Assembly (NCBI GenBank): GCA_937872175.1
Contig: CALMPI010000016.1
Location: 1 to 64,000, forward strand
DNA from: an uncultured Flavobacteriales bacterium
GTDB lineage: Bacteria > Bacteroidota > Bacteroidia > Flavobacteriales_F > PHOS-HE28
Direction of reading: 5' to 3'
Length of the DNA stretch: 64,000 nt
Shown here: one piece after another, positions 1 to 64,000 of the stretch
Layout of the letters: each line of letters opens with the position of its first letter
Numbering within the stretch: position 1 is the first letter of the stretch
Made by a program: the position numbers and the translations under genes
Notes under the pieces: model-generated
Database searches by the model: none
Told to the model about the DNA's origin: nothing
Seen by the model: the letters and a program-made list of their open reading frames with translations, nothing else

Positions 1-1
1 C

Positions 2-1207
2 CGGATCATCAAGATCTATCCCGCTCAACCTATCAACAGGTTATTAGAGGTGCCCATGCTACAGTGGCGCTACAACATCGTGAGCGACAACGGCCCGGTG
101 GACAGCACCCTCAGCGACTTCGTGCACGAATGGAACGAGACCTACGCCTCACCGCGCCTGATCATCTCGAACGTGGGCGACATGATGGCGGAGTTCGACC
201 GGAAGTACGGCACCCAGATCCCGACCTGGAGCGGCGACTTCACGCCCTATTGGGAGGATGGCGCGTACAGCACGGCCAAGGAGGAAGGCGAGGTGCGCGT
301 GCTGAGCGCGCGGCTCACCAACCTGATCGAAGCGGCCAGGATCCTCAACAAACCCATCGACCCGCACCTGCTCTACCGCGCCAAGCGCAGCATTGTGATG
401 TGGCACGAGCACACCTGGGGCGCGTGGTGCAGCATCAGCGATCCGGATGCCCACTTCACCACCGACCAATGGCGGGTGAAGAAGGCATTCGCGGATAGTG
501 CGGGGTGGTATGTGGAAGCGATCGAAAGAACGCTCTCCTCCGGGCAAGCTCCGATTCAGGAGGAGAAGCAGGCATCAGTTCTTAGGATTCCTGAGGATGA
601 TGCGTTCAGGTGTTGGAAAGTCAATGGACTCGATCCCAAGAGTTTCATCACGACCTCCCCCATGGAGTTGAAATTCGAGAAAGAAGAAGATGGAGTGGCT
701 CACCGTCGATATCAGATCGAATACACACCAACACGGACCAAAGAATCACTTCATATCTCTATTCCGATCCGGATCCCCAACGCCACCGTCCGCATCGGCA
801 TCGGCGATACCTGCGTGACGCCCGAAAGCGGCCGCATCCCCGGCAGCAACAACGACTTCTTCTGCGCCCAGCGCTGGATCGATGTGAGCAACGACAGCAT
901 GGGCGTCACCATCGTCTGCCCCCAAGGCGCGATCTGGGAAGTGGGCGAACTAGTGGACGAGCGCAAGGTGAACCCCGGCAGAGGCACGAACCCGGAGATG
1001 TATAAGGCCTGGAAGACCGAGGCGAAGAGCAGCAGCACCATCTACCTCTACGCCCTCAACAACTACTGGCACACCAACTTCAAGGCCGACCAGGAAGGCC
1101 CTATCACCTTCGACCTCTACCTGAAGATGCACGGGCCGTTCAAGCTGGAGGACGCGCGGCGGTTCGGGTTGGAGATGACGCGGCCGTTGATCACGTGGTG
1201 GAAGTAG
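2..1207 (+). CDS. GH38-like (DUF5054-type) glycosidase, C-terminal part (5' truncated)
   Basis: The frame is open from base 2 without a stop, so this is the 3' part of a gene that begins left of the window; the in-frame GTG at 50 and ATG at 56 are unlikely to be its true start. The protein contains a GDFTPYWEDGAYSTA segment followed by a helical stretch and a MWHEHTWGAW motif. These resemble the region after the catalytic domain in GH38-type alpha-mannosidase relatives, including the DUF5054 group. The last ~200 residues look like a beta-rich C-terminal domain. By family, it would hydrolyse glycans, but substrate cannot be told. Bases ~500-770 are visibly AT-richer than the rest of the gene. 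The family call is from motif memory only. Confidence 0.55.
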   Translation, partial: RIIKIYPAQPINRLLEVPMLQWRYNIVSDNGPVDSTLSDFVHEWNETYASPRLIISNVGDMMAEFDRKYGTQIPTWSGDFTPYWEDGAYSTAKEEGEVRVLSARLTNLIEAARILNKPIDPHLLYRAKRSIVMWHEHTWGAWCSISDPDAHFTTDQWRVKKAFADSAGWYVEAIERTLSSGQAPIQEEKQASVLRIPEDDAFRCWKVNGLDPKSFITTSPMELKFEKEEDGVAHRRYQIEYTPTRTKESLHISIPIRIPNATVRIGIGDTCVTPESGRIPGSNNDFFCAQRWIDVSNDSMGVTIVCPQGAIWEVGELVDERKVNPGRGTNPEMYKAWKTEAKSSSTIYLYALNNYWHTNFKADQEGPITFDLYLKMHGPFKLEDARRFGLEMTRPLITWWK

Positions 1208-1212
1208 AATGC

Positions 1213-1330
1213 GGTGAATGGTGAATGGGAGTTGGTGAATGGAACGCTAGCCCGGCGGCATTCCCCATTCACCATTGACCATTCGCCATTCACCACCAAC
1301 CAACTCCCATTCACTTTCAGCCATTCACCG
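1213..1330. repeat. Heptad-repeat inverted repeat (GGTGAAT family)
   Basis: Runs of a 7-bp-period unit (GTGAATG and variants) on the left are answered by complementary CATTCAC units on the right. Perfect arms include 1221-1236 pairing with 1299-1314 (16 bp) and 1217-1229 pairing with 1264-1276 (13 bp), so several pairing registers compete. It fills the gap between the GH38-like gene and the SUI1-type gene and ends directly at the -7 box of the latter. Same design as the repeats at 19274-19398 and 38731-38827. Confidence 0.85.
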
Positions 1331-1338
1331 AAATTTGC
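1331..1338 (+). promoter_or_regulatory. Putative -7 box for the SUI1/YciH gene
   Basis: AAATTTGC, a partial match to the Bacteroidota -7 consensus TAnnTTTG, ends 5 nt before the GTG at 1344. It supports that start over the ATG at 1275, which lies inside the repeat. Confidence 0.4.
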
Positions 1339-1343
1339 ACCTT

Positions 1344-1679
1344 GTGAAGAAGCGCCCCACCCTTTCCGATCTCGGTGGCCTGGTGTACAGCACCAACAAG
1401 GGCCTGAGCACCGCGCGGGAGCCCGCCACCCTGCCCCCGCAACAGCAGGACCTCCGCATCCACCTGGACCGGCTGAAAGGCAACAAGGTGGTGACCCGCA
1501 TCGTGGGCTTCGTGGGGAAGGAGGCCGATCTGGAGGACCTGGGCCGCGCCCTGAAGAGCAAGTGCGGCGTGGGTGGCAACACCAAGGACGGTGTGATCCT
1601 GTTGCAGGGCGACCACCGCGACAAGGTGCTGGTCTACCTCGCGGAGAAAGGGTACAAGGCGAAGAAGGCAGGGGGATGA
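1344..1679 (+). CDS. yciH: SUI1/eIF1-like translation initiation factor (YciH family)
   Basis: A 111-residue protein with an N-terminal tail ([17 protein letters not shown]) and a SUI1 fold domain over about residues 35-110, including [17 protein letters not shown] and the C-terminal [17 protein letters not shown]. This matches the YciH/eIF1 family in size and motifs. Family members bind the small ribosomal subunit; in bacteria the role is accessory, possibly initiation fidelity. GTG 1344 was chosen because the upstream extension is translated repeat DNA and a -7 box sits just before it. Followed after 31 bp by a small secreted protein with its own -7 box, so probably monocistronic. Confidence 0.88.
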
Positions 1680-1697
1680 TCCCCGCCGGAGGTTCCC

Positions 1698-1706
1698 GAC
1701 CTTTGC
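1698..1706 (+). promoter_or_regulatory. Putative -7 box
   Basis: GACCTTTGC ends 4 nt before the ATG at 1711, close enough that the transcript would begin at or near the start codon. Confidence 0.45.
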
Positions 1707-1710
1707 GCCC

Positions 1711-2097
1711 ATGCGCAGCACCATCGCCCTTCTCGCCTGCCTCTTCGGACTCTCCGCGCAAGCGCAGATCGCCCATGACCTCACCGTGTTCTCCGAGGAT
1801 GGCAAGGCCTTCACCCTGGTGGTGAACGGCCAGGCCGTGAACGCCGAGCCCGCATCGAGCGTCACCGCCAGCGACATCCATGTGGACTATGCGCGCGTGG
1901 TGGTCCGGTTCGCGGACGGGACAACGCCGGATATCGACCGCAAGAACCTCCAGATCGCCGACCCCGGGACCGGCGCCAAGGGGCCCGTGGTGGCCGTGTA
2001 CGCGATCAAGGAGAAGAAAGGCGAGCAGGTCCTCCGCTTTGTTTCCCGGTCGGACAAGAAGATCCAGGCGCCGTCGGTGATCATCATCAACAACTGA
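1711..2097 (+). CDS. Secreted protein, Bacteroidota conserved (DUF4476-protein N-terminal type)
   Basis: 128 residues with a signal peptide (MRSTIALLACLFGLSAQAQ, cleavage near 19). The mature part DLTVFSEDGKAFTLVVNG continues through VDYARVVVRFADG and IDRKNLQIAD. It resembles the N-terminal half of secreted Bacteroidota proteins that often carry a C-terminal DUF4476; here DUF4476 is absent and the protein ends at VIIINN. Function unknown. A -7 box directly precedes the ATG. The next gene starts 14 bp after the stop and may be co-transcribed. The family link is from motif memory. Confidence 0.75.
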   Translation: MRSTIALLACLFGLSAQAQIAHDLTVFSEDGKAFTLVVNGQAVNAEPASSVTASDIHVDYARVVVRFADGTTPDIDRKNLQIADPGTGAKGPVVAVYAIKEKKGEQVLRFVSRSDKKIQAPSVIIINN

Positions 2098-2111
2098 GCG
2101 CTCCGAGAGGC

Positions 2112-2615
2112 ATGGGCCGCAGGAAGCTGGAACGATACCGCTTCACCGCGCCGTTGGAGAAGATGAACGCACAGATGGCCTTCATGTACGTGGAGGTGCC
2201 GTTCGATGTGCAGGCGGTCTTCGGCACCAAGGGGCGCGTGCGGGTGCTGGGCACGGTGAACGGCGTGGCGGTGGACCGCGCCCTGATGCCCCAGAAGAGC
2301 GGTGTGCACATCATCATCCTCGGGGGCGACATCCGCAGGGCGGCCAAGATCAAGCGTGTGGGACAACCTGTGGAGGTGGAGATCTGGAGGCACCCTTCGC
2401 CCGAGGTGCTTGAGCTACCCGAGGCCCTGGCCGAGACCCTCGACTTCCTGCCCGAGATGAAGGCCGCGTGGGATGCGCTCACCCCCGGCATGCGGCGAAG
2501 CATGTGCTACTGGGTGGGCAGCGCGAAGACCGAGGCCACGCAGGCCAAGCGGGTGGCGGAGCTGCTCAGGCGGTTCGAGGCCGGCGACTTCCAGGTGGGC
2601 AAAGGCCGCCGTTGA
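2112..2615 (+). CDS. DUF1905 / YdeI-OmdA family protein
   Basis: 167 residues. The N-terminal half (YRFTAPLEKM to GVHIIILGGDIRRAAKIKRVGQPVEVEI) is a DUF1905-type beta domain. The C-terminal part (LPEALAETLDFLPEMKAAWDALTPGMRRSMCYWVGSAKTEATQAKRV, cited from 20-residue-scale segments) is the YdeI/OmpD-associated helical domain, with the usual arrangement of a helix-break-helix ending in a cationic tail RFEAGDFQVGKGRR. Members are cytoplasmic and poorly characterised; some are linked to antibiotic or bacteriocin tolerance. Fourteen bases after the preceding secreted protein, so possibly in one transcript. Confidence 0.82.
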   Translation: MGRRKLERYRFTAPLEKMNAQMAFMYVEVPFDVQAVFGTKGRVRVLGTVNGVAVDRALMPQKSGVHIIILGGDIRRAAKIKRVGQPVEVEIWRHPSPEVLELPEALAETLDFLPEMKAAWDALTPGMRRSMCYWVGSAKTEATQAKRVAELLRRFEAGDFQVGKGRR

Positions 2616-2702
2616 TGGTCGGCCTCGTCGGCGGGGAGGCCTGCTCCATCGGCCCTGCGGCAAGGTCGGTCCGGTAGCGGTGGGACGGATGGTGTCCTGG
2701 CT

Positions 2703-2710
2703 TACCTTGG
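2703..2710 (+). promoter_or_regulatory. Putative -7 box for the T9SS cargo gene
   Basis: TACCTTGG, 20 nt before the ATG at 2731; a 7/8 match to TAnnTTTG. Confidence 0.4.
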
Positions 2711-2730
2711 GCACCCTTGTTGAACCACCC

Positions 2731-4575
2731 ATGCTTCGCCTCCTGACCCTCGCCGGCCTTGCCCTGACCGTGTATCCGCTGGCCGCCCAGTTCCCCGCCA
2801 CCCTGCCCGGTGACCGGACCTGGGTGAACGCCCACGGCCAACAGATCGCCATCAGCCCGCCCGTGGCGGCCCGCTCCGTGGGTCCGCTGCGCGACCTGCC
2901 TGCGCTGGAGGACCTCGACCTGCCTGTGGCGGAACGCAAGCTGACGCGCAACATCCAGGTGCAGCGTGCGGTGGAGAACCTGGACGCCCTGCCCAAAGGC
3001 GAGGACCCCGCCCTGCAGCGGAGCGCCGCCAGCCGTCTTTCCCGCCAGCCGCTTGTCTCCTTCGCCGGGCAGAACGGATCGGGCATCCCGCCGGACCCGA
3101 CGGGGTCCGCCGGACCTGACCACTACCTGCAGTGCGTCAACACCTCCTGCCGCCCCTACACCAAGACCGGTGCCAGCGCCGGGAGCACCTTCAGCCTGGC
3201 CAGCATCTGGCCCGGAAGCACCAACGATGGCGACCCGATCGTGCTCTACGACCGGCATGCCGACCGCTGGTTCATCAGCCAGTTCCAGGTGAGCGGCAAC
3301 GAGATCCTCTTCGCCGTGAGCCAGACCAACGACCCCACGGGCGACTACTACACCTACTCCTGGTCCTTCTCGCAATTCCCCGACTACCCCAAGTTCTCGA
3401 TCTGGTGGGATGGGTACTACATGACCTCGAACAGCACGCATACCGCAGTGGTGTTCGAGCGCGAGAAGATGCTCCAGGGCCTGCCCGCCCAGCGCATCCA
3501 GCTGTCGGCGCCCAGTGCCGCCAACGCGGGCTTCCGCTCGGTGCTGCCGGCCGATGCCGACGGCGACCTGCCGCCGAACGGCACCCCGTGCTACTTCTTC
3601 AACCTGGAGGATGATGCCTGGGGTGGCGTGCCGGACGACCGGATCAAGATCTATGAGATGACCACCGACTGGGCCACTCCGTCGAACACCCAGGTGGTGC
3701 AGAGCCAGACCCTGAACACGGACCCGTTCGACACCAACTTCGGCTTCGGCTTCAGCAACATCAGCCAGCCCGGCACCAGCGACAAGCTGGATGCGGTGTC
3801 GCAGATCCTGTACTTCCGTGCCCAGCACGTGCGCTTCGTGGGCCACAGCAGCGTGCTGCTCTGCCATGTGGTGGACGTGAACGGCGGCAACCGCGCCGGC
3901 ATCCGCTGGTACGAGCTGCGCGACGCGAACGACGGCAACTTCAGCATCCACCAGCAGGGCACCTGGTCGCCGGACAATGGCAACCGGTGGATGGCGAGCA
4001 TCGCCATGGACAACCAGGGGAACATCGGCATGGGCTACTGCCACACCAACCCCAGCACGACCGTGTACCCCGGCCTGCGGTACACGGGCCGCTATGCCAG
4101 CGACCCGCTGGGGCTGATGACCGTGCCCGAGCAGACCATCATCGATGGCGGCGGCTCGCAGACCGGCTTCAACCGCTACGGCGATTACTCGCACACCGCC
4201 CTGGACCCCAACGGCACCACCTTCTGGTTCACCGGCGAATACCTCAGCGCTTCCGGTCAGCCCCGCACCCGCATCGCCTCCTTCGACCTGGTGGCCACCG
4301 TGGGGCTCGATGGCGATGCCGCCCTTCCCCAGGCCAGCCTGAACGCCTGGCTGGACGGGACCGACCTTCGGGTGCAGTACATGGGTGCTCCGGATGATGG
4401 TCTGGTGGCCGATGTGATCGGCATGGATGGACGGATCGTCAGCTCCCTCCAGGTGAGCGCCCCGGCCGGCAGCTGGCAGGGCCGCTTCCCCACCGAGGGG
4501 CTCGCCTCCGGCGTGTACTTCGTGCGCGTGGGCAACACCGCGGGCCAGAAGGTCCAACGCATCGTGCTGCCGTGA
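2731..4575 (+). CDS. Secreted protein with type A T9SS sorting domain
   Basis: 614 residues. The start at 2731 gives a signal peptide (MLRLLTLAGLALTVYPLAAQ) directly after a -7 box; the longer open frame upstream has no such signature. The body contains SFAGQNGSGIPPDPTGSAGP, DRHADRWFISQF and FSIWWDGYYMTSN, which look like a beta-propeller-type exported domain of unknown activity. The last ~75 residues (DLRVQYMGAP... IVSSLQV... GLASGVYFVRV... VQRIVLP) form a typical T9SS C-terminal sorting domain, so the protein is expected to be exported and surface-attached or released. The next gene overlaps its stop (GTGA at 4572-4575). Confidence 0.85.
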   Translation: MLRLLTLAGLALTVYPLAAQFPATLPGDRTWVNAHGQQIAISPPVAARSVGPLRDLPALEDLDLPVAERKLTRNIQVQRAVENLDALPKGEDPALQRSAASRLSRQPLVSFAGQNGSGIPPDPTGSAGPDHYLQCVNTSCRPYTKTGASAGSTFSLASIWPGSTNDGDPIVLYDRHADRWFISQFQVSGNEILFAVSQTNDPTGDYYTYSWSFSQFPDYPKFSIWWDGYYMTSNSTHTAVVFEREKMLQGLPAQRIQLSAPSAANAGFRSVLPADADGDLPPNGTPCYFFNLEDDAWGGVPDDRIKIYEMTTDWATPSNTQVVQSQTLNTDPFDTNFGFGFSNISQPGTSDKLDAVSQILYFRAQHVRFVGHSSVLLCHVVDVNGGNRAGIRWYELRDANDGNFSIHQQGTWSPDNGNRWMASIAMDNQGNIGMGYCHTNPSTTVYPGLRYTGRYASDPLGLMTVPEQTIIDGGGSQTGFNRYGDYSHTALDPNGTTFWFTGEYLSASGQPRTRIASFDLVATVGLDGDAALPQASLNAWLDGTDLRVQYMGAPDDGLVADVIGMDGRIVSSLQVSAPAGSWQGRFPTEGLASGVYFVRVGNTAGQKVQRIVLP

Positions 4576-4901
4576 TCCGCGTGTTCAACGGCCTGCTGGC
4601 CGCATCCGTCCTGTTGTGTGGATGTGCGGGAGGGAAGAGCGCACCGTCCGGCGGTGCCGCACCACCACCTCCGGGCCACACGCTCGGCACGGTCACCCTC
4701 GCCCATGCCGCGGAAGGATGCCCTGTGCTCATCGCCCTGGATCCGCCCGGGGAGCTCGGTCACCTGATGCCGGTCGGCTTGGACGAACGCTACCGGCAGG
4801 AAGGACAGAAGCTGAGCTTCACCTACACCCTGTCGCGGATCCACTCCGGTGGCTGCAACACGGGCACGCCCGCCGTACTGGACAGCATCGCGCTCCGCTG
4901 A
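4572..4901 (+). CDS. Small putative lipoprotein
   Basis: 109 residues, starting with GTG that overlaps the stop of the T9SS gene (GTGA), which indicates translational coupling. The N-terminus MIRVFNGLLAASVLLCGCAG is a lipoprotein-type signal with a non-ideal lipobox (LCGC). A short proline-rich linker follows, then a ~70-residue domain with EGCPVLIALDPPGELGHLMPVGL. No family recognised. It ends 4 bp before the convergent TylF-type gene. Confidence 0.7.
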   Translation: MIRVFNGLLAASVLLCGCAGGKSAPSGGAAPPPPGHTLGTVTLAHAAEGCPVLIALDPPGELGHLMPVGLDERYRQEGQKLSFTYTLSRIHSGGCNTGTPAVLDSIALR

Positions 4902-4905
4902 GCGG

Positions 4906-5655
4906 TCAGCGCTTGCGGAAGTAGCCGTTGGAGTACTCGTTCGCGTAAAGCACGTGCACCTTCTCCGGCTTGTCCGAGAAGAACTCGTCGCAGGCGCGCT
5001 TCACGCCGGGTGAGCGATAGCCACCGGACAGCCCGCGGCGGGCCAGTACCTGCTCATCGTAGTACACCGCGATCATGCCGATGGCGCCAGGAGCCATGCG
5101 TGCATACACATGCGGCAGCACGTGCCTGGTGCTCTCGTACAGGTCACCATCGATGAGGGCAAAGGCGATCCGTTCGGGCAGTTGCTGCGGTACCGTGTCC
5201 TGGAACCAGCCTTTGTGGATGTGCGGATGCTTCAGGCCGAGCGCGTCGAATTTGCGCTTGAACACGTCGAGCGGAGCCGCCATGTACCCCTTGCCGTAAA
5301 CCCCGTCGGCCACATCGGTCCCTGTCAGTTCGGGCAGGCCCTCGAAGCTGTCGAACGCATGGACCTGCCGATCGGGAGCCAGCGCGCTCACCACCTTCTG
5401 CATCACGATGGTGCTGTCCCCCGCATTGCAGCCCAGGTCCACGATATCGCCGGGCACCTTGTAGGCGATCACTTGCTCAAGGAGATGGAAGAGGTTCATG
5501 CGGGCCTTCACGTTGGCCATGTCGCTCGGTGCGGGCGTGAGCCGCACCGGGAGGTGGAGCTTTCGGAAGGCCTTGTTCATGAACAGCTGCCACGCGGTCG
5601 GTGTGCGGTGGTCCCAGTCGAAGGTGGTGGCGATGAAGGCGTTGTCCATGCTCAT
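4906..5655 (-). CDS. TylF/MycF-family O-methyltransferase
   Basis: 249 residues. SAM-binding motifs DLGCNAGDSTIVMQ and HAFDSFEGLPEL, plus the acidic IDGDLYESTRHVLPHVY segment that carries the metal ligands in macrocin O-methyltransferases, place it in the TylF/MycF family. These Mg-dependent enzymes methylate sugar hydroxyls in macrolide, glycan or other secondary-metabolite contexts. No glycosyltransferase lies nearby, so the acceptor is unknown. ATG 5655 was chosen (MSMDNAF) because a TATGTTTG box lies 39 nt upstream; the longer frame runs into non-coding sequence. Confidence 0.82.
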   Translation of the reverse strand: MSMDNAFIATTFDWDHRTPTAWQLFMNKAFRKLHLPVRLTPAPSDMANVKARMNLFHLLEQVIAYKVPGDIVDLGCNAGDSTIVMQKVVSALAPDRQVHAFDSFEGLPELTGTDVADGVYGKGYMAAPLDVFKRKFDALGLKHPHIHKGWFQDTVPQQLPERIAFALIDGDLYESTRHVLPHVYARMAPGAIGMIAVYYDEQVLARRGLSGGYRSPGVKRACDEFFSDKPEKVHVLYANEYSNGYFRKR

Positions 5656-5694
5656 GGGTGGTGGAGGTCCGATGGTGATCCCGATCGGCGCGCT

Positions 5695-5702
5695 CAAACA
5701 TA
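5695..5702 (-). promoter_or_regulatory. -7 box for the TylF-type methyltransferase
   Basis: TATGTTTG on the minus strand is a full match to TAnnTTTG, 39 nt before the ATG at 5655. Confidence 0.55.
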
Positions 5703-5771
5703 GCCGAGCGCCCACCACCCTTCCGGGGCTTCGCCCGCAACCGACGAACAGCACGTCGTGTACACCGGGGC

Positions 5772-6461
5772 TCAGGACTCGAACACGAGGCTGTCCGATG
5801 AAGCGCCGAGGTCCAGCAGCATGGCCTTCAGATCGGGAACGAAGCTCTCCGGTCCGCAGAGGTAGAAGCACTGGTCGAAGTCCCTGATCAGGCCCACGAG
5901 GTCATCGCGGTCGATGCGCCGGTCGCGGAAGCCGATCACGTTCTCCCGGGTGAAGGTCTTCAGGTAATGCCGGCCCAGCATGCGTGCGAGCTCGTCATCC
6001 AGGAACACATCCCCGGCGGTGCGGTTCGACCACACCAGCGTGTGCCCCTTCAGGGCCTTCACCCGGTGCAACTGCCGAAGAATGGCCAGGAAGGGCGTGA
6101 TGCCCGCCCCCCCGGCGAAGAACACGCCCGGCCCCTTGTACGCGATGGTGCCGAACACATCGCCCAGAAGCAGATGCTCCCCCTTGCGCACGGTGCCCAT
6201 CTGCCGGGTGACGCCCTGATGCGCATCGTAGATCTTGACGATGAGCTCCAGGGTCCGCGCGCCCGGCGGGGCCGTGAAGGTGAAGGGCCTGGGCTTGTCA
6301 CGCCAGCCGTCACGATCGATCGCCACCATGCAGCCCTGCCCCGGCGTGAAGACGAACCCCTTCGGTCGGGACAGCGTGAAGCGCTTCACCGTGGGATTCA
6401 GGAACACCGCCCCGCGCACCTCGACGCGGTGCCGATCGCCGGAGGGGTCGCCTTCGCTCAC
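5772..6461 (-). CDS. Ferredoxin-NAD(P)H reductase-like flavoprotein
   Basis: 229 residues. The FAD-binding barrel includes DKPRPFTFTAPPG (RxYS/T-type segment as RPFTFT) and the NAD(P)-binding half has FFAGGAGITPFLAIL, TLVWSNRTAGDVFL and the C-terminal FYLCGPESFVPDLK. This fits the FNR superfamily of electron-transfer reductases, lacking a fused ferredoxin. GTG 6461 was chosen because it overlaps the stop of the upstream gene as GTGA (6458-6461), showing coupling; an alternative longer frame extends into that gene. Partner and electron acceptor unknown. Confidence 0.82.
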   Translation of the reverse strand: MSEGDPSGDRHRVEVRGAVFLNPTVKRFTLSRPKGFVFTPGQGCMVAIDRDGWRDKPRPFTFTAPPGARTLELIVKIYDAHQGVTRQMGTVRKGEHLLLGDVFGTIAYKGPGVFFAGGAGITPFLAILRQLHRVKALKGHTLVWSNRTAGDVFLDDELARMLGRHYLKTFTRENVIGFRDRRIDRDDLVGLIRDFDQCFYLCGPESFVPDLKAMLLDLGASSDSLVFES

Positions 6462-7138
6462 GGAAGCGCGCAATGGTAGGCCGCGGCCATCGGATCGCAG
6501 CGCTCGAACAACGGCAGTTCCATGCCCGGTCGCACGAGCAGCAGCTCCCACGGGTCGGCCACGGCCAGGAACCGCGCCCCCGATGGCGTGATCTCCAGTT
6601 GAAGCGCGCGGTCGTGCGCCCGTTCGGTCCGGGGCGTACAAAGCATGTGGCGCATCAGCACCCCTTCACCGATGCCGGTTCGTTTGGTGAACATGCGCAG
6701 GTCCAGGTAGCCCTCCATCAAGCGGTCGCGAAGGTGATCGGCCCGTTGCACCTTCCACACGTCGCGACCGGCCTGCTCGCGCATCTGTCGCACCAGCTCG
6801 AACTGCTCGTGCGTCGGCTCCGCGTAGGTGGGCTTGAACACCGCATCGGGCGCGGGGTCCTTCCGCAGTTCGGCCATCAGGGCGGCTCCGCGCTGTTGGC
6901 GCACGAGGATCAGTTCCTTCTCCGGGATGTGGAGCAGGTATTCGCCGCCCTTCGGGGTAGGCACATAGCCGTGGTACCGTTGGAACTCGCCATTGACCTC
7001 GCGGCGGCGGATGAGCCCCAGGCGCACCAGGGGACCCAGATCGGCCCGGGGGCCAAGGAAATCGGTCAGTTCCTCCTGCCCTTGTTCGCGGGCACGAAGG
7101 ATCCTGTTCCAGCGGATGTCGAACACGGCCGAGCTCAT
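6458..7138 (-). CDS. Hypothetical protein coupled to the FNR-like reductase
   Basis: 226 residues, no signal peptide or membrane span. Residues ~15-60 (RILRAREQGQEELTDFLGPR, VRLGLIRRREV, GYVPTPKGGEYL) read like a winged-helix fold, and the central region is charged and helical. I do not recognise a family. The start at 7138 (MSSAVFD) is supported by a TCACTTTGG box 4 nt upstream; an ATG at 7198 would place the box inside the gene. GTGA overlap with the downstream reductase suggests they act together. Confidence 0.72.
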   Translation of the reverse strand: MSSAVFDIRWNRILRAREQGQEELTDFLGPRADLGPLVRLGLIRRREVNGEFQRYHGYVPTPKGGEYLLHIPEKELILVRQQRGAALMAELRKDPAPDAVFKPTYAEPTHEQFELVRQMREQAGRDVWKVQRADHLRDRLMEGYLDLRMFTKRTGIGEGVLMRHMLCTPRTERAHDRALQLEITPSGARFLAVADPWELLLVRPGMELPLFERCDPMAAAYHCALP

Positions 7139-7142
7139 GGTG

Positions 7143-7151
7143 CCAAAGTGA
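7143..7151 (-). promoter_or_regulatory. Putative -7 box for the 6458-7138 gene
   Basis: TCACTTTGG on the minus strand, ending 4 nt before the ATG at 7138. Confidence 0.4.
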
Positions 7152-7322
7152 AGGCCGGCTGCGCCCGATCCGAAGGGCAGTGCCACGGCGTTCATCAACA
7201 GGGCCCGTTTGAAGGAAGGGCTTCCAGGTGGCTATCCGCTTGGCCGTCAAGCGGTGTCGCGCACCGAACGGCTTGTTCACCGCCGCCTGTGCACAACCAG
7301 ACCGTGGGGTGCGGGCATCCGT

Positions 7323-7466
7323 TCACGCCTCGCTGCCGTGTGGCTCCTTCCCCGCCGGCGCCTGCTTCGTGGCCTCTTCCTGCTCGTCCCGGGCGATCAT
7401 GCGCTTCACCAGCTTCAGGGTGGCCTTGCGCTTGCGGTTGCGGTTCTGTCTGCTCTTCTGCGGCAT
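7323..7466 (-). CDS. Small basic protein (47 aa)
   Basis: The protein opens MPQKSRQNRNRKRKATLKLV and is strongly basic for its first 24 residues, then becomes acidic/polar (ARDEQEEATKQ). Real-gene evidence is a minus-strand CATCTTTGC box 15 nt before the ATG and the lack of any competing gene here. The basic head suggests nucleic-acid or ribosome binding; that is inference. No family recognised with certainty. Confidence 0.5.
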   Translation of the reverse strand: MPQKSRQNRNRKRKATLKLVKRMIARDEQEEATKQAPAGKEPHGSEA

Positions 7467-7481
7467 GATGGGTGCGATGGG

Positions 7482-7490
7482 GCAAAGATG
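7482..7490 (-). promoter_or_regulatory. Putative -7 box for the 47-aa gene
   Basis: CATCTTTGC on the minus strand, 15 nt upstream of the ATG at 7466. Confidence 0.4.
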
Positions 7491-7557
7491 GGGTGCTTCC
7501 GCTGGCGACGGGCAACCCCGGGGGCCGCTCATGGGTCATGCTTCCACCGAAGACCCC

Positions 7558-9540
7558 ATGCGCCACCTGCTCCTCCTTTCCACCGCGGCGTTCAGCACCA
7601 TGCTGGCCGCACAGAACGACTGCGCCTCCGCGCTCCCCATCAGCGCAGGCATCCACGTGGTGCCGGCCATCACCGGCACACCGGCCCCCTTGGTCTGCAC
7701 CGAGAGCGCCGTGATGGCCTCCGCCAGTGCCTGGTACGCCTATACCGCCTCGCAGGACACCAACGTGCGCATCGTCACGCACGTCCAGGGCCATCCCGAC
7801 CAGGACACCCGCGTCAGTGTGGCCGTCGGACCGTGCGGCGGCTTGGGCTGCTTCGCTGGTGACGACAATTCGGGCCCCAACCTCACCTCGGCCTTCAGCT
7901 TCCGGGCGGAACAGGGCACCACCTACCGCATCATCGTGGAGAACAACAACGGCGGCCAGGGATGCGCCTTCGAGCTCTCCGAGTTCGCCAACCCCACCGC
8001 TCCCGTGGATGTGGTCACGTTCAGCGGCTTCGCGCTCACGGACCCCGCCGTCATCGCCGGGGTCGTCGACATGAACGAGGATGGCCGGGATGACCTCGTG
8101 GTGCCGGATGTCTTCGGACTTACGGTGCATCACCAGCAGGCGGACGGTTCGTTCGTACCGCAGGCGACCCCGCACGGGATCATCAACAACCCGGCCTCGC
8201 AAGGCCTGGCCGTGGGCGACATCGACAACAACGGATACCCCGACCTGTTCTATGCCGGGGCCCAGAGCAGCTTCCATGTGCTGATGGCCGATGCCAACGG
8301 AACCAGCTACCTGCCCACCGCGCTCACCATCGGCGGGGCCACCTACCGCAACAACCTGGTGGACGTGGATGCGGATGGGCATCTGGACGGCTTCGTCACC
8401 AGCGACCTCGCCTTGAACTTCGTGCTGCACAATGATGGCAATGGCGGCCTGGCCTTCATCAACCAGACCTACGGCACGGTGTGCGGCAACAAGGCCGTGC
8501 TGTGGACCGACCTGGACAACGACGGGCTGGTGGACGCGTACTGCACCAAGAGCGGATGCGCGGAGGAGGATGTGCTGCTCCACAACGAAGGCGGTCTGGT
8601 GCTGACCCCTGTGAACGACCCCGTGGTGACCCAGGACCATGATGCCCGCAGCAGCGCCTGGGGGGACTTCGACAACGACGGCGACATGGACGGCTTCGTG
8701 GGCGCCAGCGGCAGCCCGAACTGGAGCTTCCGTCACCTGCTGCTGCGCAACAACGGCGATGGCACCTTCACGAACGTCATCCTGGGCTCCGGCCTGGACG
8801 TGTTCCACGCCACCGGCACCGAGTGGGTGACGCACGACCTGAACAACGACGGCTGGCTGGACATCCTGGGCGGCACCCGGGTACACTACGGCATCGGCGG
8901 TCTGCAGTTCGTTCAGGGCGGGGTCCTACAGCCCGAGGCCGTGGGCGACCTCAACCACGATGGTGCCCTGGACCTCACCAACGGCAACGTGGTCTGGATC
9001 AGCAGCGGCACGGCCAACCACTGGCTTCGGGTGCGGACCGTGGGCACGGTGAGCAACCGCAGCGGCATCGGTGCGCGGGTGGAGCTGCACACGTCGATGG
9101 GCCAGCAGATCCGCGACATCCGCAGCGGCGAAGGCGCCCGGTTCATGAGCAGCCTGTACGCCCATTTCGGCCTGGGCCCCTCCCCCGTCGTCGATCAGGT
9201 GGTGGTGCGCTGGCCCAGCGGCATCGTGGACGTGGTCCCGACGCCCGCGGCGGACACCCTCCTCACCGTGGTGGAGGGCACCATGCCCATGGGCCTCCAC
9301 GAAGCTGCGGTGAACGATCTCGGGCTATACCCCAATCCAACCACCGACCGGCTTTTCGTCGCCGATCAGGCTTCGTGGGCCGGTGCTGACCTGCGCATCC
9401 TGGATGCCCTGGGCCGTGAGGTCGGGCGGTCCATGGTCCATCGGAACGGGATCGACGTTTCGGCCCTGCGACCGGGGGCGTATTGGCTGCGCCTGTCGAC
9501 CGGTACGGCGATGCGCGCCTGGCCGTTCGTGAAGGAGTGA
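7558..9540 (+). CDS. FG-GAP/VCBS repeat protein with ASPIC/UnbV and T9SS sorting domains
   Basis: 660 residues. A signal peptide (MRHLLLLSTAAFSTMLAAQ) is followed by a beta domain, then at least seven calcium-binding-type FG-GAP/VCBS repeats, recognisable as DMNEDGRDDLVVPD, DIDNNGYPDLFYAG, DVDADGHLDGF, DLDNDGLVDAY, DFDNDGDMDGFVG, DLNNDGWLDILGG and DLNHDGALDL. An ASPIC/UnbV-like domain (NHWLRVRTVG, SGIGARVELHTSMG, VRWPSGIVDVV) and a C-terminal T9SS sorting domain (LYPNPTTDRLFV ... LRPGAYWLRLSTG) complete it. A propeller-type surface protein is expected; activity unknown. Starts at 7531 or further upstream are possible but would spoil the signal peptide. Confidence 0.88.
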   Translation: MRHLLLLSTAAFSTMLAAQNDCASALPISAGIHVVPAITGTPAPLVCTESAVMASASAWYAYTASQDTNVRIVTHVQGHPDQDTRVSVAVGPCGGLGCFAGDDNSGPNLTSAFSFRAEQGTTYRIIVENNNGGQGCAFELSEFANPTAPVDVVTFSGFALTDPAVIAGVVDMNEDGRDDLVVPDVFGLTVHHQQADGSFVPQATPHGIINNPASQGLAVGDIDNNGYPDLFYAGAQSSFHVLMADANGTSYLPTALTIGGATYRNNLVDVDADGHLDGFVTSDLALNFVLHNDGNGGLAFINQTYGTVCGNKAVLWTDLDNDGLVDAYCTKSGCAEEDVLLHNEGGLVLTPVNDPVVTQDHDARSSAWGDFDNDGDMDGFVGASGSPNWSFRHLLLRNNGDGTFTNVILGSGLDVFHATGTEWVTHDLNNDGWLDILGGTRVHYGIGGLQFVQGGVLQPEAVGDLNHDGALDLTNGNVVWISSGTANHWLRVRTVGTVSNRSGIGARVELHTSMGQQIRDIRSGEGARFMSSLYAHFGLGPSPVVDQVVVRWPSGIVDVVPTPAADTLLTVVEGTMPMGLHEAAVNDLGLYPNPTTDRLFVADQASWAGADLRILDALGREVGRSMVHRNGIDVSALRPGAYWLRLSTGTAMRAWPFVKE

Positions 9541-9544
9541 TGGG

Positions 9545-11569
9545 TCAATACCCCGCCAACCGTTCCACCGCCGCCTTCAACCTACCCTTCGGCAGGAACC
9601 CGTTCTCCAGCGGGATGGCGAAGGGCACCGGCGTATCCCAGCTGGCCACCCGCACTATCGGCGCGTCCAGGTGCTGGAAGGCGTGCTCGGCGATGATGGC
9701 CGCCAACTCCCCACCAAAGCCTGCCGTCAGCGTGTCCTCGTGCAGCAGCAACACCTTGCCGGTCCGCTTCACGCTGGCCAGGATGGTCTCCACGTCCAAT
9801 GGCACCAGCGTGCGCAGGTCGATGATGTCGATGTCGATGCCGGTCTCCTGCTGCACGTCGGTGGCCCAGTGCACGCCCATCCCGTAGGTGATGACGCTCA
9901 TCGCCGACCCCTCGCGCACCACACGCGCCTTCCCGAAGGGAATGCCGTAGGGCTGCTCAGGCACAGGCCCGGTGATGCTGCGGTACATGGCCTTGTGCTC
10001 GAAGAACATCACCGGGTTGGGATCGTCGAAGGCGGTCATCAGCAGGCCCTTGGCATCATACGGGTCGCTGGGATAGACCACCTTGAGGCCCGGCGTCTTC
10101 ACGAACCACATCTCGTTGCTCTGGCTGTGGAACGGCCCCGCGCCCACCCCGGCCCCGGTGGGCATGCGCACCACCACGTCGGCGTTCTGGCCCCAGCGGT
10201 AGTGCATCTTCGCCAGGTTGTTGCAGATCTGGGTGATGCCCTCGCTCACGAAGTCGGCGAACTGCATCTCCATCATCGCCTTCATGCCCTTGATGCTGAG
10301 GCCCAACGATGCACCGAGGATCGCGCTCTCGCACAATGGGGTGTTCCGCACCCTGTCCTTGCCGAACTGCTCCACGAAGCCCTCGGTGATCTTGAACGCG
10401 CCGCCGTACTCGGCGATGTCCTGCCCCATCAGCACCAGTCCGGGGTGGCGCTCCATGCTCTGGCGCAGGCCTTCCTGGATGGCGTCGATCATGCGTTTCT
10501 CGGGCGCGTTAGCGGAACCGGGGTCAACTGCCAACTGGGAACTGCCAACTGCCAACTGCTCTGATGCATACACATCCCCGAGTTCGGCCTCCGCGACCGG
10601 CACAGGTTCCGGCTCCTCGAACGCGTGCTTCAGGTCCTCCTCGATCCCGTCCTTCAGGCGGGCCCGGATCTCGTCCCGCCTGGCGATCGTGAGCACCCCG
10701 TGCTTCAGCAGCCAGGCCTCATAGTTGGCCACAGGGTCCTTTCGGCCCCACTCCTCGAACAGCTCCTTGGGCACGTACTTGGTGCCGCTCGCCTCCTCGT
10801 GGCCCCGCATGCGGAAGGTGATGCACTCCACCAGGATCGGCCGCGGGTTCTCGCGCACGCTGTCGGCCAGCTTCGCCAGGGTGTCGTACACCTCCAGGAT
10901 GTTGTTGCCCGCGATCTGCACGCCCTCGATGCCGTAGCCGATGGCCTTGTCCACGAAGCTCTTCATGCGGAACTGCTCGCTGCTGGGCGTGCTCAGGCCG
11001 TAGCCGTTGTTCTCGATGATGAAGAGCACCGGCAGGTCCCACACCGCCGCCACGTTCACGCTCTCGTGGAAATCGCCCTCGCTGGTGGCGCCATCACCGG
11101 TGAAGACGATGGTGCAGCGGTCCTCCTTCTTCAGCTTATGGGCCAGCGCGATGCCGTCGGCGATGCCCATCTGCGGGCCCAGGTGGCTGATCATGCCCAC
11201 CACCCTGTGCTCCTGGCTGCCGAAGTGGAAGCTGCGCTCGCGGCCCTTGCTGTAGCCGGTGGCCTTGCCCTGCCACTGCGCGAAGAGCTTGCGGAAGGGC
11301 ATGCCGCGCGTAGTGAAGACGCCCAGGTTGCGGTGCATGGGCAGGATGTACTCGTCGTCGCGCAGGGCCATGGTGGCCCCCACGGCGATGGCCTCCTGGC
11401 CGATGCCGCTGAACCACTTGCTGATCCTGCCCTGCCGCAGCAGGCTCAGCATCTTCTCCTCAATGATGCGCGGGTACACCAGCTTGGTGTAGGTGTCCAG
11501 CAGAAAAGCGTCGTCGTGTGTGCCGCGCTCGAAACGGACCTGACGGTCCTCGATGGTCGATGGGGTCAT
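9545..11569 (-). CDS. 2-oxoacid dehydrogenase E1, alpha/beta fusion
   Basis: 674 residues. The N-terminal half is the E1 alpha domain, with the thiamine-diphosphate motif GDGATSEGDFHES ... IIENNGYGLST and the RGHEEASGTKYVP segment. The C-terminal half is E1 beta (LVLMGQDIAEYGGAFKITEG, PLCESAILGASLGLSIKG, PTGAGVGAGPFHSQSNE). Fused E1 alpha/beta proteins in Bacteroidota usually serve branched-chain 2-oxoacid dehydrogenase, decarboxylating and transferring the acyl group to E2 lipoamide. No E2 or E3 gene is nearby. The inter-domain linker (about residues 335-350) is partly encoded by a 35-bp, 7-bp-period repeat (10526-10560). Confidence 0.9.
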   Translation of the reverse strand: MTPSTIEDRQVRFERGTHDDAFLLDTYTKLVYPRIIEEKMLSLLRQGRISKWFSGIGQEAIAVGATMALRDDEYILPMHRNLGVFTTRGMPFRKLFAQWQGKATGYSKGRERSFHFGSQEHRVVGMISHLGPQMGIADGIALAHKLKKEDRCTIVFTGDGATSEGDFHESVNVAAVWDLPVLFIIENNGYGLSTPSSEQFRMKSFVDKAIGYGIEGVQIAGNNILEVYDTLAKLADSVRENPRPILVECITFRMRGHEEASGTKYVPKELFEEWGRKDPVANYEAWLLKHGVLTIARRDEIRARLKDGIEEDLKHAFEEPEPVPVAEAELGDVYASEQLAVGSSQLAVDPGSANAPEKRMIDAIQEGLRQSMERHPGLVLMGQDIAEYGGAFKITEGFVEQFGKDRVRNTPLCESAILGASLGLSIKGMKAMMEMQFADFVSEGITQICNNLAKMHYRWGQNADVVVRMPTGAGVGAGPFHSQSNEMWFVKTPGLKVVYPSDPYDAKGLLMTAFDDPNPVMFFEHKAMYRSITGPVPEQPYGIPFGKARVVREGSAMSVITYGMGVHWATDVQQETGIDIDIIDLRTLVPLDVETILASVKRTGKVLLLHEDTLTAGFGGELAAIIAEHAFQHLDAPIVRVASWDTPVPFAIPLENGFLPKGRLKAAVERLAGY
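10526..10560. repeat. Heptad tandem repeat inside the E1 fusion gene (AACTGCC x5)
   Basis: Five consecutive 7-bp units: AACTGCC, AACTGGG, AACTGCC, AACTGCC, AACTGCT. On the coding (minus) strand it specifies part of the alpha/beta linker (QLAVGSSQLAV). Because 35 is not a multiple of 3, the repeat as a unit is not codon-phased. Confidence 0.9.
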
Positions 11570-11660
11570 GGAAGTCGCCGGTCGGGCGTGCGGCCCTGGT
11601 GGATCGGCGGCGCAAAGGTATCCGCACCTCGGCCATGGACCGGGCAGGCGGCGGCCCCGT

Positions 11661-11669
11661 TACTTTCGC
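11661..11669 (+). promoter_or_regulatory. -7 box for the LtaS-like gene
   Basis: TACTTTCGC, ending 3 nt before the GTG at 11673. It decides that start over longer in-frame extensions. Confidence 0.5.
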
Positions 11670-11672
11670 GCG

Positions 11673-13559
11673 GTGCTGCGCGGTCCCCTGTTGGTGTTGG
11701 CGGTGCGTTCCGGGCTGCTGCTCGGGGTGTACGCGCTGGTCCGCGTCCTGTTCGTCGCGCTCAACGCCGGGTCGTTCGCCGATGCGCCGGCCTCGGCCTA
11801 TTGGGGCGGCTTGCGTTTCGACCTCAGCGCGCTGGCCTGGCTGAACGCCCTGTGGGTGCTCCTGAGCCTGGCGGTGCCCCGGCCACAAGGCGCGTGGCGG
11901 AAGGCGCTCGCCGGCCTCTACCTGGGCGTGAACGCCGTTGCCCTCTTCTTCGCCTGCGTCGATCTGGAGTACTACAAGTTCAGCCTCAAGCGGAGCACGG
12001 CCGACTTTCTGCGCATCCTCACCGCCGGCAGCGACACCGCCAATCTGGCCCCGGCCTTCGCACGCGATTACTGGTACATCGTGCTGACCTACCTGGCGTT
12101 GCTGGCCCTGCTGGCCTGGGGGCACCGGTGGGCGGGCCGGCTCGATGCCGGCGCTCCCCTGCGCCCCTGGCGAAGGGCCGCTGGTGCCATCGTGACCGTC
12201 GCCGCGCTCGTGGTGGCCTCCCGCGGGGGCCTGCAGCTGATCCCCCTGCAGGTGATCGATGCGGCCTGGTACGCGCCCGCCACCCATATCCCCGTGGTGC
12301 TCAACACGCCCTTCACCCTGCTGATGACGCTGGGGAAACCCGCGGTGCAGGAGCGGACCTACATGGCGCCGATGCAGGCCGATGTGCTGTGGCCCGTGAC
12401 GCACCGGTTCGATGCTCCGGCCGATCCGCTCGGCCACATCCCGCAGCGCCCCAACGTGGTGGTGATCGTGCTGGAGAGCTTCAGCGCGGTGTACAGCGCC
12501 CGGCTCAGCGCCGGACCCGGGTACATGCCCTTCCTCGACGAGCTGATGGACCAGAGCCTGAACATGACGCATGCCTACGCCAACGGGCGCCGCAGCATCG
12601 ATGGCATTCCGGCCGTGCTCGCCTCGATCCCCGAACTGATGGATGAGGCCTTCATCACCTCGAGCTATGCCCAGCAGCCCTTCACCTCGCTGGCCGGGGT
12701 CCTGGCCGCCGAAGGTTACCGCACCAGCTTCTTCCACGGCGGCAACAACGGCACCATGGGCTTCGACGGCTTCGCCCGCAGCGCGGGGTTCCAACGCTAC
12801 GTGGGCCGCAACGAATATCCCGTGCAGGAGCACTACGACGGCCATTGGGGCATCTGGGACGCGCCCTTCCTGCAGTACTTCGCCGAGGAACTGAGCCGGG
12901 AGCAGCAGCCCTTCATGAGCTGCGTCTTCACCCTCAGCAGCCATCACCCCTACGAGCTGCCGCCCGACCTGGCCGCCCAGTTCAGCGGGGGCACCCACAA
13001 GATCCACCCCGTGCTCCGCTACACCGACGAGGCGTTACGGCGGTTCTTCGACACGGCACGCACCAAGCCCTGGTTCGCCAACACCCTGTTCGTGATCACC
13101 GCCGACCACACGGCCGACCTGGACCGCAACGGACAGCAGTACAGCAAGGCCATCGACTACTGGGTGCCCCTGCTCTTCCACATGCCCGCGCACCTGCCGG
13201 CGCGTGACCAGCACCGGGTGACCCAGCACATCGACATCCTGCCCACCGTGCTGGACCTCATCGGACACCGCGAGCCCTTCTTCAGCTTCGGCCACAGCGC
13301 CCTGCGCCCGGCCAGTCCTCCCTATGCCGTGATGGCCAGCAACCAGGTGTACCACGCCGTGGGCGACCGCTTCATCCTGCACTACGACGGCGAACGGTTG
13401 CTGGGCGTGGAGGCCCTCGGGACGGACAGCACCGGGCCGTTGGGCGAGCCTCGCGACCTGGTGGCCTTCGACATGCTCACGCGCCTGCAGGCCGCCATCC
13501 AGCAGTTCAACGGCCACCTGGTGAACAACAGCCTCACGGTGAAGGCTTCCGCTCCATGA
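11673..13559 (+). CDS. LTA-synthase-like membrane sulfatase/phosphotransferase
   Basis: 628 residues. About five N-terminal membrane helices (residues ~1-200) precede an extracytoplasmic alkaline-phosphatase-fold domain. That domain opens with NVVVIVLESFSAVYS (metal-binding Glu), has the candidate nucleophile in YANGRRSIDGIP, the SSHHPYELP segment, and the metal-binding ITADHTADL. In Gram-negatives such proteins transfer phosphoglycerol or phosphoethanolamine to envelope glycans or lipids. GTG 11673 is favoured by the -7 box 3 nt upstream. The last codons overlap the lipid kinase start (ATGA, 13556-13559), which suggests a joint role in lipid or envelope modification. Confidence 0.85.
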   Translation: MLRGPLLVLAVRSGLLLGVYALVRVLFVALNAGSFADAPASAYWGGLRFDLSALAWLNALWVLLSLAVPRPQGAWRKALAGLYLGVNAVALFFACVDLEYYKFSLKRSTADFLRILTAGSDTANLAPAFARDYWYIVLTYLALLALLAWGHRWAGRLDAGAPLRPWRRAAGAIVTVAALVVASRGGLQLIPLQVIDAAWYAPATHIPVVLNTPFTLLMTLGKPAVQERTYMAPMQADVLWPVTHRFDAPADPLGHIPQRPNVVVIVLESFSAVYSARLSAGPGYMPFLDELMDQSLNMTHAYANGRRSIDGIPAVLASIPELMDEAFITSSYAQQPFTSLAGVLAAEGYRTSFFHGGNNGTMGFDGFARSAGFQRYVGRNEYPVQEHYDGHWGIWDAPFLQYFAEELSREQQPFMSCVFTLSSHHPYELPPDLAAQFSGGTHKIHPVLRYTDEALRRFFDTARTKPWFANTLFVITADHTADLDRNGQQYSKAIDYWVPLLFHMPAHLPARDQHRVTQHIDILPTVLDLIGHREPFFSFGHSALRPASPPYAVMASNQVYHAVGDRFILHYDGERLLGVEALGTDSTGPLGEPRDLVAFDMLTRLQAAIQQFNGHLVNNSLTVKASAP

Positions 13560-14419
13560 AGGCCTGGCTGTTGCTGAACCCGCGCGCAGGAAAGAAGCGC
13601 GCGCTCACCGTGCGCCTGGCCGCGGAACGCATCGCCGCCGAGCTCGGCTGGTCGCTGGAGGTGCGGGTGATCGAAGCGCCCGGCCAGGGCACCACCCTCG
13701 CGCAGGAGGCGGTGGACAACGGCGCGCAACGGGTGATCAGCGTGGGCGGCGATGGCACCTTGAACGCCGTGGCCGCCGGTCTGGTGGGCACCAGGGTCGC
13801 GTTGGGCGTGGTGGCCATGGGCAGCGGCAACGGCTACGCTCGCTCGCTCCAACTGCCCTTGAAGCCCGAGGCGGCCTTGCGGCGGGCGTTCACGGGAACC
13901 CCGGCCATCATGGACGTCTGCCATCTCAACGACCGCCTCTTCCTCGGCACGGCCGGCATCGGCTTTGACGCGCGCGTGGCCTGGGAGTTCGACCGCAGCG
14001 AAGCGCGCGGGATGTGGAACTACATGCGCATCATCCTGAAGGACATCCTGGGAGCGAAGCCGATGCGCGTGGTGGTGAAGGCCAACCACGAGACCACCGA
14101 GCACGAGGTGCTCATGCTGGTGTTCTGCAACACGCGCGAGTTCGGCAACGGCGCCATCATCAGTCCCGGCTCACTGCCCGATGACGGCCTCGCGGAGCTT
14201 CAGATCGTGAGCAAGCCCTCCTTCATCCCGCTGTTGAAGGCGTTCTACGACGTGTACACCAACCGTGCGGACAAGAGCCGGTATGTGCGCACCATCCTCA
14301 CCCGCGAGGCCCAGGTGCACCAGGCCGGATCCCTCGCGCATCTGGATGGGGAACCGGCCTTGATCGGTAATGAGGTGCGTTTCCGGCTGGAGCCGAAACG
14401 GCTGTGGGTGGTGCGCTGA
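13556..14419 (+). CDS. Diacylglycerol/lipid kinase family protein (YegS-like)
   Basis: 287 residues with the family motifs NPRAGKKRA near the start, SVGGDGTLNAVAAGL (GGDGT nucleotide loop), GSGNGYARSLQLP and GTAGIGFDARVAWEF, followed by the beta-rich C-terminal domain ending in a substrate-loop-like HLDGEP segment. These kinases phosphorylate diacylglycerol or related lipids with ATP at the membrane surface. Coupling (ATGA) to the LtaS-like gene fits a cycle in which the phosphotransferase releases diacylglycerol from a phospholipid donor and this kinase recycles it. That link is inference. Confidence 0.9.
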   Translation: MKAWLLLNPRAGKKRALTVRLAAERIAAELGWSLEVRVIEAPGQGTTLAQEAVDNGAQRVISVGGDGTLNAVAAGLVGTRVALGVVAMGSGNGYARSLQLPLKPEAALRRAFTGTPAIMDVCHLNDRLFLGTAGIGFDARVAWEFDRSEARGMWNYMRIILKDILGAKPMRVVVKANHETTEHEVLMLVFCNTREFGNGAIISPGSLPDDGLAELQIVSKPSFIPLLKAFYDVYTNRADKSRYVRTILTREAQVHQAGSLAHLDGEPALIGNEVRFRLEPKRLWVVR

Positions 14420-14421
14420 TC

Positions 14422-14431
14422 GAACCTTCGC
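14422..14431 (+). promoter_or_regulatory. Putative -7 box for the 14455 gene
   Basis: GAACCTTCGC, 23 nt before the ATG at 14455, just after the kinase stop; a weak match to TAnnTTTG. Confidence 0.3.
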
Positions 14432-14454
14432 GCTCCGTGCGTGTACCAACGGCC

Positions 14455-15708
14455 ATGCGTAACGCCCTCACCGCGGTCCTGACCCTGGCCTCCTTGCTGG
14501 CGGCTGCCCAACCCGGCCCCATGGAAAAGCCCCTGCACGTGGTGGTGACGCCCGACCATGAGCTGATCCGCAACGGCGTGCCGCAGTATATGGTCATCTC
14601 TCCCGGTAACGACACCCTGCGGACGGACAAGCTCCGGCCCGCGCAGGGGGATAGCGTGCTCTCATTCATGGTGCATGCCTCCAGCGCCGACCATCCGTGG
14701 AGCGTGAAGTACCTGCCCGGTGGTGCCATGATGGACCTTCACCTGAACCATGCGCCATCGCTGTTCGGCTTCACCCTGCGCGTCCCGTTCACGCAAGGCG
14801 CCTTCGAACTGGACAGCCGTCGTTTGATAAAATGCCTCACGGACCAGGCGGAGGACCTGCAGGTGCGCGATGCCCGGCGACCCGGCTGGAACCTGGAGCA
14901 TCCCTTTGGCGCGGTGGATACGTTGGCCTGCCATGGTGGGCGTTTGATCTATGCACGCGGTGGCCGCATGCACCCCGAAGTGCGGATCCTTGACCTGATG
15001 CGCTTCGTGAAGCGCGTCCCGCGCATGCCACCCACGGCTGCGCGCGAAGCCAGCTACCCCGGTGGCCCCGCCAACTTCGATCGCTTCATCCGCTCCCACT
15101 TCAGCAAGCCATTGATCGAGCGCACCAATGCCCGGGTGAAGCTCTCGGCGCTGGTCACCATCGAGACGGACGGTAGCATCCACCGGGTGGACCTGAACGG
15201 CAGCGCGTATCCCGAACTGGACCGCGAGTTCAAGCGGGTGGTTCAACTGAGCAGCTGGTGGGAGCCGGCAGCCTTGGAGAACATCCGCAACACCATCGAC
15301 CCGCGCACCTTCCGCTATGTGGAACAGAGCCAGGTGATCGAGTTCACCGTGGACCCGGACAGCATCTGGACGGAGATCCCGGAGGCTGCGCTCACGATCA
15401 TGCCGAAGGACCCCACGCACAACGATGAGATCTCCGTGACCTTCCACTGGATCGGTGGCTCCTGCGGGCGGTACGAGGCCTACGCCAAGGTGCAGCCGGC
15501 TCCCACCGATGGCGGCCTTCGCGATGTGTTCCTGTACTTCGGGCAGCTGCCGGGCGAGCTCTGCACGGACATCAAGCCACAGGCCTTCGGCTTCACCATG
15601 AAGCCGTTGCCGCCGGGACGTTACCGCTTCAGGCAGATGCCGCATCCCAAGCTGGGCGGGGGCTGGGCGCCGGACCCGCATGCCGTGCGGGTGGTGGAGG
15701 TGCGGTAG
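14455..15708 (+). CDS. Secreted protein with TonB-C-like domain
   Basis: 417 residues with a signal peptide (MRNALTAVLTLASLLAAAQ). Residues ~195-290 (SYPGGPANFDRFIRSHFSKP, VKLSALVTIETDGSIHRVDL) resemble the C-terminal domain of TonB-type energy transducers, which Bacteroidota often place in stand-alone secreted proteins. The N-terminal ~190 residues and the last ~110 (SVTFHWIGGSCGRYEAYAKV) are unrecognised. There is no transmembrane anchor beyond the signal, so a canonical TonB role is unlikely. Convergent with the toxin gene, 3 bp from its stop. Confidence 0.72.
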   Translation: MRNALTAVLTLASLLAAAQPGPMEKPLHVVVTPDHELIRNGVPQYMVISPGNDTLRTDKLRPAQGDSVLSFMVHASSADHPWSVKYLPGGAMMDLHLNHAPSLFGFTLRVPFTQGAFELDSRRLIKCLTDQAEDLQVRDARRPGWNLEHPFGAVDTLACHGGRLIYARGGRMHPEVRILDLMRFVKRVPRMPPTAAREASYPGGPANFDRFIRSHFSKPLIERTNARVKLSALVTIETDGSIHRVDLNGSAYPELDREFKRVVQLSSWWEPAALENIRNTIDPRTFRYVEQSQVIEFTVDPDSIWTEIPEAALTIMPKDPTHNDEISVTFHWIGGSCGRYEAYAKVQPAPTDGGLRDVFLYFGQLPGELCTDIKPQAFGFTMKPLPPGRYRFRQMPHPKLGGGWAPDPHAVRVVEVR

Positions 15709-15711
15709 GCT

Positions 15712-16005
15712 TTACGGCCCGAAACGCTTGCTCGGACCACGGCTGGTATGGCGAACTTGGTAGACGAACACCTCAGCGCCTTTGATCTTGAACACGACAC
15801 GATACGGGAAGTCATCGAGCATGGCGTGACGGAATTCATCTTTGCGCAACTGGAACCCATACGGGTTTTCGCGGATGAAGGTGAAGCAGCGCTGAACGTC
15901 GCCGAGGAACCGATGCCCAAGGCCCTTGCTCTGCTGATCGTACCAGATGGCGGCAGCCGAGTACTCGCGCACCGCAGCCACGCGGACGTGCAGCCTGAAG
16001 CTCAT
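15712..16005 (-). CDS. RelE/ParE-superfamily toxin
   Basis: 97 residues: MSFRLHVRVAAVREYSAAAIWYD, a helical hairpin through GLGHRFLGDVQ and a strand-rich half with FRHAMLDDFPYRVVFKIKG and VFVYQVRHTSR. This is the usual RelE/ParE plasmid-stabilisation fold. Members are mRNA interferases or gyrase poisons held in check by the upstream antitoxin. The ATG overlaps the antitoxin stop (16002-16005, ATGA), the classical arrangement. Confidence 0.88.
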   Translation of the reverse strand: MSFRLHVRVAAVREYSAAAIWYDQQSKGLGHRFLGDVQRCFTFIRENPYGFQLRKDEFRHAMLDDFPYRVVFKIKGAEVFVYQVRHTSRGPSKRFGP

Positions 16006-16238
16006 TTGCCCAGCGCTTCACGCGCCATCCGCATCGCCTCCTCCATCGATACGTAGGTATCCTCGCCGCTCTCCTGCTTGCGCTCGATCTCACGCAACTC
16101 AGCAAGCTCATCGTCGGTGAAGTCGACATCCGTACGCTCACGGCGGTCGAACAGGTCCTTGATGCGTTGCAGGAAGGCGGTGTCCTTCTCAAGGAGCAGG
16201 CGCTCCATCAGGCTGAGCTTGAGGTCGGAGGTGCTCAT
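16002..16238 (-). CDS. Antitoxin partner of the RelE/ParE toxin
   Basis: 78 residues, acidic and mostly helical (SLMERLLLEKDTAFLQRI, FTDDELAELREIERKQESGE, YVSMEEAMRMAREALGK). No clear DNA-binding fold is visible, but size, charge and position directly before the toxin with an ATGA overlap identify it as the antitoxin. Preceded by a full-consensus TATCTTTG box, consistent with autoregulated expression of the pair. Confidence 0.85.
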   Translation of the reverse strand: MSTSDLKLSLMERLLLEKDTAFLQRIKDLFDRRERTDVDFTDDELAELREIERKQESGEDTYVSMEEAMRMAREALGK

Positions 16239-16254
16239 GGAAGTTCGAGTTGTT

Positions 16255-16262
16255 CAAAGATA
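16255..16262 (-). promoter_or_regulatory. -7 box of the toxin-antitoxin operon
   Basis: TATCTTTG on the minus strand, a full match to TAnnTTTG, 16 nt before the antitoxin ATG. Confidence 0.55.
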
Positions 16263-16310
16263 CGTTGAGCGCCCAAGGGAGGAGAGTCCTTCACGATTTA
16301 CAATGTTCGC

Positions 16311-16865
16311 CTATCGTGGCGACAAGCTCACTCGGAAGACCGGTTCGGAGTGCTCCTTCATTACATCCAGGCTATCCGAAATCCGTATTTTCCATCGTTC
16401 CTGCATGACCTGTTCAATACCGTGATGTGTCTCCTCATCATACTCTGCTTGAAGACCTCTAAACACTTGATGGAGGGAATCCCTAAGCCTTTCGAGTCGC
16501 ATGTTGAAGTCAAGTGGTTTAACCGGATTCTTCAGTGCACGTCTTAGCGCTCGTGCTTCACACTCAGCCAGGTCAAAGTGAAGTTGCTCGTGGCTCAGCA
16601 ATTGTTCTGAGGCCTGATCTTTCTTGACCCACGAGCGCTCTTTGAGAAAGACAGCTACGACCTCACACTCGACCTCTTCCCAGCTCAAGAATTTTCCGTT
16701 CGACCTCACTTGGTAATGAGTGATGGCTGCATGAGGACTAGCGACGTTGGGCTTTGCCATAAAGTCGGCCCACTGGAGTTGCCTGCTCTTACTCCAATTA
16801 ACCTCAAAGGCTGGCCCTAGTAGGCCACCTGCGAGAACAATGAAAAGGCTAGACAGGGCTTTCAT
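16311..16865 (-). CDS. DUF922 family protein with HExxH motif
   Basis: 184 residues; signal peptide or N-terminal anchor MKALSSLFIVLAGGLLGPAF. The central SHEQLHFDLAECEARALRRAL has an HExxH metal-binding motif (H-E-Q-L-H) as in DUF922 putative Zn proteases; earlier WSKSRQLQWADFMAKP and YQVRSNGKF also fit. The gene and its flanks (about 16240-16870) are visibly AT-richer than neighbours, suggesting acquisition. It lies 18 bp downstream of the M1 peptidase gene on the same strand. The catalytic role is a family prediction. Confidence 0.78.
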   Translation of the reverse strand: MKALSSLFIVLAGGLLGPAFEVNWSKSRQLQWADFMAKPNVASPHAAITHYQVRSNGKFLSWEEVECEVVAVFLKERSWVKKDQASEQLLSHEQLHFDLAECEARALRRALKNPVKPLDFNMRLERLRDSLHQVFRGLQAEYDEETHHGIEQVMQERWKIRISDSLDVMKEHSEPVFRVSLSPR

Positions 16866-16883
16866 AGATAGAGAGCAACAGCG

Positions 16884-19259
16884 CTACCTCCCCTTCATCT
16901 CCCCGCCCGTCTGCCGGTTCCGCTCCTCCTGCATCGGGTTCGGCTGGCGCCACTGCTGCTCCTTGAACACATCGAAGCGCGTGGGCACCATGCGCGGCGG
17001 CCAGCTGTTGTTGTTCAGATCGCAGTCGGCGGTCTCGAGGAAGGGATCGAGGGTGACACGCGCCACCTCCTTGCGCTTCACGAAGACCTTGGAGATGTCG
17101 TCGCTGATGCGCCAGATCTCGGCAGGGATGTGCTCCACCTCCTTGGTGCCATCGGCGTACTCCCACTCCAGGATCACCGGCATCACCAGCCCGCCGATGT
17201 TCTTGAAGGAGAGTTCGTAGAGGTGGATCTCTTCGTTGAGCAGGGCGAGCTCCTCGGGCTTCAGGCCCTTCTTCCACTTCTCGTAGGCGGCCATGTCGCG
17301 TTCGGTGGCCGTGAGCGGGTCGTAGCTGTTGTAGAAGTCGCGCGTGGCGGGGTCGCGGTCCACCACGAAGTCGAGCTTCGCATCGATGTTGCGCTGCCGG
17401 CTGAGGTCGGGCACTTCGCGGGCCTTGTCCTGGCGCTTGAGCTTCTCGGCGAGCAAGGGATCGCGCGGGTCCATGCGCTTGTAGCGGAGGTTGGCCAGCT
17501 CGATGTCCACATGGTCGGTGGTGTAGAACCAGCCGCGCCAGAACCAGTCGAGGTCCACGCCGCTGGCATCCTCCATGGTGCGGAAGAAGTCGGCCGGCGT
17601 GGGGTGTTTGAACTTCCAGCGCTCGCAATAGGTCTTGAAGGCGTGGTCGAAGAGCTCGCGGCCCATCACCGTTTCGCGCAGGATGTTGAGCGCCGTGCAG
17701 GGCTTGCCGTAGGCGTTGTTGCCGAACTGCGTGATGCTCTCGCTGTTGGTCATGATGGGTTCGATGCGCGCCTTCACCTTGTCCGGCGCGGCGTTGGGGT
17801 CGCCCTTCATGTAGTCCACGATGTTGCGGGGCTTGCCGCGCCAGCTGGGGTAGTCCTTGTCCCACTCCTGCTCGGTGAGGTATTGCACAAAGGTGTTGAG
17901 GCCCTCATCCATCCAGGTCCACTGCCGCTCGTCGGAGTTGATGATCATGGGGAAGAAGTTGTGGCCGACCTCGTGGGTGATCACGCCGATCATGCCATAC
18001 TTGGTGCGCTCGCTGTAGGTGCCGTCCTTCTCGGGGCGCCCGCCGTTGAAGCAGATCATCGGGTACTCCATGCCGATGCGGTCGGTGTGCACACTGATGG
18101 CCACCGGGTAGATGTAGTCGGCCGTGTACTTGCTGTAGGTCTTGATGGTGTGCGCGACCACCTTGGTGCTGTACTGCTCCCACAGCGGGTTGCCCTCCTT
18201 GGGGTAGTAGCTCATGCAGAGCACGTTGTTGGTCTTCACCGGCTGGTTCATCGCGTCCCAGATGAACTTACGGCTGCTGGCGAAGGCGACGTCGCGCACG
18301 TTCCTGCTCTTGTACACCCAGGTCCTGGTGCCGCTGCTGCGCTCCTTCTCATTGTCCAGCGCCTCTTGCGGGGTGACGATCATGACCGGGGTGGAGCTGG
18401 TGCGGGCCTGTGCCAGGCGCTTCTGCTGCGCGGCAGTGAGCACGCTGGAAGCGTTGGCCCATTCGCCGGTGGCCGCCACGATGTGGTCGCTCGGCACGGT
18501 GATGCTGAGGGTGTAGTCGCCGAAGTCGAGGGTGAACTCACCGGCGCCGAGGAACTGCTTGTGCATCCACCCGCTGTAGTCCATGTAGGCGCACATGCGG
18601 GGGTAGAACTGCGCGATGGTGAAGATGTAGTTGTCCTCCTCGGGGAAGTACTCGTAGCCACCGCGGCCGCCCCACTTGAAGCGGTCGTTGATCCAGTTCC
18701 ACCAGTTCACCTTGAAGCTGAAGGTGGCGCCGGGGGCGAGCGGCTTGGGCAGGTCCACCCGCATCATGGTCTTGTTGATGGTGTACTTCAGCTTGCCCCC
18801 ATTGGCATCGGTGACACCGGTGATCTTGTACCCCCCGTCGAACGGGTTCACCCACTTGTCCAGCTGGCTCAGGCCCACGCTGTCGGGTAGTGTGCCCGTG
18901 CGGGTGGTGTTCGCATCGCTGCCCGGCTCGAAGATGTTCTGGTCCAGCTGAAGCCACAGGTAGTCGAGCTTGTCGGGGCTCTGGTTGTGGTAGGTGATGG
19001 TCTCGTAGCCGGTCAGCTTGGGCAACACCCCCTCCCCCGCCGTGGGCTCAGCGATCTCCACATGGATGTCGTAGTCGGCCTTCATCTGCCAGTAGGCGTG
19101 GCCGGGGGCTCCGCTGGCGGTCCGCTGTTCATTCGGCGTTGGCAATTCCTGGTCGAGCTGACGGAACTTGTCGCGGCCGTAGCGGGGGGAGTCCTGGGCG
19201 AGGGCGGCAGTGCAGATCGCGAGGAGGGCGAAAGCCGAGAGGGCGTGCGAACGGAGCAT
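16884..19259 (-). CDS. M1 family metallopeptidase (aminopeptidase N-like), secreted
   Basis: 791 residues. Signal peptide MLRSHALSAFALLAICTAALAQ, then an M1 N-terminal beta domain and a catalytic domain with GMEYP (396-400, the GxMEN-type exopeptidase loop in variant form) and HEVGH (429-433) followed 18 residues later by E452 in MDEGLNTF. This gives the HExxH-x18-E zinc site of M1. No T9SS sorting domain is seen, so it is probably periplasmic. ATG 19259 is fixed by a TACTTTCGC box 4 nt upstream and by the signal peptide; the longer frame would be translated heptad repeat. Confidence 0.9.
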   Translation of the reverse strand: MLRSHALSAFALLAICTAALAQDSPRYGRDKFRQLDQELPTPNEQRTASGAPGHAYWQMKADYDIHVEIAEPTAGEGVLPKLTGYETITYHNQSPDKLDYLWLQLDQNIFEPGSDANTTRTGTLPDSVGLSQLDKWVNPFDGGYKITGVTDANGGKLKYTINKTMMRVDLPKPLAPGATFSFKVNWWNWINDRFKWGGRGGYEYFPEEDNYIFTIAQFYPRMCAYMDYSGWMHKQFLGAGEFTLDFGDYTLSITVPSDHIVAATGEWANASSVLTAAQQKRLAQARTSSTPVMIVTPQEALDNEKERSSGTRTWVYKSRNVRDVAFASSRKFIWDAMNQPVKTNNVLCMSYYPKEGNPLWEQYSTKVVAHTIKTYSKYTADYIYPVAISVHTDRIGMEYPMICFNGGRPEKDGTYSERTKYGMIGVITHEVGHNFFPMIINSDERQWTWMDEGLNTFVQYLTEQEWDKDYPSWRGKPRNIVDYMKGDPNAAPDKVKARIEPIMTNSESITQFGNNAYGKPCTALNILRETVMGRELFDHAFKTYCERWKFKHPTPADFFRTMEDASGVDLDWFWRGWFYTTDHVDIELANLRYKRMDPRDPLLAEKLKRQDKAREVPDLSRQRNIDAKLDFVVDRDPATRDFYNSYDPLTATERDMAAYEKWKKGLKPEELALLNEEIHLYELSFKNIGGLVMPVILEWEYADGTKEVEHIPAEIWRISDDISKVFVKRKEVARVTLDPFLETADCDLNNNSWPPRMVPTRFDVFKEQQWRQPNPMQEERNRQTGGEMKGR

Positions 19260-19263
19260 GTCC

Positions 19264-19272
19264 GCGAAAGTA
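19264..19272 (-). promoter_or_regulatory. -7 box of the M1 peptidase gene
   Basis: TACTTTCGC on the minus strand, ending 4 nt before the ATG at 19259 and abutting the heptad-repeat hairpin. Confidence 0.5.
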
Positions 19273-19273
19273 G

Positions 19274-19398
19274 TGGGCAGTGGCGAGTCGTGAGTGACGA
19301 GTAGCGAGTGGCGAGTAAATGCCGCCAACCGTTCATTGTAGAAGCGGCATTTACTCGCCACTCGTCACTCACAACTCGCCACTCCTTCGCCACTCATT
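19274..19398. repeat. Heptad-repeat hairpin (GGCGAGT family) between divergent promoters
   Basis: Units of the form nnCGAGT/nnTGAGT repeat with 7-bp period on the left; complements fill the right. A perfect 21-bp inverted repeat pairs 19305-19325 with 19344-19364 around an 18-nt loop, and pairing extends outward with one unit missing on the right. The element fills the space between the divergent -7 boxes of the M1 and DUF6702 genes. Confidence 0.9.
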
Positions 19399-19400
19399 CC

Positions 19401-19409
19401 TCACCTTTG
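19401..19409 (+). promoter_or_regulatory. -7 box of the DUF6702 gene
   Basis: TCACCTTTG, ending 7 nt before the ATG at 19417. Confidence 0.45.
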
Positions 19410-19416
19410 TCCTGTA

Positions 19417-19896
19417 ATGAAAGCCGCCCTCCTAGCCCTGATCCTGACCGGAGCGCTGAGCGTTCACGACTTCTTCGTCTCCATCCTCACCATCCGCCAC
19501 GCGCCGGCGACCCGGACGCTCGACCTCACCTGGCGCATCACCGCGCACGACATCGAGCATGCCCTGGAGAACGTGGCCCCGCTGAAGCTCGGGTCCGATC
19601 GCGAGCACCTCAAGGCCGACAGCATCCTCAACGCCTACTTCCTCCAGCACCTCGTGCTCATGCAGGAGAAACAGCTCAATTGGACCTGGATCGGCAAGGA
19701 GTTGGACGGGGAAACGCTGTACTGCTACCTGCAGGTGGATAGCATCGCCTCACCAAAGGACCTGTTGGTGCAGAACACCCTGCTGCAGGACCTCTTCTAC
19801 GAGCAGCAGAACCTGGTGCATGTGGAAGGCGAGAAGCTGCCCACGCGGTCGCACACCTTCATCCGGGGAAGCGGACCGCACACATTCACGTGGTAG
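19417..19896 (+). CDS. DUF6702 family exported protein
   Basis: 159 residues with a short N-terminal signal (MKAALLALILTGALSVHDFF). The remaining sequence (FVSILTIRHAPATRTLDLTW, HDIEHALEN, LQHLVLMQEKQLNWTWIGKE, YCYLQVD) matches the small Bacteroidota family DUF6702, whose members are exported and of unknown function. In other genomes the family often sits next to an M1-type peptidase, as here in divergent orientation; I recall that association but cannot check it. The alkB gene follows after 43 bp. Confidence 0.75.
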   Translation: MKAALLALILTGALSVHDFFVSILTIRHAPATRTLDLTWRITAHDIEHALENVAPLKLGSDREHLKADSILNAYFLQHLVLMQEKQLNWTWIGKELDGETLYCYLQVDSIASPKDLLVQNTLLQDLFYEQQNLVHVEGEKLPTRSHTFIRGSGPHTFTW

Positions 19897-19914
19897 GCGC
19901 CCCCCCGGGCTCAA

Positions 19915-19923
19915 TAACTTCGG
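19915..19923 (+). promoter_or_regulatory. Putative -7 box for alkB
   Basis: TAACTTCGG, 16 nt before the ATG at 19940; TAnnTTCG variant. Confidence 0.4.
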
Positions 19924-19939
19924 GGCATCCTTGTCATCC

Positions 19940-21004
19940 ATGCGCCCCAACGCGCTCAAGTACACCTTGGTCTACCTGATCCCCGGGGTGGTCGCGGCCT
20001 CGCTCGCGGTGCGGAACGCATGGTCCTTCGCCGCGGTGGCCTTCGTGTTCGGGGTGATGCCGGTCATCGAACTGTTCCTGAAGCCCGACCCGCGCAACCT
20101 GGATGCCGTGCAGGAGGCCGTGGCCAGGCAGGGCCGCGGCTACGACCGGATCCTCTACAGCCTGGTGCCCATCCAATGGGGGCTGCTGCTCTTCTTCCTG
20201 GTGCAGGTGAGCGCCGCGGACCTTTCGTGGCCGGTGAAGCTCGGGCTCACCTCGGCCTTCGGCATGGCCTGCGGGGTACTGGGCATCAACGCCGCGCACG
20301 AGCTGGGGCACCGGCCCACGAAGCACGAGCAGTTCATGGCCAAGGCGCTGCTGCTCACCACGCTGTACATGCACTTCTTCATCGAGCACAACCGCGGCCA
20401 CCACAAGCACGTGAGCACCAACGAGGACCCCGCCAGCAGCCGGCGCGGCGAGTGGCTCTACGCCTTCTTCGTGCGCACCATCACGGGCAGCTGGCTCAGC
20501 GCCTGGAAGCTGGAACAGCAGCGACTGCGGAAGAAGGGCCTGCCCGTGTGGAGCTGGCACAACGAGATGCTGCACTTCCAGGTGGTCCAGCTGGTCTTGG
20601 TGGCGCTGATCGCAGCGGTGTTCGGGCTGGAGGTCATGGGCTGGTTCCTGGGGGCCGCGCTCATCGGCATCCTGCTGCTCGAGACGGTGAACTACATCGA
20701 GCACTACGGCCTGCGGCGCAAGAAGAACGGCGACAACTATGAACGTCCGCTGCCCATCCACTCCTGGAACTCCGACCACCCGCTGGGCCGCCTGATCCTG
20801 CTGGAACTGACGCGCCACAGCGACCACCACTACCTCGCCAGCCGGAAGTACCAGGTGCTGCGCCACTTCGACCAGAGCCCGCAGCTGCCCGCCGGCTATC
20901 CCGCCATGATGGCGCTGGCCTTCTTCCCGCCCCTGTGGTTCCGCGTGATGGACCGCGAGATCGACCGGCTGAAGGAGCGGCCGGGCAGGGAGGTGCTCGC
21001 TTGA
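19940..21004 (+). CDS. alkB: Alkane 1-monooxygenase (AlkB-type membrane di-iron hydroxylase)
   Basis: 354 residues with about six membrane helices and all family histidine boxes: HELGH (120-124), EHNRGHHKHVSTNEDPASS (from 149), NYIEHYGL (251-258) and RHSDHHYLASRKYQ (from 292). These ligate the di-iron centre that oxidises the terminal carbon of alkanes (or a related fatty substrate) with O2 and electrons from rubredoxin. No rubredoxin or rubredoxin reductase is in the window. The GMC oxidoreductase starts 12 bp downstream, a natural partner to oxidise the alcohol product. Start at 19940 is favoured over 19820 by the -7 box and the membrane N-terminus. Confidence 0.92.
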   Translation: MRPNALKYTLVYLIPGVVAASLAVRNAWSFAAVAFVFGVMPVIELFLKPDPRNLDAVQEAVARQGRGYDRILYSLVPIQWGLLLFFLVQVSAADLSWPVKLGLTSAFGMACGVLGINAAHELGHRPTKHEQFMAKALLLTTLYMHFFIEHNRGHHKHVSTNEDPASSRRGEWLYAFFVRTITGSWLSAWKLEQQRLRKKGLPVWSWHNEMLHFQVVQLVLVALIAAVFGLEVMGWFLGAALIGILLLETVNYIEHYGLRRKKNGDNYERPLPIHSWNSDHPLGRLILLELTRHSDHHYLASRKYQVLRHFDQSPQLPAGYPAMMALAFFPPLWFRVMDREIDRLKERPGREVLA

Positions 21005-21016
21005 TCCACTGTTCGG

Positions 21017-22615
21017 ATGCACGACCCGGTAACGCCTTCCTTCGACTTCGACCATGTGGTGATCGGCAGCGGCTTCGGCGGCTCGGTGTCGGCGCTCCGC
21101 CTCAGCGAGAAGGGCTACCGTGTGCTCGTGCTGGAGAAGGGCCGCTGGTTCAACAAGGCCGATGACTTCCCCCGCTCCAACTGGAACCTGCGGCGGTGGC
21201 TCTGGGAACCCCGCCTCGGCTGGCGTGGCCTGTTCAAGATCAGCTTCTTCCGGCATGTGACGGTGCTGAGCGGCACAGGCGTGGGCGGTGGCTCGCTGGT
21301 CTACGCGAATACCCTGCCCGTACCGAGCAAGCCCTTCTTCCACACCGGCAGCTGGAAGGACCTGTGCGACTGGGAGCGCGAACTGGCTCCGTACTACCTC
21401 CTGGCCAGGCGCATGCTCGGCACCGAGCGCCACCCCTACACCAGCCGCAGCGACCAGGTGATGCAGGAGCTCGCCGCCGACCTGGGCATCCCCGAAGGCT
21501 TCAGCACGGTGGACGCCGCCGTGCATTTCGGCACACCGGGCATCACGGTGAAAGACCCCTACTTCGGCGGCAGGGGCCCCGACCGCACGGGCTGCATCCA
21601 GTGCGGCGGCTGCATGCTCGGCTGCCGGCACAACGCCAAGAACACGCTCGACAAGAACTACCTGCACCTGGCGCAACAGCTGGGCTGCACCATCCGCGCC
21701 AACGCCGAGGTGGTGGACGTGAAGCCCCTGAGCCCCGATGGCAGCGCCGGCTACCGCATCCGTTACCGCGACCCGTCCAGCTGGTTCCCGCGTATCCTCA
21801 CGGTGACGGCGCGGGGCGTGGTGTTCGCCGGCGGCGTGATGGGCACCCTGCCGCTGCTCCTGAAGCTGAAGGCCGGCAGCCTGCCGAACCTCTCGGACAC
21901 CTTGGGCCACGGCGTGCGCACCAACTCCGAGAGCCTCATCGGCGTCACCACCTTCGACCGCAAGGCCACCTTCTCGGAAGGCATCGCCATCGGCTCCATC
22001 GTGGAGCTGGACCAGGACCGGCACGTGGAGCCCGTGAAGTACCCACCCGGCAACGGCATCTGGCGGATCCTGATGGCGCCGATGGTGAAGGGCAGCGCCT
22101 GGCCCAAGCGCCTGCTGAACATGGTGCTGCTGCCGCTGAAGCAGCCGGGGCAGTACCTCCGCACCGTCTTCGTGAACGACTGGAGCCGGCGCACGCACAT
22201 CCTGCTCTACATGGAGAGCATCGACTCCACCCTCCGCCTGAAGCGCGGCACCTTCGGCACTCGGAGCGCCCTGGAGTCGGGCACCGCCCCCACGGCCTTC
22301 AACCCGCAGGCGCAGGACATCGCCCACCGGGTGGAACGCATCGTGAACGGCAAGGCCATGGTGCTCATGCAGGAGACGCTGCTGGGGATCCCCACCACTG
22401 CGCACATCCTCGGCGGCGCCTGCATGGGCGCCGATGCCTCCACCGGTGTGATCGACCGGCACAACCGGGTGTTCGGCTACGCGAACCTCTGGGTCTGCGA
22501 CGGCAGCGCCATCTCGGCCAACCCCGGCGTGAACCCCAGCCTCACCATCACGGCCCTCGCCGAACATGCCATGGCGCAGGTGCCGCACTGTTCGCATGGA
22601 ACGGCTGGCCCATGA
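21017..22615 (+). CDS. GMC-family oxidoreductase with CxxCxxCxxxC motif
   Basis: 532 residues. FAD-binding GSGFGG at 17-22, LVLEKG after it, and TGVGGGSLVYANT near residue 87. Four cysteines at about 193, 196, 199 and 203 (CIQCGGCMLGC) have ferredoxin-like spacing; this is seen in a cholesterol-oxidase-like GMC subgroup and may bind an Fe-S cluster. C-terminal HILGGACMGAD and NPGVNPSLTITALAE complete the fold. Likely oxidises an alcohol. Twelve bp after alkB and overlapping the next gene by ATGA, so it is in one operon and may act on the AlkB product; that substrate link is inference. Confidence 0.88.
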   Translation: MHDPVTPSFDFDHVVIGSGFGGSVSALRLSEKGYRVLVLEKGRWFNKADDFPRSNWNLRRWLWEPRLGWRGLFKISFFRHVTVLSGTGVGGGSLVYANTLPVPSKPFFHTGSWKDLCDWERELAPYYLLARRMLGTERHPYTSRSDQVMQELAADLGIPEGFSTVDAAVHFGTPGITVKDPYFGGRGPDRTGCIQCGGCMLGCRHNAKNTLDKNYLHLAQQLGCTIRANAEVVDVKPLSPDGSAGYRIRYRDPSSWFPRILTVTARGVVFAGGVMGTLPLLLKLKAGSLPNLSDTLGHGVRTNSESLIGVTTFDRKATFSEGIAIGSIVELDQDRHVEPVKYPPGNGIWRILMAPMVKGSAWPKRLLNMVLLPLKQPGQYLRTVFVNDWSRRTHILLYMESIDSTLRLKRGTFGTRSALESGTAPTAFNPQAQDIAHRVERIVNGKAMVLMQETLLGIPTTAHILGGACMGADASTGVIDRHNRVFGYANLWVCDGSAISANPGVNPSLTITALAEHAMAQVPHCSHGTAGP

Positions 22616-23385
22616 TCGACGGCATGCGCGCATCCTGCCTTCTGCTCCTTGCCAACATGGCCCTTGCCTGCGGGTCGGACAGCCACGAACCTCCGGCCGG
22701 GACCGAGAAGAAGCCCAGGTGGCGTGATACGCTGGTGGTGCATAGCACCCTGGCCGACACCGCCGGTCTGGAGGCTCAACTGCGGATCATCGAGCGCAAG
22801 CTCGGGCCGTTGGACCCTGGCATCCGCGACCACCTGCAGGCCGTGAAGGTCACCTACTACGGTTTCACGGACAGCAGCTGTTCGGCGGTCGACACCAGCC
22901 GGCTGTGCTCGGGCATCCTGCTGGTGCACGCGTGCGTGGCCGGCGAGGTGCGGGCGATCTTCGAGGGACTGCTGCATGACCGCTTCCCCATCGCCAAGGT
23001 GGTGCCGGTGAACCGCTACGGGCTCAACGCCGACAGCACGGGTTGGAATGATGCGGCGTCCATGGCTGACAACAACACCAGCGCCTTCAACTACCGCGGC
23101 AAGGCCCACGTGCCCGAGACCTCCAAGCACGCCCAAGGGATCGCGATCGACATCAACCCGCTGCTGAACCCGCTGGAGAAGCAGGGACCGCATGGCGTGC
23201 TCCGCGAACCCGCCAGCGGCCGATACGACCCCGCCCGACCCGGCACCCTCACGCGCGCCCGCATCCTGAAGCACCTGACCCCGCACGGCTGGACCTGGGG
23301 CGGGCGCTGGCAGCGCCCGCAGGACCACCAGCACATCGAGAAGGCGCACGGTCGATGCGTCCACCTGGGCGAACGGATCCGGTGA
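22612..23385 (+). CDS. M15-family peptidase, putative lipoprotein (D-Ala-D-Ala carboxypeptidase type)
   Basis: 257 residues. N-terminus MIDGMRASCLLLLANMALACGS suggests a lipoprotein with an imperfect lipobox (MALAC). The catalytic half has SKHAQGIAIDINPL (SxHxxGxAxDI zinc motif) and the final metal ligand in DHQHIEK, plus NRYGLNADSTGWNDAAS. These are M15 (VanY/DD-carboxypeptidase) features, so it probably trims peptidoglycan peptides in the periplasm. The ATG overlaps the GMC stop (ATGA). Why a cell-wall peptidase ends an alkane operon is unclear; it may only be polar co-transcription. Confidence 0.83.
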   Translation: MIDGMRASCLLLLANMALACGSDSHEPPAGTEKKPRWRDTLVVHSTLADTAGLEAQLRIIERKLGPLDPGIRDHLQAVKVTYYGFTDSSCSAVDTSRLCSGILLVHACVAGEVRAIFEGLLHDRFPIAKVVPVNRYGLNADSTGWNDAASMADNNTSAFNYRGKAHVPETSKHAQGIAIDINPLLNPLEKQGPHGVLREPASGRYDPARPGTLTRARILKHLTPHGWTWGGRWQRPQDHQHIEKAHGRCVHLGERIR

Positions 23386-23391
23386 GCGTTG

Positions 23392-23400
23392 TTCCTTCGC
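23392..23400 (+). promoter_or_regulatory. Putative -7 box for nth
   Basis: TTCCTTCGC, ending 4 nt before the ATG at 23405. Confidence 0.35.
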
Positions 23401-23404
23401 ACCG

Positions 23405-24049
23405 ATGACCCGCGCCGAGAAAGCCGCCTTTGTCGCGCAGAAGCTCGCCGAGCTCTACCCGCGCACGTCCATCCCCCTCGACCACGAGGACGCGTACACG
23501 CTGCTGGTCGCCGTGGTGCTGAGCGCACAGTGCACGGACAAGAAGGTGAACGAGATCACCCCGCTGCTGTTCGCCAAGGCCCGCACCCCGCAACAGATGG
23601 TGAAGCTGAGCGTGGAGCAGATCCAGGACATCATCCGGCCGTGCGGATTGTCGCCCATGAAAAGCAAGGGCATCCACGGACTCTCCAGGATGATCGTGGA
23701 GGAGCACGGCGGCCAGGTGCCCAGGACGTTCAGCGCCTTGGAGGCACTACCCGGTGTGGGCCACAAGACCGCCAGCGTGGTGATGGCCCAGGCCTTCGGC
23801 GTGCCGGCCTTTCCGGTGGACACCCACATCCACCGCCTGGCCTGGCGCTGGACGCTGAGCACCGGGAAGAGCGTGGAGCATACCGAGGCCGACCTGAAGA
23901 AGCTCTTCCCCAGGGAGGAATGGGGCGACCTGCATCTGCGGATCATCTACTTCGGCCGCGAACACTGCCCGGCCAAAGGCCACGATCCGCGCAAATGCCC
24001 CATCTGCAGCGTGATCGGTCGCAAGGAGCTGTTCACCGCAGGCCGGTGA
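23405..24049 (+). CDS. nth: Endonuclease III (DNA glycosylase/AP lyase)
   Basis: 214 residues. Helix-hairpin-helix LPGVGHKTASVV supplies the catalytic lysine (HKTA), and VDTHIHRLAWR carries the catalytic aspartate, both in family spacing. It removes oxidised pyrimidines in base-excision repair. The C-terminal cluster loop reads HCPAKGHDPRKCPICSVIG: only three cysteines are present and their spacing (C-x9-C-x2-C) differs from the C-x6-C-x2-C-x5-C of E. coli Nth, so a standard 4Fe-4S cluster is doubtful. Confidence 0.92.
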   Translation: MTRAEKAAFVAQKLAELYPRTSIPLDHEDAYTLLVAVVLSAQCTDKKVNEITPLLFAKARTPQQMVKLSVEQIQDIIRPCGLSPMKSKGIHGLSRMIVEEHGGQVPRTFSALEALPGVGHKTASVVMAQAFGVPAFPVDTHIHRLAWRWTLSTGKSVEHTEADLKKLFPREEWGDLHLRIIYFGREHCPAKGHDPRKCPICSVIGRKELFTAGR

Positions 24050-24057
24050 TCCCGGCC

Positions 24058-24231
24058 TCAGTTGAGCACCAGGGCCACGGTGCCCAGCGGCGGAGCTTCC
24101 ACAACGGAGAGCGCCTTGCTGTAGCTCAGGATGGCCTGGAGGGTGGAGGGCCGGGGACCCGGTTGGAGGTCCATGCTGATGCGGCGATCGGATGACCGGC
24201 GTTCGCGCCGGCGAAGAGTAGAGTGCTTCAT
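24058..24231 (-). CDS. Small conserved-type hypothetical protein (57 aa)
   Basis: A basic head (MKHSTLRRRERRSSDRRISM) is followed by PRPSTLQAILSYSKALSVVE and a hydrophobic C-terminus GTVALVLN. The pattern PS-T-x-x-ILxYSKALxVV with a terminal LVLN or HLN resembles short Bacteroidota hypotheticals that I recall, but cannot verify. Start at the internal ATG 24231. It lies 8 bp from nth in convergent orientation. No clear promoter box. Confidence 0.45.
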   Translation of the reverse strand: MKHSTLRRRERRSSDRRISMDLQPGPRPSTLQAILSYSKALSVVEAPPLGTVALVLN

Positions 24232-24332
24232 GCCATCGGGTTGGTGTGCGTGATGAAGAACGCCAGCGCGCCATCCCCTATTGCACACACCCCCGAACGA
24301 TCCAAGGACCTCCTGAACATCAAGGCATTACC

Positions 24333-24371
24333 CCTTTTAAAATGCGAACGCCGGCTTACGGGCCGGCGTTC
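24333..24371 (-). terminator. Rho-independent terminator of the sigma factor gene
   Basis: A perfect 10-bp stem (24346-24355 with 24362-24371; arms GAACGCCGGC and GCCGGCGTTC) with a 6-nt loop, followed in the minus direction by GCATTTTAAAAGGGG. It lies about 20 bp past the sigma factor stop. Confidence 0.8.
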
Positions 24372-24392
24372 AAGGACATGCAGCTGGCAGGC

Positions 24393-24980
24393 CTATGCGC
24401 GCTCCAGATGGATGTCGTGTTCCTTGATGAGCTTGCGCATGTTGATGAGCGCATAGCGCATCCGTCCCAACGCGGTATTGATGCTCACGTTGGTGTGCTC
24501 GGCGATCTCCTTGAAGCTCATGCTGAGGTAGGTGCGCATGATCACCACCTCGCGCTGCTCCTCGGGCAGGTGCTCGATCAGCCGCCGCACGTCCTCGTCG
24601 ATCTGCACGTTCACGAGCCGTTGCTCGATGTTCCGGTCGGGCTGCGCCACGGTGGAGAAGACGTCGTGCTCCTCCGAGCCCCGGACGAGCGGCATCTTCT
24701 TGGCCCGCCGGAAGTGGTCGATGACCAGATTATGGGCGATCCGCATCACCCAGGGGAGGAACTTGCCCTCCTCGTTGTACTTCCCTGTCTTGAGCGTGTG
24801 CACCACCTTGATGAAGGCCTCCTGAAAGAGGTCCTCGGTGACCTCGCGGTCACGCACCATCAGGTAGATGTGGCTCCACACCTTGCGCTTGTGGCGCAGC
24901 AGCAGGGTTTCGAATGCCTGCTCGTTCCCCGCCTGATAGGCGTGCACGAGCTCCGTATCGGTGAGCACCTTCGTACGCAT
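24393..24980 (-). CDS. RNA polymerase sigma-70 family (ECF-type) factor
   Basis: 195 residues. Region 2 includes [33 protein letters not shown] and [22 protein letters not shown]; region 4 includes [20 protein letters not shown] and [20 protein letters not shown]. No region 3 or anti-sigma gene next to it. This class, constitutive in several Bacteroidota, is often annotated as a housekeeping-like ECF factor, but target genes cannot be told. Followed by a strong terminator; divergent from uvrA across a ~220 bp gap in which I see no clear promoter for it. Confidence 0.9.
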
Positions 24981-25199
24981 GTGACCTTCCCTTTTTGTCC
25001 GGTTCGGATCAACGATCCAGGGTAGTGGTCACGCGATGGGCGAAGGGGGTTTTGAAGGTGCGGGCCTGTCGGCCGGGTTCGGGGATATGACGTGGCCCGG
25101 GGTGAGAACGTTGCCTGATCGTCCGTATTGTGCGACCGGGCCAACTTTTCGTCGGACCAAGGCGAAGGTAGTGATCTGCCGGGAACAGCGGGCAGGCCG

Positions 25200-28082
25200 A
25201 TGCCTAATTTCGCGCCGCTCTTGCCCACCCCCTCCCGCACCCGAAGGTCCGCACCCGCTTCCGCGAACGGTGCTCCGCCCGCCCCGACCAGGTCTCCCGG
25301 CCTGATCCGGGTGCAGGGTGCCCGCGTCCACAACCTGAAGAACATCGACGTCGACATCCCGCGGGGAAAGCTGGTGGTGATCACCGGCCTCAGCGGAAGC
25401 GGCAAGAGCAGCCTGGCCTTCGATACCCTGTATGCCGAAGGACAACGCCGGTACGTGGAGAGCCTCAGCAGCTACGCCCGCCAGTTCATGGGCCGGCTGG
25501 AGAAACCCGATGTGGACCGCATCATCGGCATCAGCCCGGCCATCGCCATCGAACAGAAGGTGATGACCCGCAACCCGCGGAGCACCGTGGGCACCAGCAC
25601 CGAGGTCTACGACCACCTCAAGCTCCTCTTCGCCCGCATCGGCCGCACCTACAGTCCGGTGAGCGGCGAACCTGTGAAGCGCCACACCGTGGAGGACGTC
25701 CTGCGGACCGTGCACAGCCATCCGGCCGGGTCGGCCGTCCTCCTCCTCTGCCCGCTCCACCTGCCCGCCGGACGCACGATGGCCCAGCACCTCGATGTGC
25801 TCCACCAGCAGGGGTTCGCGCGGGTGCACGACGGCGCCACGGTGCACCGCATCGAGGACCTGCTGGCGGCGCGCACCCTGCCCACGGGCGAGTGGTCCCT
25901 GGTGGTGGACCGTGTGAGCGTGACGGCCGACGATCCCGAGAACGACAGCCGCATCGCGGACAGTGCCGAGGCCGCCTTCTTCGAGGGGCAGGGCGAACTG
26001 CACCTTCTGGGGGACGATGGACGCGGTGGCGTGCGCCGTACCGTGCTCAACGATCGCTTCGAGCGCGATGGCATGCGCTTCGAGGAACCCAGCACCAACC
26101 TGTTCAGCTTCAACGACCCGGTGGGCGCCTGCCCCCAATGCGAAGGCTACGGCAGCGTGATCGGCATCGACCACGACCTGGTGATCCCCGACCAGGGGCT
26201 GAGCGTGTATGACGAATGCGTGGCCCCCTGGCGCGGAGAGAAGCTGGGGGAATGGCGCACCGCGTTCATCGAGCAGGCCGAACGGCACGACTTCCCCATC
26301 CACCGCCCGTACCGCGACCTGACCGCGCAGCAACGGGACCTGCTGTGGAAGGGCGCCCGCGGCCTCCGCGGCATCGATGCCTTCTTCCGGTACGTGGAGG
26401 AGAAGAGCTACAAGATCCAGTACCGCGTGCTGGCCAGTCGCTACAGGGGCAAGACCACCTGCCCGTCCTGCGGCGGCTCGCGTCTGCGGAAGGAGGCCTC
26501 CTACGTGCGCGTCGCCGACCGCACCATCACCGAGCTCGTGCGCATGCCGATCGACCGGCTGCTGGCGTTCTTCCGCGCGCTGGAGCTGAACGAGCATGAC
26601 CGGCAGGTGGCCGCCCGGCTGCTCACTGAGATCCGCAACCGCCTGCAATACCTGAGCGATGTGGGCGTGGGCTACCTCACGCTGGACCGCCGCAGCAACA
26701 CCCTGAGCGGCGGCGAGACACAGCGCATCGACCTGGCCACCAGCCTGGGCAGCAGCCTGGTGGGCAGCATGTACATCCTGGACGAGCCCAGCATCGGCCT
26801 GCACCCGCGCGACACCCAACGCCTGATCGGTGTGCTGGAGCGCCTCCGCGACCTGGGCAACACCGTGATCGTGGTGGAGCACGACGAGGAGGTGATGCGG
26901 GCGGCCGACCACATCATCGACATGGGTCCCGAAGCGGGCTCCCACGGCGGCCAGGTGGTCTTCCATGGCGACCATGCCGCCCTGCTCTCCAGCGACAGCC
27001 TCACGGCCCGCTACCTCACCGGCCGGCTGCGCATCCCCCGCCCCACCGGGCGGCGGCCCGTGAAGGACCGGATCATCGTTCGGGGTGCGCGGGCCAACAA
27101 CCTGAAGGACATCGACGTGGCCTTCCCCCTGCACATGCTCACCGCGGTGACCGGTGTGAGCGGCAGTGGCAAGACCACCCTGGTGAAGCGCATCCTGTAC
27201 CCCGCCCTGCGCCGCGAGCTGGAGGGGTTCAGCGAACGCCCCGGCGAGCACCGCGCCCTGGAAGGGGACCTGAAACGCATCGAGGCCGTGGAGCTCGTGG
27301 ACCAGGACCCCATCGGCCGCAGCAGCCGCAGCAACCCGGTGACCTATGTGAAGGCCTACGAGGAGATCCGCCAGCTCTTCAGCGAGCAGGACGTGGCCCG
27401 TGTGCGCGGATACAAGCCCTCCTTCTTCAGCTTCAATGTGGACGGTGGCCGTTGCGAGACCTGCCAGGGCGAGGGTGAGGTGCACATCGAGATGCAGTTC
27501 ATGGCCGATATCCGGCTCACCTGCGAAGCCTGCCGCGGCAAGCGATTCAAGGAGGAGATGCTCGATGTCCGCTTCCAGGGCCGCGACATCGCCGAGGTGC
27601 TCGACCTCACCGTGGACGACGCCATCGCGTTCTTCGACGGCGCGAGCGGCCCGGCGGCCTGCGCCCGCATTGTGCAACGGCTGAAGCCCTTGCAGGACGT
27701 GGGCCTCGGCTATGTGAAGCTCGGCCAGAGCAGCAGCACCCTCAGCGGCGGCGAGGCCCAGCGCATCAAGCTCGCCAGCTTCCTCACCAAGGGTCAGGAG
27801 GAGCGCCCCACCCTCTTCATCTTCGATGAGCCCACCACCGGCCTGCACGTGCATGACATCGCCCGGCTGCTCAAGGCCTTGGACATGCTCATCCGCAACG
27901 GGCACAGTGTGATCTGCATCGAACACAACATGGAGGTGATCGCCTGCGCCGACCACGTCATCGACCTGGGACCCGATGGCGGCGATGCCGGCGGAGAGCT
28001 CGTCTTCGTGGGTTCCCCGGAGGCCTTGGCCGCCCACCCTTCCAGCCTCACGGGCGCACACCTCCGGAGCAGGTTGGACTGA
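25200..28082 (+). CDS. uvrA: Excinuclease ABC subunit A (UvrA)
   Basis: 960 residues from ATG 25200. Two ABC ATPase halves: Walker [10 protein letters not shown] and GVSGSGKTT, signatures LSGGETQRI and [12 protein letters not shown], with [11 protein letters not shown] and [11 protein letters not shown] Walker B loops. Zinc-binding [26 protein letters not shown] and CEACRGKRF are present. It recognises bulky DNA lesions with UvrB in nucleotide excision repair. Family N-termini begin just before [14 protein letters not shown], and a TAATTTCGC box at 25205-25213 lies after this ATG, so the TTG at 25221 (953 aa) may be the real start. Confidence 0.95.
25205..25213 (+). promoter_or_regulatory. 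Putative -7 box near the uvrA start
   Basis: TAATTTCGC, 7 nt before the in-frame TTG at 25221 but downstream of ATG 25200. If it is a real promoter, translation begins at the TTG. Confidence 0.4.
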
Positions 28083-28165
28083 CGATCGTTGCCTTCCGGC
28101 TTGACCGCCATCATGCCGGCACATCCGGTCGTTCCGGACCTTACAGGTCCCCAACCGACCTGATC

Positions 28166-29230
28166 ATGACCACCCGCACCCTTCTGCACGACCCGGTGAT
28201 CGACCGCCTGATGGAAGCCCGCACGGGGCCCTGTGTCACCGTCACACTGCCCACGCACCGGACGATGCCGGATGCGAACCGGGACATCATCCTGTTGAAG
28301 GACCTGCTCCGCCAGGCCGAGGACCGCCTCGGCGCCTTGGGCGGGAAACGTACGGTGGCGCCCATCATCGAGCGCCTGCACACCCTCGCCACGTCCGTTG
28401 ACCACGGCCACCACATGGACGGCCTGGCGCTTTTCGCGTCCGCCGACCATGCCGAGCTCGTCAAGCTGCCCTTCCCGGTGGATCCGCGGGTGGTGGTGGG
28501 CGACGCCTACATGGTGCGCGACGTGGTGCGCGCGCGGCTCGGATCGGTCCACTATCACGTCCTGGTGCTCAGCCAGCATGCGGCACGGCTCTTCGCGGCG
28601 AATGATGACCACCTGGTGGGTGAGGTGCGCGGCGGGCTTCCCTTGGAGAACCGCCACTACACCACCGACGCTGCGCAGGTGACCACCTCGCGCGGCCAGG
28701 ACAACCAGGCCCGCCAGTGGTACGCCGACGTGGCCAAGGCCGTTGAGCAGGCCGTGGGTCCACAGGGAAGGGTGGTGGTGGCCACCACGGCCACCCATCA
28801 TGCACCCTTCCTGGAGGCCGCGCCCCACGCCGGGCTGTTCATCGCGCAGCTCGAAGGCAACCATGAGCATGCGGCCCCGGCCGAACTGGTGCGGCAGGCG
28901 TGGTCGTTGGCGTATGAGGACCAGAAACGGCGCCACCTGGCCGATCTGGAGACCCTGGCCCGGACCCCCGCCGACAGGCATGTGACCACGGTCGATGACA
29001 TCTGGGCCCGGGTGCAGGAAGGCCGCGGACAGACCTTGCTGGTCGAGCGCGATCTGGTGATCCCCGGGGCCGTGGTGGACGACCGCGTGCACCTGGATGC
29101 GCCGGCCGACGAGGCGGATGTGGTGGACCGGATCATCGCCGCGCAAATGCGGCATGGTGGTGATGTCCGCATGCTTCCGCCGGGCAGCCTGAAGGCCTAC
29201 GACGGCATCGCGCTCATCACCCGGTACTGA
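28166..29230 (+). CDS. eRF1-like bacterial protein, baeRF family 3 (possible ribosome hibernation factor)
   Basis: 354 residues. The N-terminal segment PCVTVTLPTHRTMPDANRDI, the MDGLALFASADHAELVKLPF region and YHVLVLSQHAARLFAANDDH match the baeRF family 3 group of bacterial archaeo-eukaryotic release factor homologues. A central VVVATTATHHAPFLEAAPHA and C-terminal ITRY domain follow. Related baeRF/Balon proteins bind the ribosomal A site and protect idle ribosomes. The NIKS and GGQ motifs of true release factors are not seen, so peptide release is unlikely. Encoded 83 bp after uvrA; no obvious own promoter box. The hibernation role is inferred from the superfamily. Confidence 0.72.
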   Translation: MTTRTLLHDPVIDRLMEARTGPCVTVTLPTHRTMPDANRDIILLKDLLRQAEDRLGALGGKRTVAPIIERLHTLATSVDHGHHMDGLALFASADHAELVKLPFPVDPRVVVGDAYMVRDVVRARLGSVHYHVLVLSQHAARLFAANDDHLVGEVRGGLPLENRHYTTDAAQVTTSRGQDNQARQWYADVAKAVEQAVGPQGRVVVATTATHHAPFLEAAPHAGLFIAQLEGNHEHAAPAELVRQAWSLAYEDQKRRHLADLETLARTPADRHVTTVDDIWARVQEGRGQTLLVERDLVIPGAVVDDRVHLDAPADEADVVDRIIAAQMRHGGDVRMLPPGSLKAYDGIALITRY

Positions 29231-29236
29231 GCCGGC

Positions 29237-32200
29237 TCAGCGCAGCACGGTGACATGCCCGCGCAGTTCGCGCAAGGTGTCATCGCACGACGGCGTGTAG
29301 CGGATCACGTAGAAGTACGTGCCTTCGCTCGCCTTGCGGTCCGGGTTGTTGCCATCCCAGGTGACGGCGAGGCTGGTGGAACGGAACACCTCGGTCCCCC
29401 AGCGGTCATAAATGGAGACCTCCACCTCCTGGCTGCCGTTGGCCATGGGCTCAAAGCGATCGTTGTTGCCATCCCCGTTCGGACTGAAGACGTTGGGCAC
29501 CACGATGTCCGTCCCGAGCGGATCGGGGATCACGGCCGCGATGCCCGAATACGTGCAGCCGAAGGCGTCCGTGACGCTGAAGCCATAACTACCATGCTCA
29601 CCCACCACGATGGCCCGCGTGGTGGCCCCGCCCGACCAGGTGTAGGACACCCCCTCGTAGGGGATGATCAGCAGCACGCTGTCGCCGGGGCAGGCCACGG
29701 CCTCGAAGTCGAGCGGACCCGGATCGGGAGCGGGTGAGACGACCACGGTGTCCGTTCCGCCGCACTGGCCGAGGGTGACCTGCACCCAATAGGTCCCGGG
29801 TTCATCCACCGTGATGCCCGACGTGGTGGCGCCCGTGCTCCAGACATGGTCCGGCCCGGCCAGACCGGTGGCCAGCACCGTGCCGGCACCCGGGCACAGC
29901 ACCTGATCGGGGCCGAGGTCCACCACCACGCCAGGGATCACGTTCACCGTCACCGAGGCCGACGCACTTGTGGCGCAGAGCGTATCGGTGACCGTCACCG
30001 TATAGACCGTGGTGCTGCCGGGGCTGGCCAGGGGTGCCTGCGCTCCGGGGTCGTTCAGGTCCACCGGCGGCGACCACAGGTAGCTGTACCCACCCTGCCC
30101 GCCGCTCACCACGGCCGTGAGCTGGGTGGTGCTGCCGCTGCAGATGGGATCGGTGCCGTTCAAGGCGAGCACCACCAACGGCACGTCCACCTGCACGGTG
30201 ACGCTGTCGGTGCGCACACAGCCTTCGGCGTTCGTCACCGTCACGAAGTAGGTGATGGTGGCCGTGGGCGATGCCGTGGGCGCCTGCAGGAAGGTGGCGT
30301 TGAGGCCCGTGCCGGGTGACCATGACCAGGAGTGGCCGGTGCCCGAGGTGGGTTGCGCGTTCAGCACCACGGCGCCGCCGCTGCAGATCGTGGTGTCGTC
30401 CACCAACAGCAGGTCGAAGGACTGACCCACCTGCACGAACACCGAATCGGTGTAGGTGCAGCCGAACTGCGCATCGAACACGTCCACGGTGTACCACTGG
30501 TCCGTGGGCGGTGTCGCGAGCGGGTCGGCGATGGACGGATCATTGAGCGTGGCGGCCGGTGTCCAGGAAAAGGACAATCCGCTCACCGTGTTCGTGGTGA
30601 TCGCCACATCATCCAGGCTCCAATTGTCCTCGCCCGTTCCCCCATTGGCCAGCTGCCGCCAGCGGAACAGCGTGCCCGCGGTCTGTGCCGGTGCCGGAAT
30701 GTTCACCTGGATCACGCTGAAGGTGGGATGCGCATATTCGTAGTAGGTGTCCATGATCGTCCACGCCCCTCCCCCGTTGCTGCTGTACTCCAACACCACA
30801 TGTTCCCCGGGATCGGCATCCTCGCAGGGCGCGGTACCCGTGGCGATCTTGATCGCGAACCGGACCGTCCCCCCTGTGGACACGTCGACCGGGCCCGCCG
30901 TGGCGCTGCGTTGCCCTGGCCCATCGAAGTAGAGCGCATTGCCGGCCACGGATCCGCAGGCGTTGCTGATGGTGCCGTTCAGAATGCCGTTCCACAGGGA
31001 CGACGGTGCCACGTCCAGCACGTCGAGCCCCTGGATCACTTGCTGGGCGCTGAGCCCCAACTGGCTCTGTTCGCCGGTGCAGATCAGGGGGGGGACCGCG
31101 GTGGTGGTCAGCGAGAACACATCCCCGTTCACCACGGTCACCTGCACGCTGTCGGTCGTCACTGCGCAGCCGTTCAGTGTGCTCACCACCACCGTGTACC
31201 AGGTGGTGTGGGCCGGGTTCGCCACCGGTGCAGCGATGGACGGGTCGTTAAGGTCGGCACCCGGGCTCCAGGTGTAACTGTAGGTGCCGGGAGGGGTGAC
31301 GGCCACGCCCAATTGGACCGGCTGCAGCAGGCAGGCCTCCACCCCGGTGCTGTCACCGCTCGCCAGGGCCTGGATCACCGGCGGGATCGCCAGTTCGATG
31401 CTGAAGAAGAACTGCTTCTCGCAGCCGCTGATCCCCGAGGTGCCCGTCACGATGTACACATCGGACGCCGTCGGGGTGAAGGTGAAGCTGGAGCCTTGGA
31501 ACAGGACCGTGTTCGGGTCGCTCTGAGTGGTCCAGTAGGGATCGTTCAGTGGCTCGGGGATCGAGAGCGTGATGGTGGTGTTCGTGTCCGCCAGGCACAG
31601 CACGGTGTCCAGCGGAAGGATGGGCTCCGGCGTGAAGGAGCCGACGGAGTAGGCATAGCTCTCGGCGCTGCCCATTCCATACACGTAGGCCGTGAGACCG
31701 CCCACACACTCCAGGGTGTGGCTGCCCACCGGCAGCGGCAGTGAGGCGTGGGCCACCGTGGTGCAGGCCGGGTAGGGCGTGAACGCCGACGACGGCACCG
31801 GAACACCGTCCAGCACCACATCGTCCACATTGGGTTGCTGCACGATGATGTTGACATAGTGGTTCGTGATCACCGTGGAGACCACCGTGGCGAACGTGAT
31901 GCGGTCGATGCGCTGCTCCTCGGCGTTCAGCAGCAGCATGGCCGGGTCGCCGTTGGACCCACAGGTGATGCCCTCCATGAACTGGGCCACCACGAACGGC
32001 TGGTTGCCCTCGAAGCAGGCCGCGTCGCCGAAGCTGTTCAGCTCCACGAACTGACCGGCGTTGAGGTTGAGCGGTGGCCCGCCGTTCACCGTCACCTGCG
32101 TGCCGTCCAGGTCGGCCAGCACCCTGTAGGTGTATTGCGTGGTGGTGCTGAAGGGCACCGAGTAGTATCGCGTGCCCCAGGCCCGGCGGGGCAGGTTCTG

Positions 32201-32962
32201 CTCCACCACATGGTCGCAGGCGAAACAGCCGTCGGGGATGTTGGTGCAGACCGAACCGGAGAACACCGCGAACGTCCTGCACTCGCCACTGGCCTGGGTG
32301 CCCCGCACCACCGTGCCGGTGAAGTCACCGACCTCGTTGGCGGCGATCACCTGGTAGGTCTGGCCCGAATCGAGCATCACCGTGAAGGGGACCCCCGCCG
32401 GCTGCCCCCCGAAGGTGGTGGCGGTGGGGATGATCTCCACCTCCGTGTCGTCCTGCCGCGCCACGATGAGGAACTCCGAGGCGAGGTCGGGCAGGCCGCT
32501 GAGACCCGGATAGGCCATGATCCGGTAGTCGCTGCCCAGGGACTGCACGGGATAGATCACGGCGCCGTCCGCGGTGAACTGCTCGAAGTTGATGGCGAAG
32601 ACCGCCACGGTGTCCTGCGTGCGCACGAGCACGGACCTGTTCTCCACCACCTCGCTCACCTGATGCATGCCCTGGGCCAGCGGGATCGTGACGGTGGTGG
32701 TGACGTTCGCCGTGACGGTGAAGGGCTGGCTGAACCCCATCAGCGGCATCTCCACCAGCCCCGATGTGTTCGTCGGGGATGAGATGAAGATGTCGAGGCT
32801 CTGCACCGGATTGCCCTGATAATTCTTCATGAACCCCAACCAGAACTCGGTGCCCATGGTGGGCACGATGCCCTGCGCTGACGCGCCGCGCGCGCCGACC
32901 ACAAGCACGACAAGTGCGGGGAGCGAACACCTGACGATCCGGCGGTACGAGGAGCTGAACAT
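29237..32962 (-). CDS. Gliding-associated CHU_C (type B T9SS) protein with IgGFc-binding-like N-terminal region
   Basis: 1241 residues; signal peptide MFSSSYRRIVRCSLPALVVL through GASAQ. Residues ~30-420 (GTEFWLGFMKNYQGN, DIFISSPTNTSGLVEMPL, VRTQDTVAVFAINFEQF) match the IgGFc-binding region common in Bacteroidota surface proteins. Then come several PKD/Ig-like repeats, each with a YTWSPGADLNDPS or FSWTPAATLNDPS type motif, and a C-terminal CHU_C domain (NVFSPNGDGNNDRFEP, YDRWGTEVFRS, ASEGTYFYVIRY). A large exported adhesin-like protein is expected. ATG 32962 was chosen for the signal peptide. Its stop and that of the facing gene form one palindrome, TGAGCCGGCTCA. Confidence 0.88.
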   Translation of the reverse strand: MFSSSYRRIVRCSLPALVVLVVGARGASAQGIVPTMGTEFWLGFMKNYQGNPVQSLDIFISSPTNTSGLVEMPLMGFSQPFTVTANVTTTVTIPLAQGMHQVSEVVENRSVLVRTQDTVAVFAINFEQFTADGAVIYPVQSLGSDYRIMAYPGLSGLPDLASEFLIVARQDDTEVEIIPTATTFGGQPAGVPFTVMLDSGQTYQVIAANEVGDFTGTVVRGTQASGECRTFAVFSGSVCTNIPDGCFACDHVVEQNLPRRAWGTRYYSVPFSTTTQYTYRVLADLDGTQVTVNGGPPLNLNAGQFVELNSFGDAACFEGNQPFVVAQFMEGITCGSNGDPAMLLLNAEEQRIDRITFATVVSTVITNHYVNIIVQQPNVDDVVLDGVPVPSSAFTPYPACTTVAHASLPLPVGSHTLECVGGLTAYVYGMGSAESYAYSVGSFTPEPILPLDTVLCLADTNTTITLSIPEPLNDPYWTTQSDPNTVLFQGSSFTFTPTASDVYIVTGTSGISGCEKQFFFSIELAIPPVIQALASGDSTGVEACLLQPVQLGVAVTPPGTYSYTWSPGADLNDPSIAAPVANPAHTTWYTVVVSTLNGCAVTTDSVQVTVVNGDVFSLTTTAVPPLICTGEQSQLGLSAQQVIQGLDVLDVAPSSLWNGILNGTISNACGSVAGNALYFDGPGQRSATAGPVDVSTGGTVRFAIKIATGTAPCEDADPGEHVVLEYSSNGGGAWTIMDTYYEYAHPTFSVIQVNIPAPAQTAGTLFRWRQLANGGTGEDNWSLDDVAITTNTVSGLSFSWTPAATLNDPSIADPLATPPTDQWYTVDVFDAQFGCTYTDSVFVQVGQSFDLLLVDDTTICSGGAVVLNAQPTSGTGHSWSWSPGTGLNATFLQAPTASPTATITYFVTVTNAEGCVRTDSVTVQVDVPLVVLALNGTDPICSGSTTQLTAVVSGGQGGYSYLWSPPVDLNDPGAQAPLASPGSTTVYTVTVTDTLCATSASASVTVNVIPGVVVDLGPDQVLCPGAGTVLATGLAGPDHVWSTGATTSGITVDEPGTYWVQVTLGQCGGTDTVVVSPAPDPGPLDFEAVACPGDSVLLIIPYEGVSYTWSGGATTRAIVVGEHGSYGFSVTDAFGCTYSGIAAVIPDPLGTDIVVPNVFSPNGDGNNDRFEPMANGSQEVEVSIYDRWGTEVFRSTSLAVTWDGNNPDRKASEGTYFYVIRYTPSCDDTLRELRGHVTVLR

Positions 32963-33037
32963 GGACCTGGGTTGGGGTTGACCAAAAGACGCGGCCAACG
33001 GATCCGCCGTTGCCGTACGTCGAAAAAATACGCAGAG

Positions 33038-34798
33038 CTACCGGAACTGCAGGTCGTAGAGCCGGCGATACGCCCCGTTATGGGCGAGCAGTTCCTGATG
33101 GGTGCCCTGCTCGATGATCCGCCCTTTGTCGAGAACCACGATGCGGTGGGCGCTTTGCACGGTGCTGAGGCGATGGGCGATGACGATGCTGGTGCGCCCC
33201 TTGGTGATGCGCTCGGTGGCCTCCTGGATGAGCTGCTCACTGGCGCTGTCCACCGAGCTGGTGGCCTCGTCGAGCACCAGCACCGCAGGCCGGTGCACCA
33301 TGGCCCGGATGAAGGCGAGCAGCTGGCGCTGCCCGGTGGACAGGATGCCGCCCCGCTCGCGGACATCGGTGTCGTAGCCGTTGGGCAGGCGCTGGATGAA
33401 GGCGTCGGCACCCACCTCCCGCGCGGCGGCCACCACATGTGCCCGCGTGATGGACGGATCGTGCAGCGTGATGTTGTCGTGCACCGTGCCGCTGAACAGG
33501 AAGACGTCCTGGAGCACGACGGAGATGCAGCGCCGCAGCGCACCGAGCCGGTAGGCCCCCACCGGAACACCGTCCAGCAGGACCTGTCCACGTTGGTGCT
33601 CATAGGCCCGGCTCAGTACGTTGATCATCGAGCTCTTGCCCGATCCGGTGGCCCCCACGAGCGCCACGGTCGTGCCGGCCGGGATGTCCAGGTCGATGCC
33701 CTTCAGCACCCATGGCGCCCCCTCGCCGTCCTTCGGCTCCCCGTAAGCGAACCACAGGTCCTTCACCTGGATGTGCCCCCGCACCGCCGATGTCTCCAGC
33801 CGCCCACCGTCCGCGATGGCGGCCTCCGTGTCGAGCAGCTTGAACACGCGCTCGCTTCCCACCATGCCCATCTGCAGCACGTTGAAGCGATCGGCGAGCT
33901 GCCGGATGGGCCGGTAGAGCATGTTGATGAACAGGATGTAGGCGACGATGTCACCGAAGGTGGCACTGCCGGCGAGGGCGTCCTTCACCCCCCACCACAC
34001 CAGGAAGGCCAGGGATAGCGCCGACAGGATCTCCACGAAGGGAAAGAAGATGGAATAGGCCAGCACCGACCGGATGTGCGCCGACCGGTGCTCGCGGTTG
34101 ATCGCCTTGAACTTGCGCAGCTCCTGTGCCTCGCGGCCGAACGCCTGCACGATGGACATGCCCTGGATGTGCTCCTGCACGAAGGCGTTCAACCGGGCCA
34201 CATAGGTCCGCACGTCCTCGAAGCTGCGCTGGATGCTGTTCTTGAAGATGTTCGTCCCCCAGAGCAGCAGGGGCACCGGGGCCATGCTCAGCAAGGCCAG
34301 TTTCCAGTTGACCGCGAACATGACCACCACCACCACGACCAGTTTCAGCAGATCGCCCAGGATGGAGAGCAGGCCCTGCGAGAAGATGTCCTCGATGGTC
34401 TCGATGTCGCTGATGACCCGGGTGACCATGGTGCCGATCGGTGTGCGATCGAAGAAGCGGAGCTTGAAGCCGAGCACATGGTCGAACAGGCGTGTGCGGA
34501 GCTGAAAGCTCACAGCCTGCCCCAGCCAGCTGGTCCAGAAGGTCTGCTGGAAGCTGAGGAGCGTCTCCAGCACAAGGAGCCCAAGGACGATGAGGGTCAT
34601 GCGGAGAAGACCGGACCCGTCGCCGGTGAGCGCGTAACCGTCGATCATGTCGCCCATCAACAGAGGGCGCACCACGCCGATGGCGCTGAGGAGCACCGTG
34701 AGGGCGAAGGTGGACCAGAACAGCGCGCGGTGCGGCCGCACGAACGCCATCACGCGCACGAACAGACGCCGGTCGAAGGCTCGGGCCTGGCCGCTCAT
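33038..34798 (-). CDS. ABC exporter, fused permease-ATPase (MsbA-like)
   Basis: 586 residues. An N-terminal six-helix ABC_membrane domain (residues ~20-310, with WTSWLGQAVSFQLRTRLFDH and FDRTPIGTMVTRVISDIETI) is fused to an ATPase with GATGSGKSSM (Walker A), LSTGQRQLLAFIRA (signature) and VLVLDEATSSVD (Walker B). This is the type IV exporter fold that flips lipids or exports drugs and peptides as a dimer. The start overlaps the truA stop (ATGA, 34795-34798), so the two are co-transcribed from the promoter before truA. Substrate not predictable. Confidence 0.92.
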   Translation of the reverse strand: MSGQARAFDRRLFVRVMAFVRPHRALFWSTFALTVLLSAIGVVRPLLMGDMIDGYALTGDGSGLLRMTLIVLGLLVLETLLSFQQTFWTSWLGQAVSFQLRTRLFDHVLGFKLRFFDRTPIGTMVTRVISDIETIEDIFSQGLLSILGDLLKLVVVVVVMFAVNWKLALLSMAPVPLLLWGTNIFKNSIQRSFEDVRTYVARLNAFVQEHIQGMSIVQAFGREAQELRKFKAINREHRSAHIRSVLAYSIFFPFVEILSALSLAFLVWWGVKDALAGSATFGDIVAYILFINMLYRPIRQLADRFNVLQMGMVGSERVFKLLDTEAAIADGGRLETSAVRGHIQVKDLWFAYGEPKDGEGAPWVLKGIDLDIPAGTTVALVGATGSGKSSMINVLSRAYEHQRGQVLLDGVPVGAYRLGALRRCISVVLQDVFLFSGTVHDNITLHDPSITRAHVVAAAREVGADAFIQRLPNGYDTDVRERGGILSTGQRQLLAFIRAMVHRPAVLVLDEATSSVDSASEQLIQEATERITKGRTSIVIAHRLSTVQSAHRIVVLDKGRIIEQGTHQELLAHNGAYRRLYDLQFR

Positions 34799-35550
34799 CC
34801 GGGTACGGGGATGAAGGGATATACCACACGTTCCAGATAGAGCCCACGGGCCGGCGCCGACTTGCCCGCCGCACCGCGATCGCGTGCCGCCAATACCTCC
34901 GCCATGTGCCCCGGGGGGCGGTGGCCGCGGCCGATCACCAGGCAGGTGCCCACGATGGCGCGCACCATGTTGCGCAGGTAGCGGTCGGCCCTGATCTGGA
35001 AGTCATACCCGTTCGCATGCTCGGTCCATCGCGCCAGCCGCACGTCGCAGATCATCGTGCGGGCATCACTACCGGCCTTGCAGAAGCTGCTGAAGTCCTT
35101 CTTGCCCAGGAGCACGGCGCAGGCCTCGTTCATGGCCCCGACATCCAGCGCCGGTCTCAACAGATGGCTTCGTCCCTCGAGGAACGGGTCCTTGCGCCGG
35201 TGGATCCGATAGCGGTAGCCGCGTTCGGTGGCGCTGAAGCGCGCGTGCGCATCATCCGGCACCGCGATCAACCGCATCACCCCGATGTCATCCGGCAGCA
35301 GGCTGTTCAGGCTGTACACGAACCGGTCGTCCAAGGAGGCCTCTCCCCCATGGTCGAAGTGCAGGAAGAACTGCGACGCGTGCACCCCGGTGTCCGTGCG
35401 CCCGCAACCCACCACGCTCACCCGTTCGCGGTGCAGCACGAAGCGCATGGCGCGCTCCACCTCGGCCTGCACGCTGGGGCGGTCGGGCTGCAGCTGCCAT
35501 CCCCGGTAGGCCGTGCCCAGAAAGGCGATCTCCAGGAAGTAGCGGGGCAT
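34795..35550 (-). CDS. truA: tRNA pseudouridine synthase A
   Basis: 251 residues from MPRYFLEIAFLGTAYRGW, with the catalytic aspartate in CGRTDTGVHA and the later HFDHGG, EGRSHLLRPALDVG and RADRYLRNMVRAIVGTCLVI motifs of TruA. It converts U38-40 in the anticodon arm of several tRNAs to pseudouridine. An alternative ATG at 35559 would add three residues. The TAGCTTTGC box at 35627-35635 drives truA and the coupled exporter gene. Confidence 0.95.
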   Translation of the reverse strand: MPRYFLEIAFLGTAYRGWQLQPDRPSVQAEVERAMRFVLHRERVSVVGCGRTDTGVHASQFFLHFDHGGEASLDDRFVYSLNSLLPDDIGVMRLIAVPDDAHARFSATERGYRYRIHRRKDPFLEGRSHLLRPALDVGAMNEACAVLLGKKDFSSFCKAGSDARTMICDVRLARWTEHANGYDFQIRADRYLRNMVRAIVGTCLVIGRGHRPPGHMAEVLAARDRGAAGKSAPARGLYLERVVYPFIPVPG

Positions 35551-35626
35551 GATCTCCATCGGTCTCGGGCCCTGCGCGGTTGCGCCCAAGGGCCCTGTCG
35601 TTCACACCCTTGTCGGGCAACGGGCC

Positions 35627-35635
35627 GCAAAGCTA
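35627..35635 (-). promoter_or_regulatory. -7 box of the truA-ABC exporter operon
   Basis: TAGCTTTGC on the minus strand, a full match to TAnnTTTG, about 67-76 nt before the candidate start codons. Confidence 0.55.
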
Positions 35636-35667
35636 GCGCCGCCGCCGCTGGTGTCCGTCCGCCTCCG

Positions 35668-35676
35668 TTCCTTCGC
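35668..35676 (+). promoter_or_regulatory. Putative -7 box of the phosphodiesterase gene
   Basis: TTCCTTCGC, ending 4 nt before the ATG at 35681; same box and gap as nth. Confidence 0.35.
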
Positions 35677-35680
35677 CGGC

Positions 35681-36226
35681 ATGTCCACTGGTAGAGCGAA
35701 CGAGGCGCGCATCGGCCTGCTTTCCGATACGCACGGCTGGCTCGATCCGCGCCTGCGGGACCATTTTGCGGGGTGCGACGAGATCTGGCATGCCGGCGAC
35801 ATCGGCGGCCTGGAGGTCACCGATGCGCTTCAACGCTGGTTCCCCGGAAAGCGCCTGCGCGCCATCGTCGGCAATATCGATGATGCCGCAGCGCGACGGG
35901 CCTTCCCCACCGACCTGCGGTTCGAGCTTCACGGCGTGCGCGTATGGATCACCCACATCGGTGGGCGCCCTCCCCGGTACAACAGGAGCGTGCTTGCGGC
36001 CCTGCGGACCGACCCTCCGGACCTCTTCGTCTGCGGGCATTCGCACATCTGCCTGGTACGGTTCGACGCGGCATTGAACCTGCTCACGATGAACCCCGGC
36101 GCGTGCGGACGGCATGGCTGGCATCAGGTGCGCACCGTGCTGCGGTTCACCCTCGCGGCCGGCCGGATGAAGGACCTGGAGGTGGTGGAGCTGGGGAAGC
36201 GAGGGGCAGTGGCGGGTCCGGAGTGA
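35681..36226 (+). CDS. YfcE/MJ0936-type metallophosphoesterase
   Basis: 181 residues with the full metal-binding set: SDTHGWLD, HAGDIGG, VGNIDD, THIGG and CGHSHICL. This is the small calcineurin-like phosphodiesterase family (YfcE). Natural substrate unknown. ATG 35681 gives the usual family N-terminus and follows a -7 box; the longer frame overlaps truA on the opposite strand. Divergent from truA, convergent with the DUF4293 gene. Confidence 0.9.
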   Translation: MSTGRANEARIGLLSDTHGWLDPRLRDHFAGCDEIWHAGDIGGLEVTDALQRWFPGKRLRAIVGNIDDAAARRAFPTDLRFELHGVRVWITHIGGRPPRYNRSVLAALRTDPPDLFVCGHSHICLVRFDAALNLLTMNPGACGRHGWHQVRTVLRFTLAAGRMKDLEVVELGKRGAVAGPE

Positions 36227-36242
36227 ACATCCGGGCATCCGC

Positions 36243-36716
36243 TCACCGGATCCGGTCCATGCTGCGGATCAGCGCCTCATCCTTCCGAATGCCCCGCTCG
36301 GCCAGAAAAGCCAGCAGCAACACCAGGACCGGCGCGGCGAACGCAGGACCGTAGGCCACCTCCACCTCGCCGCGACCGGCCATGTAGACCTGGATCGAGC
36401 GGTCGGTGATGACGGCGAAGGCCAGGGCGCCCAAGGCGAACAGGTAGGTGAAGCGCACGAAGCGCACCTGACGCGCGCGATCCCGGTACAGGAAGATGGT
36501 GACCAGGGGAAGCACGGCGAGCAGGCCGAGGACGGCGGCGAACGGCACCTTGGGGCTGGCCTCCTCCAGGGGAGCGCCATCGGCCAGGAACAGGCCTGTG
36601 GAACGGAACACCACCTGCAGATCGGCCACGGAGTACGTGGCGAACGGGAACAGGTTGGCCAGGCCGGCCATCACCGCCGCCAAGGCCAGGAACAGGGTCT
36701 GTTTGCGTTGGATCAT
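36243..36716 (-). CDS. DUF4293 family membrane protein
   Basis: 157 residues with four predicted transmembrane helices (LFLALAAVMAGLANLFPFAT, VLGLLAVLPLVTIFLYRDRA, FTYLFALGALAFAVITDRSI, PVLVLLLAFLAERGI). It opens MIQRKQTLFLALA, typical of DUF4293, a Bacteroidota-restricted family of unknown function that often lies beside rho, as here (divergent). Confidence 0.88.
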   Translation of the reverse strand: MIQRKQTLFLALAAVMAGLANLFPFATYSVADLQVVFRSTGLFLADGAPLEEASPKVPFAAVLGLLAVLPLVTIFLYRDRARQVRFVRFTYLFALGALAFAVITDRSIQVYMAGRGEVEVAYGPAFAAPVLVLLLAFLAERGIRKDEALIRSMDRIR

Positions 36717-36721
36717 GCGCC

Positions 36722-36730
36722 GGCAAAGAT
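36722..36730 (-). promoter_or_regulatory. -7 box of the DUF4293 gene
   Basis: ATCTTTGCC on the minus strand, ending 5 nt before the ATG at 36716. Confidence 0.45.
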
Positions 36731-36765
36731 GGTACCGGGCCGCTTGTGGTTCACGCCGAATGATC

Positions 36766-36774
36766 TACGTTTGC
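36766..36774 (+). promoter_or_regulatory. -7 box of rho
   Basis: TACGTTTGC, a full consensus match. It predicts a 5' leader of about 120-125 nt before the rho ATG, much longer than for other genes here, which would leave room for rho autoregulation. Confidence 0.55.
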
Positions 36775-36903
36775 GCCGACCGTTCCGCGCAGGCCCCCCC
36801 AAGGTGGCCAGCGCCCCACCCGAAGTCCTTTTCGAACCGCACGAGACCCCTCCGGGTCCTCCGCCCAGGCGCAGCACGCGCCAACGCCCCATAGCCCCAG
36901 ACC

Positions 36904-38718
36904 ATGGCAGACAAGAACGCCCTGGAGAGCCTGAAGCTCGCCGAGCTCCGGGAGATCGCCAAGCAGCTCAACATCAAGAAGGCCGACACGCTGAAGAAGC
37001 AGGACCTGATCGCCAGCATCCTCGAAGCCCGGGGTGGAGCGGCGCCAGCCTCGACCCGCCAGGACACCGATGCCATTGCCCTGGAGGCCGTGGCCGATGA
37101 GGACCCGGCACCCACGCCCGATCCCGAGCCCGCACCCGCGGAGGACAGCGACGATGATGACGAGGACGGGGACGATGACGACGAGGAAGGGGAAGAGGAT
37201 GAAGAAGCTGAGGAAGAGCCGGCGGTACCCGATGCCAAGCCGGAGTCACCACCACCACCCGCGCCAGTGGCCGTGCGTACAGACGACCGTGAACCCCGCC
37301 GCGACGACCGGCGCGACCGCTTCGAGCGGCGTGAGCGGCGCGAACGGGGTGACCAGGTGACGCCACCGCGCGACGGCGGTGAGCGCGACGAACGGCGTGA
37401 GCGATCCCGCGAGGAGCGCCGCGATGCCCCCCCACCCACCGGCGACCGGCGTGAGGACCGTCGTGACGACCGGCGCGACCGCGGCGAGCAACCACGCCAC
37501 GAACAGGGCCGGAGCGACGGCCCCCGCGACCAGGGCCAGGGTCAACGGCCACAAGATCAGCGGCAGGACCGCCCGCGGCATGAACAGCGCGAGCAGTTCA
37601 CGTTCGATGCCTTCGTGGAATGCGAAGGCGTGCTGGAGATCATGCCCGAGGGCTATGGCTTCCTGCGCAGCAGCGATTACAACTACCTGGCCTCACCGGA
37701 CGATGTGTACGTGAGCCAGCAGCAGATCAAGCAGGCCGGGCTGAAGCTCGGCGACACCGTCAGCGGTTTCGTGCGGCCGCCGCGCGAGGGGGACAAGTTC
37801 TTCCCCCTTGTGAAGATCGATCGCATCAACGGCCGCGACCCCGAATGGGTGCGCGACCGGGTGCCCTTCAAGTTCCTCACCCCTCTATTTCCCGACGAGA
37901 AGTTCAACCTCACCGGCAAGAACCCGAACCTCAGCATGCGCGTGCTGGACCTGTTCGCCCCCATCGGCAAGGGTCAGCGCGGCCTCATCGTGGCACAGCC
38001 CAAGACCGGCAAGACCATCCTGCTGAAGGACGTGGCCAACGCCATCGCCGCCAACCACCCCGAGGTGTACCTCATCGTCCTGCTGGTGGACGAGCGGCCC
38101 GAGGAGGTGACCGACATGGCGCGCAGCGTGAACGCCGAGGTGATCGCGAGCACGTTCGACGAGCCCGCCAGCCGGCATGTCCAGGTGGCCAGCATGGTGC
38201 TCGAGAAGGCCAAGTGCCTCACCGAGTGCGGCCACGACGTGGTGATCCTGCTGGACTCCATCACGCGCCTGGCACGTGCGTACAACACCGTGCAACCCGC
38301 CAGCGGCAAGATCCTGTCCGGGGGCGTGGATGCCAACGCCCTGCAGAAGCCCAAGCGCTTCTTCGGCGCGGCGCGCAAGATCGAGAACGGCGGCAGCCTC
38401 ACCATCCTCGCTACCGCCCTGGTGGACACCGGGAGCAAGATGGACGAGGTGATCTTCGAGGAGTTCAAGGGCACGGGCAACATGGAACTGCAGCTCGACC
38501 GGAAGATCAGCAACCGCCGCATCTTCCCGGCCATCGACATCCAGAGCAGCGGCACCCGCCGCGATGACCTGCTCCATCACAAGGACGTGCTGCAGCGCAC
38601 CTGGATCCTGCGCAAGCACCTGGCCGATATGAACCCCGTGGAGGCCATGGAATTCATCAAGACCCGGATGGAGGGCACCAAGAGCAACGAGGAGTTCCTC
38701 GTGTCGATGAACGGCTAA
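36904..38718 (+). CDS. rho: Transcription termination factor Rho with long charged N-terminal insertion
   Basis: 604 residues versus ~420 in E. coli. Rho_N helical domain ([20 protein letters not shown]) is followed by a ~180-residue low-complexity insertion: first acidic ([20 protein letters not shown]), then Arg/Asp/Glu-rich ([18 protein letters not shown]), typical of Bacteroidota Rho. The RNA-binding domain ([20 protein letters not shown]) and ATPase ([15 protein letters not shown] Walker [17 protein letters not shown]-loop and R-loop regions) are complete. It is an RNA-dependent helicase that ends transcription. A 19-bp-stem heptad hairpin follows the stop. Confidence 0.95.
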
Positions 38719-38730
38719 CGCCGGGAAGTA

Positions 38731-38827
38731 ATGAGCGGCGAGTCTCGAGTGGCGAGTGAATGCGTCTGACCCTGAGCCTGTCGAAGGGCGCATTCACTCG
38801 CCACTCGTAACTCATTGCTCGCCACTC
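38731..38827. repeat. Heptad-repeat hairpin (GGCGAGT family) after rho
   Basis: Perfect 19-bp inverted repeat: 38746-38764 pairs with 38789-38807. Flanking GGCGAGT/CTCGAGT heptads extend it on both sides. The 24-nt loop contains CCTGAGCCTGTCGAAGG, similar to a short repeat I recall between genes in many bacterial genomes. It occupies nearly the whole gap between rho and the next gene. Confidence 0.9.
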
Positions 38828-38850
38828 AACGAAGTGATCCCACACCGCTC

Positions 38851-39324
38851 ATGAGGACCGCCTTCCTCGTCGCCCTTGCCTCCATGGCCCTTCGCGTGGT
38901 GCTGCTGGGGGTGGGCCGGGCGCCTGACCCGCCGTTCTACATGCCGGTCCATCTGCTGGCCCTCGTGCTCATCCCCTTTCTGGCCGCTCGATCCGTGTTG
39001 CACGACGAACCGCGCAGCGGGGTGCCCCAGCTGTTCCGGGCGGGGTTCAGGGCCGCCGCGTTGTACACCCTGTCGATCGCGGCCTTCCTGCTGGCCTACT
39101 ACACCTGGATGGACGTCACCTCCTTCCCCGTTCACATCAACGCCCTGGTGGACCAGGCGGTCGCCGCAGGGCATGACGAGGCGGACGCCCGTTCGCGCTT
39201 CGAACGCTTCTTCACCCCGTTCAATTACGCCAGCCTCTCGTTCTTCCTGCTGCTCCTGTTGGGCGCGTTCAACACGCTGCTCACCACCCTTCTGGTGCAC
39301 AAGGTGCTGCGCCGGATGATCTGA
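38851..39324 (+). CDS. Predicted four-helix membrane protein (DUF4199-like?)
   Basis: 157 residues with four hydrophobic helices (AFLVALASMALRVVLLGVG, FYMPVHLLALVLIPFLAARS, LYTLSIAAFLLAYYTWMDVT, LSFFLLLLLGAFNTLLTTLL) and a charged loop after helix 3 (AAGHDEADARSRFERFFTPF). Topology and length resemble the Bacteroidota DUF4199 family, but the match is not certain. The start is set after the hairpin; a longer frame from 38815 would translate the repeat. Convergent with mpl. Confidence 0.65.
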   Translation: MRTAFLVALASMALRVVLLGVGRAPDPPFYMPVHLLALVLIPFLAARSVLHDEPRSGVPQLFRAGFRAAALYTLSIAAFLLAYYTWMDVTSFPVHINALVDQAVAAGHDEADARSRFERFFTPFNYASLSFFLLLLLGAFNTLLTTLLVHKVLRRMI

Positions 39325-39335
39325 CCGTTCGCGGA

Positions 39336-40697
39336 TCAGGCGATGAACGCCTCGCTCAAGGCCTGAAGGTCGAGCCCCCCGAAGTTGCCGCTGCTCATCA
39401 TCAGCAACACACCGGGGTCGGCCTGTGCCGCGCGCACTGCGCCCATGAGCTGGATGGGATCGCTCAGCACCAGAATGTCGGTGCGCGCGAAACCGCGCTG
39501 GATGCGTTCGGGCGGGATCGGCGGCAGGCGTTTCAGCTGCACCGCGTGCGGATCGTAGAACACGATGGCCGCGTCGGCCTGGTCCATGGCCCCCGCGTAC
39601 TGGTCGAGAAAGCCTTCGCTGAGGCTGCTGTACGTGTGCAGCTCCATGCAGGCCACGAGCCTGCGCCCGGGGAACTGCTCGCGCACGGCCTCCACCGTGG
39701 CCTTCAGCTTGCTGGGGCTGTGGGCGAAGTCCTTGTACACCACCCTACTCCCCTGCTCGGCCAGCTTCTCCAGCCGCTTGGCCGCACCGTGGAAGCTGCG
39801 GATGGCATTGAAGAACACGGTGTCGCCGATGCCGAGCTGGTGGCACACATGGCGCGCACCCTCCAGGTTCATGAGGTTGTGCCGGCCGAAGACCTGCAGC
39901 GGTAGCTCGCCCTGGGCGGTGAGCAGCACCGTGGTGCCGTCGTCGATGCGGTGCGCCGGCACGCCGTAGGGGATGCGCGTGGCCGACACCTCCGGCTCCT
40001 CCGCCACCCGCTTCACCTCCGCATCCTCCGCGCAGTACACGAGCTTGCCGCCCGGCTCGATCACGTGGATGAACCTGCGGAACTGGTCCACATAGCTCTC
40101 GAAGGTCTTGAACACGTTGATGTGGTCCCACGCGATGCCGCTGATTAGCGCGATGTCCGGCCGGTACAGGTGGAACTTGGGCACGGGCTCCAGGGCCGAG
40201 GCGAGATATTCGTCGCCCTCGATGATGGCCACCCGGCTGGTGGGGCTCAGGCGCACCATGCAGTCGAAGCCCTCGAGCTGCGCACCCACGAGGTAGTCGA
40301 ACTCCACGCCCGCGTGCCGCAGCACGTGGATGATCATGCTGGTGATGGTGGTCTTGCCATGGCTGCCACCGATCACCACGCGCGTCTTGTCCCTGGTCTG
40401 CTCGTGGAAGTACGAGGGGTAGCTGAACACGGGGATGCCGAGCTCCTGCGCACGGACCAGCTCGGGGTTATCGGCGCGGGCGTGCATGCCAAGGATCACC
40501 GCGTCGATGCCGGTGTGTATGCGCAGTGGGTCCCAGCCCAGCTTGTCGGGCAGCAGCCCCAGTCGGTCGAGGCGGCTGCGGCTGGGCTCGAAGATCTCGT
40601 CGTCGCTACCGGTGACCTCGTAGCCCTTCTGGTGCAGCGCGATGGCCAGGTTGTGCATGGCGCTGCCGCCGATGGCGATGAAGTGGACCGTACGCAT
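39336..40697 (-). CDS. mpl: Mpl-like Mur ligase (UDP-MurNAc : L-Ala-D-Glu-meso-DAP ligase)
   Basis: 453 residues. N-terminal Rossmann domain HFIAIGGSAMHNLAIALHQK, ATP loop GGSHGKTTITSMIIHVL, and RIPYGVPAHRI ... VFGRHNLMNLEGARHV ... KDFAHSPSKLKATVEAV. Sequence order and the GIAWDHINVF motif match Mpl rather than MurC. Mpl re-attaches recycled murein tripeptide to UDP-MurNAc. ATG 40697 follows an ACCTTCGC box by 3 nt. Confidence 0.9.
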   Translation of the reverse strand: MRTVHFIAIGGSAMHNLAIALHQKGYEVTGSDDEIFEPSRSRLDRLGLLPDKLGWDPLRIHTGIDAVILGMHARADNPELVRAQELGIPVFSYPSYFHEQTRDKTRVVIGGSHGKTTITSMIIHVLRHAGVEFDYLVGAQLEGFDCMVRLSPTSRVAIIEGDEYLASALEPVPKFHLYRPDIALISGIAWDHINVFKTFESYVDQFRRFIHVIEPGGKLVYCAEDAEVKRVAEEPEVSATRIPYGVPAHRIDDGTTVLLTAQGELPLQVFGRHNLMNLEGARHVCHQLGIGDTVFFNAIRSFHGAAKRLEKLAEQGSRVVYKDFAHSPSKLKATVEAVREQFPGRRLVACMELHTYSSLSEGFLDQYAGAMDQADAAIVFYDPHAVQLKRLPPIPPERIQRGFARTDILVLSDPIQLMGAVRAAQADPGVLLMMSSGNFGGLDLQALSEAFIA

Positions 40698-40700
40698 GGG

Positions 40701-40708
40701 GCGAAGGT
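40701..40708 (-). promoter_or_regulatory. Putative -7 box of mpl
   Basis: ACCTTCGC on the minus strand, ending 3 nt before the ATG at 40697. Confidence 0.4.
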
Positions 40709-40803
40709 GCACGTGCTCGACCGGTACCGCGCCCATGCGCCCATGGAATGCTTCAACGGGGGGGTGTGGGCAGCGGGGCACCGACCGCCGCTGGCCGGTG
40801 ACG

Positions 40804-40812
40804 TAGCTTCGG
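40804..40812 (+). promoter_or_regulatory. -7 box of the MBL hydrolase gene
   Basis: TAGCTTCGG, 9 nt before the ATG at 40822; TAnnTTCG variant. Confidence 0.45.
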
Positions 40813-40821
40813 CGCATCAAG

Positions 40822-41691
40822 ATGGAACTCCACGTCATCGACACCGGTTTCTTCAAGCTCGACGGCGGCGCCATGTTCGGCGTGGTGCCCAAGACCCTCT
40901 GGAGCAAGGCCCATCCGCCCGACGAGAAGAACCTCTGCACCTGGGCCATGCGCTGCCTGCTGGTGGTGGACGGCGACCGCCGCATCCTCATCGACAACGG
41001 GCTCGGGGACAAGCAGGACAGCAAGTTCTTCAGCCATTATGAACCGCACGGTGATGCCACGCTGGACAGCTCCCTGAGAACGGCGGGCTTCCACCGGGAC
41101 GACATCACGGACGTCTTCCTCACGCACCTGCACTTCGACCATTGCGGAGGCAGCATCCGTTGGAACAGCGCACGCGATGGATTCGAGCCGGCCTTCAGGA
41201 ACGCCACGTACTGGAGCAATGAACACCATTGGAAGTGGGCCACCACGCCCAACGCCCGCGAGAAGGCCAGCTTCCTGAAGGAGAACATCCTGCCCATCCA
41301 GGAGAGCGGGCAGTTGCGCTTCGTTGACATCGGAAGGCGCAGCGCGGAGGAGAACCTCTTCATCCCGGAGGTCTTCCCCGGTTTCGGGGTGCTCCTGGTG
41401 AACGGCCATACCGACGCGATGATGATCCCCTTCATCGAGCACAAGGGCCGCACGCTCATTTACATGGCCGACCTGCTGCCCAGCGTGCACCACATCCCCC
41501 TGCCCTGGGTGATGGGCTATGATACGCGCCCTCTCCTGACCCTTCAGGAGAAACGTGATGTGCTGGAGCTCGCGGCCCGGAAAGAGCACGTGCTCTTCTT
41601 CGAGCACGACGCGACGAACCAGTGCTGCACCGTGCAGGAGACGGAGAAGGGCGTGCGACTGAAGGAGACCTTTCCCCTGTCCGCTGTGTGA
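40822..41691 (+). CDS. MBL-fold metallo-hydrolase
   Basis: 289 residues. The metal motif LTHLHFDHCGG, the upstream LLIDNGLGDK, the HTDAMMIPF histidine and the later IYMADLLPSVHHIPLPWVMG and EHDATNQC give the five ligand positions of the metallo-beta-lactamase superfamily (quorum-lactonase/AhlD-like branch by layout). Substrate unknown. Divergent from mpl with a box on each side. No signal peptide, so cytoplasmic. Confidence 0.87.
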   Translation: MELHVIDTGFFKLDGGAMFGVVPKTLWSKAHPPDEKNLCTWAMRCLLVVDGDRRILIDNGLGDKQDSKFFSHYEPHGDATLDSSLRTAGFHRDDITDVFLTHLHFDHCGGSIRWNSARDGFEPAFRNATYWSNEHHWKWATTPNAREKASFLKENILPIQESGQLRFVDIGRRSAEENLFIPEVFPGFGVLLVNGHTDAMMIPFIEHKGRTLIYMADLLPSVHHIPLPWVMGYDTRPLLTLQEKRDVLELAARKEHVLFFEHDATNQCCTVQETEKGVRLKETFPLSAV

Positions 41692-41716
41692 ACCGGTCGT
41701 TCCGCGCTCAGCACGG

Positions 41717-42079
41717 TCACCACAGGTCGATCCCGAAGAGCCGGATGGTGGTGTAGGGAAAGCCGATATAGAGGCCGTCATCGCGCCGTTCCACGGGGTG
41801 GGTGCCCACGTTCACCGTGCTTCCATGCCGGGCCCTTCCCGTGGCCGGGTCGAAGGCGAACCGGTGCCAGGGGCACACGAGGCGACCTTCTTCGCACCAA
41901 CCGCCCTCAAAGCTCCGCCCCTGATGCGGGCAACGGTCCTCCAGCGCGAACAGGCCGGAGCGCGTTCGCACCAGCCGAAGGACATGTCCGTTCAGGGTGA
42001 GGCGCAGATGGGCGTCCACCGGCAGCCGTTCCAGCCGCGGATCGTCCACGCGCGCCCATCGGATGCGGTCCACCCACAT
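41717..42079 (-). CDS. Rieske [2Fe-2S] protein
   Basis: 120 residues with CPHQGRSFEGGWCEEG and CPWHRFAFDPATG, the two CxH/CxxH cluster motifs of Rieske ferredoxins. It is short, with no membrane anchor, so it is a soluble ferredoxin or a subunit of an unlinked oxygenase or nitrite-reductase-like enzyme. ATCTTTGC box 4 nt upstream of the ATG. The T9SS gene upstream of it on the same strand (minus) begins its stop 33 bp away. Confidence 0.9.
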   Translation of the reverse strand: MWVDRIRWARVDDPRLERLPVDAHLRLTLNGHVLRLVRTRSGLFALEDRCPHQGRSFEGGWCEEGRLVCPWHRFAFDPATGRARHGSTVNVGTHPVERRDDGLYIGFPYTTIRLFGIDLW

Positions 42080-42083
42080 GAAG

Positions 42084-42091
42084 GCAAAGAT
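42084..42091 (-). promoter_or_regulatory. -7 box of the Rieske gene
   Basis: ATCTTTGC on the minus strand, ending 4 nt before the ATG at 42079. Confidence 0.45.
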
Positions 42092-42112
42092 GCGTGAGCG
42101 GAACGCCAGCGC

Positions 42113-43969
42113 TCAGCGACGCACGACGACCCGCTGCGCCTGACGCCGATCGCTGGTGGCCACGACCACGGTGTACACCCCGGCCGGCAGAGCGCTGACA
42201 TCCAGCTCGCTGATCCCATCGCCCAGGTCCAGGGGCACATGGATGGACCGTCCCAACTCGTCCAGCATCTCCACGTGTACCGCCGGGGCCGGGGGCCCGT
42301 GCACCACCATCACCCTGTCGCTGGCCGGATTGGGGAAGACATGTACACCGGCCATCACAGCGTCCAGCTGCACGGCCACCGCATCCGATGTGGTGGAGTG
42401 GCCGTCGTGGTCGGTCTGGCGGAGCCTGTAGTAGGACAACCGCGGAAGGGGCTGTTCGTCCAACGCCGCGTATTGCTGTTCGCCTTGTGAATCGCCGGCA
42501 CCAGGCACTTGGAGGACCGGTGCCCAAAGCACACCGTCCGGTGAGCGTTCCACGGTGAAGTAAGCGTTGTTCTGTTCGGTGGCCGTGGCCCATCTCAACT
42601 GCACTTGTGCGTTCACGGGGATGGCCTGAAAGCTGAGCAGTTCCACCGGCAATGGTGTGGACAAGCCGGTGAGGATGCCGGAATTGTTGGACCCTGCTCC
42701 ATTGAGCGCATATGTGCTGCAAGGGGTCTGGTTGCAACCGCCCTGCCCGTTCAGGGTGTTGGTGGTGATGTTGGTGGTGGGTTGAAGCCCACTGAAGATC
42801 ACAGCGCCCTGTCCGCCGCCACCACCGCCGCCATGGGTGCTCGAATTCACCGAACCGCCGTTGCCTCCGTTCGCCCGGATGGTGAGCGGACAACCGGCCG
42901 CCACCGACCATGTGGCCGCATCGATGAGGATGGTCCCTCCAGCTCCGCCACCGCCAGCGCCGTCGTTGCCAGAATTCGCTGCAGAGGCTCCGTTGGCCGA
43001 GATCACGATCGAGCAGGTCCCCGTGGTGGTGATCGCGCCCGCCTCAATGAGAATGACGCCCCCACCATCGGCACCGTTGGTGGAAACATCGTCATTGCCT
43101 TCGCCCCCACCGCCGCCGCCGCCCATGAAGATGCGCGTACCCGTGATGTGGCCGCTGAGGGCGATGCCCCCGATGCCGCCCGCATCCGCCGCGCAGCTCC
43201 AACCGAGCACAGCGCTGCCGCCGGCCGTGTAGTTGCCGCCTCCACCGCCACCGGCGTTCACCTGGTTCGCACCGCCCCCGCCATTGATGATCTTGCCCCG
43301 GCCATCCCGCCAGTTGTTGTTGGTGAGGCGGTAAATGCCTTCGCCCTTCTCGGCGAAGTACTCCGTGCCTGCCGCGGTGCTGCTCCACCGGAAGTCGGTG
43401 GTGTTGCACGGCAGCAAGTAGCTGAACCGGTCCCGAGCCCCACCCCGGAAACCGGCGCCATCGGCCGTGATGCTATGCTGCAGCGACAATGTGCCGCCCA
43501 CCCGTAAAGCGACCACACCACCAAGGGTCCCGTTCCAATCCAACGCGCTGATGTTGGCGGTCGTCGTGTAGTTGCCTCCGGCCCCCAACAGCTCGTGCGT
43601 GATGGCCTGGACGCGCGCGTTCGTGCCGAAACTGAAGGCGATCCCCGGTGCAGTGACCAACGTGATGCTTGTGAGCGCGCCGGCGGTCCGCGTGACCGCA
43701 GCGATGCGTCGGACCTCGAAGCGGCCGGCCTGCTGGATGGCGGACAGGTTGCCGAACGCGGCGTTGTTCGCCGTGTTCGAACCGATCACGTTGTCCTGCA
43801 TCTGCATGATGACGATGTCCTTCCCCGCCTGGAACAGGGCGGCCGCCTCGTTGGTCGTGCCCACGGTGAGCGTGCTTCCCGCGATGGCGGTGATCTCCGC
43901 ATAGCCATTGATCACCTGGGCGTGGAGGTTGGAGGCGGCGAACAAGAGGGCGAGGTGCAGCGAGCGCAT
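42113..43969 (-). CDS. Glycine-rich exported protein with T9SS sorting domain
   Basis: 618 residues. Signal peptide MRSLHLALLFAASNLHAQ; a beta-solenoid-like N-terminal third (VINGYAEITAIAGSTLTVGT), then glycine-rich stretches (NGGGGANQVNAGGGGGGN, THGGGGGGGQGAVIFSG) and NITTNTLNGQGGCNQT. The tail LPVELLSFQAIPVNAQVQLR opens a T9SS sorting region, ending VVRR. Several cysteines in the Gly-rich part could cross-link. A structural or adhesive surface role is plausible. Start moved to 43969 for the signal peptide; no clear -7 box. Confidence 0.82.
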   Translation of the reverse strand: MRSLHLALLFAASNLHAQVINGYAEITAIAGSTLTVGTTNEAAALFQAGKDIVIMQMQDNVIGSNTANNAAFGNLSAIQQAGRFEVRRIAAVTRTAGALTSITLVTAPGIAFSFGTNARVQAITHELLGAGGNYTTTANISALDWNGTLGGVVALRVGGTLSLQHSITADGAGFRGGARDRFSYLLPCNTTDFRWSSTAAGTEYFAEKGEGIYRLTNNNWRDGRGKIINGGGGANQVNAGGGGGGNYTAGGSAVLGWSCAADAGGIGGIALSGHITGTRIFMGGGGGGGEGNDDVSTNGADGGGVILIEAGAITTTGTCSIVISANGASAANSGNDGAGGGGAGGTILIDAATWSVAAGCPLTIRANGGNGGSVNSSTHGGGGGGGQGAVIFSGLQPTTNITTNTLNGQGGCNQTPCSTYALNGAGSNNSGILTGLSTPLPVELLSFQAIPVNAQVQLRWATATEQNNAYFTVERSPDGVLWAPVLQVPGAGDSQGEQQYAALDEQPLPRLSYYRLRQTDHDGHSTTSDAVAVQLDAVMAGVHVFPNPASDRVMVVHGPPAPAVHVEMLDELGRSIHVPLDLGDGISELDVSALPAGVYTVVVATSDRRQAQRVVVRR

Positions 43970-44055
43970 GAGGCGGTCCGTTGAGCGGGCCATTGAACGC
44001 AGCGGGTCGCATGCGGGTTCCACGGCGCCGTCGGCGCACCCTGGCCCCATTGGAG

Positions 44056-46158
44056 CTATGCGGGCCCCACCATGGAGCGAACGAAGGCCCCGTCGCGCCG
44101 GACGTCATGGCAGGCCAGCCCCAGATCGGTGCATCGTTTCCGAAGACGCCAGCGTTGCAGCCCATCCAGCGTCCCGGCCAACACCACGTGTCCACCGGGT
44201 CGCAACCGCTTGAAGGCGGCCTCCGCCGCCTGCTCCTGCTCCGCGATGAAGACCAGCGCATCGAACGCCGGACCACCGGAAGGAGGAGGATCCGCATCCA
44301 CGAGCAGAACACCCATCCCCGCGCCGAACCAGGCCCCAGCGCCGCCTGCGGAGAAACCGGACCGCACCGGCACCGTGGCGCGCAGCTTGATGGTCGAGAG
44401 CGTGTCCACCACCTTTGCGCCACTGGCGCGGGTGAACCGCTCGATGCGCTGCCGCGCGTTCGCCAGACCCGGAGCGCTCTCCACCACCACGGCGGAGGGG
44501 CCTTCGCGGAGGGCCATCACCAGACCGGCCCGTTCATCGAAGACCACGAGCTGACGCTGGGAGGTGGATCGCACCACCTGACCTGCGATGCTGAACACCA
44601 GCACCGGGAGCGTGGCCAATGCCAGCCAACGCCCCGCCCGAAGTCCTCCCAGGCGATCGAGCCCGATGGCCAGGATGATGACCATGATCAACGCACCCTG
44701 TACGGAGGTCACCCGCACATCGGGATAGGCGAACGGAGCATCCGCGAAGAACCGGCCCGCGTGGCCCAGAAGCCACACCAGCCCGCCGAGCGCGTCGGCG
44801 ACGAACGGTCCCAGCACCGGCACTTGAAGCGTGACCAGGAGCAGCATGCCGCCAACGACACCGATGTTGACCAGGGTGACGATGATGATGTTGGCCGGCA
44901 GGAACCACACCGGGAAGGCGTTGAACACAGCCAGGGATACGGGTGTGGTGAACAATTGGGCGGCGAGGGAGACCGAGATCAGGGACCAACAGTACCGGAC
45001 CAGGATGTTCGCCGGGGACCAAAAGCGGCGGATGGGGTCGTAGCACAGCACGATGCCGAGGACGGCCAGAAAGGAAAGTTGGAAGCTGAGCTGGAAGAGC
45101 ATGCGTGGGTCCCAGACAAGAAGGAGCAGGGCCGAGCCGGCCAGGGTGTTGAGCGTGGCGGACCGACGCCCCATGAGCCCTGCGACGACGAACAGGGAGC
45201 ACATCACCGTGGCCCTGAGCACCGAAGGGGTGGCGCTCGTGATGCCGGCATACCCCCAAAGCACCAGGAAGGCGATGATCGCGCGGGCCCACCGCGCCCC
45301 GACCCCTCCACCCAGCGGCTTGAGCAGGACCATGAGCACCCAGTAGATGAGCGCCACATGCATGCCGCTCACCGCAAGCACGTGCATGGTCCCGCTCCTG
45401 GCGAACGCGTCCCTCTGATCGGCGTCCAGCTCATTCCGGATCCCCAGTAACAGGGCCAGCACCACGGCCTTTTCGCGATCGCGGAGCCCGCTCCGTGCAA
45501 GCCATTGCCACACCCGCTCCTGTGCAGGCAGGAAGAGGTCCGTCCATCGCCAGCGATGGTCGAGCATCCTCCAGTGGTCATCAGCCACGAAGGCCTGGTC
45601 ATGGATGCCCCGGGCGGTGAGCCATGCGCGAACATCGAAGCCTCCGGGATCGGGTGTGCGCGTGGACGGGCCCAGGTCAGCGTGGACAAGGAGCACATCA
45701 CCCGGCCGCAGGCGCGGGGCCAGGGAGTCCTTGGCGAGCGTGAGCATGGCCATGGCGTTCGTCGGATGCACCCCATCGGTGGACCAGGACCGCAGGAGCT
45801 TTGCATCGCACCGCACATGGCGGGCGGATGCGCCGTGCACCACATCCACCTCCACCAGGTGGGCACCGGTCGCTCCCTGAGGCGGACGCGTATCGGACGT
45901 GCTCACCACCCACCAGCATATTCCTGCGATCAGCATGGCCGGCATCGAGGCCGCGTAGGGCAGCCACCGATGGCGGAAGGGGAAGGCGATGAAGGCCGGA
46001 ACAGCGACCAGCAGCAGGGCCAGCGCACCGAGGATGACGCAGACCGTCGAGGACAGCGTGAGGAGTGAGCCGATCGCCAGGCCCGCCGCGAACGGTAACG
46101 CGAACCGGAGCATGGGCGCACGGTGCCAGCCGGACCAGAACAGGGATGCGCGCTCCAT
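44056..46158 (-). CDS. comEC: ComEC/Rec2-family DNA-uptake channel protein
   Basis: 700 residues. N-terminal OB-like region, then a multi-helix competence domain with GTMHVLAVSGMHVALIYWVL (family hallmark HxLAVSGxHV), LWGYAGITSATPSVLRATVM and VSLAVFNAFPVWFLPANIII. The C-terminal ~180 residues resemble the position of the metallo-beta-lactamase domain but lack HxHxDH, as in other Bacteroidota ComEC proteins. It would transport single-stranded DNA through the inner membrane. ATG 46158 (MERAS) is chosen for the TACCTTGG box 10 nt upstream. Confidence 0.9.
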   Translation of the reverse strand: MERASLFWSGWHRAPMLRFALPFAAGLAIGSLLTLSSTVCVILGALALLLVAVPAFIAFPFRHRWLPYAASMPAMLIAGICWWVVSTSDTRPPQGATGAHLVEVDVVHGASARHVRCDAKLLRSWSTDGVHPTNAMAMLTLAKDSLAPRLRPGDVLLVHADLGPSTRTPDPGGFDVRAWLTARGIHDQAFVADDHWRMLDHRWRWTDLFLPAQERVWQWLARSGLRDREKAVVLALLLGIRNELDADQRDAFARSGTMHVLAVSGMHVALIYWVLMVLLKPLGGGVGARWARAIIAFLVLWGYAGITSATPSVLRATVMCSLFVVAGLMGRRSATLNTLAGSALLLLVWDPRMLFQLSFQLSFLAVLGIVLCYDPIRRFWSPANILVRYCWSLISVSLAAQLFTTPVSLAVFNAFPVWFLPANIIIVTLVNIGVVGGMLLLVTLQVPVLGPFVADALGGLVWLLGHAGRFFADAPFAYPDVRVTSVQGALIMVIILAIGLDRLGGLRAGRWLALATLPVLVFSIAGQVVRSTSQRQLVVFDERAGLVMALREGPSAVVVESAPGLANARQRIERFTRASGAKVVDTLSTIKLRATVPVRSGFSAGGAGAWFGAGMGVLLVDADPPPSGGPAFDALVFIAEQEQAAEAAFKRLRPGGHVVLAGTLDGLQRWRLRKRCTDLGLACHDVRRDGAFVRSMVGPA

Positions 46159-46168
46159 GGCCGAGGAC

Positions 46169-46176
46169 CCAAGGTA
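46169..46176 (-). promoter_or_regulatory. -7 box of comEC
   Basis: TACCTTGG on the minus strand, 10 nt before the ATG at 46158. It argues against the in-frame ATG at 46182, which lies upstream of it. Confidence 0.45.
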
Positions 46177-46208
46177 TCCCATCAGGCCGTTCCCTGATGA
46201 ACGCTCGG

Positions 46209-46217
46209 TACTTTCGC
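46209..46217 (+). promoter_or_regulatory. -7 box of the SGNH gene
   Basis: TACTTTCGC, 17 nt before the ATG at 46235. Confidence 0.5.
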
Positions 46218-46234
46218 CGACCCAGCCGACCGCC

Positions 46235-47443
46235 ATGCCCGTCCCCGCCCAGCCCGTGCGCCGTTCCATCGTGGGACGGATCGGGTACATCCTCTTCCTC
46301 CTCACGTTCACCGTCGCCTGCGTGGAACTGGGTGCCCGGTACTACCTGGGCCACGTACTGCACAAGGCCAGCGAGAATAAATTCCGCTTCAACTCCTACC
46401 GGGTCTATGAGCACGTCCCCGGCTATGAGGAGCGCGAGGGCGACCACGTGCGGCTGGCCATCAACGCGAACGGGTTCAGGCGTTCGGCGGATGTACCGCA
46501 GGTGAAGCCGCCCGGCACGGTGCGCATCTTCTTCCTGGGCGGGTCGGCCGCGCACGGCATCAGCAGCGCCGCCCCCTACCCCGTGGTGCATGTGGACCAG
46601 ACGGAGACGGTGGACGCCCATCTCGAACGACTGTTGAACCGGTCCATGCCCGGGCAGCGCATCGAGGTGATCAATGCGGCCGTCACCGGGTACCAGGTGT
46701 TCCAGCATACGCAATACCTGCTCACCGAACTGCTGTCGTACGACCCGGACATGGTGATCTTCTTCGACGGCGCGAACGATCACTTCGTGAACGACACGAA
46801 CTACCGGTACATGGAGGACTTCCGCTATCAGTTCTGGCGCCAGAGGCTTCAGGAGCCCTCCGCAGGCGGACTGTTCACGTACATGGGGCACTGGCTCTCG
46901 CGGCACAGCGCGGCCTTCCGCGGATACATGGCCTGGAGCATGATCCGCGATGCGGTGCGATGCGGTGAACGGGTGGATTGGCAGGCCGCGTACATGGATG
47001 ACGCCACCACGGTGCGGAATCACAAGGCCGTCGCGCAGGACCAGTTCCTGCGGGCGATCGAGACGAACCTGTTCCTGCTCGAACGGGACAGCGTGAAGGC
47101 GGTGCTCTGCCTGCAACCGATGCTCGTGCTTCGCGAACCGGCGCTCCTGGCGGCGGAGGAACGCGCATTCCTCCATGAGGACCCGAACGTGAAGGCGCTC
47201 TACCCCGTGGTGCTGGGCGAACTGAAGGATGTGGCGCAACGCTGGCGCGTGCCCCTTGTCGACCTGAACGTGCCGTTCAATGACCCGCAGCACCGAGGTC
47301 GGCAGCTCCTGATCGACTATTGCCACCTGAACGGGGCCGGCGGTGAGGTCTGCGCCCAGGCCCTGCTGCCCGTGGTCCAGGTGCTGCTGCGTCCGTCACC
47401 CGTGGACAGCCTGGCTACAGCACCTGAAGGATCAGGCACTTGA
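46235..47443 (+). CDS. SGNH/GDSL-like hydrolase-type membrane-anchored protein
   Basis: 402 residues. One N-terminal transmembrane helix (RIGYILFLLTFTVACVELGA). The extracytoplasmic domain has RIFFLGGSAAHGISS (block I, with the catalytic serine in GGSAAHG), VINAAVTGYQVFQHTQYLLT (block II), FFDGANDHF (block III, GxND) and LLIDYCHLNGAGGEV (block V, DxxH). These fit SGNH hydrolases that act on acetylated polysaccharides or esters. The last 29 bp overlap the convergent RlmI-like gene. Confidence 0.82.
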   Translation: MPVPAQPVRRSIVGRIGYILFLLTFTVACVELGARYYLGHVLHKASENKFRFNSYRVYEHVPGYEEREGDHVRLAINANGFRRSADVPQVKPPGTVRIFFLGGSAAHGISSAAPYPVVHVDQTETVDAHLERLLNRSMPGQRIEVINAAVTGYQVFQHTQYLLTELLSYDPDMVIFFDGANDHFVNDTNYRYMEDFRYQFWRQRLQEPSAGGLFTYMGHWLSRHSAAFRGYMAWSMIRDAVRCGERVDWQAAYMDDATTVRNHKAVAQDQFLRAIETNLFLLERDSVKAVLCLQPMLVLREPALLAAEERAFLHEDPNVKALYPVVLGELKDVAQRWRVPLVDLNVPFNDPQHRGRQLLIDYCHLNGAGGEVCAQALLPVVQVLLRPSPVDSLATAPEGSGT

Positions 47444-48587
47444 GGTAGAGGCTTTCAGGGATGCTCCAGTGCACCGGATGGTCCGGTGGCTGCGTCCCGT
47501 AGTAGACCTCACGCAACTGGCGCCGCGCATCCTTCGCCGCATCCGCGACCATGGCCCTGAACAGGTCCGGGGTCATGTGCTGGCTGCAACTGCAGGTGAC
47601 CAGGAAGCCCCCCCGCCGCAGGGACTTCATCGCACGGAGGTTGATCTCCTTGTATCCCCTGGTCGCACCGGCGATGGTGGCCCTGCTCTTGGCAAAGGCA
47701 GGAGGATCGAGCACGATCACGTCCCACATGCGCCCCGTGCGGCCCGCTTCGGCCAGGAAGTCGAAGACGTTGGCCTCCCTGAAGGCGCATCGCGCGGTCA
47801 GCCCGTTCATCTCGGCATTGACCACGGCTGCGCGGATGGCCGTGGGGCTGATGTCGAGCCCCTCCACCTGCTTTGCCCCGTACCGCGCCGCGTGCAAGGC
47901 GAACCCTCCTGTATGCGTGAAGCAATCGAGGACCTCAGCGCCGGCAACGACCGGCTCCATGGCCGCGTGATTCAGTCGCTGGTCGAGGAAATGTCCGGTC
48001 TTCTGACCCTCCGCCAGGTCCACTTGGACGCGCAGCCCGTTCTCCTCAATGGTGGACCGGGTCGGGAACGGATCGCCCAGGAAGCCCGTTGTACGGGGCA
48101 GTCCTTCCTTCTCCCTGACCGATGCATCGTTCCGTTCGTAGAAACGGGTCACGCCGGTCACCTCGCGCAGCGCGTCCACCAGGCTGTGCTTCCATCGATC
48201 GATGCCCAGGCTCAGGGTTTGAAGCACGATGGCGTCGCCGAACTTATCGGCCACGCAGGCTGGCAGGCCGTCCGATTCGCCGAAGACCACCCGACATGAC
48301 CCGGTATCCACCATGCGCTGCCGGAACGTCCACGCTTCCCTCACCCGGCGCAGGAAGAAATCGTCGTCGATGGGTTCGTCGAGATCGGGAGTGAGGATGC
48401 GGACCTGGATCTTGCTGGCCGGGTTGAAGTAACCCTGGCCGATCGGGCGCCTGCGGTCATCGAACACCTGCACGACGGCACCCGGAGCGGGCTGGCCCTC
48501 GACGCGCAACACCTGATTGTCGAAGATCCATGGATGACCATTGCGGACCCGGTCGCGCGGATCACGGATGATGGTGCGGGCACGCAT
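47415..48587 (-). CDS. rlmI: RlmI-like class I SAM-dependent rRNA methyltransferase
   Basis: 390 residues. An N-terminal PUA domain (IIRDPRDRVRNGHPWIFDNQ, GQGYFNPASKIQVRIL) precedes an RlmI/RlmK-type methyltransferase: LDCFTHTGGFALHAARYGAK (SAM site), VEGLDISPTAIRAAVVNAEM and VIVLDPPAFAKSRATIAGAT (DPPAF catalytic loop). It likely makes m5C in 23S rRNA. ATG 48587 follows a TACCTTGC box by 7 nt; the longer frame runs into the palindrome array and is not coding. The 3' end overlaps the SGNH gene by 29 bp tail to tail. Confidence 0.88.
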   Translation of the reverse strand: MRARTIIRDPRDRVRNGHPWIFDNQVLRVEGQPAPGAVVQVFDDRRRPIGQGYFNPASKIQVRILTPDLDEPIDDDFFLRRVREAWTFRQRMVDTGSCRVVFGESDGLPACVADKFGDAIVLQTLSLGIDRWKHSLVDALREVTGVTRFYERNDASVREKEGLPRTTGFLGDPFPTRSTIEENGLRVQVDLAEGQKTGHFLDQRLNHAAMEPVVAGAEVLDCFTHTGGFALHAARYGAKQVEGLDISPTAIRAAVVNAEMNGLTARCAFREANVFDFLAEAGRTGRMWDVIVLDPPAFAKSRATIAGATRGYKEINLRAMKSLRRGGFLVTCSCSQHMTPDLFRAMVADAAKDARRQLREVYYGTQPPDHPVHWSIPESLYLKCLILQVL

Positions 48588-48594
48588 GCGTGGT

Positions 48595-48602
48595 GCAAGG
48601 TA
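48595..48602 (-). promoter_or_regulatory. -7 box of the RlmI-like gene
   Basis: TACCTTGC on the minus strand, 7 nt before the ATG at 48587. It lies ~30 bp from the first palindrome. Confidence 0.45.
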
Positions 48603-48632
48603 GATGCTCCGTGGGGCGGTGATCATCGAACA

Positions 48633-48650
48633 TATGTATGGCCATACATA
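48633..48650. repeat. Palindrome copy 1
   Basis: TATGTATGGCCATACATA, a perfect 18-bp palindrome, centre at 48641/48642. Confidence 0.97.
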
Positions 48651-48772
48651 CTTTCCGCCTCGCGCTGCCGCGTGGGGCGAACCGAAGCTCTTGGCAGCCC
48701 TGGTTCCGCACCCAGCGATGGGCCGACTGATCGGCAGCTTCCTGCTCTTCGTCGAACACGCCCCCCGGAAGC

Positions 48773-48788
48773 ATGTATGGCCATACAT
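48773..48788. repeat. Palindrome copy 2
   Basis: ATGTATGGCCATACAT, a perfect 16-bp palindrome, centre 139 bp from copy 1. A second small palindrome, ATTGGCCAAT, follows at 48792-48801. Confidence 0.97.
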
Positions 48789-49077
48789 ACTATTGGCCAA
48801 TGAGGAACGCTGGATGGATAAATGAGGCCGACGGAGATCCCAGCACAGGTCGTTGTCCACCAGCTGCTACGGCAATTGTTGGGGCATCTGGGCGTGGTCG
48901 GAGATCACGCCACGACCAGCTTCTTCCAAGGCCATCTCCATATCGAACCCTCACGATCGCTCAGCACCTGATCGACCTACAGGCAGGCTCGGCACCCTCG
49001 TGCCCGAGCTCTGGATCCTCCTTGCATGTGGTGCTCCACGACCGCGGTCCACGATGACAAGGCCCCTTTGCGGCATC

Positions 49078-49095
49078 TATGTATGGCCATACATA
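49078..49095. repeat. Palindrome copy 3
   Basis: TATGTATGGCCATACATA, 18 bp perfect, centre 306 bp from copy 2. Confidence 0.97.
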
Positions 49096-49229
49096 TGTGA
49101 TGGTGCGCAGGATGACCCCACGTGGACCGCGCCACCAGACCCGTCGGTCGAACACAGGATCGCCCTCGCGAACCAGCATGGCTGAAGGACTCAGTGGATG
49201 TAACGAGTGACCGGACCCACCTTCCGAAC

Positions 49230-49249
49230 GTATGTATGGCCATACATAC
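49230..49249. repeat. Palindrome copy 4
   Basis: GTATGTATGGCCATACATAC, 20 bp perfect (longest copy), centre 153 bp from copy 3, about 100 bp before the downstream gene. Confidence 0.97.
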
Positions 49250-49297
49250 ATCGCCAGGCACTCGCACCGGTCGTCCGATCCCTTTCCGCTCAGCCCC

Positions 49298-49306
49298 GAA
49301 CTTCGC
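49298..49306 (+). promoter_or_regulatory. Putative -7 box of the hydroxyacyl-CoA dehydrogenase gene
   Basis: GAACTTCGC, 25 nt before the ATG at 49332; weak. Confidence 0.3.
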
Positions 49307-49331
49307 CCCTCGAACCACCATCAACGCGGTC

Positions 49332-50501
49332 ATGAATACATCGATGGAAGTGGGGATCATCGGGGCTGGAGCGATGGGCAGCGGGATCGCCCAGGTGGCG
49401 GCCCGGGCCGGTCATCAGGTGCGGCTCCTGGATGCCCGACCGGGTGCGGCGCAGGGCGCCGTGGATGCCTTGCGCACAACGCTCTCCGCGTTGGCCACGA
49501 AGGGCAGGTTGACACCCTCCGACGCTGAGGAGACCTGCGTCCGGTTGCGGGCTGTGGGCTCTATGGCCGAACTCACCAACGCAGGACTGGTGATCGAGGC
49601 CATCGTCGAGGACCTGTCCGTCAAGCGCGGCCTCTTTGCCGAGTTGGAGTCCGTGGTCCGGCGCAACTGCATACTGGCCACCAACACCAGCAGCCTGAGC
49701 GTGACGGCCATCGCGGGCGCCTGCGCCCATCCTGAACGCGTGATCGGCCTGCACTTCTTCAACCCCGCACCGCTGATGCCGTTGGTGGAAGTGGTGCCTG
49801 GCCTGGTCACTGCCGATGGTCTGGCCGAACAGGTCCGCCAACGCATGAGCCAATGGGGCAAGACCCCGGTCATCTGCAAAGACACCCCCGGCTTCATCGT
49901 CAACCGGGTGGCCCGCCCCTTCTATGGCGAAGCCCTGCGCATCCTGGAGGAAGGACTGGCCGACATGGTCACCATCGACCATGCCATGCGCGCGGTGGGG
50001 GGCTTCCGCATGGGACCGTTCGAGCTAATGGACCTCATTGGCAACGATGTCAATTTCGCCGTCACGCGCAGTGTGTTCGAGGCCTTCTTCTTTGACCCAC
50101 GCTACCGGCCGAGCCTCACCCAGCAGCGCCAGGTGGAGAGCGGTCGGCTGGGCAGAAAGTCCGGTCGGGGGTACTACGACCACACCGGCACCGCCGCCCC
50201 ACCCACGCCCAAGGAAGATCCGAAGCTGCTGAACGACATCTGCTGGCGGATCGTGGTGATGCTGATCAACGAGGCTGCTGATGCGCTCTACCTGGGGATC
50301 GCCGACCGCGATGCTCTGGAACTGGCCATGACCAAAGGGGTCAACTATCCGAAAGGCTTGTTGCGATGGGCCGATGAGGTCGGGCTTGAACACTGCCTCT
50401 CCACCTTGGAACATCTTCAGGCCGAATATGGGGAGGACCGCTATCGACCTTCTCCGCTCTTGCGGAAGCTGGTGCGCGAGCAGCGGAACTTCCACGGTTG
50501 A
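49332..50501 (+). CDS. 3-hydroxyacyl-CoA dehydrogenase
   Basis: 389 residues. NAD-binding GIIGAGAMGSGIAQVAARAG, then NTSSLSVTAIA, HFFNPAPLMPLVEVVPG and KDTPGFIVNRVARPFYGEAL of the 3HCDH family, followed by two C-terminal 3HCDH helical domains (the second from INEAADALYLGIADRD). It oxidises L-3-hydroxyacyl-CoA to the 3-ketoacyl-CoA in beta-oxidation, phenylacetate or butyrate pathways; it is longer than single-domain Hbd (~280 aa). Start at 49332 rather than the longer open frame, which would translate palindrome copy 4. Confidence 0.92.
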   Translation: MNTSMEVGIIGAGAMGSGIAQVAARAGHQVRLLDARPGAAQGAVDALRTTLSALATKGRLTPSDAEETCVRLRAVGSMAELTNAGLVIEAIVEDLSVKRGLFAELESVVRRNCILATNTSSLSVTAIAGACAHPERVIGLHFFNPAPLMPLVEVVPGLVTADGLAEQVRQRMSQWGKTPVICKDTPGFIVNRVARPFYGEALRILEEGLADMVTIDHAMRAVGGFRMGPFELMDLIGNDVNFAVTRSVFEAFFFDPRYRPSLTQQRQVESGRLGRKSGRGYYDHTGTAAPPTPKEDPKLLNDICWRIVVMLINEAADALYLGIADRDALELAMTKGVNYPKGLLRWADEVGLEHCLSTLEHLQAEYGEDRYRPSPLLRKLVREQRNFHG

Positions 50502-50551
50502 TCCGACACACGATCGTCGATAAAATAGTTTCCATGGAACAGAACTTCACC

Positions 50552-50560
50552 TACCTTTGC
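50552..50560 (+). promoter_or_regulatory. -7 box of the YceI lipoprotein gene
   Basis: TACCTTTGC, a full consensus match 26 nt before the ATG; no convincing -33 TTG at the usual spacing. Confidence 0.6.
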
Positions 50561-50586
50561 CGCCCCTAACAACAAAGACCTACCCG

Positions 50587-51216
50587 ATGAAACTTCACTT
50601 GTTCAGCGCCGCCTCTCTGGTAGCGCTCACGCTCGCTTCTTGCGGAGGTGGCAGCACCAATGAAAGCACCACTGCCGCGGACAGCACGGCATCCATGGAG
50701 TCCAAGGAAATGGGCTATGTGCTGGACCTCGCTGCCAGCAAGCTTACCTGGAAAGGCGTGATGATCGGTGTCAAGTACCACGAAGGCACCATGGCCTTCA
50801 CCGAAGGCAAATTCATGGTCAAGGGTGGTCAGCTGATGTCCGGCACCTTCGCCGTGGACATGCGCAGCATGGTGCCCGTGGACACTAATTACAACAAGGA
50901 CTACACGAAGGAGAAGCTGACCGGACACCTGGCCAGTGCCGACTTCTTCGCCGTGGACAGCTTTCCTGAGGCCCGGTTCGAAGTGGCTTCCGTGAGCGGA
51001 AATACCGCCACCGGCAAGCTCACCGTCCGCGGACGCACCAATGTAGAGACGGTCACCGACATCGTGATCTCCGAAGAGAACGGTATGGCGAACGCGAGCG
51101 GCAAGCTCGTCTTCAACCGTCAGAAGTATGGCGTGTCCTGGGCGAACCCCATGAAGGACATGGTGCTGAGCGACGACATCGAGATCACCGTCTCGCTCGT
51201 GGGCAGGGCTGAGTAA
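50587..51216 (+). CDS. YceI-family lipoprotein
   Basis: 209 residues. Signal with good lipobox LTLASC (MKLHLFSAASLVALTLASCG), a Ser/Thr-rich linker, then a YceI lipocalin-like barrel: YVLDLAASKLTWKGVMIGVK, GGQLMSGTFAVDMRSM, TGHLASADFFAVDSFPEARF and GKLTVRGRTNVETV. Family members bind isoprenoid-type lipids in the periplasm; here it should be membrane-anchored. Ends in a strong terminator. Confidence 0.92.
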   Translation: MKLHLFSAASLVALTLASCGGGSTNESTTAADSTASMESKEMGYVLDLAASKLTWKGVMIGVKYHEGTMAFTEGKFMVKGGQLMSGTFAVDMRSMVPVDTNYNKDYTKEKLTGHLASADFFAVDSFPEARFEVASVSGNTATGKLTVRGRTNVETVTDIVISEENGMANASGKLVFNRQKYGVSWANPMKDMVLSDDIEITVSLVGRAE

Positions 51217-51235
51217 GCTTCGCCCGACCGCGATG

Positions 51236-51267
51236 GAAGGCGACCCGTTGGTCGCCTTCTTTCATTT
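51236..51267 (+). terminator. Rho-independent terminator after the YceI gene
   Basis: Perfect 10-bp stem (GAACGC-type arms are not used here; arms are GAAGGCGACC and GGTCGCCTTC, 51236-51245 and 51250-51259) with loop CGTT and trailing TTTCATTT. It overlaps the end of the convergent DUF2461 gene by its last base. Confidence 0.85.
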
Positions 51268-51929
51268 CAGCCCTTGCCCACAAGGAACTCATTCAGCGGG
51301 CGCATGGCCGTGTAATGCGCCATCACCACGTCGGCCAGATCGGGTGAGGTGACCCTGGACGGCGGAAGTTCCGCGCACCAGTAGAACTGCTTGTTGTAAA
51401 GCAGTGGCTCACCTTCCGCCGCCTTCCGCAGCTCCGGTGGCAGCACCTTGTTCCGCTCCCCAAGGATCCTCCCGAACCGGCTCTTGAACGCATCATCGGT
51501 GTACAACGCCCGGAACCGGACCGGCTTGGCCGCGATCCGTTCACGGATGGCCATCAGAGCCTCCTTCCCGGGCATATAGCTGCCCCCGTAGATGGCCACC
51601 TTCTCAGGGCCCAGTTCCAGATACAGCCCGGGCACACCATGGTCCTTCCGGCCGGCGGCGGAAATGATGGCCGAACATGCCAGCTTGTACGGGGCCTTGT
51701 CCTTGCTGAACCGCACATCGCGGTTGATCCGGAAGATCGCCTCCTGAGGAGTGATCCGCACACGCTTGTCCAGAGCACCCACACGCTGGATCAACTCCCC
51801 GACGAACGTCGCGAACGGTTCCTTCACGCTCCCCTCGTACCGCTTCCGCTGCCCGTCGAACCACTCCTTGTTGTTGTGGGCCGCAAGCTCTTTGAAGAAG
51901 CGGTTGAAGTCCGCACCGAACCATGCCAT
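51267..51929 (-). CDS. DUF2461 family protein
   Basis: 220 residues. FNRFFKELAAHNNKEWFDGQ, RINRDVRFSKDKAPYKLACS, GVPGLYLELGPEKVAIYGGS and the C-terminal FYWCAELPPSRVTSPDL match the DUF2461 (TIGR02453) family of unknown function, common in Bacteroidota. No signal peptide. Divergent from the MGMT-type gene with ~35 bp between starts; convergent with YceI across the terminator. Confidence 0.9.
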   Translation of the reverse strand: MAWFGADFNRFFKELAAHNNKEWFDGQRKRYEGSVKEPFATFVGELIQRVGALDKRVRITPQEAIFRINRDVRFSKDKAPYKLACSAIISAAGRKDHGVPGLYLELGPEKVAIYGGSYMPGKEALMAIRERIAAKPVRFRALYTDDAFKSRFGRILGERNKVLPPELRKAAEGEPLLYNKQFYWCAELPPSRVTSPDLADVVMAHYTAMRPLNEFLVGKG

Positions 51930-51936
51930 GGCTGCC

Positions 51937-51944
51937 TATTTTGC
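51937..51944 (+). promoter_or_regulatory. -7 box of the MGMT-type gene
   Basis: TATTTTGC, 20 nt before the ATG at 51965. Confidence 0.5.
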
Positions 51945-51964
51945 GCGGAAGTTAACCCCTCCTC

Positions 51965-52495
51965 ATGTCCACCGCCACCCGCAGGACCCGGGCACCCGAG
52001 CTCTTCGCCCCACTTCATGTCGCGGTGGTGGAGGGCCCCATCGGGAAGGTCTTCCTGGAGAGCGATGGTGCGTTGATCACCCGCGTATCCTTTGAGGCGC
52101 TGACCGGCAGCAGGGGCAGGGTGCCCCCCCTCCTCGTGGAGGCGGTCCGGCAGATGGAGCACTACTTCAGCGGAAAGCGCAGGACCTTCGACCTGCCCCT
52201 CCAACAGCTCGGCTCCCGCTTCCAACGACTGGTCCGGCAAGCCATCGACGAGATCCCCTACGGCCGTACGATGACCTACCAGGCCATCGGAGAGCGCATT
52301 GGCGGACGCGCGCTCGGCCGGACCGTGGGTCATGCCTGCGGAAGCAATCCGCTGCCCATCCTTGTGCCCTGCCATCGCGTGATCGCCAGCGACGGCCTGC
52401 TCACCGGCTACGTGGGCGGGCTCTGGCGCAAGAAGTGGCTGCTGGAGCATGAAGGCGCACTGCCCAGAGAGCTCTTCGCCGACCCGCCACGCTGA
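51965..52495 (+). CDS. ogt: Methylated-DNA--[protein]-cysteine S-methyltransferase
   Basis: 176 residues. The active-site PCHRVIASDGLLTGYVGGLW, with RFQRLVRQAIDEIPYGRTMT and YQAIGERIGG before it, identifies Ogt/MGMT. It accepts alkyl groups from O6-alkylguanine onto the PCHR cysteine. The N-terminal ~80 residues form the usual small beta domain. 78 bp before gldA, which has its own box. Confidence 0.93.
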   Translation: MSTATRRTRAPELFAPLHVAVVEGPIGKVFLESDGALITRVSFEALTGSRGRVPPLLVEAVRQMEHYFSGKRRTFDLPLQQLGSRFQRLVRQAIDEIPYGRTMTYQAIGERIGGRALGRTVGHACGSNPLPILVPCHRVIASDGLLTGYVGGLWRKKWLLEHEGALPRELFADPPR

Positions 52496-52554
52496 CCCGC
52501 ACCGGCCGTTAACGTTTTTTCGCTCTCCGCCTGGAACCGCCTTCGGTGACCGGA

Positions 52555-52562
52555 TATTTTTG
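52555..52562 (+). promoter_or_regulatory. -7 box of the gldA operon
   Basis: TATTTTTG, a full match to TAnnTTTG, 10 nt before the ATG at 52573. Confidence 0.55.
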
Positions 52563-52572
52563 CGCCGCTGCC

Positions 52573-53496
52573 ATGGACATCCGCATCGAAGGCCTCACCA
52601 AACGTTACGGCCAGCAGGCCGCCGTCGATGGCATCAGCCTCGTGGTCCGTCCCGGTGAGGTGCTCGGTTTCCTGGGGCCCAACGGCGCCGGGAAGTCCAC
52701 CACCATGAAAATGATCTGCGGACTGCTCACCCCCGATGCGGGCACCGTCCATGTCGGTGGCCGCTCGGTGCTCAGCGATCTGCGGACCGTGCGACGGCAC
52801 ATCGGCTATCTGCCGGAGAACAACCCCCTCTACGAGGACATGCCCGTGCTCGACCACCTGCGATTCGCTGCGCGCATCCAAGGTCTGTCCGATCACCGCA
52901 CCCGGGAACGCCTGGCGGAGATGGTGCGCGTCTGCGGCCTCGACGCCGAGAAACACAAACGCGTGGGTGAGCTCAGCAAGGGATACCGCCAACGCGTGGG
53001 GCTGGCCCAGGCCATGGTGCATGATCCGGAGGTGCTCATCCTCGACGAACCCACCACGGGTCTCGACCCCAATCAGATCGTGGAGATCCGCGAATTGATC
53101 AAGGAGGTGGGCCGGGCCAAGACGGTGATCTTCAGCACGCACATCCTTCCCGAGGTGGAAGCCACCTGTGACCGCATCCTGATCATCAACAAGGGCCGCA
53201 TCGTGGCGGACGGCCCCCCGGGCGAGTTGCGTCGCCAGGCGCTGGGCCGGCCTTTGGTGCGCGTGAGGATCGAGGACGCCCCCACCGGCGCTCCATCGGA
53301 AGCCCTGTGCGCCCTGCCGGGCGTGGAACGCCTGGAGACCACCCCTGACGGGGCCTACCTGCTGCAGGCGGCCGCGGATGCCGACATCGCCCGCCCGGTC
53401 TACCGCTTGTGCGTGGACCGGGGGTGGACCCTGACCGAACTGCACTCCCCCGGCTCCCGCCTGGAGGATGTGTTCCGCGACCTTACGCTGAACTGA
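52573..53496 (+). CDS. gldA: ABC transporter ATP-binding protein, GldA type
   Basis: 307 residues. Walker A GPNGAGKSTTMKMICG, signature LSKGYRQRVGLAQAM, Walker B LILDEPTTGLDPNQ, and an extended C-terminal regulatory domain. It is first in a four-gene operon with a permease and a GldG-family protein. In Flavobacterium the GldA-GldF-GldG ABC complex is needed for gliding in some species. The ATG at 52573 follows the -7 box; the longer frame starts within the promoter. Confidence 0.88.
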   Translation: MDIRIEGLTKRYGQQAAVDGISLVVRPGEVLGFLGPNGAGKSTTMKMICGLLTPDAGTVHVGGRSVLSDLRTVRRHIGYLPENNPLYEDMPVLDHLRFAARIQGLSDHRTRERLAEMVRVCGLDAEKHKRVGELSKGYRQRVGLAQAMVHDPEVLILDEPTTGLDPNQIVEIRELIKEVGRAKTVIFSTHILPEVEATCDRILIINKGRIVADGPPGELRRQALGRPLVRVRIEDAPTGAPSEALCALPGVERLETTPDGAYLLQAAADADIARPVYRLCVDRGWTLTELHSPGSRLEDVFRDLTLN

Positions 53497-53502
53497 TCGA
53501 CC

Positions 53503-54228
53503 GTGGGAACGACCTGGACCATCGCACAACGGGAGCTCGCCTCCTTCTTCGACTCCCTCATGGCCTACATCCTGCTGGTGGTCTTCCTGGGCATCAGCGG
53601 CTTCTTCACCTGGTGGTTCGGTTCCGATGTGTTCATGATGGGCCAGGCCGACCTTGGCAGCTTCTTCAACATCGCCTACTGGACCCTCTTCTTCTTCATC
53701 CCCGCCCTCACCATGCGCACGTTGGCCGAGGAACGGCGCACCGGTACCCTCGACCTGCTGCTCACCAAGGCCGTCACCGACTGGCAGGTGGTGCTGGGCA
53801 AATTCACCGCCTGCCTGTTCCTCATCGCCCTGGCCCTGGCCAGCACCCTGCCCTATTACGTCACCGTGGCCCGCATCGGCCCCATCGACCATGGAGCGGC
53901 CCTCTGCGGCTACCTGGCCCTTTTGCTGATGAGCGCCAGCTACATCGGCATCGGGATCTTCGCCAGTTCCACCACGAACAACCAGCTCGTGGCCTTCCTC
54001 ATCGCGCTGATCGTCGGCGCCTGCTTCCACCTCTTCTTCGGCATCGTGGCCGCAACGCTCACCGGGCCGGTGGGACGCGTGTTCGACTTCCTGGGCATGG
54101 GGGTGCACTTCGACTCCATGTCACGCGGCGTGGTGGACAGCCGCGACGTCCTCTACTTCCTCAGCATCGCCACCGCCGGACTGGTGGCCGCTGAGCTTCA
54201 ACTGGCCCGACGGGGCCTTCAGCGGTGA
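53503..54228 (+). CDS. gldF: ABC transporter permease, GldF type
   Basis: 241 residues, six predicted helices, with TIAQRELASFFDSLMAYILL at the start and TLAEERRTGTLDLLLTKAVT in the cytoplasmic loop, both characteristic of GldF/ABC-2-type permeases. GTG start, 6 bp after gldA. Forms a membrane complex with GldA and, by gene order, the GldG-type protein. Confidence 0.86.
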   Translation: MGTTWTIAQRELASFFDSLMAYILLVVFLGISGFFTWWFGSDVFMMGQADLGSFFNIAYWTLFFFIPALTMRTLAEERRTGTLDLLLTKAVTDWQVVLGKFTACLFLIALALASTLPYYVTVARIGPIDHGAALCGYLALLLMSASYIGIGIFASSTTNNQLVAFLIALIVGACFHLFFGIVAATLTGPVGRVFDFLGMGVHFDSMSRGVVDSRDVLYFLSIATAGLVAAELQLARRGLQR

Positions 54229-54232
54229 TGCC

Positions 54233-55747
54233 ATGAGGACCAGGGCCACCATGATCCGCTTCGGGCTGCTCTTCGCCGCCGTGCTCGTGCTGCTCAACCT
54301 CGTGGGCTCCCGCTACCACTTCCGCATCGACCTCACCAGCGACCAGCGGTACACCCTCAGCAAGGCCACGCGCGACATCCTGCAGAACCTTCCCGAGGCC
54401 GCCACCATCACCGGCTACTTCACCGAGGACCTTCCACCGGACCTCGCGGTGGCGCGCGATGAGTTCCGCGACCTGGTGGTGGAGTACGCCGAACGTTCCG
54501 GTGGCAACGTGGTGTACGAGATGATCGACCCGGCCTCGGCCGACTCGCTTGAACAACAAGCCCTGGAGAGCGGCATCCGACCCCTGCTCGTGAACACCCG
54601 CGAGAAGGACAAGGCCGAACAGATCAAGGCCTTCATGGGTGCCGTGGTGCGCATGGGCGATCAGCAGTCCGTGATCCCCGTGGTCCAGCCTGGATCGCCC
54701 ATGGAATGGGAGCTCAGCTCGCGCATCAAGGAGGTGAGCGTGCCGGAGAAACCCGTGGTCGGCATCATGCAGGGCCATGGGGAGCCTTCGGTGAACGCCA
54801 TGGCCCAGGCCATGCAGGGCCTGAGCGTCCTCTACAGTGTGGAGCCGATGACGATCTACGATACCATGCCCGTCCACGGTCGGTTCCGCACCATCGCCAT
54901 CATCGATCCCGCGGACACCATCAGCCCCATGGCGCTGCAACGGATGGAGGAGTTCATGGCCCGCGGAGGCGGTGTGGTCATCGCCTACAGCAACGCCTCC
55001 GCCGACCTGCAACGCACACCGCTGGTGGAGCCGCGCCATACCGGCATCGATCCCTGGCTCGCCCGCCACGGCCTGCGCGCCGACCCGGACCTGGTGACCG
55101 ACGCCCAGTGCGGCCAGGTGCAGGTGATGCAACAGCGGGGCTTCTTCAACCTGCAGACCGCCATGGCCTTCCCGTACTTCCCCCTGGTGACACGCTTCGG
55201 CGAGCACCTGGTGTCCTCGGGCCTCGAAGCCGTGGTGCTCCAGTTCGCACGCTCCTTCACGGCGAACGGCGACAGCGCCTACCGCTGCACCCCGCTGCTC
55301 AGCACCAGCGACCGTACCGGATCGGCGACCCTGCCGCACGAGGTCGACCTCCAACGGCAATGGTCCGATGCGGACTTCACCCAGCCGCCACGGAACCTCG
55401 CCTTCGCCGTGGAAGGCCCCTTCGGCAACGGCCAGGGCGCCAGGCTCGTGGTGATCGGCAACGGCAACTTCGCCGTGGGTGCGGAAGGCGGACAGCTGAA
55501 CCCGGACAACATCAACCTGCTGGTGAACGCCGTCGACTGGGTGAGCGACCAGACCGGGTTGATCGACCTTCGGGGCAAAGGGGTCAACTACAGACCCCTC
55601 GAGGAACTGAGCGATGCCGAGCGGAGCACCCTGAAATGGTCCAACCTCCTGTTCCCCATCGCGCTCGTGATCATCGGTGGCGTGCTGCGCACGCGCTGGC
55701 GCCGGCGCCAGCGCAAGGCCCGAACCGCACCCGGACATGTGGAGTAA
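54233..55747 (+). CDS. gldG: GldG-family ABC auxiliary protein
   Basis: 504 residues. One N-terminal helix (MIRFGLLFAAVLVLLNLVGS), an extracytoplasmic domain with the family pattern RIDLTSDQRYTLSKATRDIL, IKAFMGAVVRMGDQQSVIPV, VVGIMQGHGEPSVNAMAQAM and GGGVVIAYSNASADL, and a C-terminal helix (FPIALVIIGGVLRTRW). ABC_transp_aux domain as in GldG. Starts 4 bp after gldF. Overlaps the next gene by 11 bp. Confidence 0.85.
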   Translation: MRTRATMIRFGLLFAAVLVLLNLVGSRYHFRIDLTSDQRYTLSKATRDILQNLPEAATITGYFTEDLPPDLAVARDEFRDLVVEYAERSGGNVVYEMIDPASADSLEQQALESGIRPLLVNTREKDKAEQIKAFMGAVVRMGDQQSVIPVVQPGSPMEWELSSRIKEVSVPEKPVVGIMQGHGEPSVNAMAQAMQGLSVLYSVEPMTIYDTMPVHGRFRTIAIIDPADTISPMALQRMEEFMARGGGVVIAYSNASADLQRTPLVEPRHTGIDPWLARHGLRADPDLVTDAQCGQVQVMQQRGFFNLQTAMAFPYFPLVTRFGEHLVSSGLEAVVLQFARSFTANGDSAYRCTPLLSTSDRTGSATLPHEVDLQRQWSDADFTQPPRNLAFAVEGPFGNGQGARLVVIGNGNFAVGAEGGQLNPDNINLLVNAVDWVSDQTGLIDLRGKGVNYRPLEELSDAERSTLKWSNLLFPIALVIIGGVLRTRWRRRQRKARTAPGHVE

Positions 55748-56672
55748 TCTCAGCACCCGCGCCCTCCTCATCGCTGTCGGCGTCCTCGCCCTGCTATTCC
55801 TCATCTCCGACCTCTGGAGCCCCCGTGCCAAGGACCGCAGTTTCCGCGAGGTGGTGATGACCCTGGACACCGCGGCGGTGACCGGATTCTCCCTCTTCCC
55901 CAGCAGCCTGAGCCCCGCCGAACTGCGCTTCGACCGCAGCCCCGCCGGCTGGATGGTGAGCCTGGACGGCATCGCGCACCGTGCCGACGACGAACGCGTG
56001 CGTGAATTCCTTGGTGGACACGCCGTCATGCGCAGCAAGCGGCTCACCGGCTTCATGGACCTGGTGAAGGAACGCTACGACCTCACCGACAGCCTGCGGG
56101 AGACCGCCGTCTTCCGCCTGGTGGACGGCGGGGACAGGACCGTGCACTACGGGCGCAACACCTTCGCGCCGGGCAAGGTGGGCATGTGGTCCACCATCAA
56201 CCTGCCCGGAGAGGATGAGGTCTTCTCCGTGGAGGGCACCATGAGCATGCTCGCGGAGCAACCCTTCGCCGAATGGCGCACCAAGTGGCTGGTGCGCGGG
56301 GACCCCGCTCACATCCACCGCCTGCGGTTCAGCTACTCCATGGACACGGCCTTCGTGGTGGAGCGCGTGGGCGGCACTTGGCTGGTGGATGCGGACACCG
56401 CGGACCAGAGCAAGGTCGACGGTTACCTCGCCCCCCTCGTCCGTTCGCGTGCGCAGACCTTCGCGGATACGGTGAACATCGCCGGGCTCAGCCCTGACCA
56501 CAGCCTGGAGGTGAGCTTCGACGATGGTCGCGCACCCATCACGGTCAACATCTACACCGGTTGGTCGGGGCTGGTGGCCACCACCTCGCTCGATCCGGGA
56601 TCGAAGATGCGGTTCGACCCCGCGCGCGAACTGGTCCGCATGTTCAAGACCAGGGGGTACTTTCTGCCCTGA
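55737..56672 (+). CDS. DUF4340 family protein
   Basis: 311 residues. One N-terminal helix (LIAVGVLALLFLISDLWSPR), then a periplasmic domain with RSFREVVMTLDTAAVTGFSL and FLGGHAVMRSKRLTGFMDLV typical of DUF4340, an exported family often encoded behind GldG-like proteins outside classical gliding operons. Overlaps the gldG 3' end by 11 bp, so it is part of the transporter operon, probably as an accessory subunit. Role unknown. Confidence 0.82.
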   Translation: MWSNLSTRALLIAVGVLALLFLISDLWSPRAKDRSFREVVMTLDTAAVTGFSLFPSSLSPAELRFDRSPAGWMVSLDGIAHRADDERVREFLGGHAVMRSKRLTGFMDLVKERYDLTDSLRETAVFRLVDGGDRTVHYGRNTFAPGKVGMWSTINLPGEDEVFSVEGTMSMLAEQPFAEWRTKWLVRGDPAHIHRLRFSYSMDTAFVVERVGGTWLVDADTADQSKVDGYLAPLVRSRAQTFADTVNIAGLSPDHSLEVSFDDGRAPITVNIYTGWSGLVATTSLDPGSKMRFDPARELVRMFKTRGYFLP

Positions 56673-56740
56673 GACCTCATGAACGATGGTCTGTTCATGG
56701 CCGGTCGCCATTGAACCGCCCCGCTCCGTTCCCTTCCGCC

Positions 56741-56749
56741 CACCTTTGC
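56741..56749 (+). promoter_or_regulatory. -7 box of the four-gene amidoligase operon
   Basis: CACCTTTGC, 21 nt before the ATG at 56771. Confidence 0.45.
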
Positions 56750-56770
56750 GTGCACCGCGCACCGTGTTCC

Positions 56771-57529
56771 ATGCAGAGGCTCCGCATCCTCCCGCAACCC
56801 GACGACAACACCTGTGGGCCCACCGCCCTCCAGGCCGTGTATGCCCACTTGGGCCTGGAAATGCCGTTGGAGCAGGTGATCCGCGAGGTGCATGCCTTGG
56901 AGGACGGTGGAACGCTCGCGGTATTCCTCGGGCTTCACGCCCTCAAGCAGGGCTTCCATGCACGGATCCACAGCTATAACCTGCGCGTGTTCGACCCCTC
57001 CTGGGAGGGCCTGCCGGGGGAGGTGCTCCGCAGGAAGCTCCTTGCCCAGACCCGCTTCAAGGATGGCAAGAAGCTCACCGCCGCCTGCCTGGCCTATGCC
57101 CGCTTCCTGAAGTTGGGCGGCGAGGTCCGCTTCGACGATCCCACACCCGACCTGCTGCGAGGCTATCTGGACCGTGACCTGCCGATCCTCGCGGGGCTCA
57201 GCGCCACCTACCTCTACCGCAGCAAACGCGAACACGCGGGCGCCAACGGGCAGAGCCTTTTCGACGACCTTCGGGGCAAACCGATGGGCCATTTCGTCGT
57301 GCTCACGTCCATGGAGGGTGGAACCGTGCATGTGGCGGACCCATACATGGACAATCCGTACAGCCGGGAGCATCACTACCCGGTCCATGTGGGCCGGCTG
57401 ATCAACTCCATCATGCTCGGCATCGTCACCTACGATGCCAACATGCTGATCCTGTCCCGCTCACCGCTCCCGCCTCCGGTGGTGAAGGAGCGCGCGCCCC
57501 GGCGACCGAACCCCTCCGTGAGCCCATGA
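56771..57529 (+). CDS. C39-like cysteine peptidase, operon gene 1
   Basis: 252 residues, no signal peptide. The catalytic Cys lies in PDDNTCGPTALQAVYAHLG; MGHFVVLTSMEGGTVHVADP supplies the His (GHF) and Asp (ADP) of a papain-like C39 triad. It resembles the peptidase domain of bacteriocin-processing enzymes but has no ABC transporter. The ATG overlaps nothing upstream; its stop overlaps the next gene (ATGA, 57526-57529). It may release, trim or condense a peptide made by the downstream ligases. Confidence 0.82.
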   Translation: MQRLRILPQPDDNTCGPTALQAVYAHLGLEMPLEQVIREVHALEDGGTLAVFLGLHALKQGFHARIHSYNLRVFDPSWEGLPGEVLRRKLLAQTRFKDGKKLTAACLAYARFLKLGGEVRFDDPTPDLLRGYLDRDLPILAGLSATYLYRSKREHAGANGQSLFDDLRGKPMGHFVVLTSMEGGTVHVADPYMDNPYSREHHYPVHVGRLINSIMLGIVTYDANMLILSRSPLPPPVVKERAPRRPNPSVSP

Positions 57530-59034
57530 GGAAGATCATCGTGGTGCGCGATCCGCGCGAGTTCCATCTCGGCCTCACGGGCGTGGAGGTGGTGTCCAGC
57601 AAGGACTACCTCACCGACCCTGTCTACGCCGCGCTGCGCAACGTGCGCATCTTCAACCTGGCCCGCAGCTACAGCTATCAGAGCCGCGGCTACTACGTGA
57701 GCCTGCTGGCCGAGGCCCGCGGGCACAAGGTGATCCCCGACGCGAAGAGCATCCTCGATCTGCGTTCGCCGCGCCTGGTGAAGGTGCTCGGCCGCGACCT
57801 GCACGGCCTCATCCAGCAGCAGCTGGCCGACAAGAAGAAGGACCAGTTCGACCTGAGCATCTACTTCGGCCGCAATGTGAACCGGAAGTACGACCGCCTG
57901 GCGCACGAGCTCTACAAGGTGTTCCGGTCGCCCCTGTTGCGCGCCCGCTTCCAGCGCACCAATGGCGAGTGGGAGCTGCGTACCATCCGCCCGATCCCGT
58001 ACAACGACATCCCCGAGGACCACCTGCCGTTCCTGCGTCGTTTCGCCGGCGAGTACTTCGCCAAGAAGCGCTACGACCGGGCCCGCGAGGACCACAGCAG
58101 CTACGACCTGGCCATCCTGGTGAACCCCGAGGACAAGGCCGTGCCCAGCAACAAACGTGCGGTGGTGAAGTTCCGCCAGGCCGCGGAACGGCTCGGCTTC
58201 AAGGTGGACATCCTGGGACCGGACGACATCGACCGCGTGGGCGAGTACGACGCGCTCCTCATCAGGGAGAACACCCATGTGGACCACCACACCTATCGCT
58301 TCGCCCGAAAGGCTCAGAAGGAAGGCCTCGCCGTGATGGACGCACCCGACGCGATCCTCAAGTGCAACAACAAGGTCTTCCTCGCCGAGGTGATGGAGGC
58401 CCACCACGTGCCCACGCCGGGCACCATGATCGTGCATGCCGAGAACCGCCAGGACGTGATCGCGCGCTTCGGCCTCCCGGTGGTGCTGAAGCTGCCGGAC
58501 AGCACCTTCAGCCGGGGCGTCACCAAGGCGCACAGCCCCGAGGAGCTGGACACCAAGCTCGACGAGCTGCTCGGCGAGAGCGACCTGGTGATCGCCCAGG
58601 AGTTCATGCCGAGCGATTTCGACTGGCGTGTGGGCGTCCTCGACGGTCGTCCGCTTTACGCGTGCAAGTACTTCATGGCCCGCGGACACTGGCAGATCTA
58701 CAATTGGGGCAGCGGCACGAAGAAGGACCGGACCGGCGACTTCGCCACCCTGCCCGTGGACCAGGCCCCGAAGGCCGTTGTCGACGCCGCCGTGAAGGCC
58801 GTGCTGGCCGTGGTGGGCGACCAGGGGCTCTTCGGGGTGGACGTGAAGGAACACGAGGGTCGACCCTATGTGATCGAGGTGAACGAATGCCCGAACATCG
58901 ACCACGGTGTGGAGGACCTCGTGCTCGGTGACACCCTCTACGAAGCCATCATCGCATCCCTGAAGCTCCGCATCGAACGCAGGATCGGCATCCGACCATC
59001 CGCCGCACCGGCCGCGCCGGCACCACGCACATGA
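57526..59034 (+). CDS. RimK-like ATP-grasp ligase, operon gene 2
   Basis: 502 residues. An N-terminal RimK-like region (MRKIIVVRDPREFHLGLTGV, SYSYQSRGYYVSLLAEARGH) of ~170 residues precedes a RimK-type ATP-grasp: AHHVPTPGTMIVHAE, LPVVLKLPDSTFSRGVTKAH, FDWRVGVLDGRPLYACKYFM and the metal-ligand DVKEHEGRPYVIEVNECPNI. ATP-grasp enzymes join a carboxylate to an amine via acyl phosphate; RimK types add glutamate. Coupled on both sides (ATGA). The substrate is unknown. Confidence 0.88.
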   Translation: MRKIIVVRDPREFHLGLTGVEVVSSKDYLTDPVYAALRNVRIFNLARSYSYQSRGYYVSLLAEARGHKVIPDAKSILDLRSPRLVKVLGRDLHGLIQQQLADKKKDQFDLSIYFGRNVNRKYDRLAHELYKVFRSPLLRARFQRTNGEWELRTIRPIPYNDIPEDHLPFLRRFAGEYFAKKRYDRAREDHSSYDLAILVNPEDKAVPSNKRAVVKFRQAAERLGFKVDILGPDDIDRVGEYDALLIRENTHVDHHTYRFARKAQKEGLAVMDAPDAILKCNNKVFLAEVMEAHHVPTPGTMIVHAENRQDVIARFGLPVVLKLPDSTFSRGVTKAHSPEELDTKLDELLGESDLVIAQEFMPSDFDWRVGVLDGRPLYACKYFMARGHWQIYNWGSGTKKDRTGDFATLPVDQAPKAVVDAAVKAVLAVVGDQGLFGVDVKEHEGRPYVIEVNECPNIDHGVEDLVLGDTLYEAIIASLKLRIERRIGIRPSAAPAAPAPRT

Positions 59035-60272
59035 CCCCTCCCGCACGGAACGCGTTCAAGCTCTTCGAGGTCACCGGCATCGAACTGGAGTACATGGTGG
59101 TGCAGCGCGGAACCCTCCGCGTGCTGCCCATCGTGGACCTGCTCTTCAAGGATGTCGCAGGTCGCATCACGAGCGATGTGGACCGCGGCGACGTGGAATG
59201 GAGCAACGAGCTCGTGAGCCATGTGGTGGAGCTGAAGACCGCCCGCCCCACGCGGCGCATCCCTCCCTTCCGGCGGAAGTTCGCCGCCGAGGTCCGCGCC
59301 ATCAATGCGGCCCTCGCCGCACACGACGCCATGCTCCTGCCCACGGCCGCCCATCCGCTCATGGACCCCTTCACCGAAACGGTGATCTGGCCGCACGAAT
59401 ACAACGAGGTGTACGCGCTCTACAACCGCATCTTCGACTGCCGCGGGCATGGCTGGAGCAACCTGCAGAGCACCCATCTGAACCTGCCCTTCGCCAACGA
59501 CGAGGAGTTCGGAAAGCTCCACGCCGCTGTGCGCATGGTGCTGCCCATCATCCCCGCCCTCACCGCCAGCTCCCCCCTGCTCGACGGCAGGCCCACCGGA
59601 TTCCTCGACTCGCGCATGGAGGCCTACCTGCATCATCAGGAGCGATTGCCCGTGCTCATGGGTTCCCTGATCCCCGAGGCGGTCTTCACCCAGGAGGACT
59701 ACTACCGCGCGATCTTCGACCCCATCGGCCGCGCCCTTGCGCCCTTCGACACCGGGCAGGTGATGGACCACCACTTCGCCAACTCCCGGGGGGCCATCGC
59801 CCGCTTCGACCGCGGCGCCATCGAGCTCCGCGTCCTTGACATCCAGGAATGCCCGGGCGCCGATCTGGCCATCGCCGAGCTGATCGTCGCCCTCTGTCGC
59901 GCCATGACCAAGGGCCGCTGGACCAGCACCTACCTGCAGCGTGCCTGGGGCGAGACCGACCTGCTGCCCATCTTCCTGCAGACCATCAAGGACGCAGGCA
60001 AGGCCGTCATCGCCAACAAGGACTACCTGCTCATGTTCGGCGTGATGAAGGAACAACGCATGACGGCTCAACGCCTGTGGGAGCACATCGTGCAGGAGCT
60101 GCGCGGCGAATTGAGCGAGGAGGCCGGTGCCGTCATCGATCATGTGCTCGCGAAAGGCTGCCTCGCGCAGCGCATCCTGGCACGCACCGGTCGGAAACCC
60201 TCGACGGACAAGATCCGGCAGGTCTATACCGAGCTCGCCGCCTGCCTTCAGGAGGACCGGCTGTTCGCATGA
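59031..60272 (+). CDS. GCS2-type glutamate-cysteine ligase-like protein, operon gene 3
   Basis: 413 residues. TGIELEYMVVQRGTLRVLPI, DVEWSNELVSHVVELKTARP, HPLMDPFTETVIWPHEYNEV, HGWSNLQSTHLNLPFANDEE and the Arg/Glu segment GAIELRVLDIQECPGADLAI match the GCS2 (COG2170) amidoligase fold. GCS2 relatives make gamma-glutamyl or similar amide bonds. Here it probably acts on the same substrate as the ATP-grasp. ATGA overlap at 60269-60272 with the next gene. Confidence 0.87.
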   Translation: MTPPARNAFKLFEVTGIELEYMVVQRGTLRVLPIVDLLFKDVAGRITSDVDRGDVEWSNELVSHVVELKTARPTRRIPPFRRKFAAEVRAINAALAAHDAMLLPTAAHPLMDPFTETVIWPHEYNEVYALYNRIFDCRGHGWSNLQSTHLNLPFANDEEFGKLHAAVRMVLPIIPALTASSPLLDGRPTGFLDSRMEAYLHHQERLPVLMGSLIPEAVFTQEDYYRAIFDPIGRALAPFDTGQVMDHHFANSRGAIARFDRGAIELRVLDIQECPGADLAIAELIVALCRAMTKGRWTSTYLQRAWGETDLLPIFLQTIKDAGKAVIANKDYLLMFGVMKEQRMTAQRLWEHIVQELRGELSEEAGAVIDHVLAKGCLAQRILARTGRKPSTDKIRQVYTELAACLQEDRLFA

Positions 60273-60979
60273 CCCGCCTTTTGCTCACCTGCGAGCACGG
60301 CGGTCACGAGGTGCCCACCGAGGTGCGCGCGCTCTTCACCGGCGCTGAGGATGTGCTGCGCTCCCACCGTGGCTGGGACCCGGGGGCCCTGCACCTGTTC
60401 GAGGCCCTTCGCCCCCTTGCCCACCTCGCCCTGGCCGGGACCACCTCCCGGTTGGTGGTGGAGCTGAACCGCTCGCTCGACAGCCCCGCCTTGTTCTCCG
60501 TGTTCACCCGCGACCTGCCGCACGCCCAGCGCAGCCACCTGATCGACGAGCACTACACCCCGCTCCGAACGACGGCTGCGGATGCCGTGGCGACCTGGCG
60601 CGCTCAGCAGCGAACCGTCCTGCACCTCAGCGTGCACAGCTTCACACCGGTGCTGGACGGCGAAACGCGTGCGATGGACATCGGTCTGCTCTACGATCCC
60701 TCAAGGTCCTGGGAGCGGGTGCTTGCCGCAACGTGGGAGCAGCTGTTGCACGCCGCGGCGCCGGACCTCCGGATCCGCCATAACGAACCCTACCTCGGTA
60801 CCGACGACGGGCACACCACCACCCTCCGCACCGCACATCCATCGGGATATGCCGGCATTGAGCTGGAAGTGAACCAGCGCTTCGCGACGGATGATGGTCG
60901 GAGTCTCGATGCCAGGGTGACGGCGGCCATCGTGGCCAGCTTCACCGCCCTCCTGGCCCACCCGGCCGCCACCGCGTGA
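60269..60979 (+). CDS. N-formylglutamate amidohydrolase-like protein, operon gene 4
   Basis: 236 residues. LLTCEHGGHEVPTEV and DVLRSHRGWDPGALHLFEAL, then LVVELNRSLDSPALFSVFTR, VLHLSVHSFTPVL and GIELEVNQRFATDDG are the FGase family motifs (metal-binding SHRGWDPG and HSF). Family members hydrolyse N-formylglutamate, or in amidoligase clusters other N-acyl amino acids. The last gene of the operon; a 13-bp hairpin begins 5 bp after its stop. Confidence 0.88.
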   Translation: MTRLLLTCEHGGHEVPTEVRALFTGAEDVLRSHRGWDPGALHLFEALRPLAHLALAGTTSRLVVELNRSLDSPALFSVFTRDLPHAQRSHLIDEHYTPLRTTAADAVATWRAQQRTVLHLSVHSFTPVLDGETRAMDIGLLYDPSRSWERVLAATWEQLLHAAAPDLRIRHNEPYLGTDDGHTTTLRTAHPSGYAGIELEVNQRFATDDGRSLDARVTAAIVASFTALLAHPAATA

Positions 60980-60983
60980 ACGC

Positions 60984-61013
60984 GGACGCCCCGGAGGTGG
61001 CTCCGGGGCGTCC
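60984..61013. terminator. Hairpin ending the four-gene operon
   Basis: Perfect 13-bp stem (60984-60996 with 61001-61013; arms GGACGCCCCGGAG and CTCCGGGGCGTCC) and a 4-nt loop GTGG. No T-tract on either side, so it may act with Rho or as a bidirectional block between convergent genes. Confidence 0.65.
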
Positions 61014-61032
61014 GTGCTGTCCGACGGGCCGC

Positions 61033-63978
61033 TCAGCGCACCACCTGGAATCGCTCCTCGCCACGCGCCCGCTCGGTGATCACCTGCAGCACGTAGCTGC
61101 CCGGCGCCAGGCCCGCGATGTTCAGAAGCACCCGCTCGCGCAGCGCGGCCCCGCTCACTTGCTGCCGCACCACCACCCGGCCTGAGGCGTCGAGCACCAA
61201 CAGGTCCGCCGAGCGTGCATCGCCCCAGGCCCCGCGCACCTGAAGCTGGTCCTGGGCCGGTTTCGGGAACACCAGCAGCTCCACGCCGGGCGTCTCTTCG
61301 ATGCCGATCCCAGCGGCCAGGTCCCACAGCTGGATGTCGTCCACCGCGGCCTCCACCAGGCTCCCACCGTCCAGGTTCTGCCCGGGACGGATGCTGTCCG
61401 ATGCGTTGTACTTGATGTACACCGTGGCGTTCGGGGTCACGAAGTCGCCCACGCGGAACGCCACACGCCGCCAGCTCCGGTCGCTCGTCTTCGTGTTCTC
61501 CACAGGCACCCAGCTCGCACCATCGTTGCTCAACCACACCTGCCACCAGTCCGCACCGGGGTTGGCGCCGCTCGGGGGATCGTTCACGTACCAACGCCAG
61601 TAGGAGATCGCCGGCTCCTGCATGGACGACAGGTCCAGCGCGGCGCTCCGCAGGGTGGTGGTGCCGCCGTCCACATCGTTCTCGCCCAGCGGAGCAAGCT
61701 CGGTCGATGCATTGCCCGTTACATAACAGATCTCACCATTGGGCGTATGCTGCTCGCCCGGCTGCACCACCGTGCTGGGGTCGCCCGGGGTGGCATAGCT
61801 CCCCACGGGCATGTTGAACTCCCACTCCCCGGTGGTGGCGTTGTCCGTGGGCAGACCGATGTCCCAGTTGCCGAGCTGGGTGTTGTTGTCCGCATCATCC
61901 GTGGCCACCAGACCGAAGCCGACCATGATGTAATACGGCACGTTCGGATCCGGCTCGGCCGCACCGATGGGCACCACGGCACTGAGCTGTTGGAAGCTGT
62001 CCTCCACACCCATGTAATACGCGACCACCGTACCCGCCGGCTGGGGTGGTATGGTCGCGTGGTAATCGTTGCTTCCGAAATCCACCATCGGAAGGGTGTT
62101 CCAGACGGTCTCATCGTTCAGGCGGTAGAACAGCTTCACCTCCGAGAGGAAGGGAAGGAAGTCGAAGTCGAGGATCAGCTGCGCATCCAGGTCGATCCCC
62201 TGCGCCTCGGCCGCCATCTCCAGGTTGCTGTGCACCAAGGTGGCGTTGCTCAGCAGGGTGATCCCATGCAGGGCGAAGGCCTCCACGATGGCCCCTGCGT
62301 TCGGGGTCCCGTTGGTGATGTCCCCATCGTTGTCGTCCGCCTGCAGCGCATCGAGCAGTACATCGCGGAAGGCCTGTCCTTCATTCCCGTTCACCGTGTT
62401 CGCCTGCAGACCGGGGAACGCCTCCACGAACAGGGTGAGCATCGCGTTCATGTCACTGCCCAGAAGCAGGTACGTGTCCCACCAGGCTCCGGCGATGATC
62501 TCACCGTCCGCATGCACCTGGCCCACCAGGTCCACCGGATACACCTTCCGGTTCTCATCATAGCGGCGGATGTAGTCGTCGGGATCGCTCAACGAGCTGC
62601 CCTCGGCCAGCACCGGGTCCTCGGTGATCGACAGGGCCCACACATCGGCGTAGCCCTCGTTCATGGCCCCGTTGGTGAACTGGCTCAACAGCTCGCCATA
62701 GAACTTGTCGTTGATGCCATGGCCGTACTCATGGTACACCACCTCGGCGATCTGCGCATAGCTCTGGCAATCGTTACCCTCCTGATAGAAATTGATCGAG
62801 CCCCCATCGTAGAAGGCGTTGCAGTTGCCCGCCACATCCACGTTCGTCGCGAAGGGGACGTCCAGCGCGGTGAAACTGGGCAGCCAGTCCTTCATGTGGT
62901 CGTGCACCACGTTCACATGGTAGTATGCGCTCCGCTCACGGAGATTGGCGTCCGCATTGAAGCTCACCGCGTTCGGACCCTCCTGCAGGGTGGTCTGGAA
63001 GCTCGGCGTGCTCCCTCCCGTTTTCACGTTGCACCACCGGCCGTCCAGGAAGAAGGTCGCGTTCACCGGACCACCCACTCCGGTGTTCAGGTAGCCCTGG
63101 TCATCCAGATACTGGCTCAACCCGTTCACGACCACGCGCAGATCGGGAAGCACCTCGGTGGTGGCCGGCACATAGGGGTTCACAGTGTGGGCCGTGGCGG
63201 TGGCGGCGATCTCGGCTCCGGCGGATGCCGGTGGAGCATGGTGCACCACCAGGTCCTGGCGGTAGAGCAGCTCCCCCGAATGCGCGTCCACCCAGCACGA
63301 CCACCGTCCGGGGATGCCCTGCTCCATGGTATGGATGACGACCTCATGCACCAGCCGGTGCTCCACGGAGCGATGCCCGGGTACCGGCAGGATGCGCAGG
63401 CCGTTGACCTCGGAGCCCGTGATGCCGGTGAGTCCACTGGAGGCGTTCGCCACGGCGGCGGCGCCGCCGATGCCCGGCTGCATCTCCACCTGGATGCCCG
63501 GATAGAGGTCGGTGCCGAACGCGATCACCCGCCCCTGTCCATCCAGCTTCACCATCGCCTGCCCGAACACCACGGGAAGGCCTGCATGCGTTTGGGAGAA
63601 GTGCACGAAGGTGTGCTTCGCAGTGGGGTATACGGCGCGCACGCTCACCTCCCCGAGCGGAAGCCCGAAGCCTGCAAGCTGGTGTTGCAGGAAGTCCCAC
63701 GCCTTCGCCACGGGATCCGCACCCACCGTTCCAATGGGCGTTCCGAAGGCCCGATGCGGCAGCCCGTTGGCCTCGTTGAACTCCGTCCACCACGTGCCAT
63801 GCCCGGCCACGAAGGCACGCCACTGTGGTCGCGCGCGCAGCTCGGCCTGCCAGGCAAGGTCCGGTGTGCGCTTCGGATCGCGGATGAAGGTCACGTTCCG
63901 TTCATCCCGGCCGCCATTCACGGCCATCACATTGAGAATGCCGGTGAGCAGACCGGCGCTGAGAAGGGTTCGACGCAT
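61033..63978 (-). CDS. M36/fungalysin-like metalloprotease with T9SS sorting domain
   Basis: 981 residues. N-terminal signal (MRRTLLSAGLLTGILNVMAV); residues ~90-245 form an FTP/PepSY-type inhibitory prodomain. Catalytic HEYGH (416-420, in VVYHEYGHGINDKFYG) and the second-metal Glu in NEGYADV (440-446) match M36/fungalysin. A beta-sandwich region (FLPFLSEVKLFYRLNDETVW, SYWRWYVNDPPSG) and a T9SS sorting tail (GIEETPGVELLVFPKPAQDQ ... LAPGSYVLQVIT) follow. Likely exported and self-activated by prodomain cleavage. No clear promoter box; upstream sequence is cut at the window end. Confidence 0.9.
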   Translation of the reverse strand: MRRTLLSAGLLTGILNVMAVNGGRDERNVTFIRDPKRTPDLAWQAELRARPQWRAFVAGHGTWWTEFNEANGLPHRAFGTPIGTVGADPVAKAWDFLQHQLAGFGLPLGEVSVRAVYPTAKHTFVHFSQTHAGLPVVFGQAMVKLDGQGRVIAFGTDLYPGIQVEMQPGIGGAAAVANASSGLTGITGSEVNGLRILPVPGHRSVEHRLVHEVVIHTMEQGIPGRWSCWVDAHSGELLYRQDLVVHHAPPASAGAEIAATATAHTVNPYVPATTEVLPDLRVVVNGLSQYLDDQGYLNTGVGGPVNATFFLDGRWCNVKTGGSTPSFQTTLQEGPNAVSFNADANLRERSAYYHVNVVHDHMKDWLPSFTALDVPFATNVDVAGNCNAFYDGGSINFYQEGNDCQSYAQIAEVVYHEYGHGINDKFYGELLSQFTNGAMNEGYADVWALSITEDPVLAEGSSLSDPDDYIRRYDENRKVYPVDLVGQVHADGEIIAGAWWDTYLLLGSDMNAMLTLFVEAFPGLQANTVNGNEGQAFRDVLLDALQADDNDGDITNGTPNAGAIVEAFALHGITLLSNATLVHSNLEMAAEAQGIDLDAQLILDFDFLPFLSEVKLFYRLNDETVWNTLPMVDFGSNDYHATIPPQPAGTVVAYYMGVEDSFQQLSAVVPIGAAEPDPNVPYYIMVGFGLVATDDADNNTQLGNWDIGLPTDNATTGEWEFNMPVGSYATPGDPSTVVQPGEQHTPNGEICYVTGNASTELAPLGENDVDGGTTTLRSAALDLSSMQEPAISYWRWYVNDPPSGANPGADWWQVWLSNDGASWVPVENTKTSDRSWRRVAFRVGDFVTPNATVYIKYNASDSIRPGQNLDGGSLVEAAVDDIQLWDLAAGIGIEETPGVELLVFPKPAQDQLQVRGAWGDARSADLLVLDASGRVVVRQQVSGAALRERVLLNIAGLAPGSYVLQVITERARGEERFQVVR

Positions 63979-64000
63979 GGCGCAACAGGTTGGGGGATCG

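Follow-up and report, generated by a model that had tools for sequence, protein, structure and literature searches.

The palindrome array and its neighbouring genes

The window, as the whole 64,000-nucleotide stretch of DNA analysed here is called, contains a gap between a gene for an RlmI-like SAM methyltransferase with a PUA domain (47415-48621, minus strand, start approximate) and a gene for a PaaH-like 3-hydroxyacyl-CoA dehydrogenase (49344-50501, plus strand), and this gap holds four exact copies of the core palindrome ATGTATGGCCATACAT. The cores, read on the plus strand, lie at 48634-48649, 48773-48788, 49079-49094 and 49232-49247, within extended sites at 48629-48654, 48768-48793, 49074-49099 and 49227-49252. 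Direct reading of the sequence confirmed the description given in the first-pass annotation of this DNA: the four copies are perfect dyads of 18, 16, 18 and 20 bp, and their start-to-start steps are 139, 306 and 153 bp. The view that such an array is beyond chance was also borne out, with 4 cores observed in the window against 0.07 expected and none of 100 shuffles reaching four or more; a search of the window at up to three mismatches found no cores beyond the four exact ones.

Extended to 26 bp, the dyad has the consensus half-site CCATACAT-A(C/T)(G/T)T(C/T), and sequence information ends at its edge. A decayed fifth copy, ttccaaGGCCATctcc, which keeps the bases GGCCAT, lies at approximately 48924-48939 in the middle of the 306-bp spacer and aligns with intact palindromes of two other genomes (G033 and G025). 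The spacers (within 48655-49226) are unconserved in sequence and have neither an RNA folding signal nor an Rfam match. The palindrome is open in all reading frames (MYGHTY, CMAIHT, YVWPYI), so that naive open reading frame calls (47415-48860 and 49122-50501) run both neighbouring genes through palindromes; the extension of the left-hand call to 48860 is spurious.

Distribution of the palindromes in the genus

A sequence search of the genome to which the window belongs (G000; 4.3 Mb in 52 contigs) found 31 exact cores, or 36 when one-base variants are counted. These fall into 14 intergenic clusters, each with 2-5 copies at distances of 113-306 bp. There are no single sites; the genome-wide count, which had been proposed as a check at the outset, thus excludes a motif scattered singly at hundreds of positions. 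The exact core is present in 9 of 45 genomes inside the genus and in none of 53 outside it, and the palindromes are a genus-specific family of sites. Unlike G000, relatives do have a few single sites.

The palindrome type differs between species: ATGTATGGCCATACAT occurs in seven species, ATGCATGGCCATGCAT in G019, ATTCATGGCCATGAAT in G017, TTGCATGGCCATGCAA in G012, G002, G004 and G022, and TTGCTTGTACAAGCAA in G041, and, except in G002 and G006, each species' type recurs at other loci of its own genome, mostly in pairs or arrays. One array in G004 (L106, C1:1914704-1915412) mixes TTGCATGGCCATGCAA with the half-and-half form TTGCATGGCCATGCAT, as if it stood between two motif types. A viral origin of the palindromes was considered and rejected: two IMG/VR contigs carry one single core each, without an array.

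A MarR-family gene that covaries with the motif

A MarR-family gene encoding 145 amino acids, labelled palR here, adjoins several clusters in different species. The G000 copy (G000:C16:192308-192742) adjoins a four-copy cluster between folP and a conserved gene, on the same contig as the window array and 143 kb from it; the first-pass statement that no regulator gene adjoins the array is therefore correct within the window but not for the contig as a whole. In a genus-wide search palR was found in 15 of the 45 genomes. It is a single-copy gene, adjoined or bracketed by palindromes in 14 congeners and bracketed on both sides in most of the congeners that carry it (G027, G037, G008, G019, G017, G012, G004, G041 and others), with one palindrome approximately 16-30 bp upstream of its start codon and further copies beyond the gene; in G002 and G006, palindromes were seen around palR only.

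The palR product matches the Pfam MarR family (PF01047) at 42.8 bits, against a cut-off of 24.6, and its profile matches the structures of SlyA, MgrA, SarZ and OhrR, while its score against the OhrR NCBIfam equivalogs, 33 bits, is below their cut-off of 200. Cys11, at the sensor position of OhrR and MgrA in the N-terminal helix, is invariant in 14 of 14 sequences covering all motif types, a conservation which suggests that PalR may sense redox state. Distant MarR homologues from other bacterial families outside the genus (L139, L140, L142) adjoin a conventional-looking operator, ATTTGTATATACAAAT, so that an autoregulatory operator is likely to have been the ancestral state. Second MarR paralogues in G035 (L076) and G027 (L079) are flanked by a different, TGCTTGGCCAGCCA-like palindrome type, and the half-sites of G035b are GTACAGCCCAG.

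The motif and palR co-occur: the motif is present in 14 of the 15 genomes with palR as against 3 of the 30 without it (Fisher p=5.6e-8). The half-site changes with the palR clade (ATGTATGG, ATGCATGG, ATTCATGG, TTGCATGG, TTGCTTGT), and motif type tracks both the PalR tree, which has long branches and was set against a species-tree proxy of one gene, and differences in the recognition helix (QSTVTKT, QSTVTKA and [PSA]STISR). At one locus where both flanks are homologous, the array is of the ATGCATGG type in G019 and of the TTGCATGG type in G004; as read from this alignment, the whole set has switched motif in place. A second in-place case, between G017 and G000 (L094/L041), is comparable on a single flank. 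Because the motif changes with the palR clade and is nearly absent from genomes without palR, the palindromes are most likely the binding sites of its product, and we consider it very probable that PalR binds them.

Conserved sites and rapidly changing spacers

Orthologous clusters in G033 and/or G025 were found for 13 of the 14 G000 clusters. Across three close species, identity is 93% in the core and 75% in the flanks, but 39% in the spacers. The majority of two-copy loci differ by 0-2 bp in spacer length, with an ungapped identity mostly of 0.25-0.5. In the same species pairs, ordinary intergenic gaps keep their length as well (median change 0-1 bp) and are approximately 75-95% identical, so the peculiarity of the arrays is the fast turnover of spacer sequence at constant length rather than constancy of length alone, and the length constraint was discarded as proof of selection. 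Substitution types in the spacers are near saturation and have no special spectrum.

Folding the spacers as RNA gave no structure signal (278 strand folds, mean z -0.15), and no spacer matched Rfam. Reverse-complemented spacers match no better than chance between the compared species, no recombinase is present among the Pfam-identified immediate neighbours, and no shuffling of spacers between loci was seen; nothing was found in favour of the shufflon-like recombination that had been suggested for the window array. A weak additional dyad (TGATnnTCA / TTGATnATCAA) is over-represented in the spacers of the G000, G033, G025 and G037 arrays (11 occurrences against 0.7 expected; for example L041, L049 and L119), often approximately 35 bp from a palindrome, and a few of its copies match the IHF consensus. 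IHF-like sites in the spacers number 4 against 0.26 expected, counts too small to build an explanation on.

Insertion, duplication and dispersal

The gap that holds the window array is filled in G000 (724 bp), G033 (722 bp) and G025 (585 bp), and empty in G023 (93 bp) and G026 (71 bp), both of which lack palR and have no palindromes at this site. The five-copy array at L035 occupies a 968-bp gap in G000 only; the gap is 66 bp in G025 and G033, where the next protein is approximately 91% identical to that of G000. From comparisons of this kind we infer that arrays arrive as insertions, and no target-site duplication was recognised at the filled and empty sites. In G017, one 101-bp unit occurs at no fewer than three unrelated loci and in both orientations, with an identity of 61-71% in its interior versus about 30-48% in the flanks. 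To this extent, the suggestion that the window array is an inserted repetitive element holds in part.

Array units also duplicate in tandem, including as blocks of two and three units. In the same G017 genome the array unit is repeated in larger inverted blocks (C16, C26 and C39), and locus L093 has eight copies and a very strong hairpin in one spacer. G026, which lacks palR, retains one decaying pair at a site common to G000. Arrays are, in our judgement, probably dispersed units. MarR proteins are not known to have recombinase or nuclease activity, so their dispersal would need separate machinery.

Gene context and alternative explanations

Automatic orientation calls on the 48 classifiable clusters in 12 genomes place 20 in convergent, 17 in tandem and 11 in divergent gaps, and two of these calls (L033 and L042) proved wrong on hand checking; the hand-checked G000 clusters number 4, 6 and 4, respectively. 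Arrays thus show no bias towards gene 5' ends and often lie between convergent genes. Their neighbours are functionally unrelated, and include RlmI, hydroxyacyl-CoA dehydrogenase, IF-2, a globin, TonB receptors, FKBP, dihydroorotate dehydrogenase, thiolase and Sua5, among others. This disregard of gene orientation and neighbour function across the genus argues that the arrays are not promoter operators, and a non-promoter role for the dispersed arrays is the reading that we favour on balance. The first-pass proposal of an operator array for a dimeric regulator therefore survives as regards the sites, with which a MarR-family protein covaries, but not as regards promoter control.

An ordinary MarR regulon, in which PalR would repress or activate the genes adjacent to the arrays, would account for the palindrome just upstream of palR itself, for the conventional operator of the MarR genes outside the genus, and for the four arrays of G000 that lie in divergent gaps (the window, L032, L040 and L042), two of which, the window and L042, are beside genes for acyl-CoA enzymes; these four arrays could act as operators. 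As a general explanation a regulon is unlikely, given the gene context just described, the lack of any promoter match around the sites in a scan that covered the sigma-70 type, and the existence of arrays that reach 8 copies, at steps of approximately 99 bp, and do not resemble operators. Convergent placement would also suit RNA hairpins or terminators, but RNA folding of the copies is weak (z -0.1 to -2.7), no T-tract terminator was found at them, and it is a DNA-binding protein, not the strength of pairing, that motif type tracks, which makes this the least probable of the alternatives.

The palindromes might instead be selfish, REPIN-like miniature elements, doublets moved in trans by a cognate transposase, with palR captured or its operators hijacked. 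The doublet as minimal unit, the dispersal of the G017 unit, the insertion polymorphism, the intergenic placement and a single-copy partner gene with its own repeats on either side all agree with such elements (PMC3116915). Y1/HUH transposases, however, occur in 21 of 24 genomes regardless of palindromes, and none of the 15 Y1/HUH loci checked holds one; with the transposase genes unlinked to the palindromes, a RAYT/IS200 gene was rejected as the partner. The cores, moreover, have long been kept while the spacers randomised, which is not expected of a dead element, and the motif follows the MarR recognition helix, so that we regard this explanation, too, as doubtful. Dispersed dyads together with a protein of regulator fold also resemble the sites of SlmA and Noc (PMC4331003, PMC4726725), but the loci number only 1-3 in some species and are absent from most congeners, and sites for partition, the replication terminus or nucleoid occlusion (SlmA, Noc or parS-like) are very unlikely; no evidence was found for the partition-type sites that had been listed among the first options.

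Relation to known systems

REPIN-RAYT systems consist of REP doublets and a REP-associated tyrosine transposase (PMC3116915), and the palindromes resemble them in being short, extragenic and clustered, with the doublet as the usual minimal unit, in having a single-copy gene that is flanked by the cognate repeat and whose lineage the repeat type tracks, and in having spacers that are less conserved than the repeats. The partner here is instead a MarR winged-helix protein rather than an HUH nuclease, with Y1 genes unlinked, and the repeats are perfect symmetric dyads rather than GTAG-tagged imperfect hairpins (in G000, only 3 copies have GTAG within 40 bp). Copies here number in the tens, and their mobility is deduced from comparison alone. 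Since the defining transposase is absent, the system is not filed under REPIN-RAYT. CGTC-tagged REPs, palindromic intergenic dimers with Bacteroidetes among their hosts and no linked transposase (PMC3733652), are similar in all of these respects, but CGTC is not fixed here (17 of 184 half-sites) and the repeat has a linked regulator gene.

With the autoregulated MarR, OhrR and MgrA repressors the system shares a Pfam MarR match above the gathering score and a palindrome just upstream of the regulator's own gene; it differs from them in its multi-copy arrays at many non-promoter loci. datA-type clusters titrate DnaA. These clusters and the SlmA and Noc sites likewise lie away from promoters, clustered or dispersed, and serve a protein that binds DNA sequence-specifically (as PalR putatively does), whereas the palindromes are distinguished by lineage-specific insertion, rapid motif switching and the lack of a known cell-cycle partner.

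Proposed explanation and implications

We propose that dimers of PalR bind each dyad, and that the palindromes would have begun as autoregulatory operators of palR, presumably mediating autorepression, and would later have dispersed in units bracketed by palindromes. Arrays would have been built by local tandem duplication, and new ones founded by occasional copying of units to new intergenic sites, the window array being one such dispersed array. The dispersed arrays may then be nucleoprotein clusters of PalR, serving titration or local chromosome structure rather than promoters. Since at least two sites are always present, binding may be cooperative or bridged, as would suit a titrating or structural cluster. 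The account as a whole, of cognate PalR sites that spread as palindrome-bracketed units and form non-promoter nucleoprotein clusters, we hold to be reasonably likely; titration or structure as the specific role is a tentative suggestion.

Equally tentative is the possibility that the palindromes constitute a new kind of dispersed system of extragenic palindromes. Its single-copy partner would be a MarR regulator instead of a transposase; operator units would proliferate and be retained away from promoters, the motif set would change with the protein, and the spacers, whether overwritten or hypervariable, would keep a constant length. No description of such a MarR-linked palindrome system was found in the open-licence literature. 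In this genus a transcription factor would have changed specificity together with tens of its sites among close species, a natural setting in which the coevolution of transcription factors and sites becomes directly testable. The results also suggest that REPIN-like palindrome pairs may proliferate independently of a RAYT transposase, and point to possible roles of MarR proteins away from promoters.
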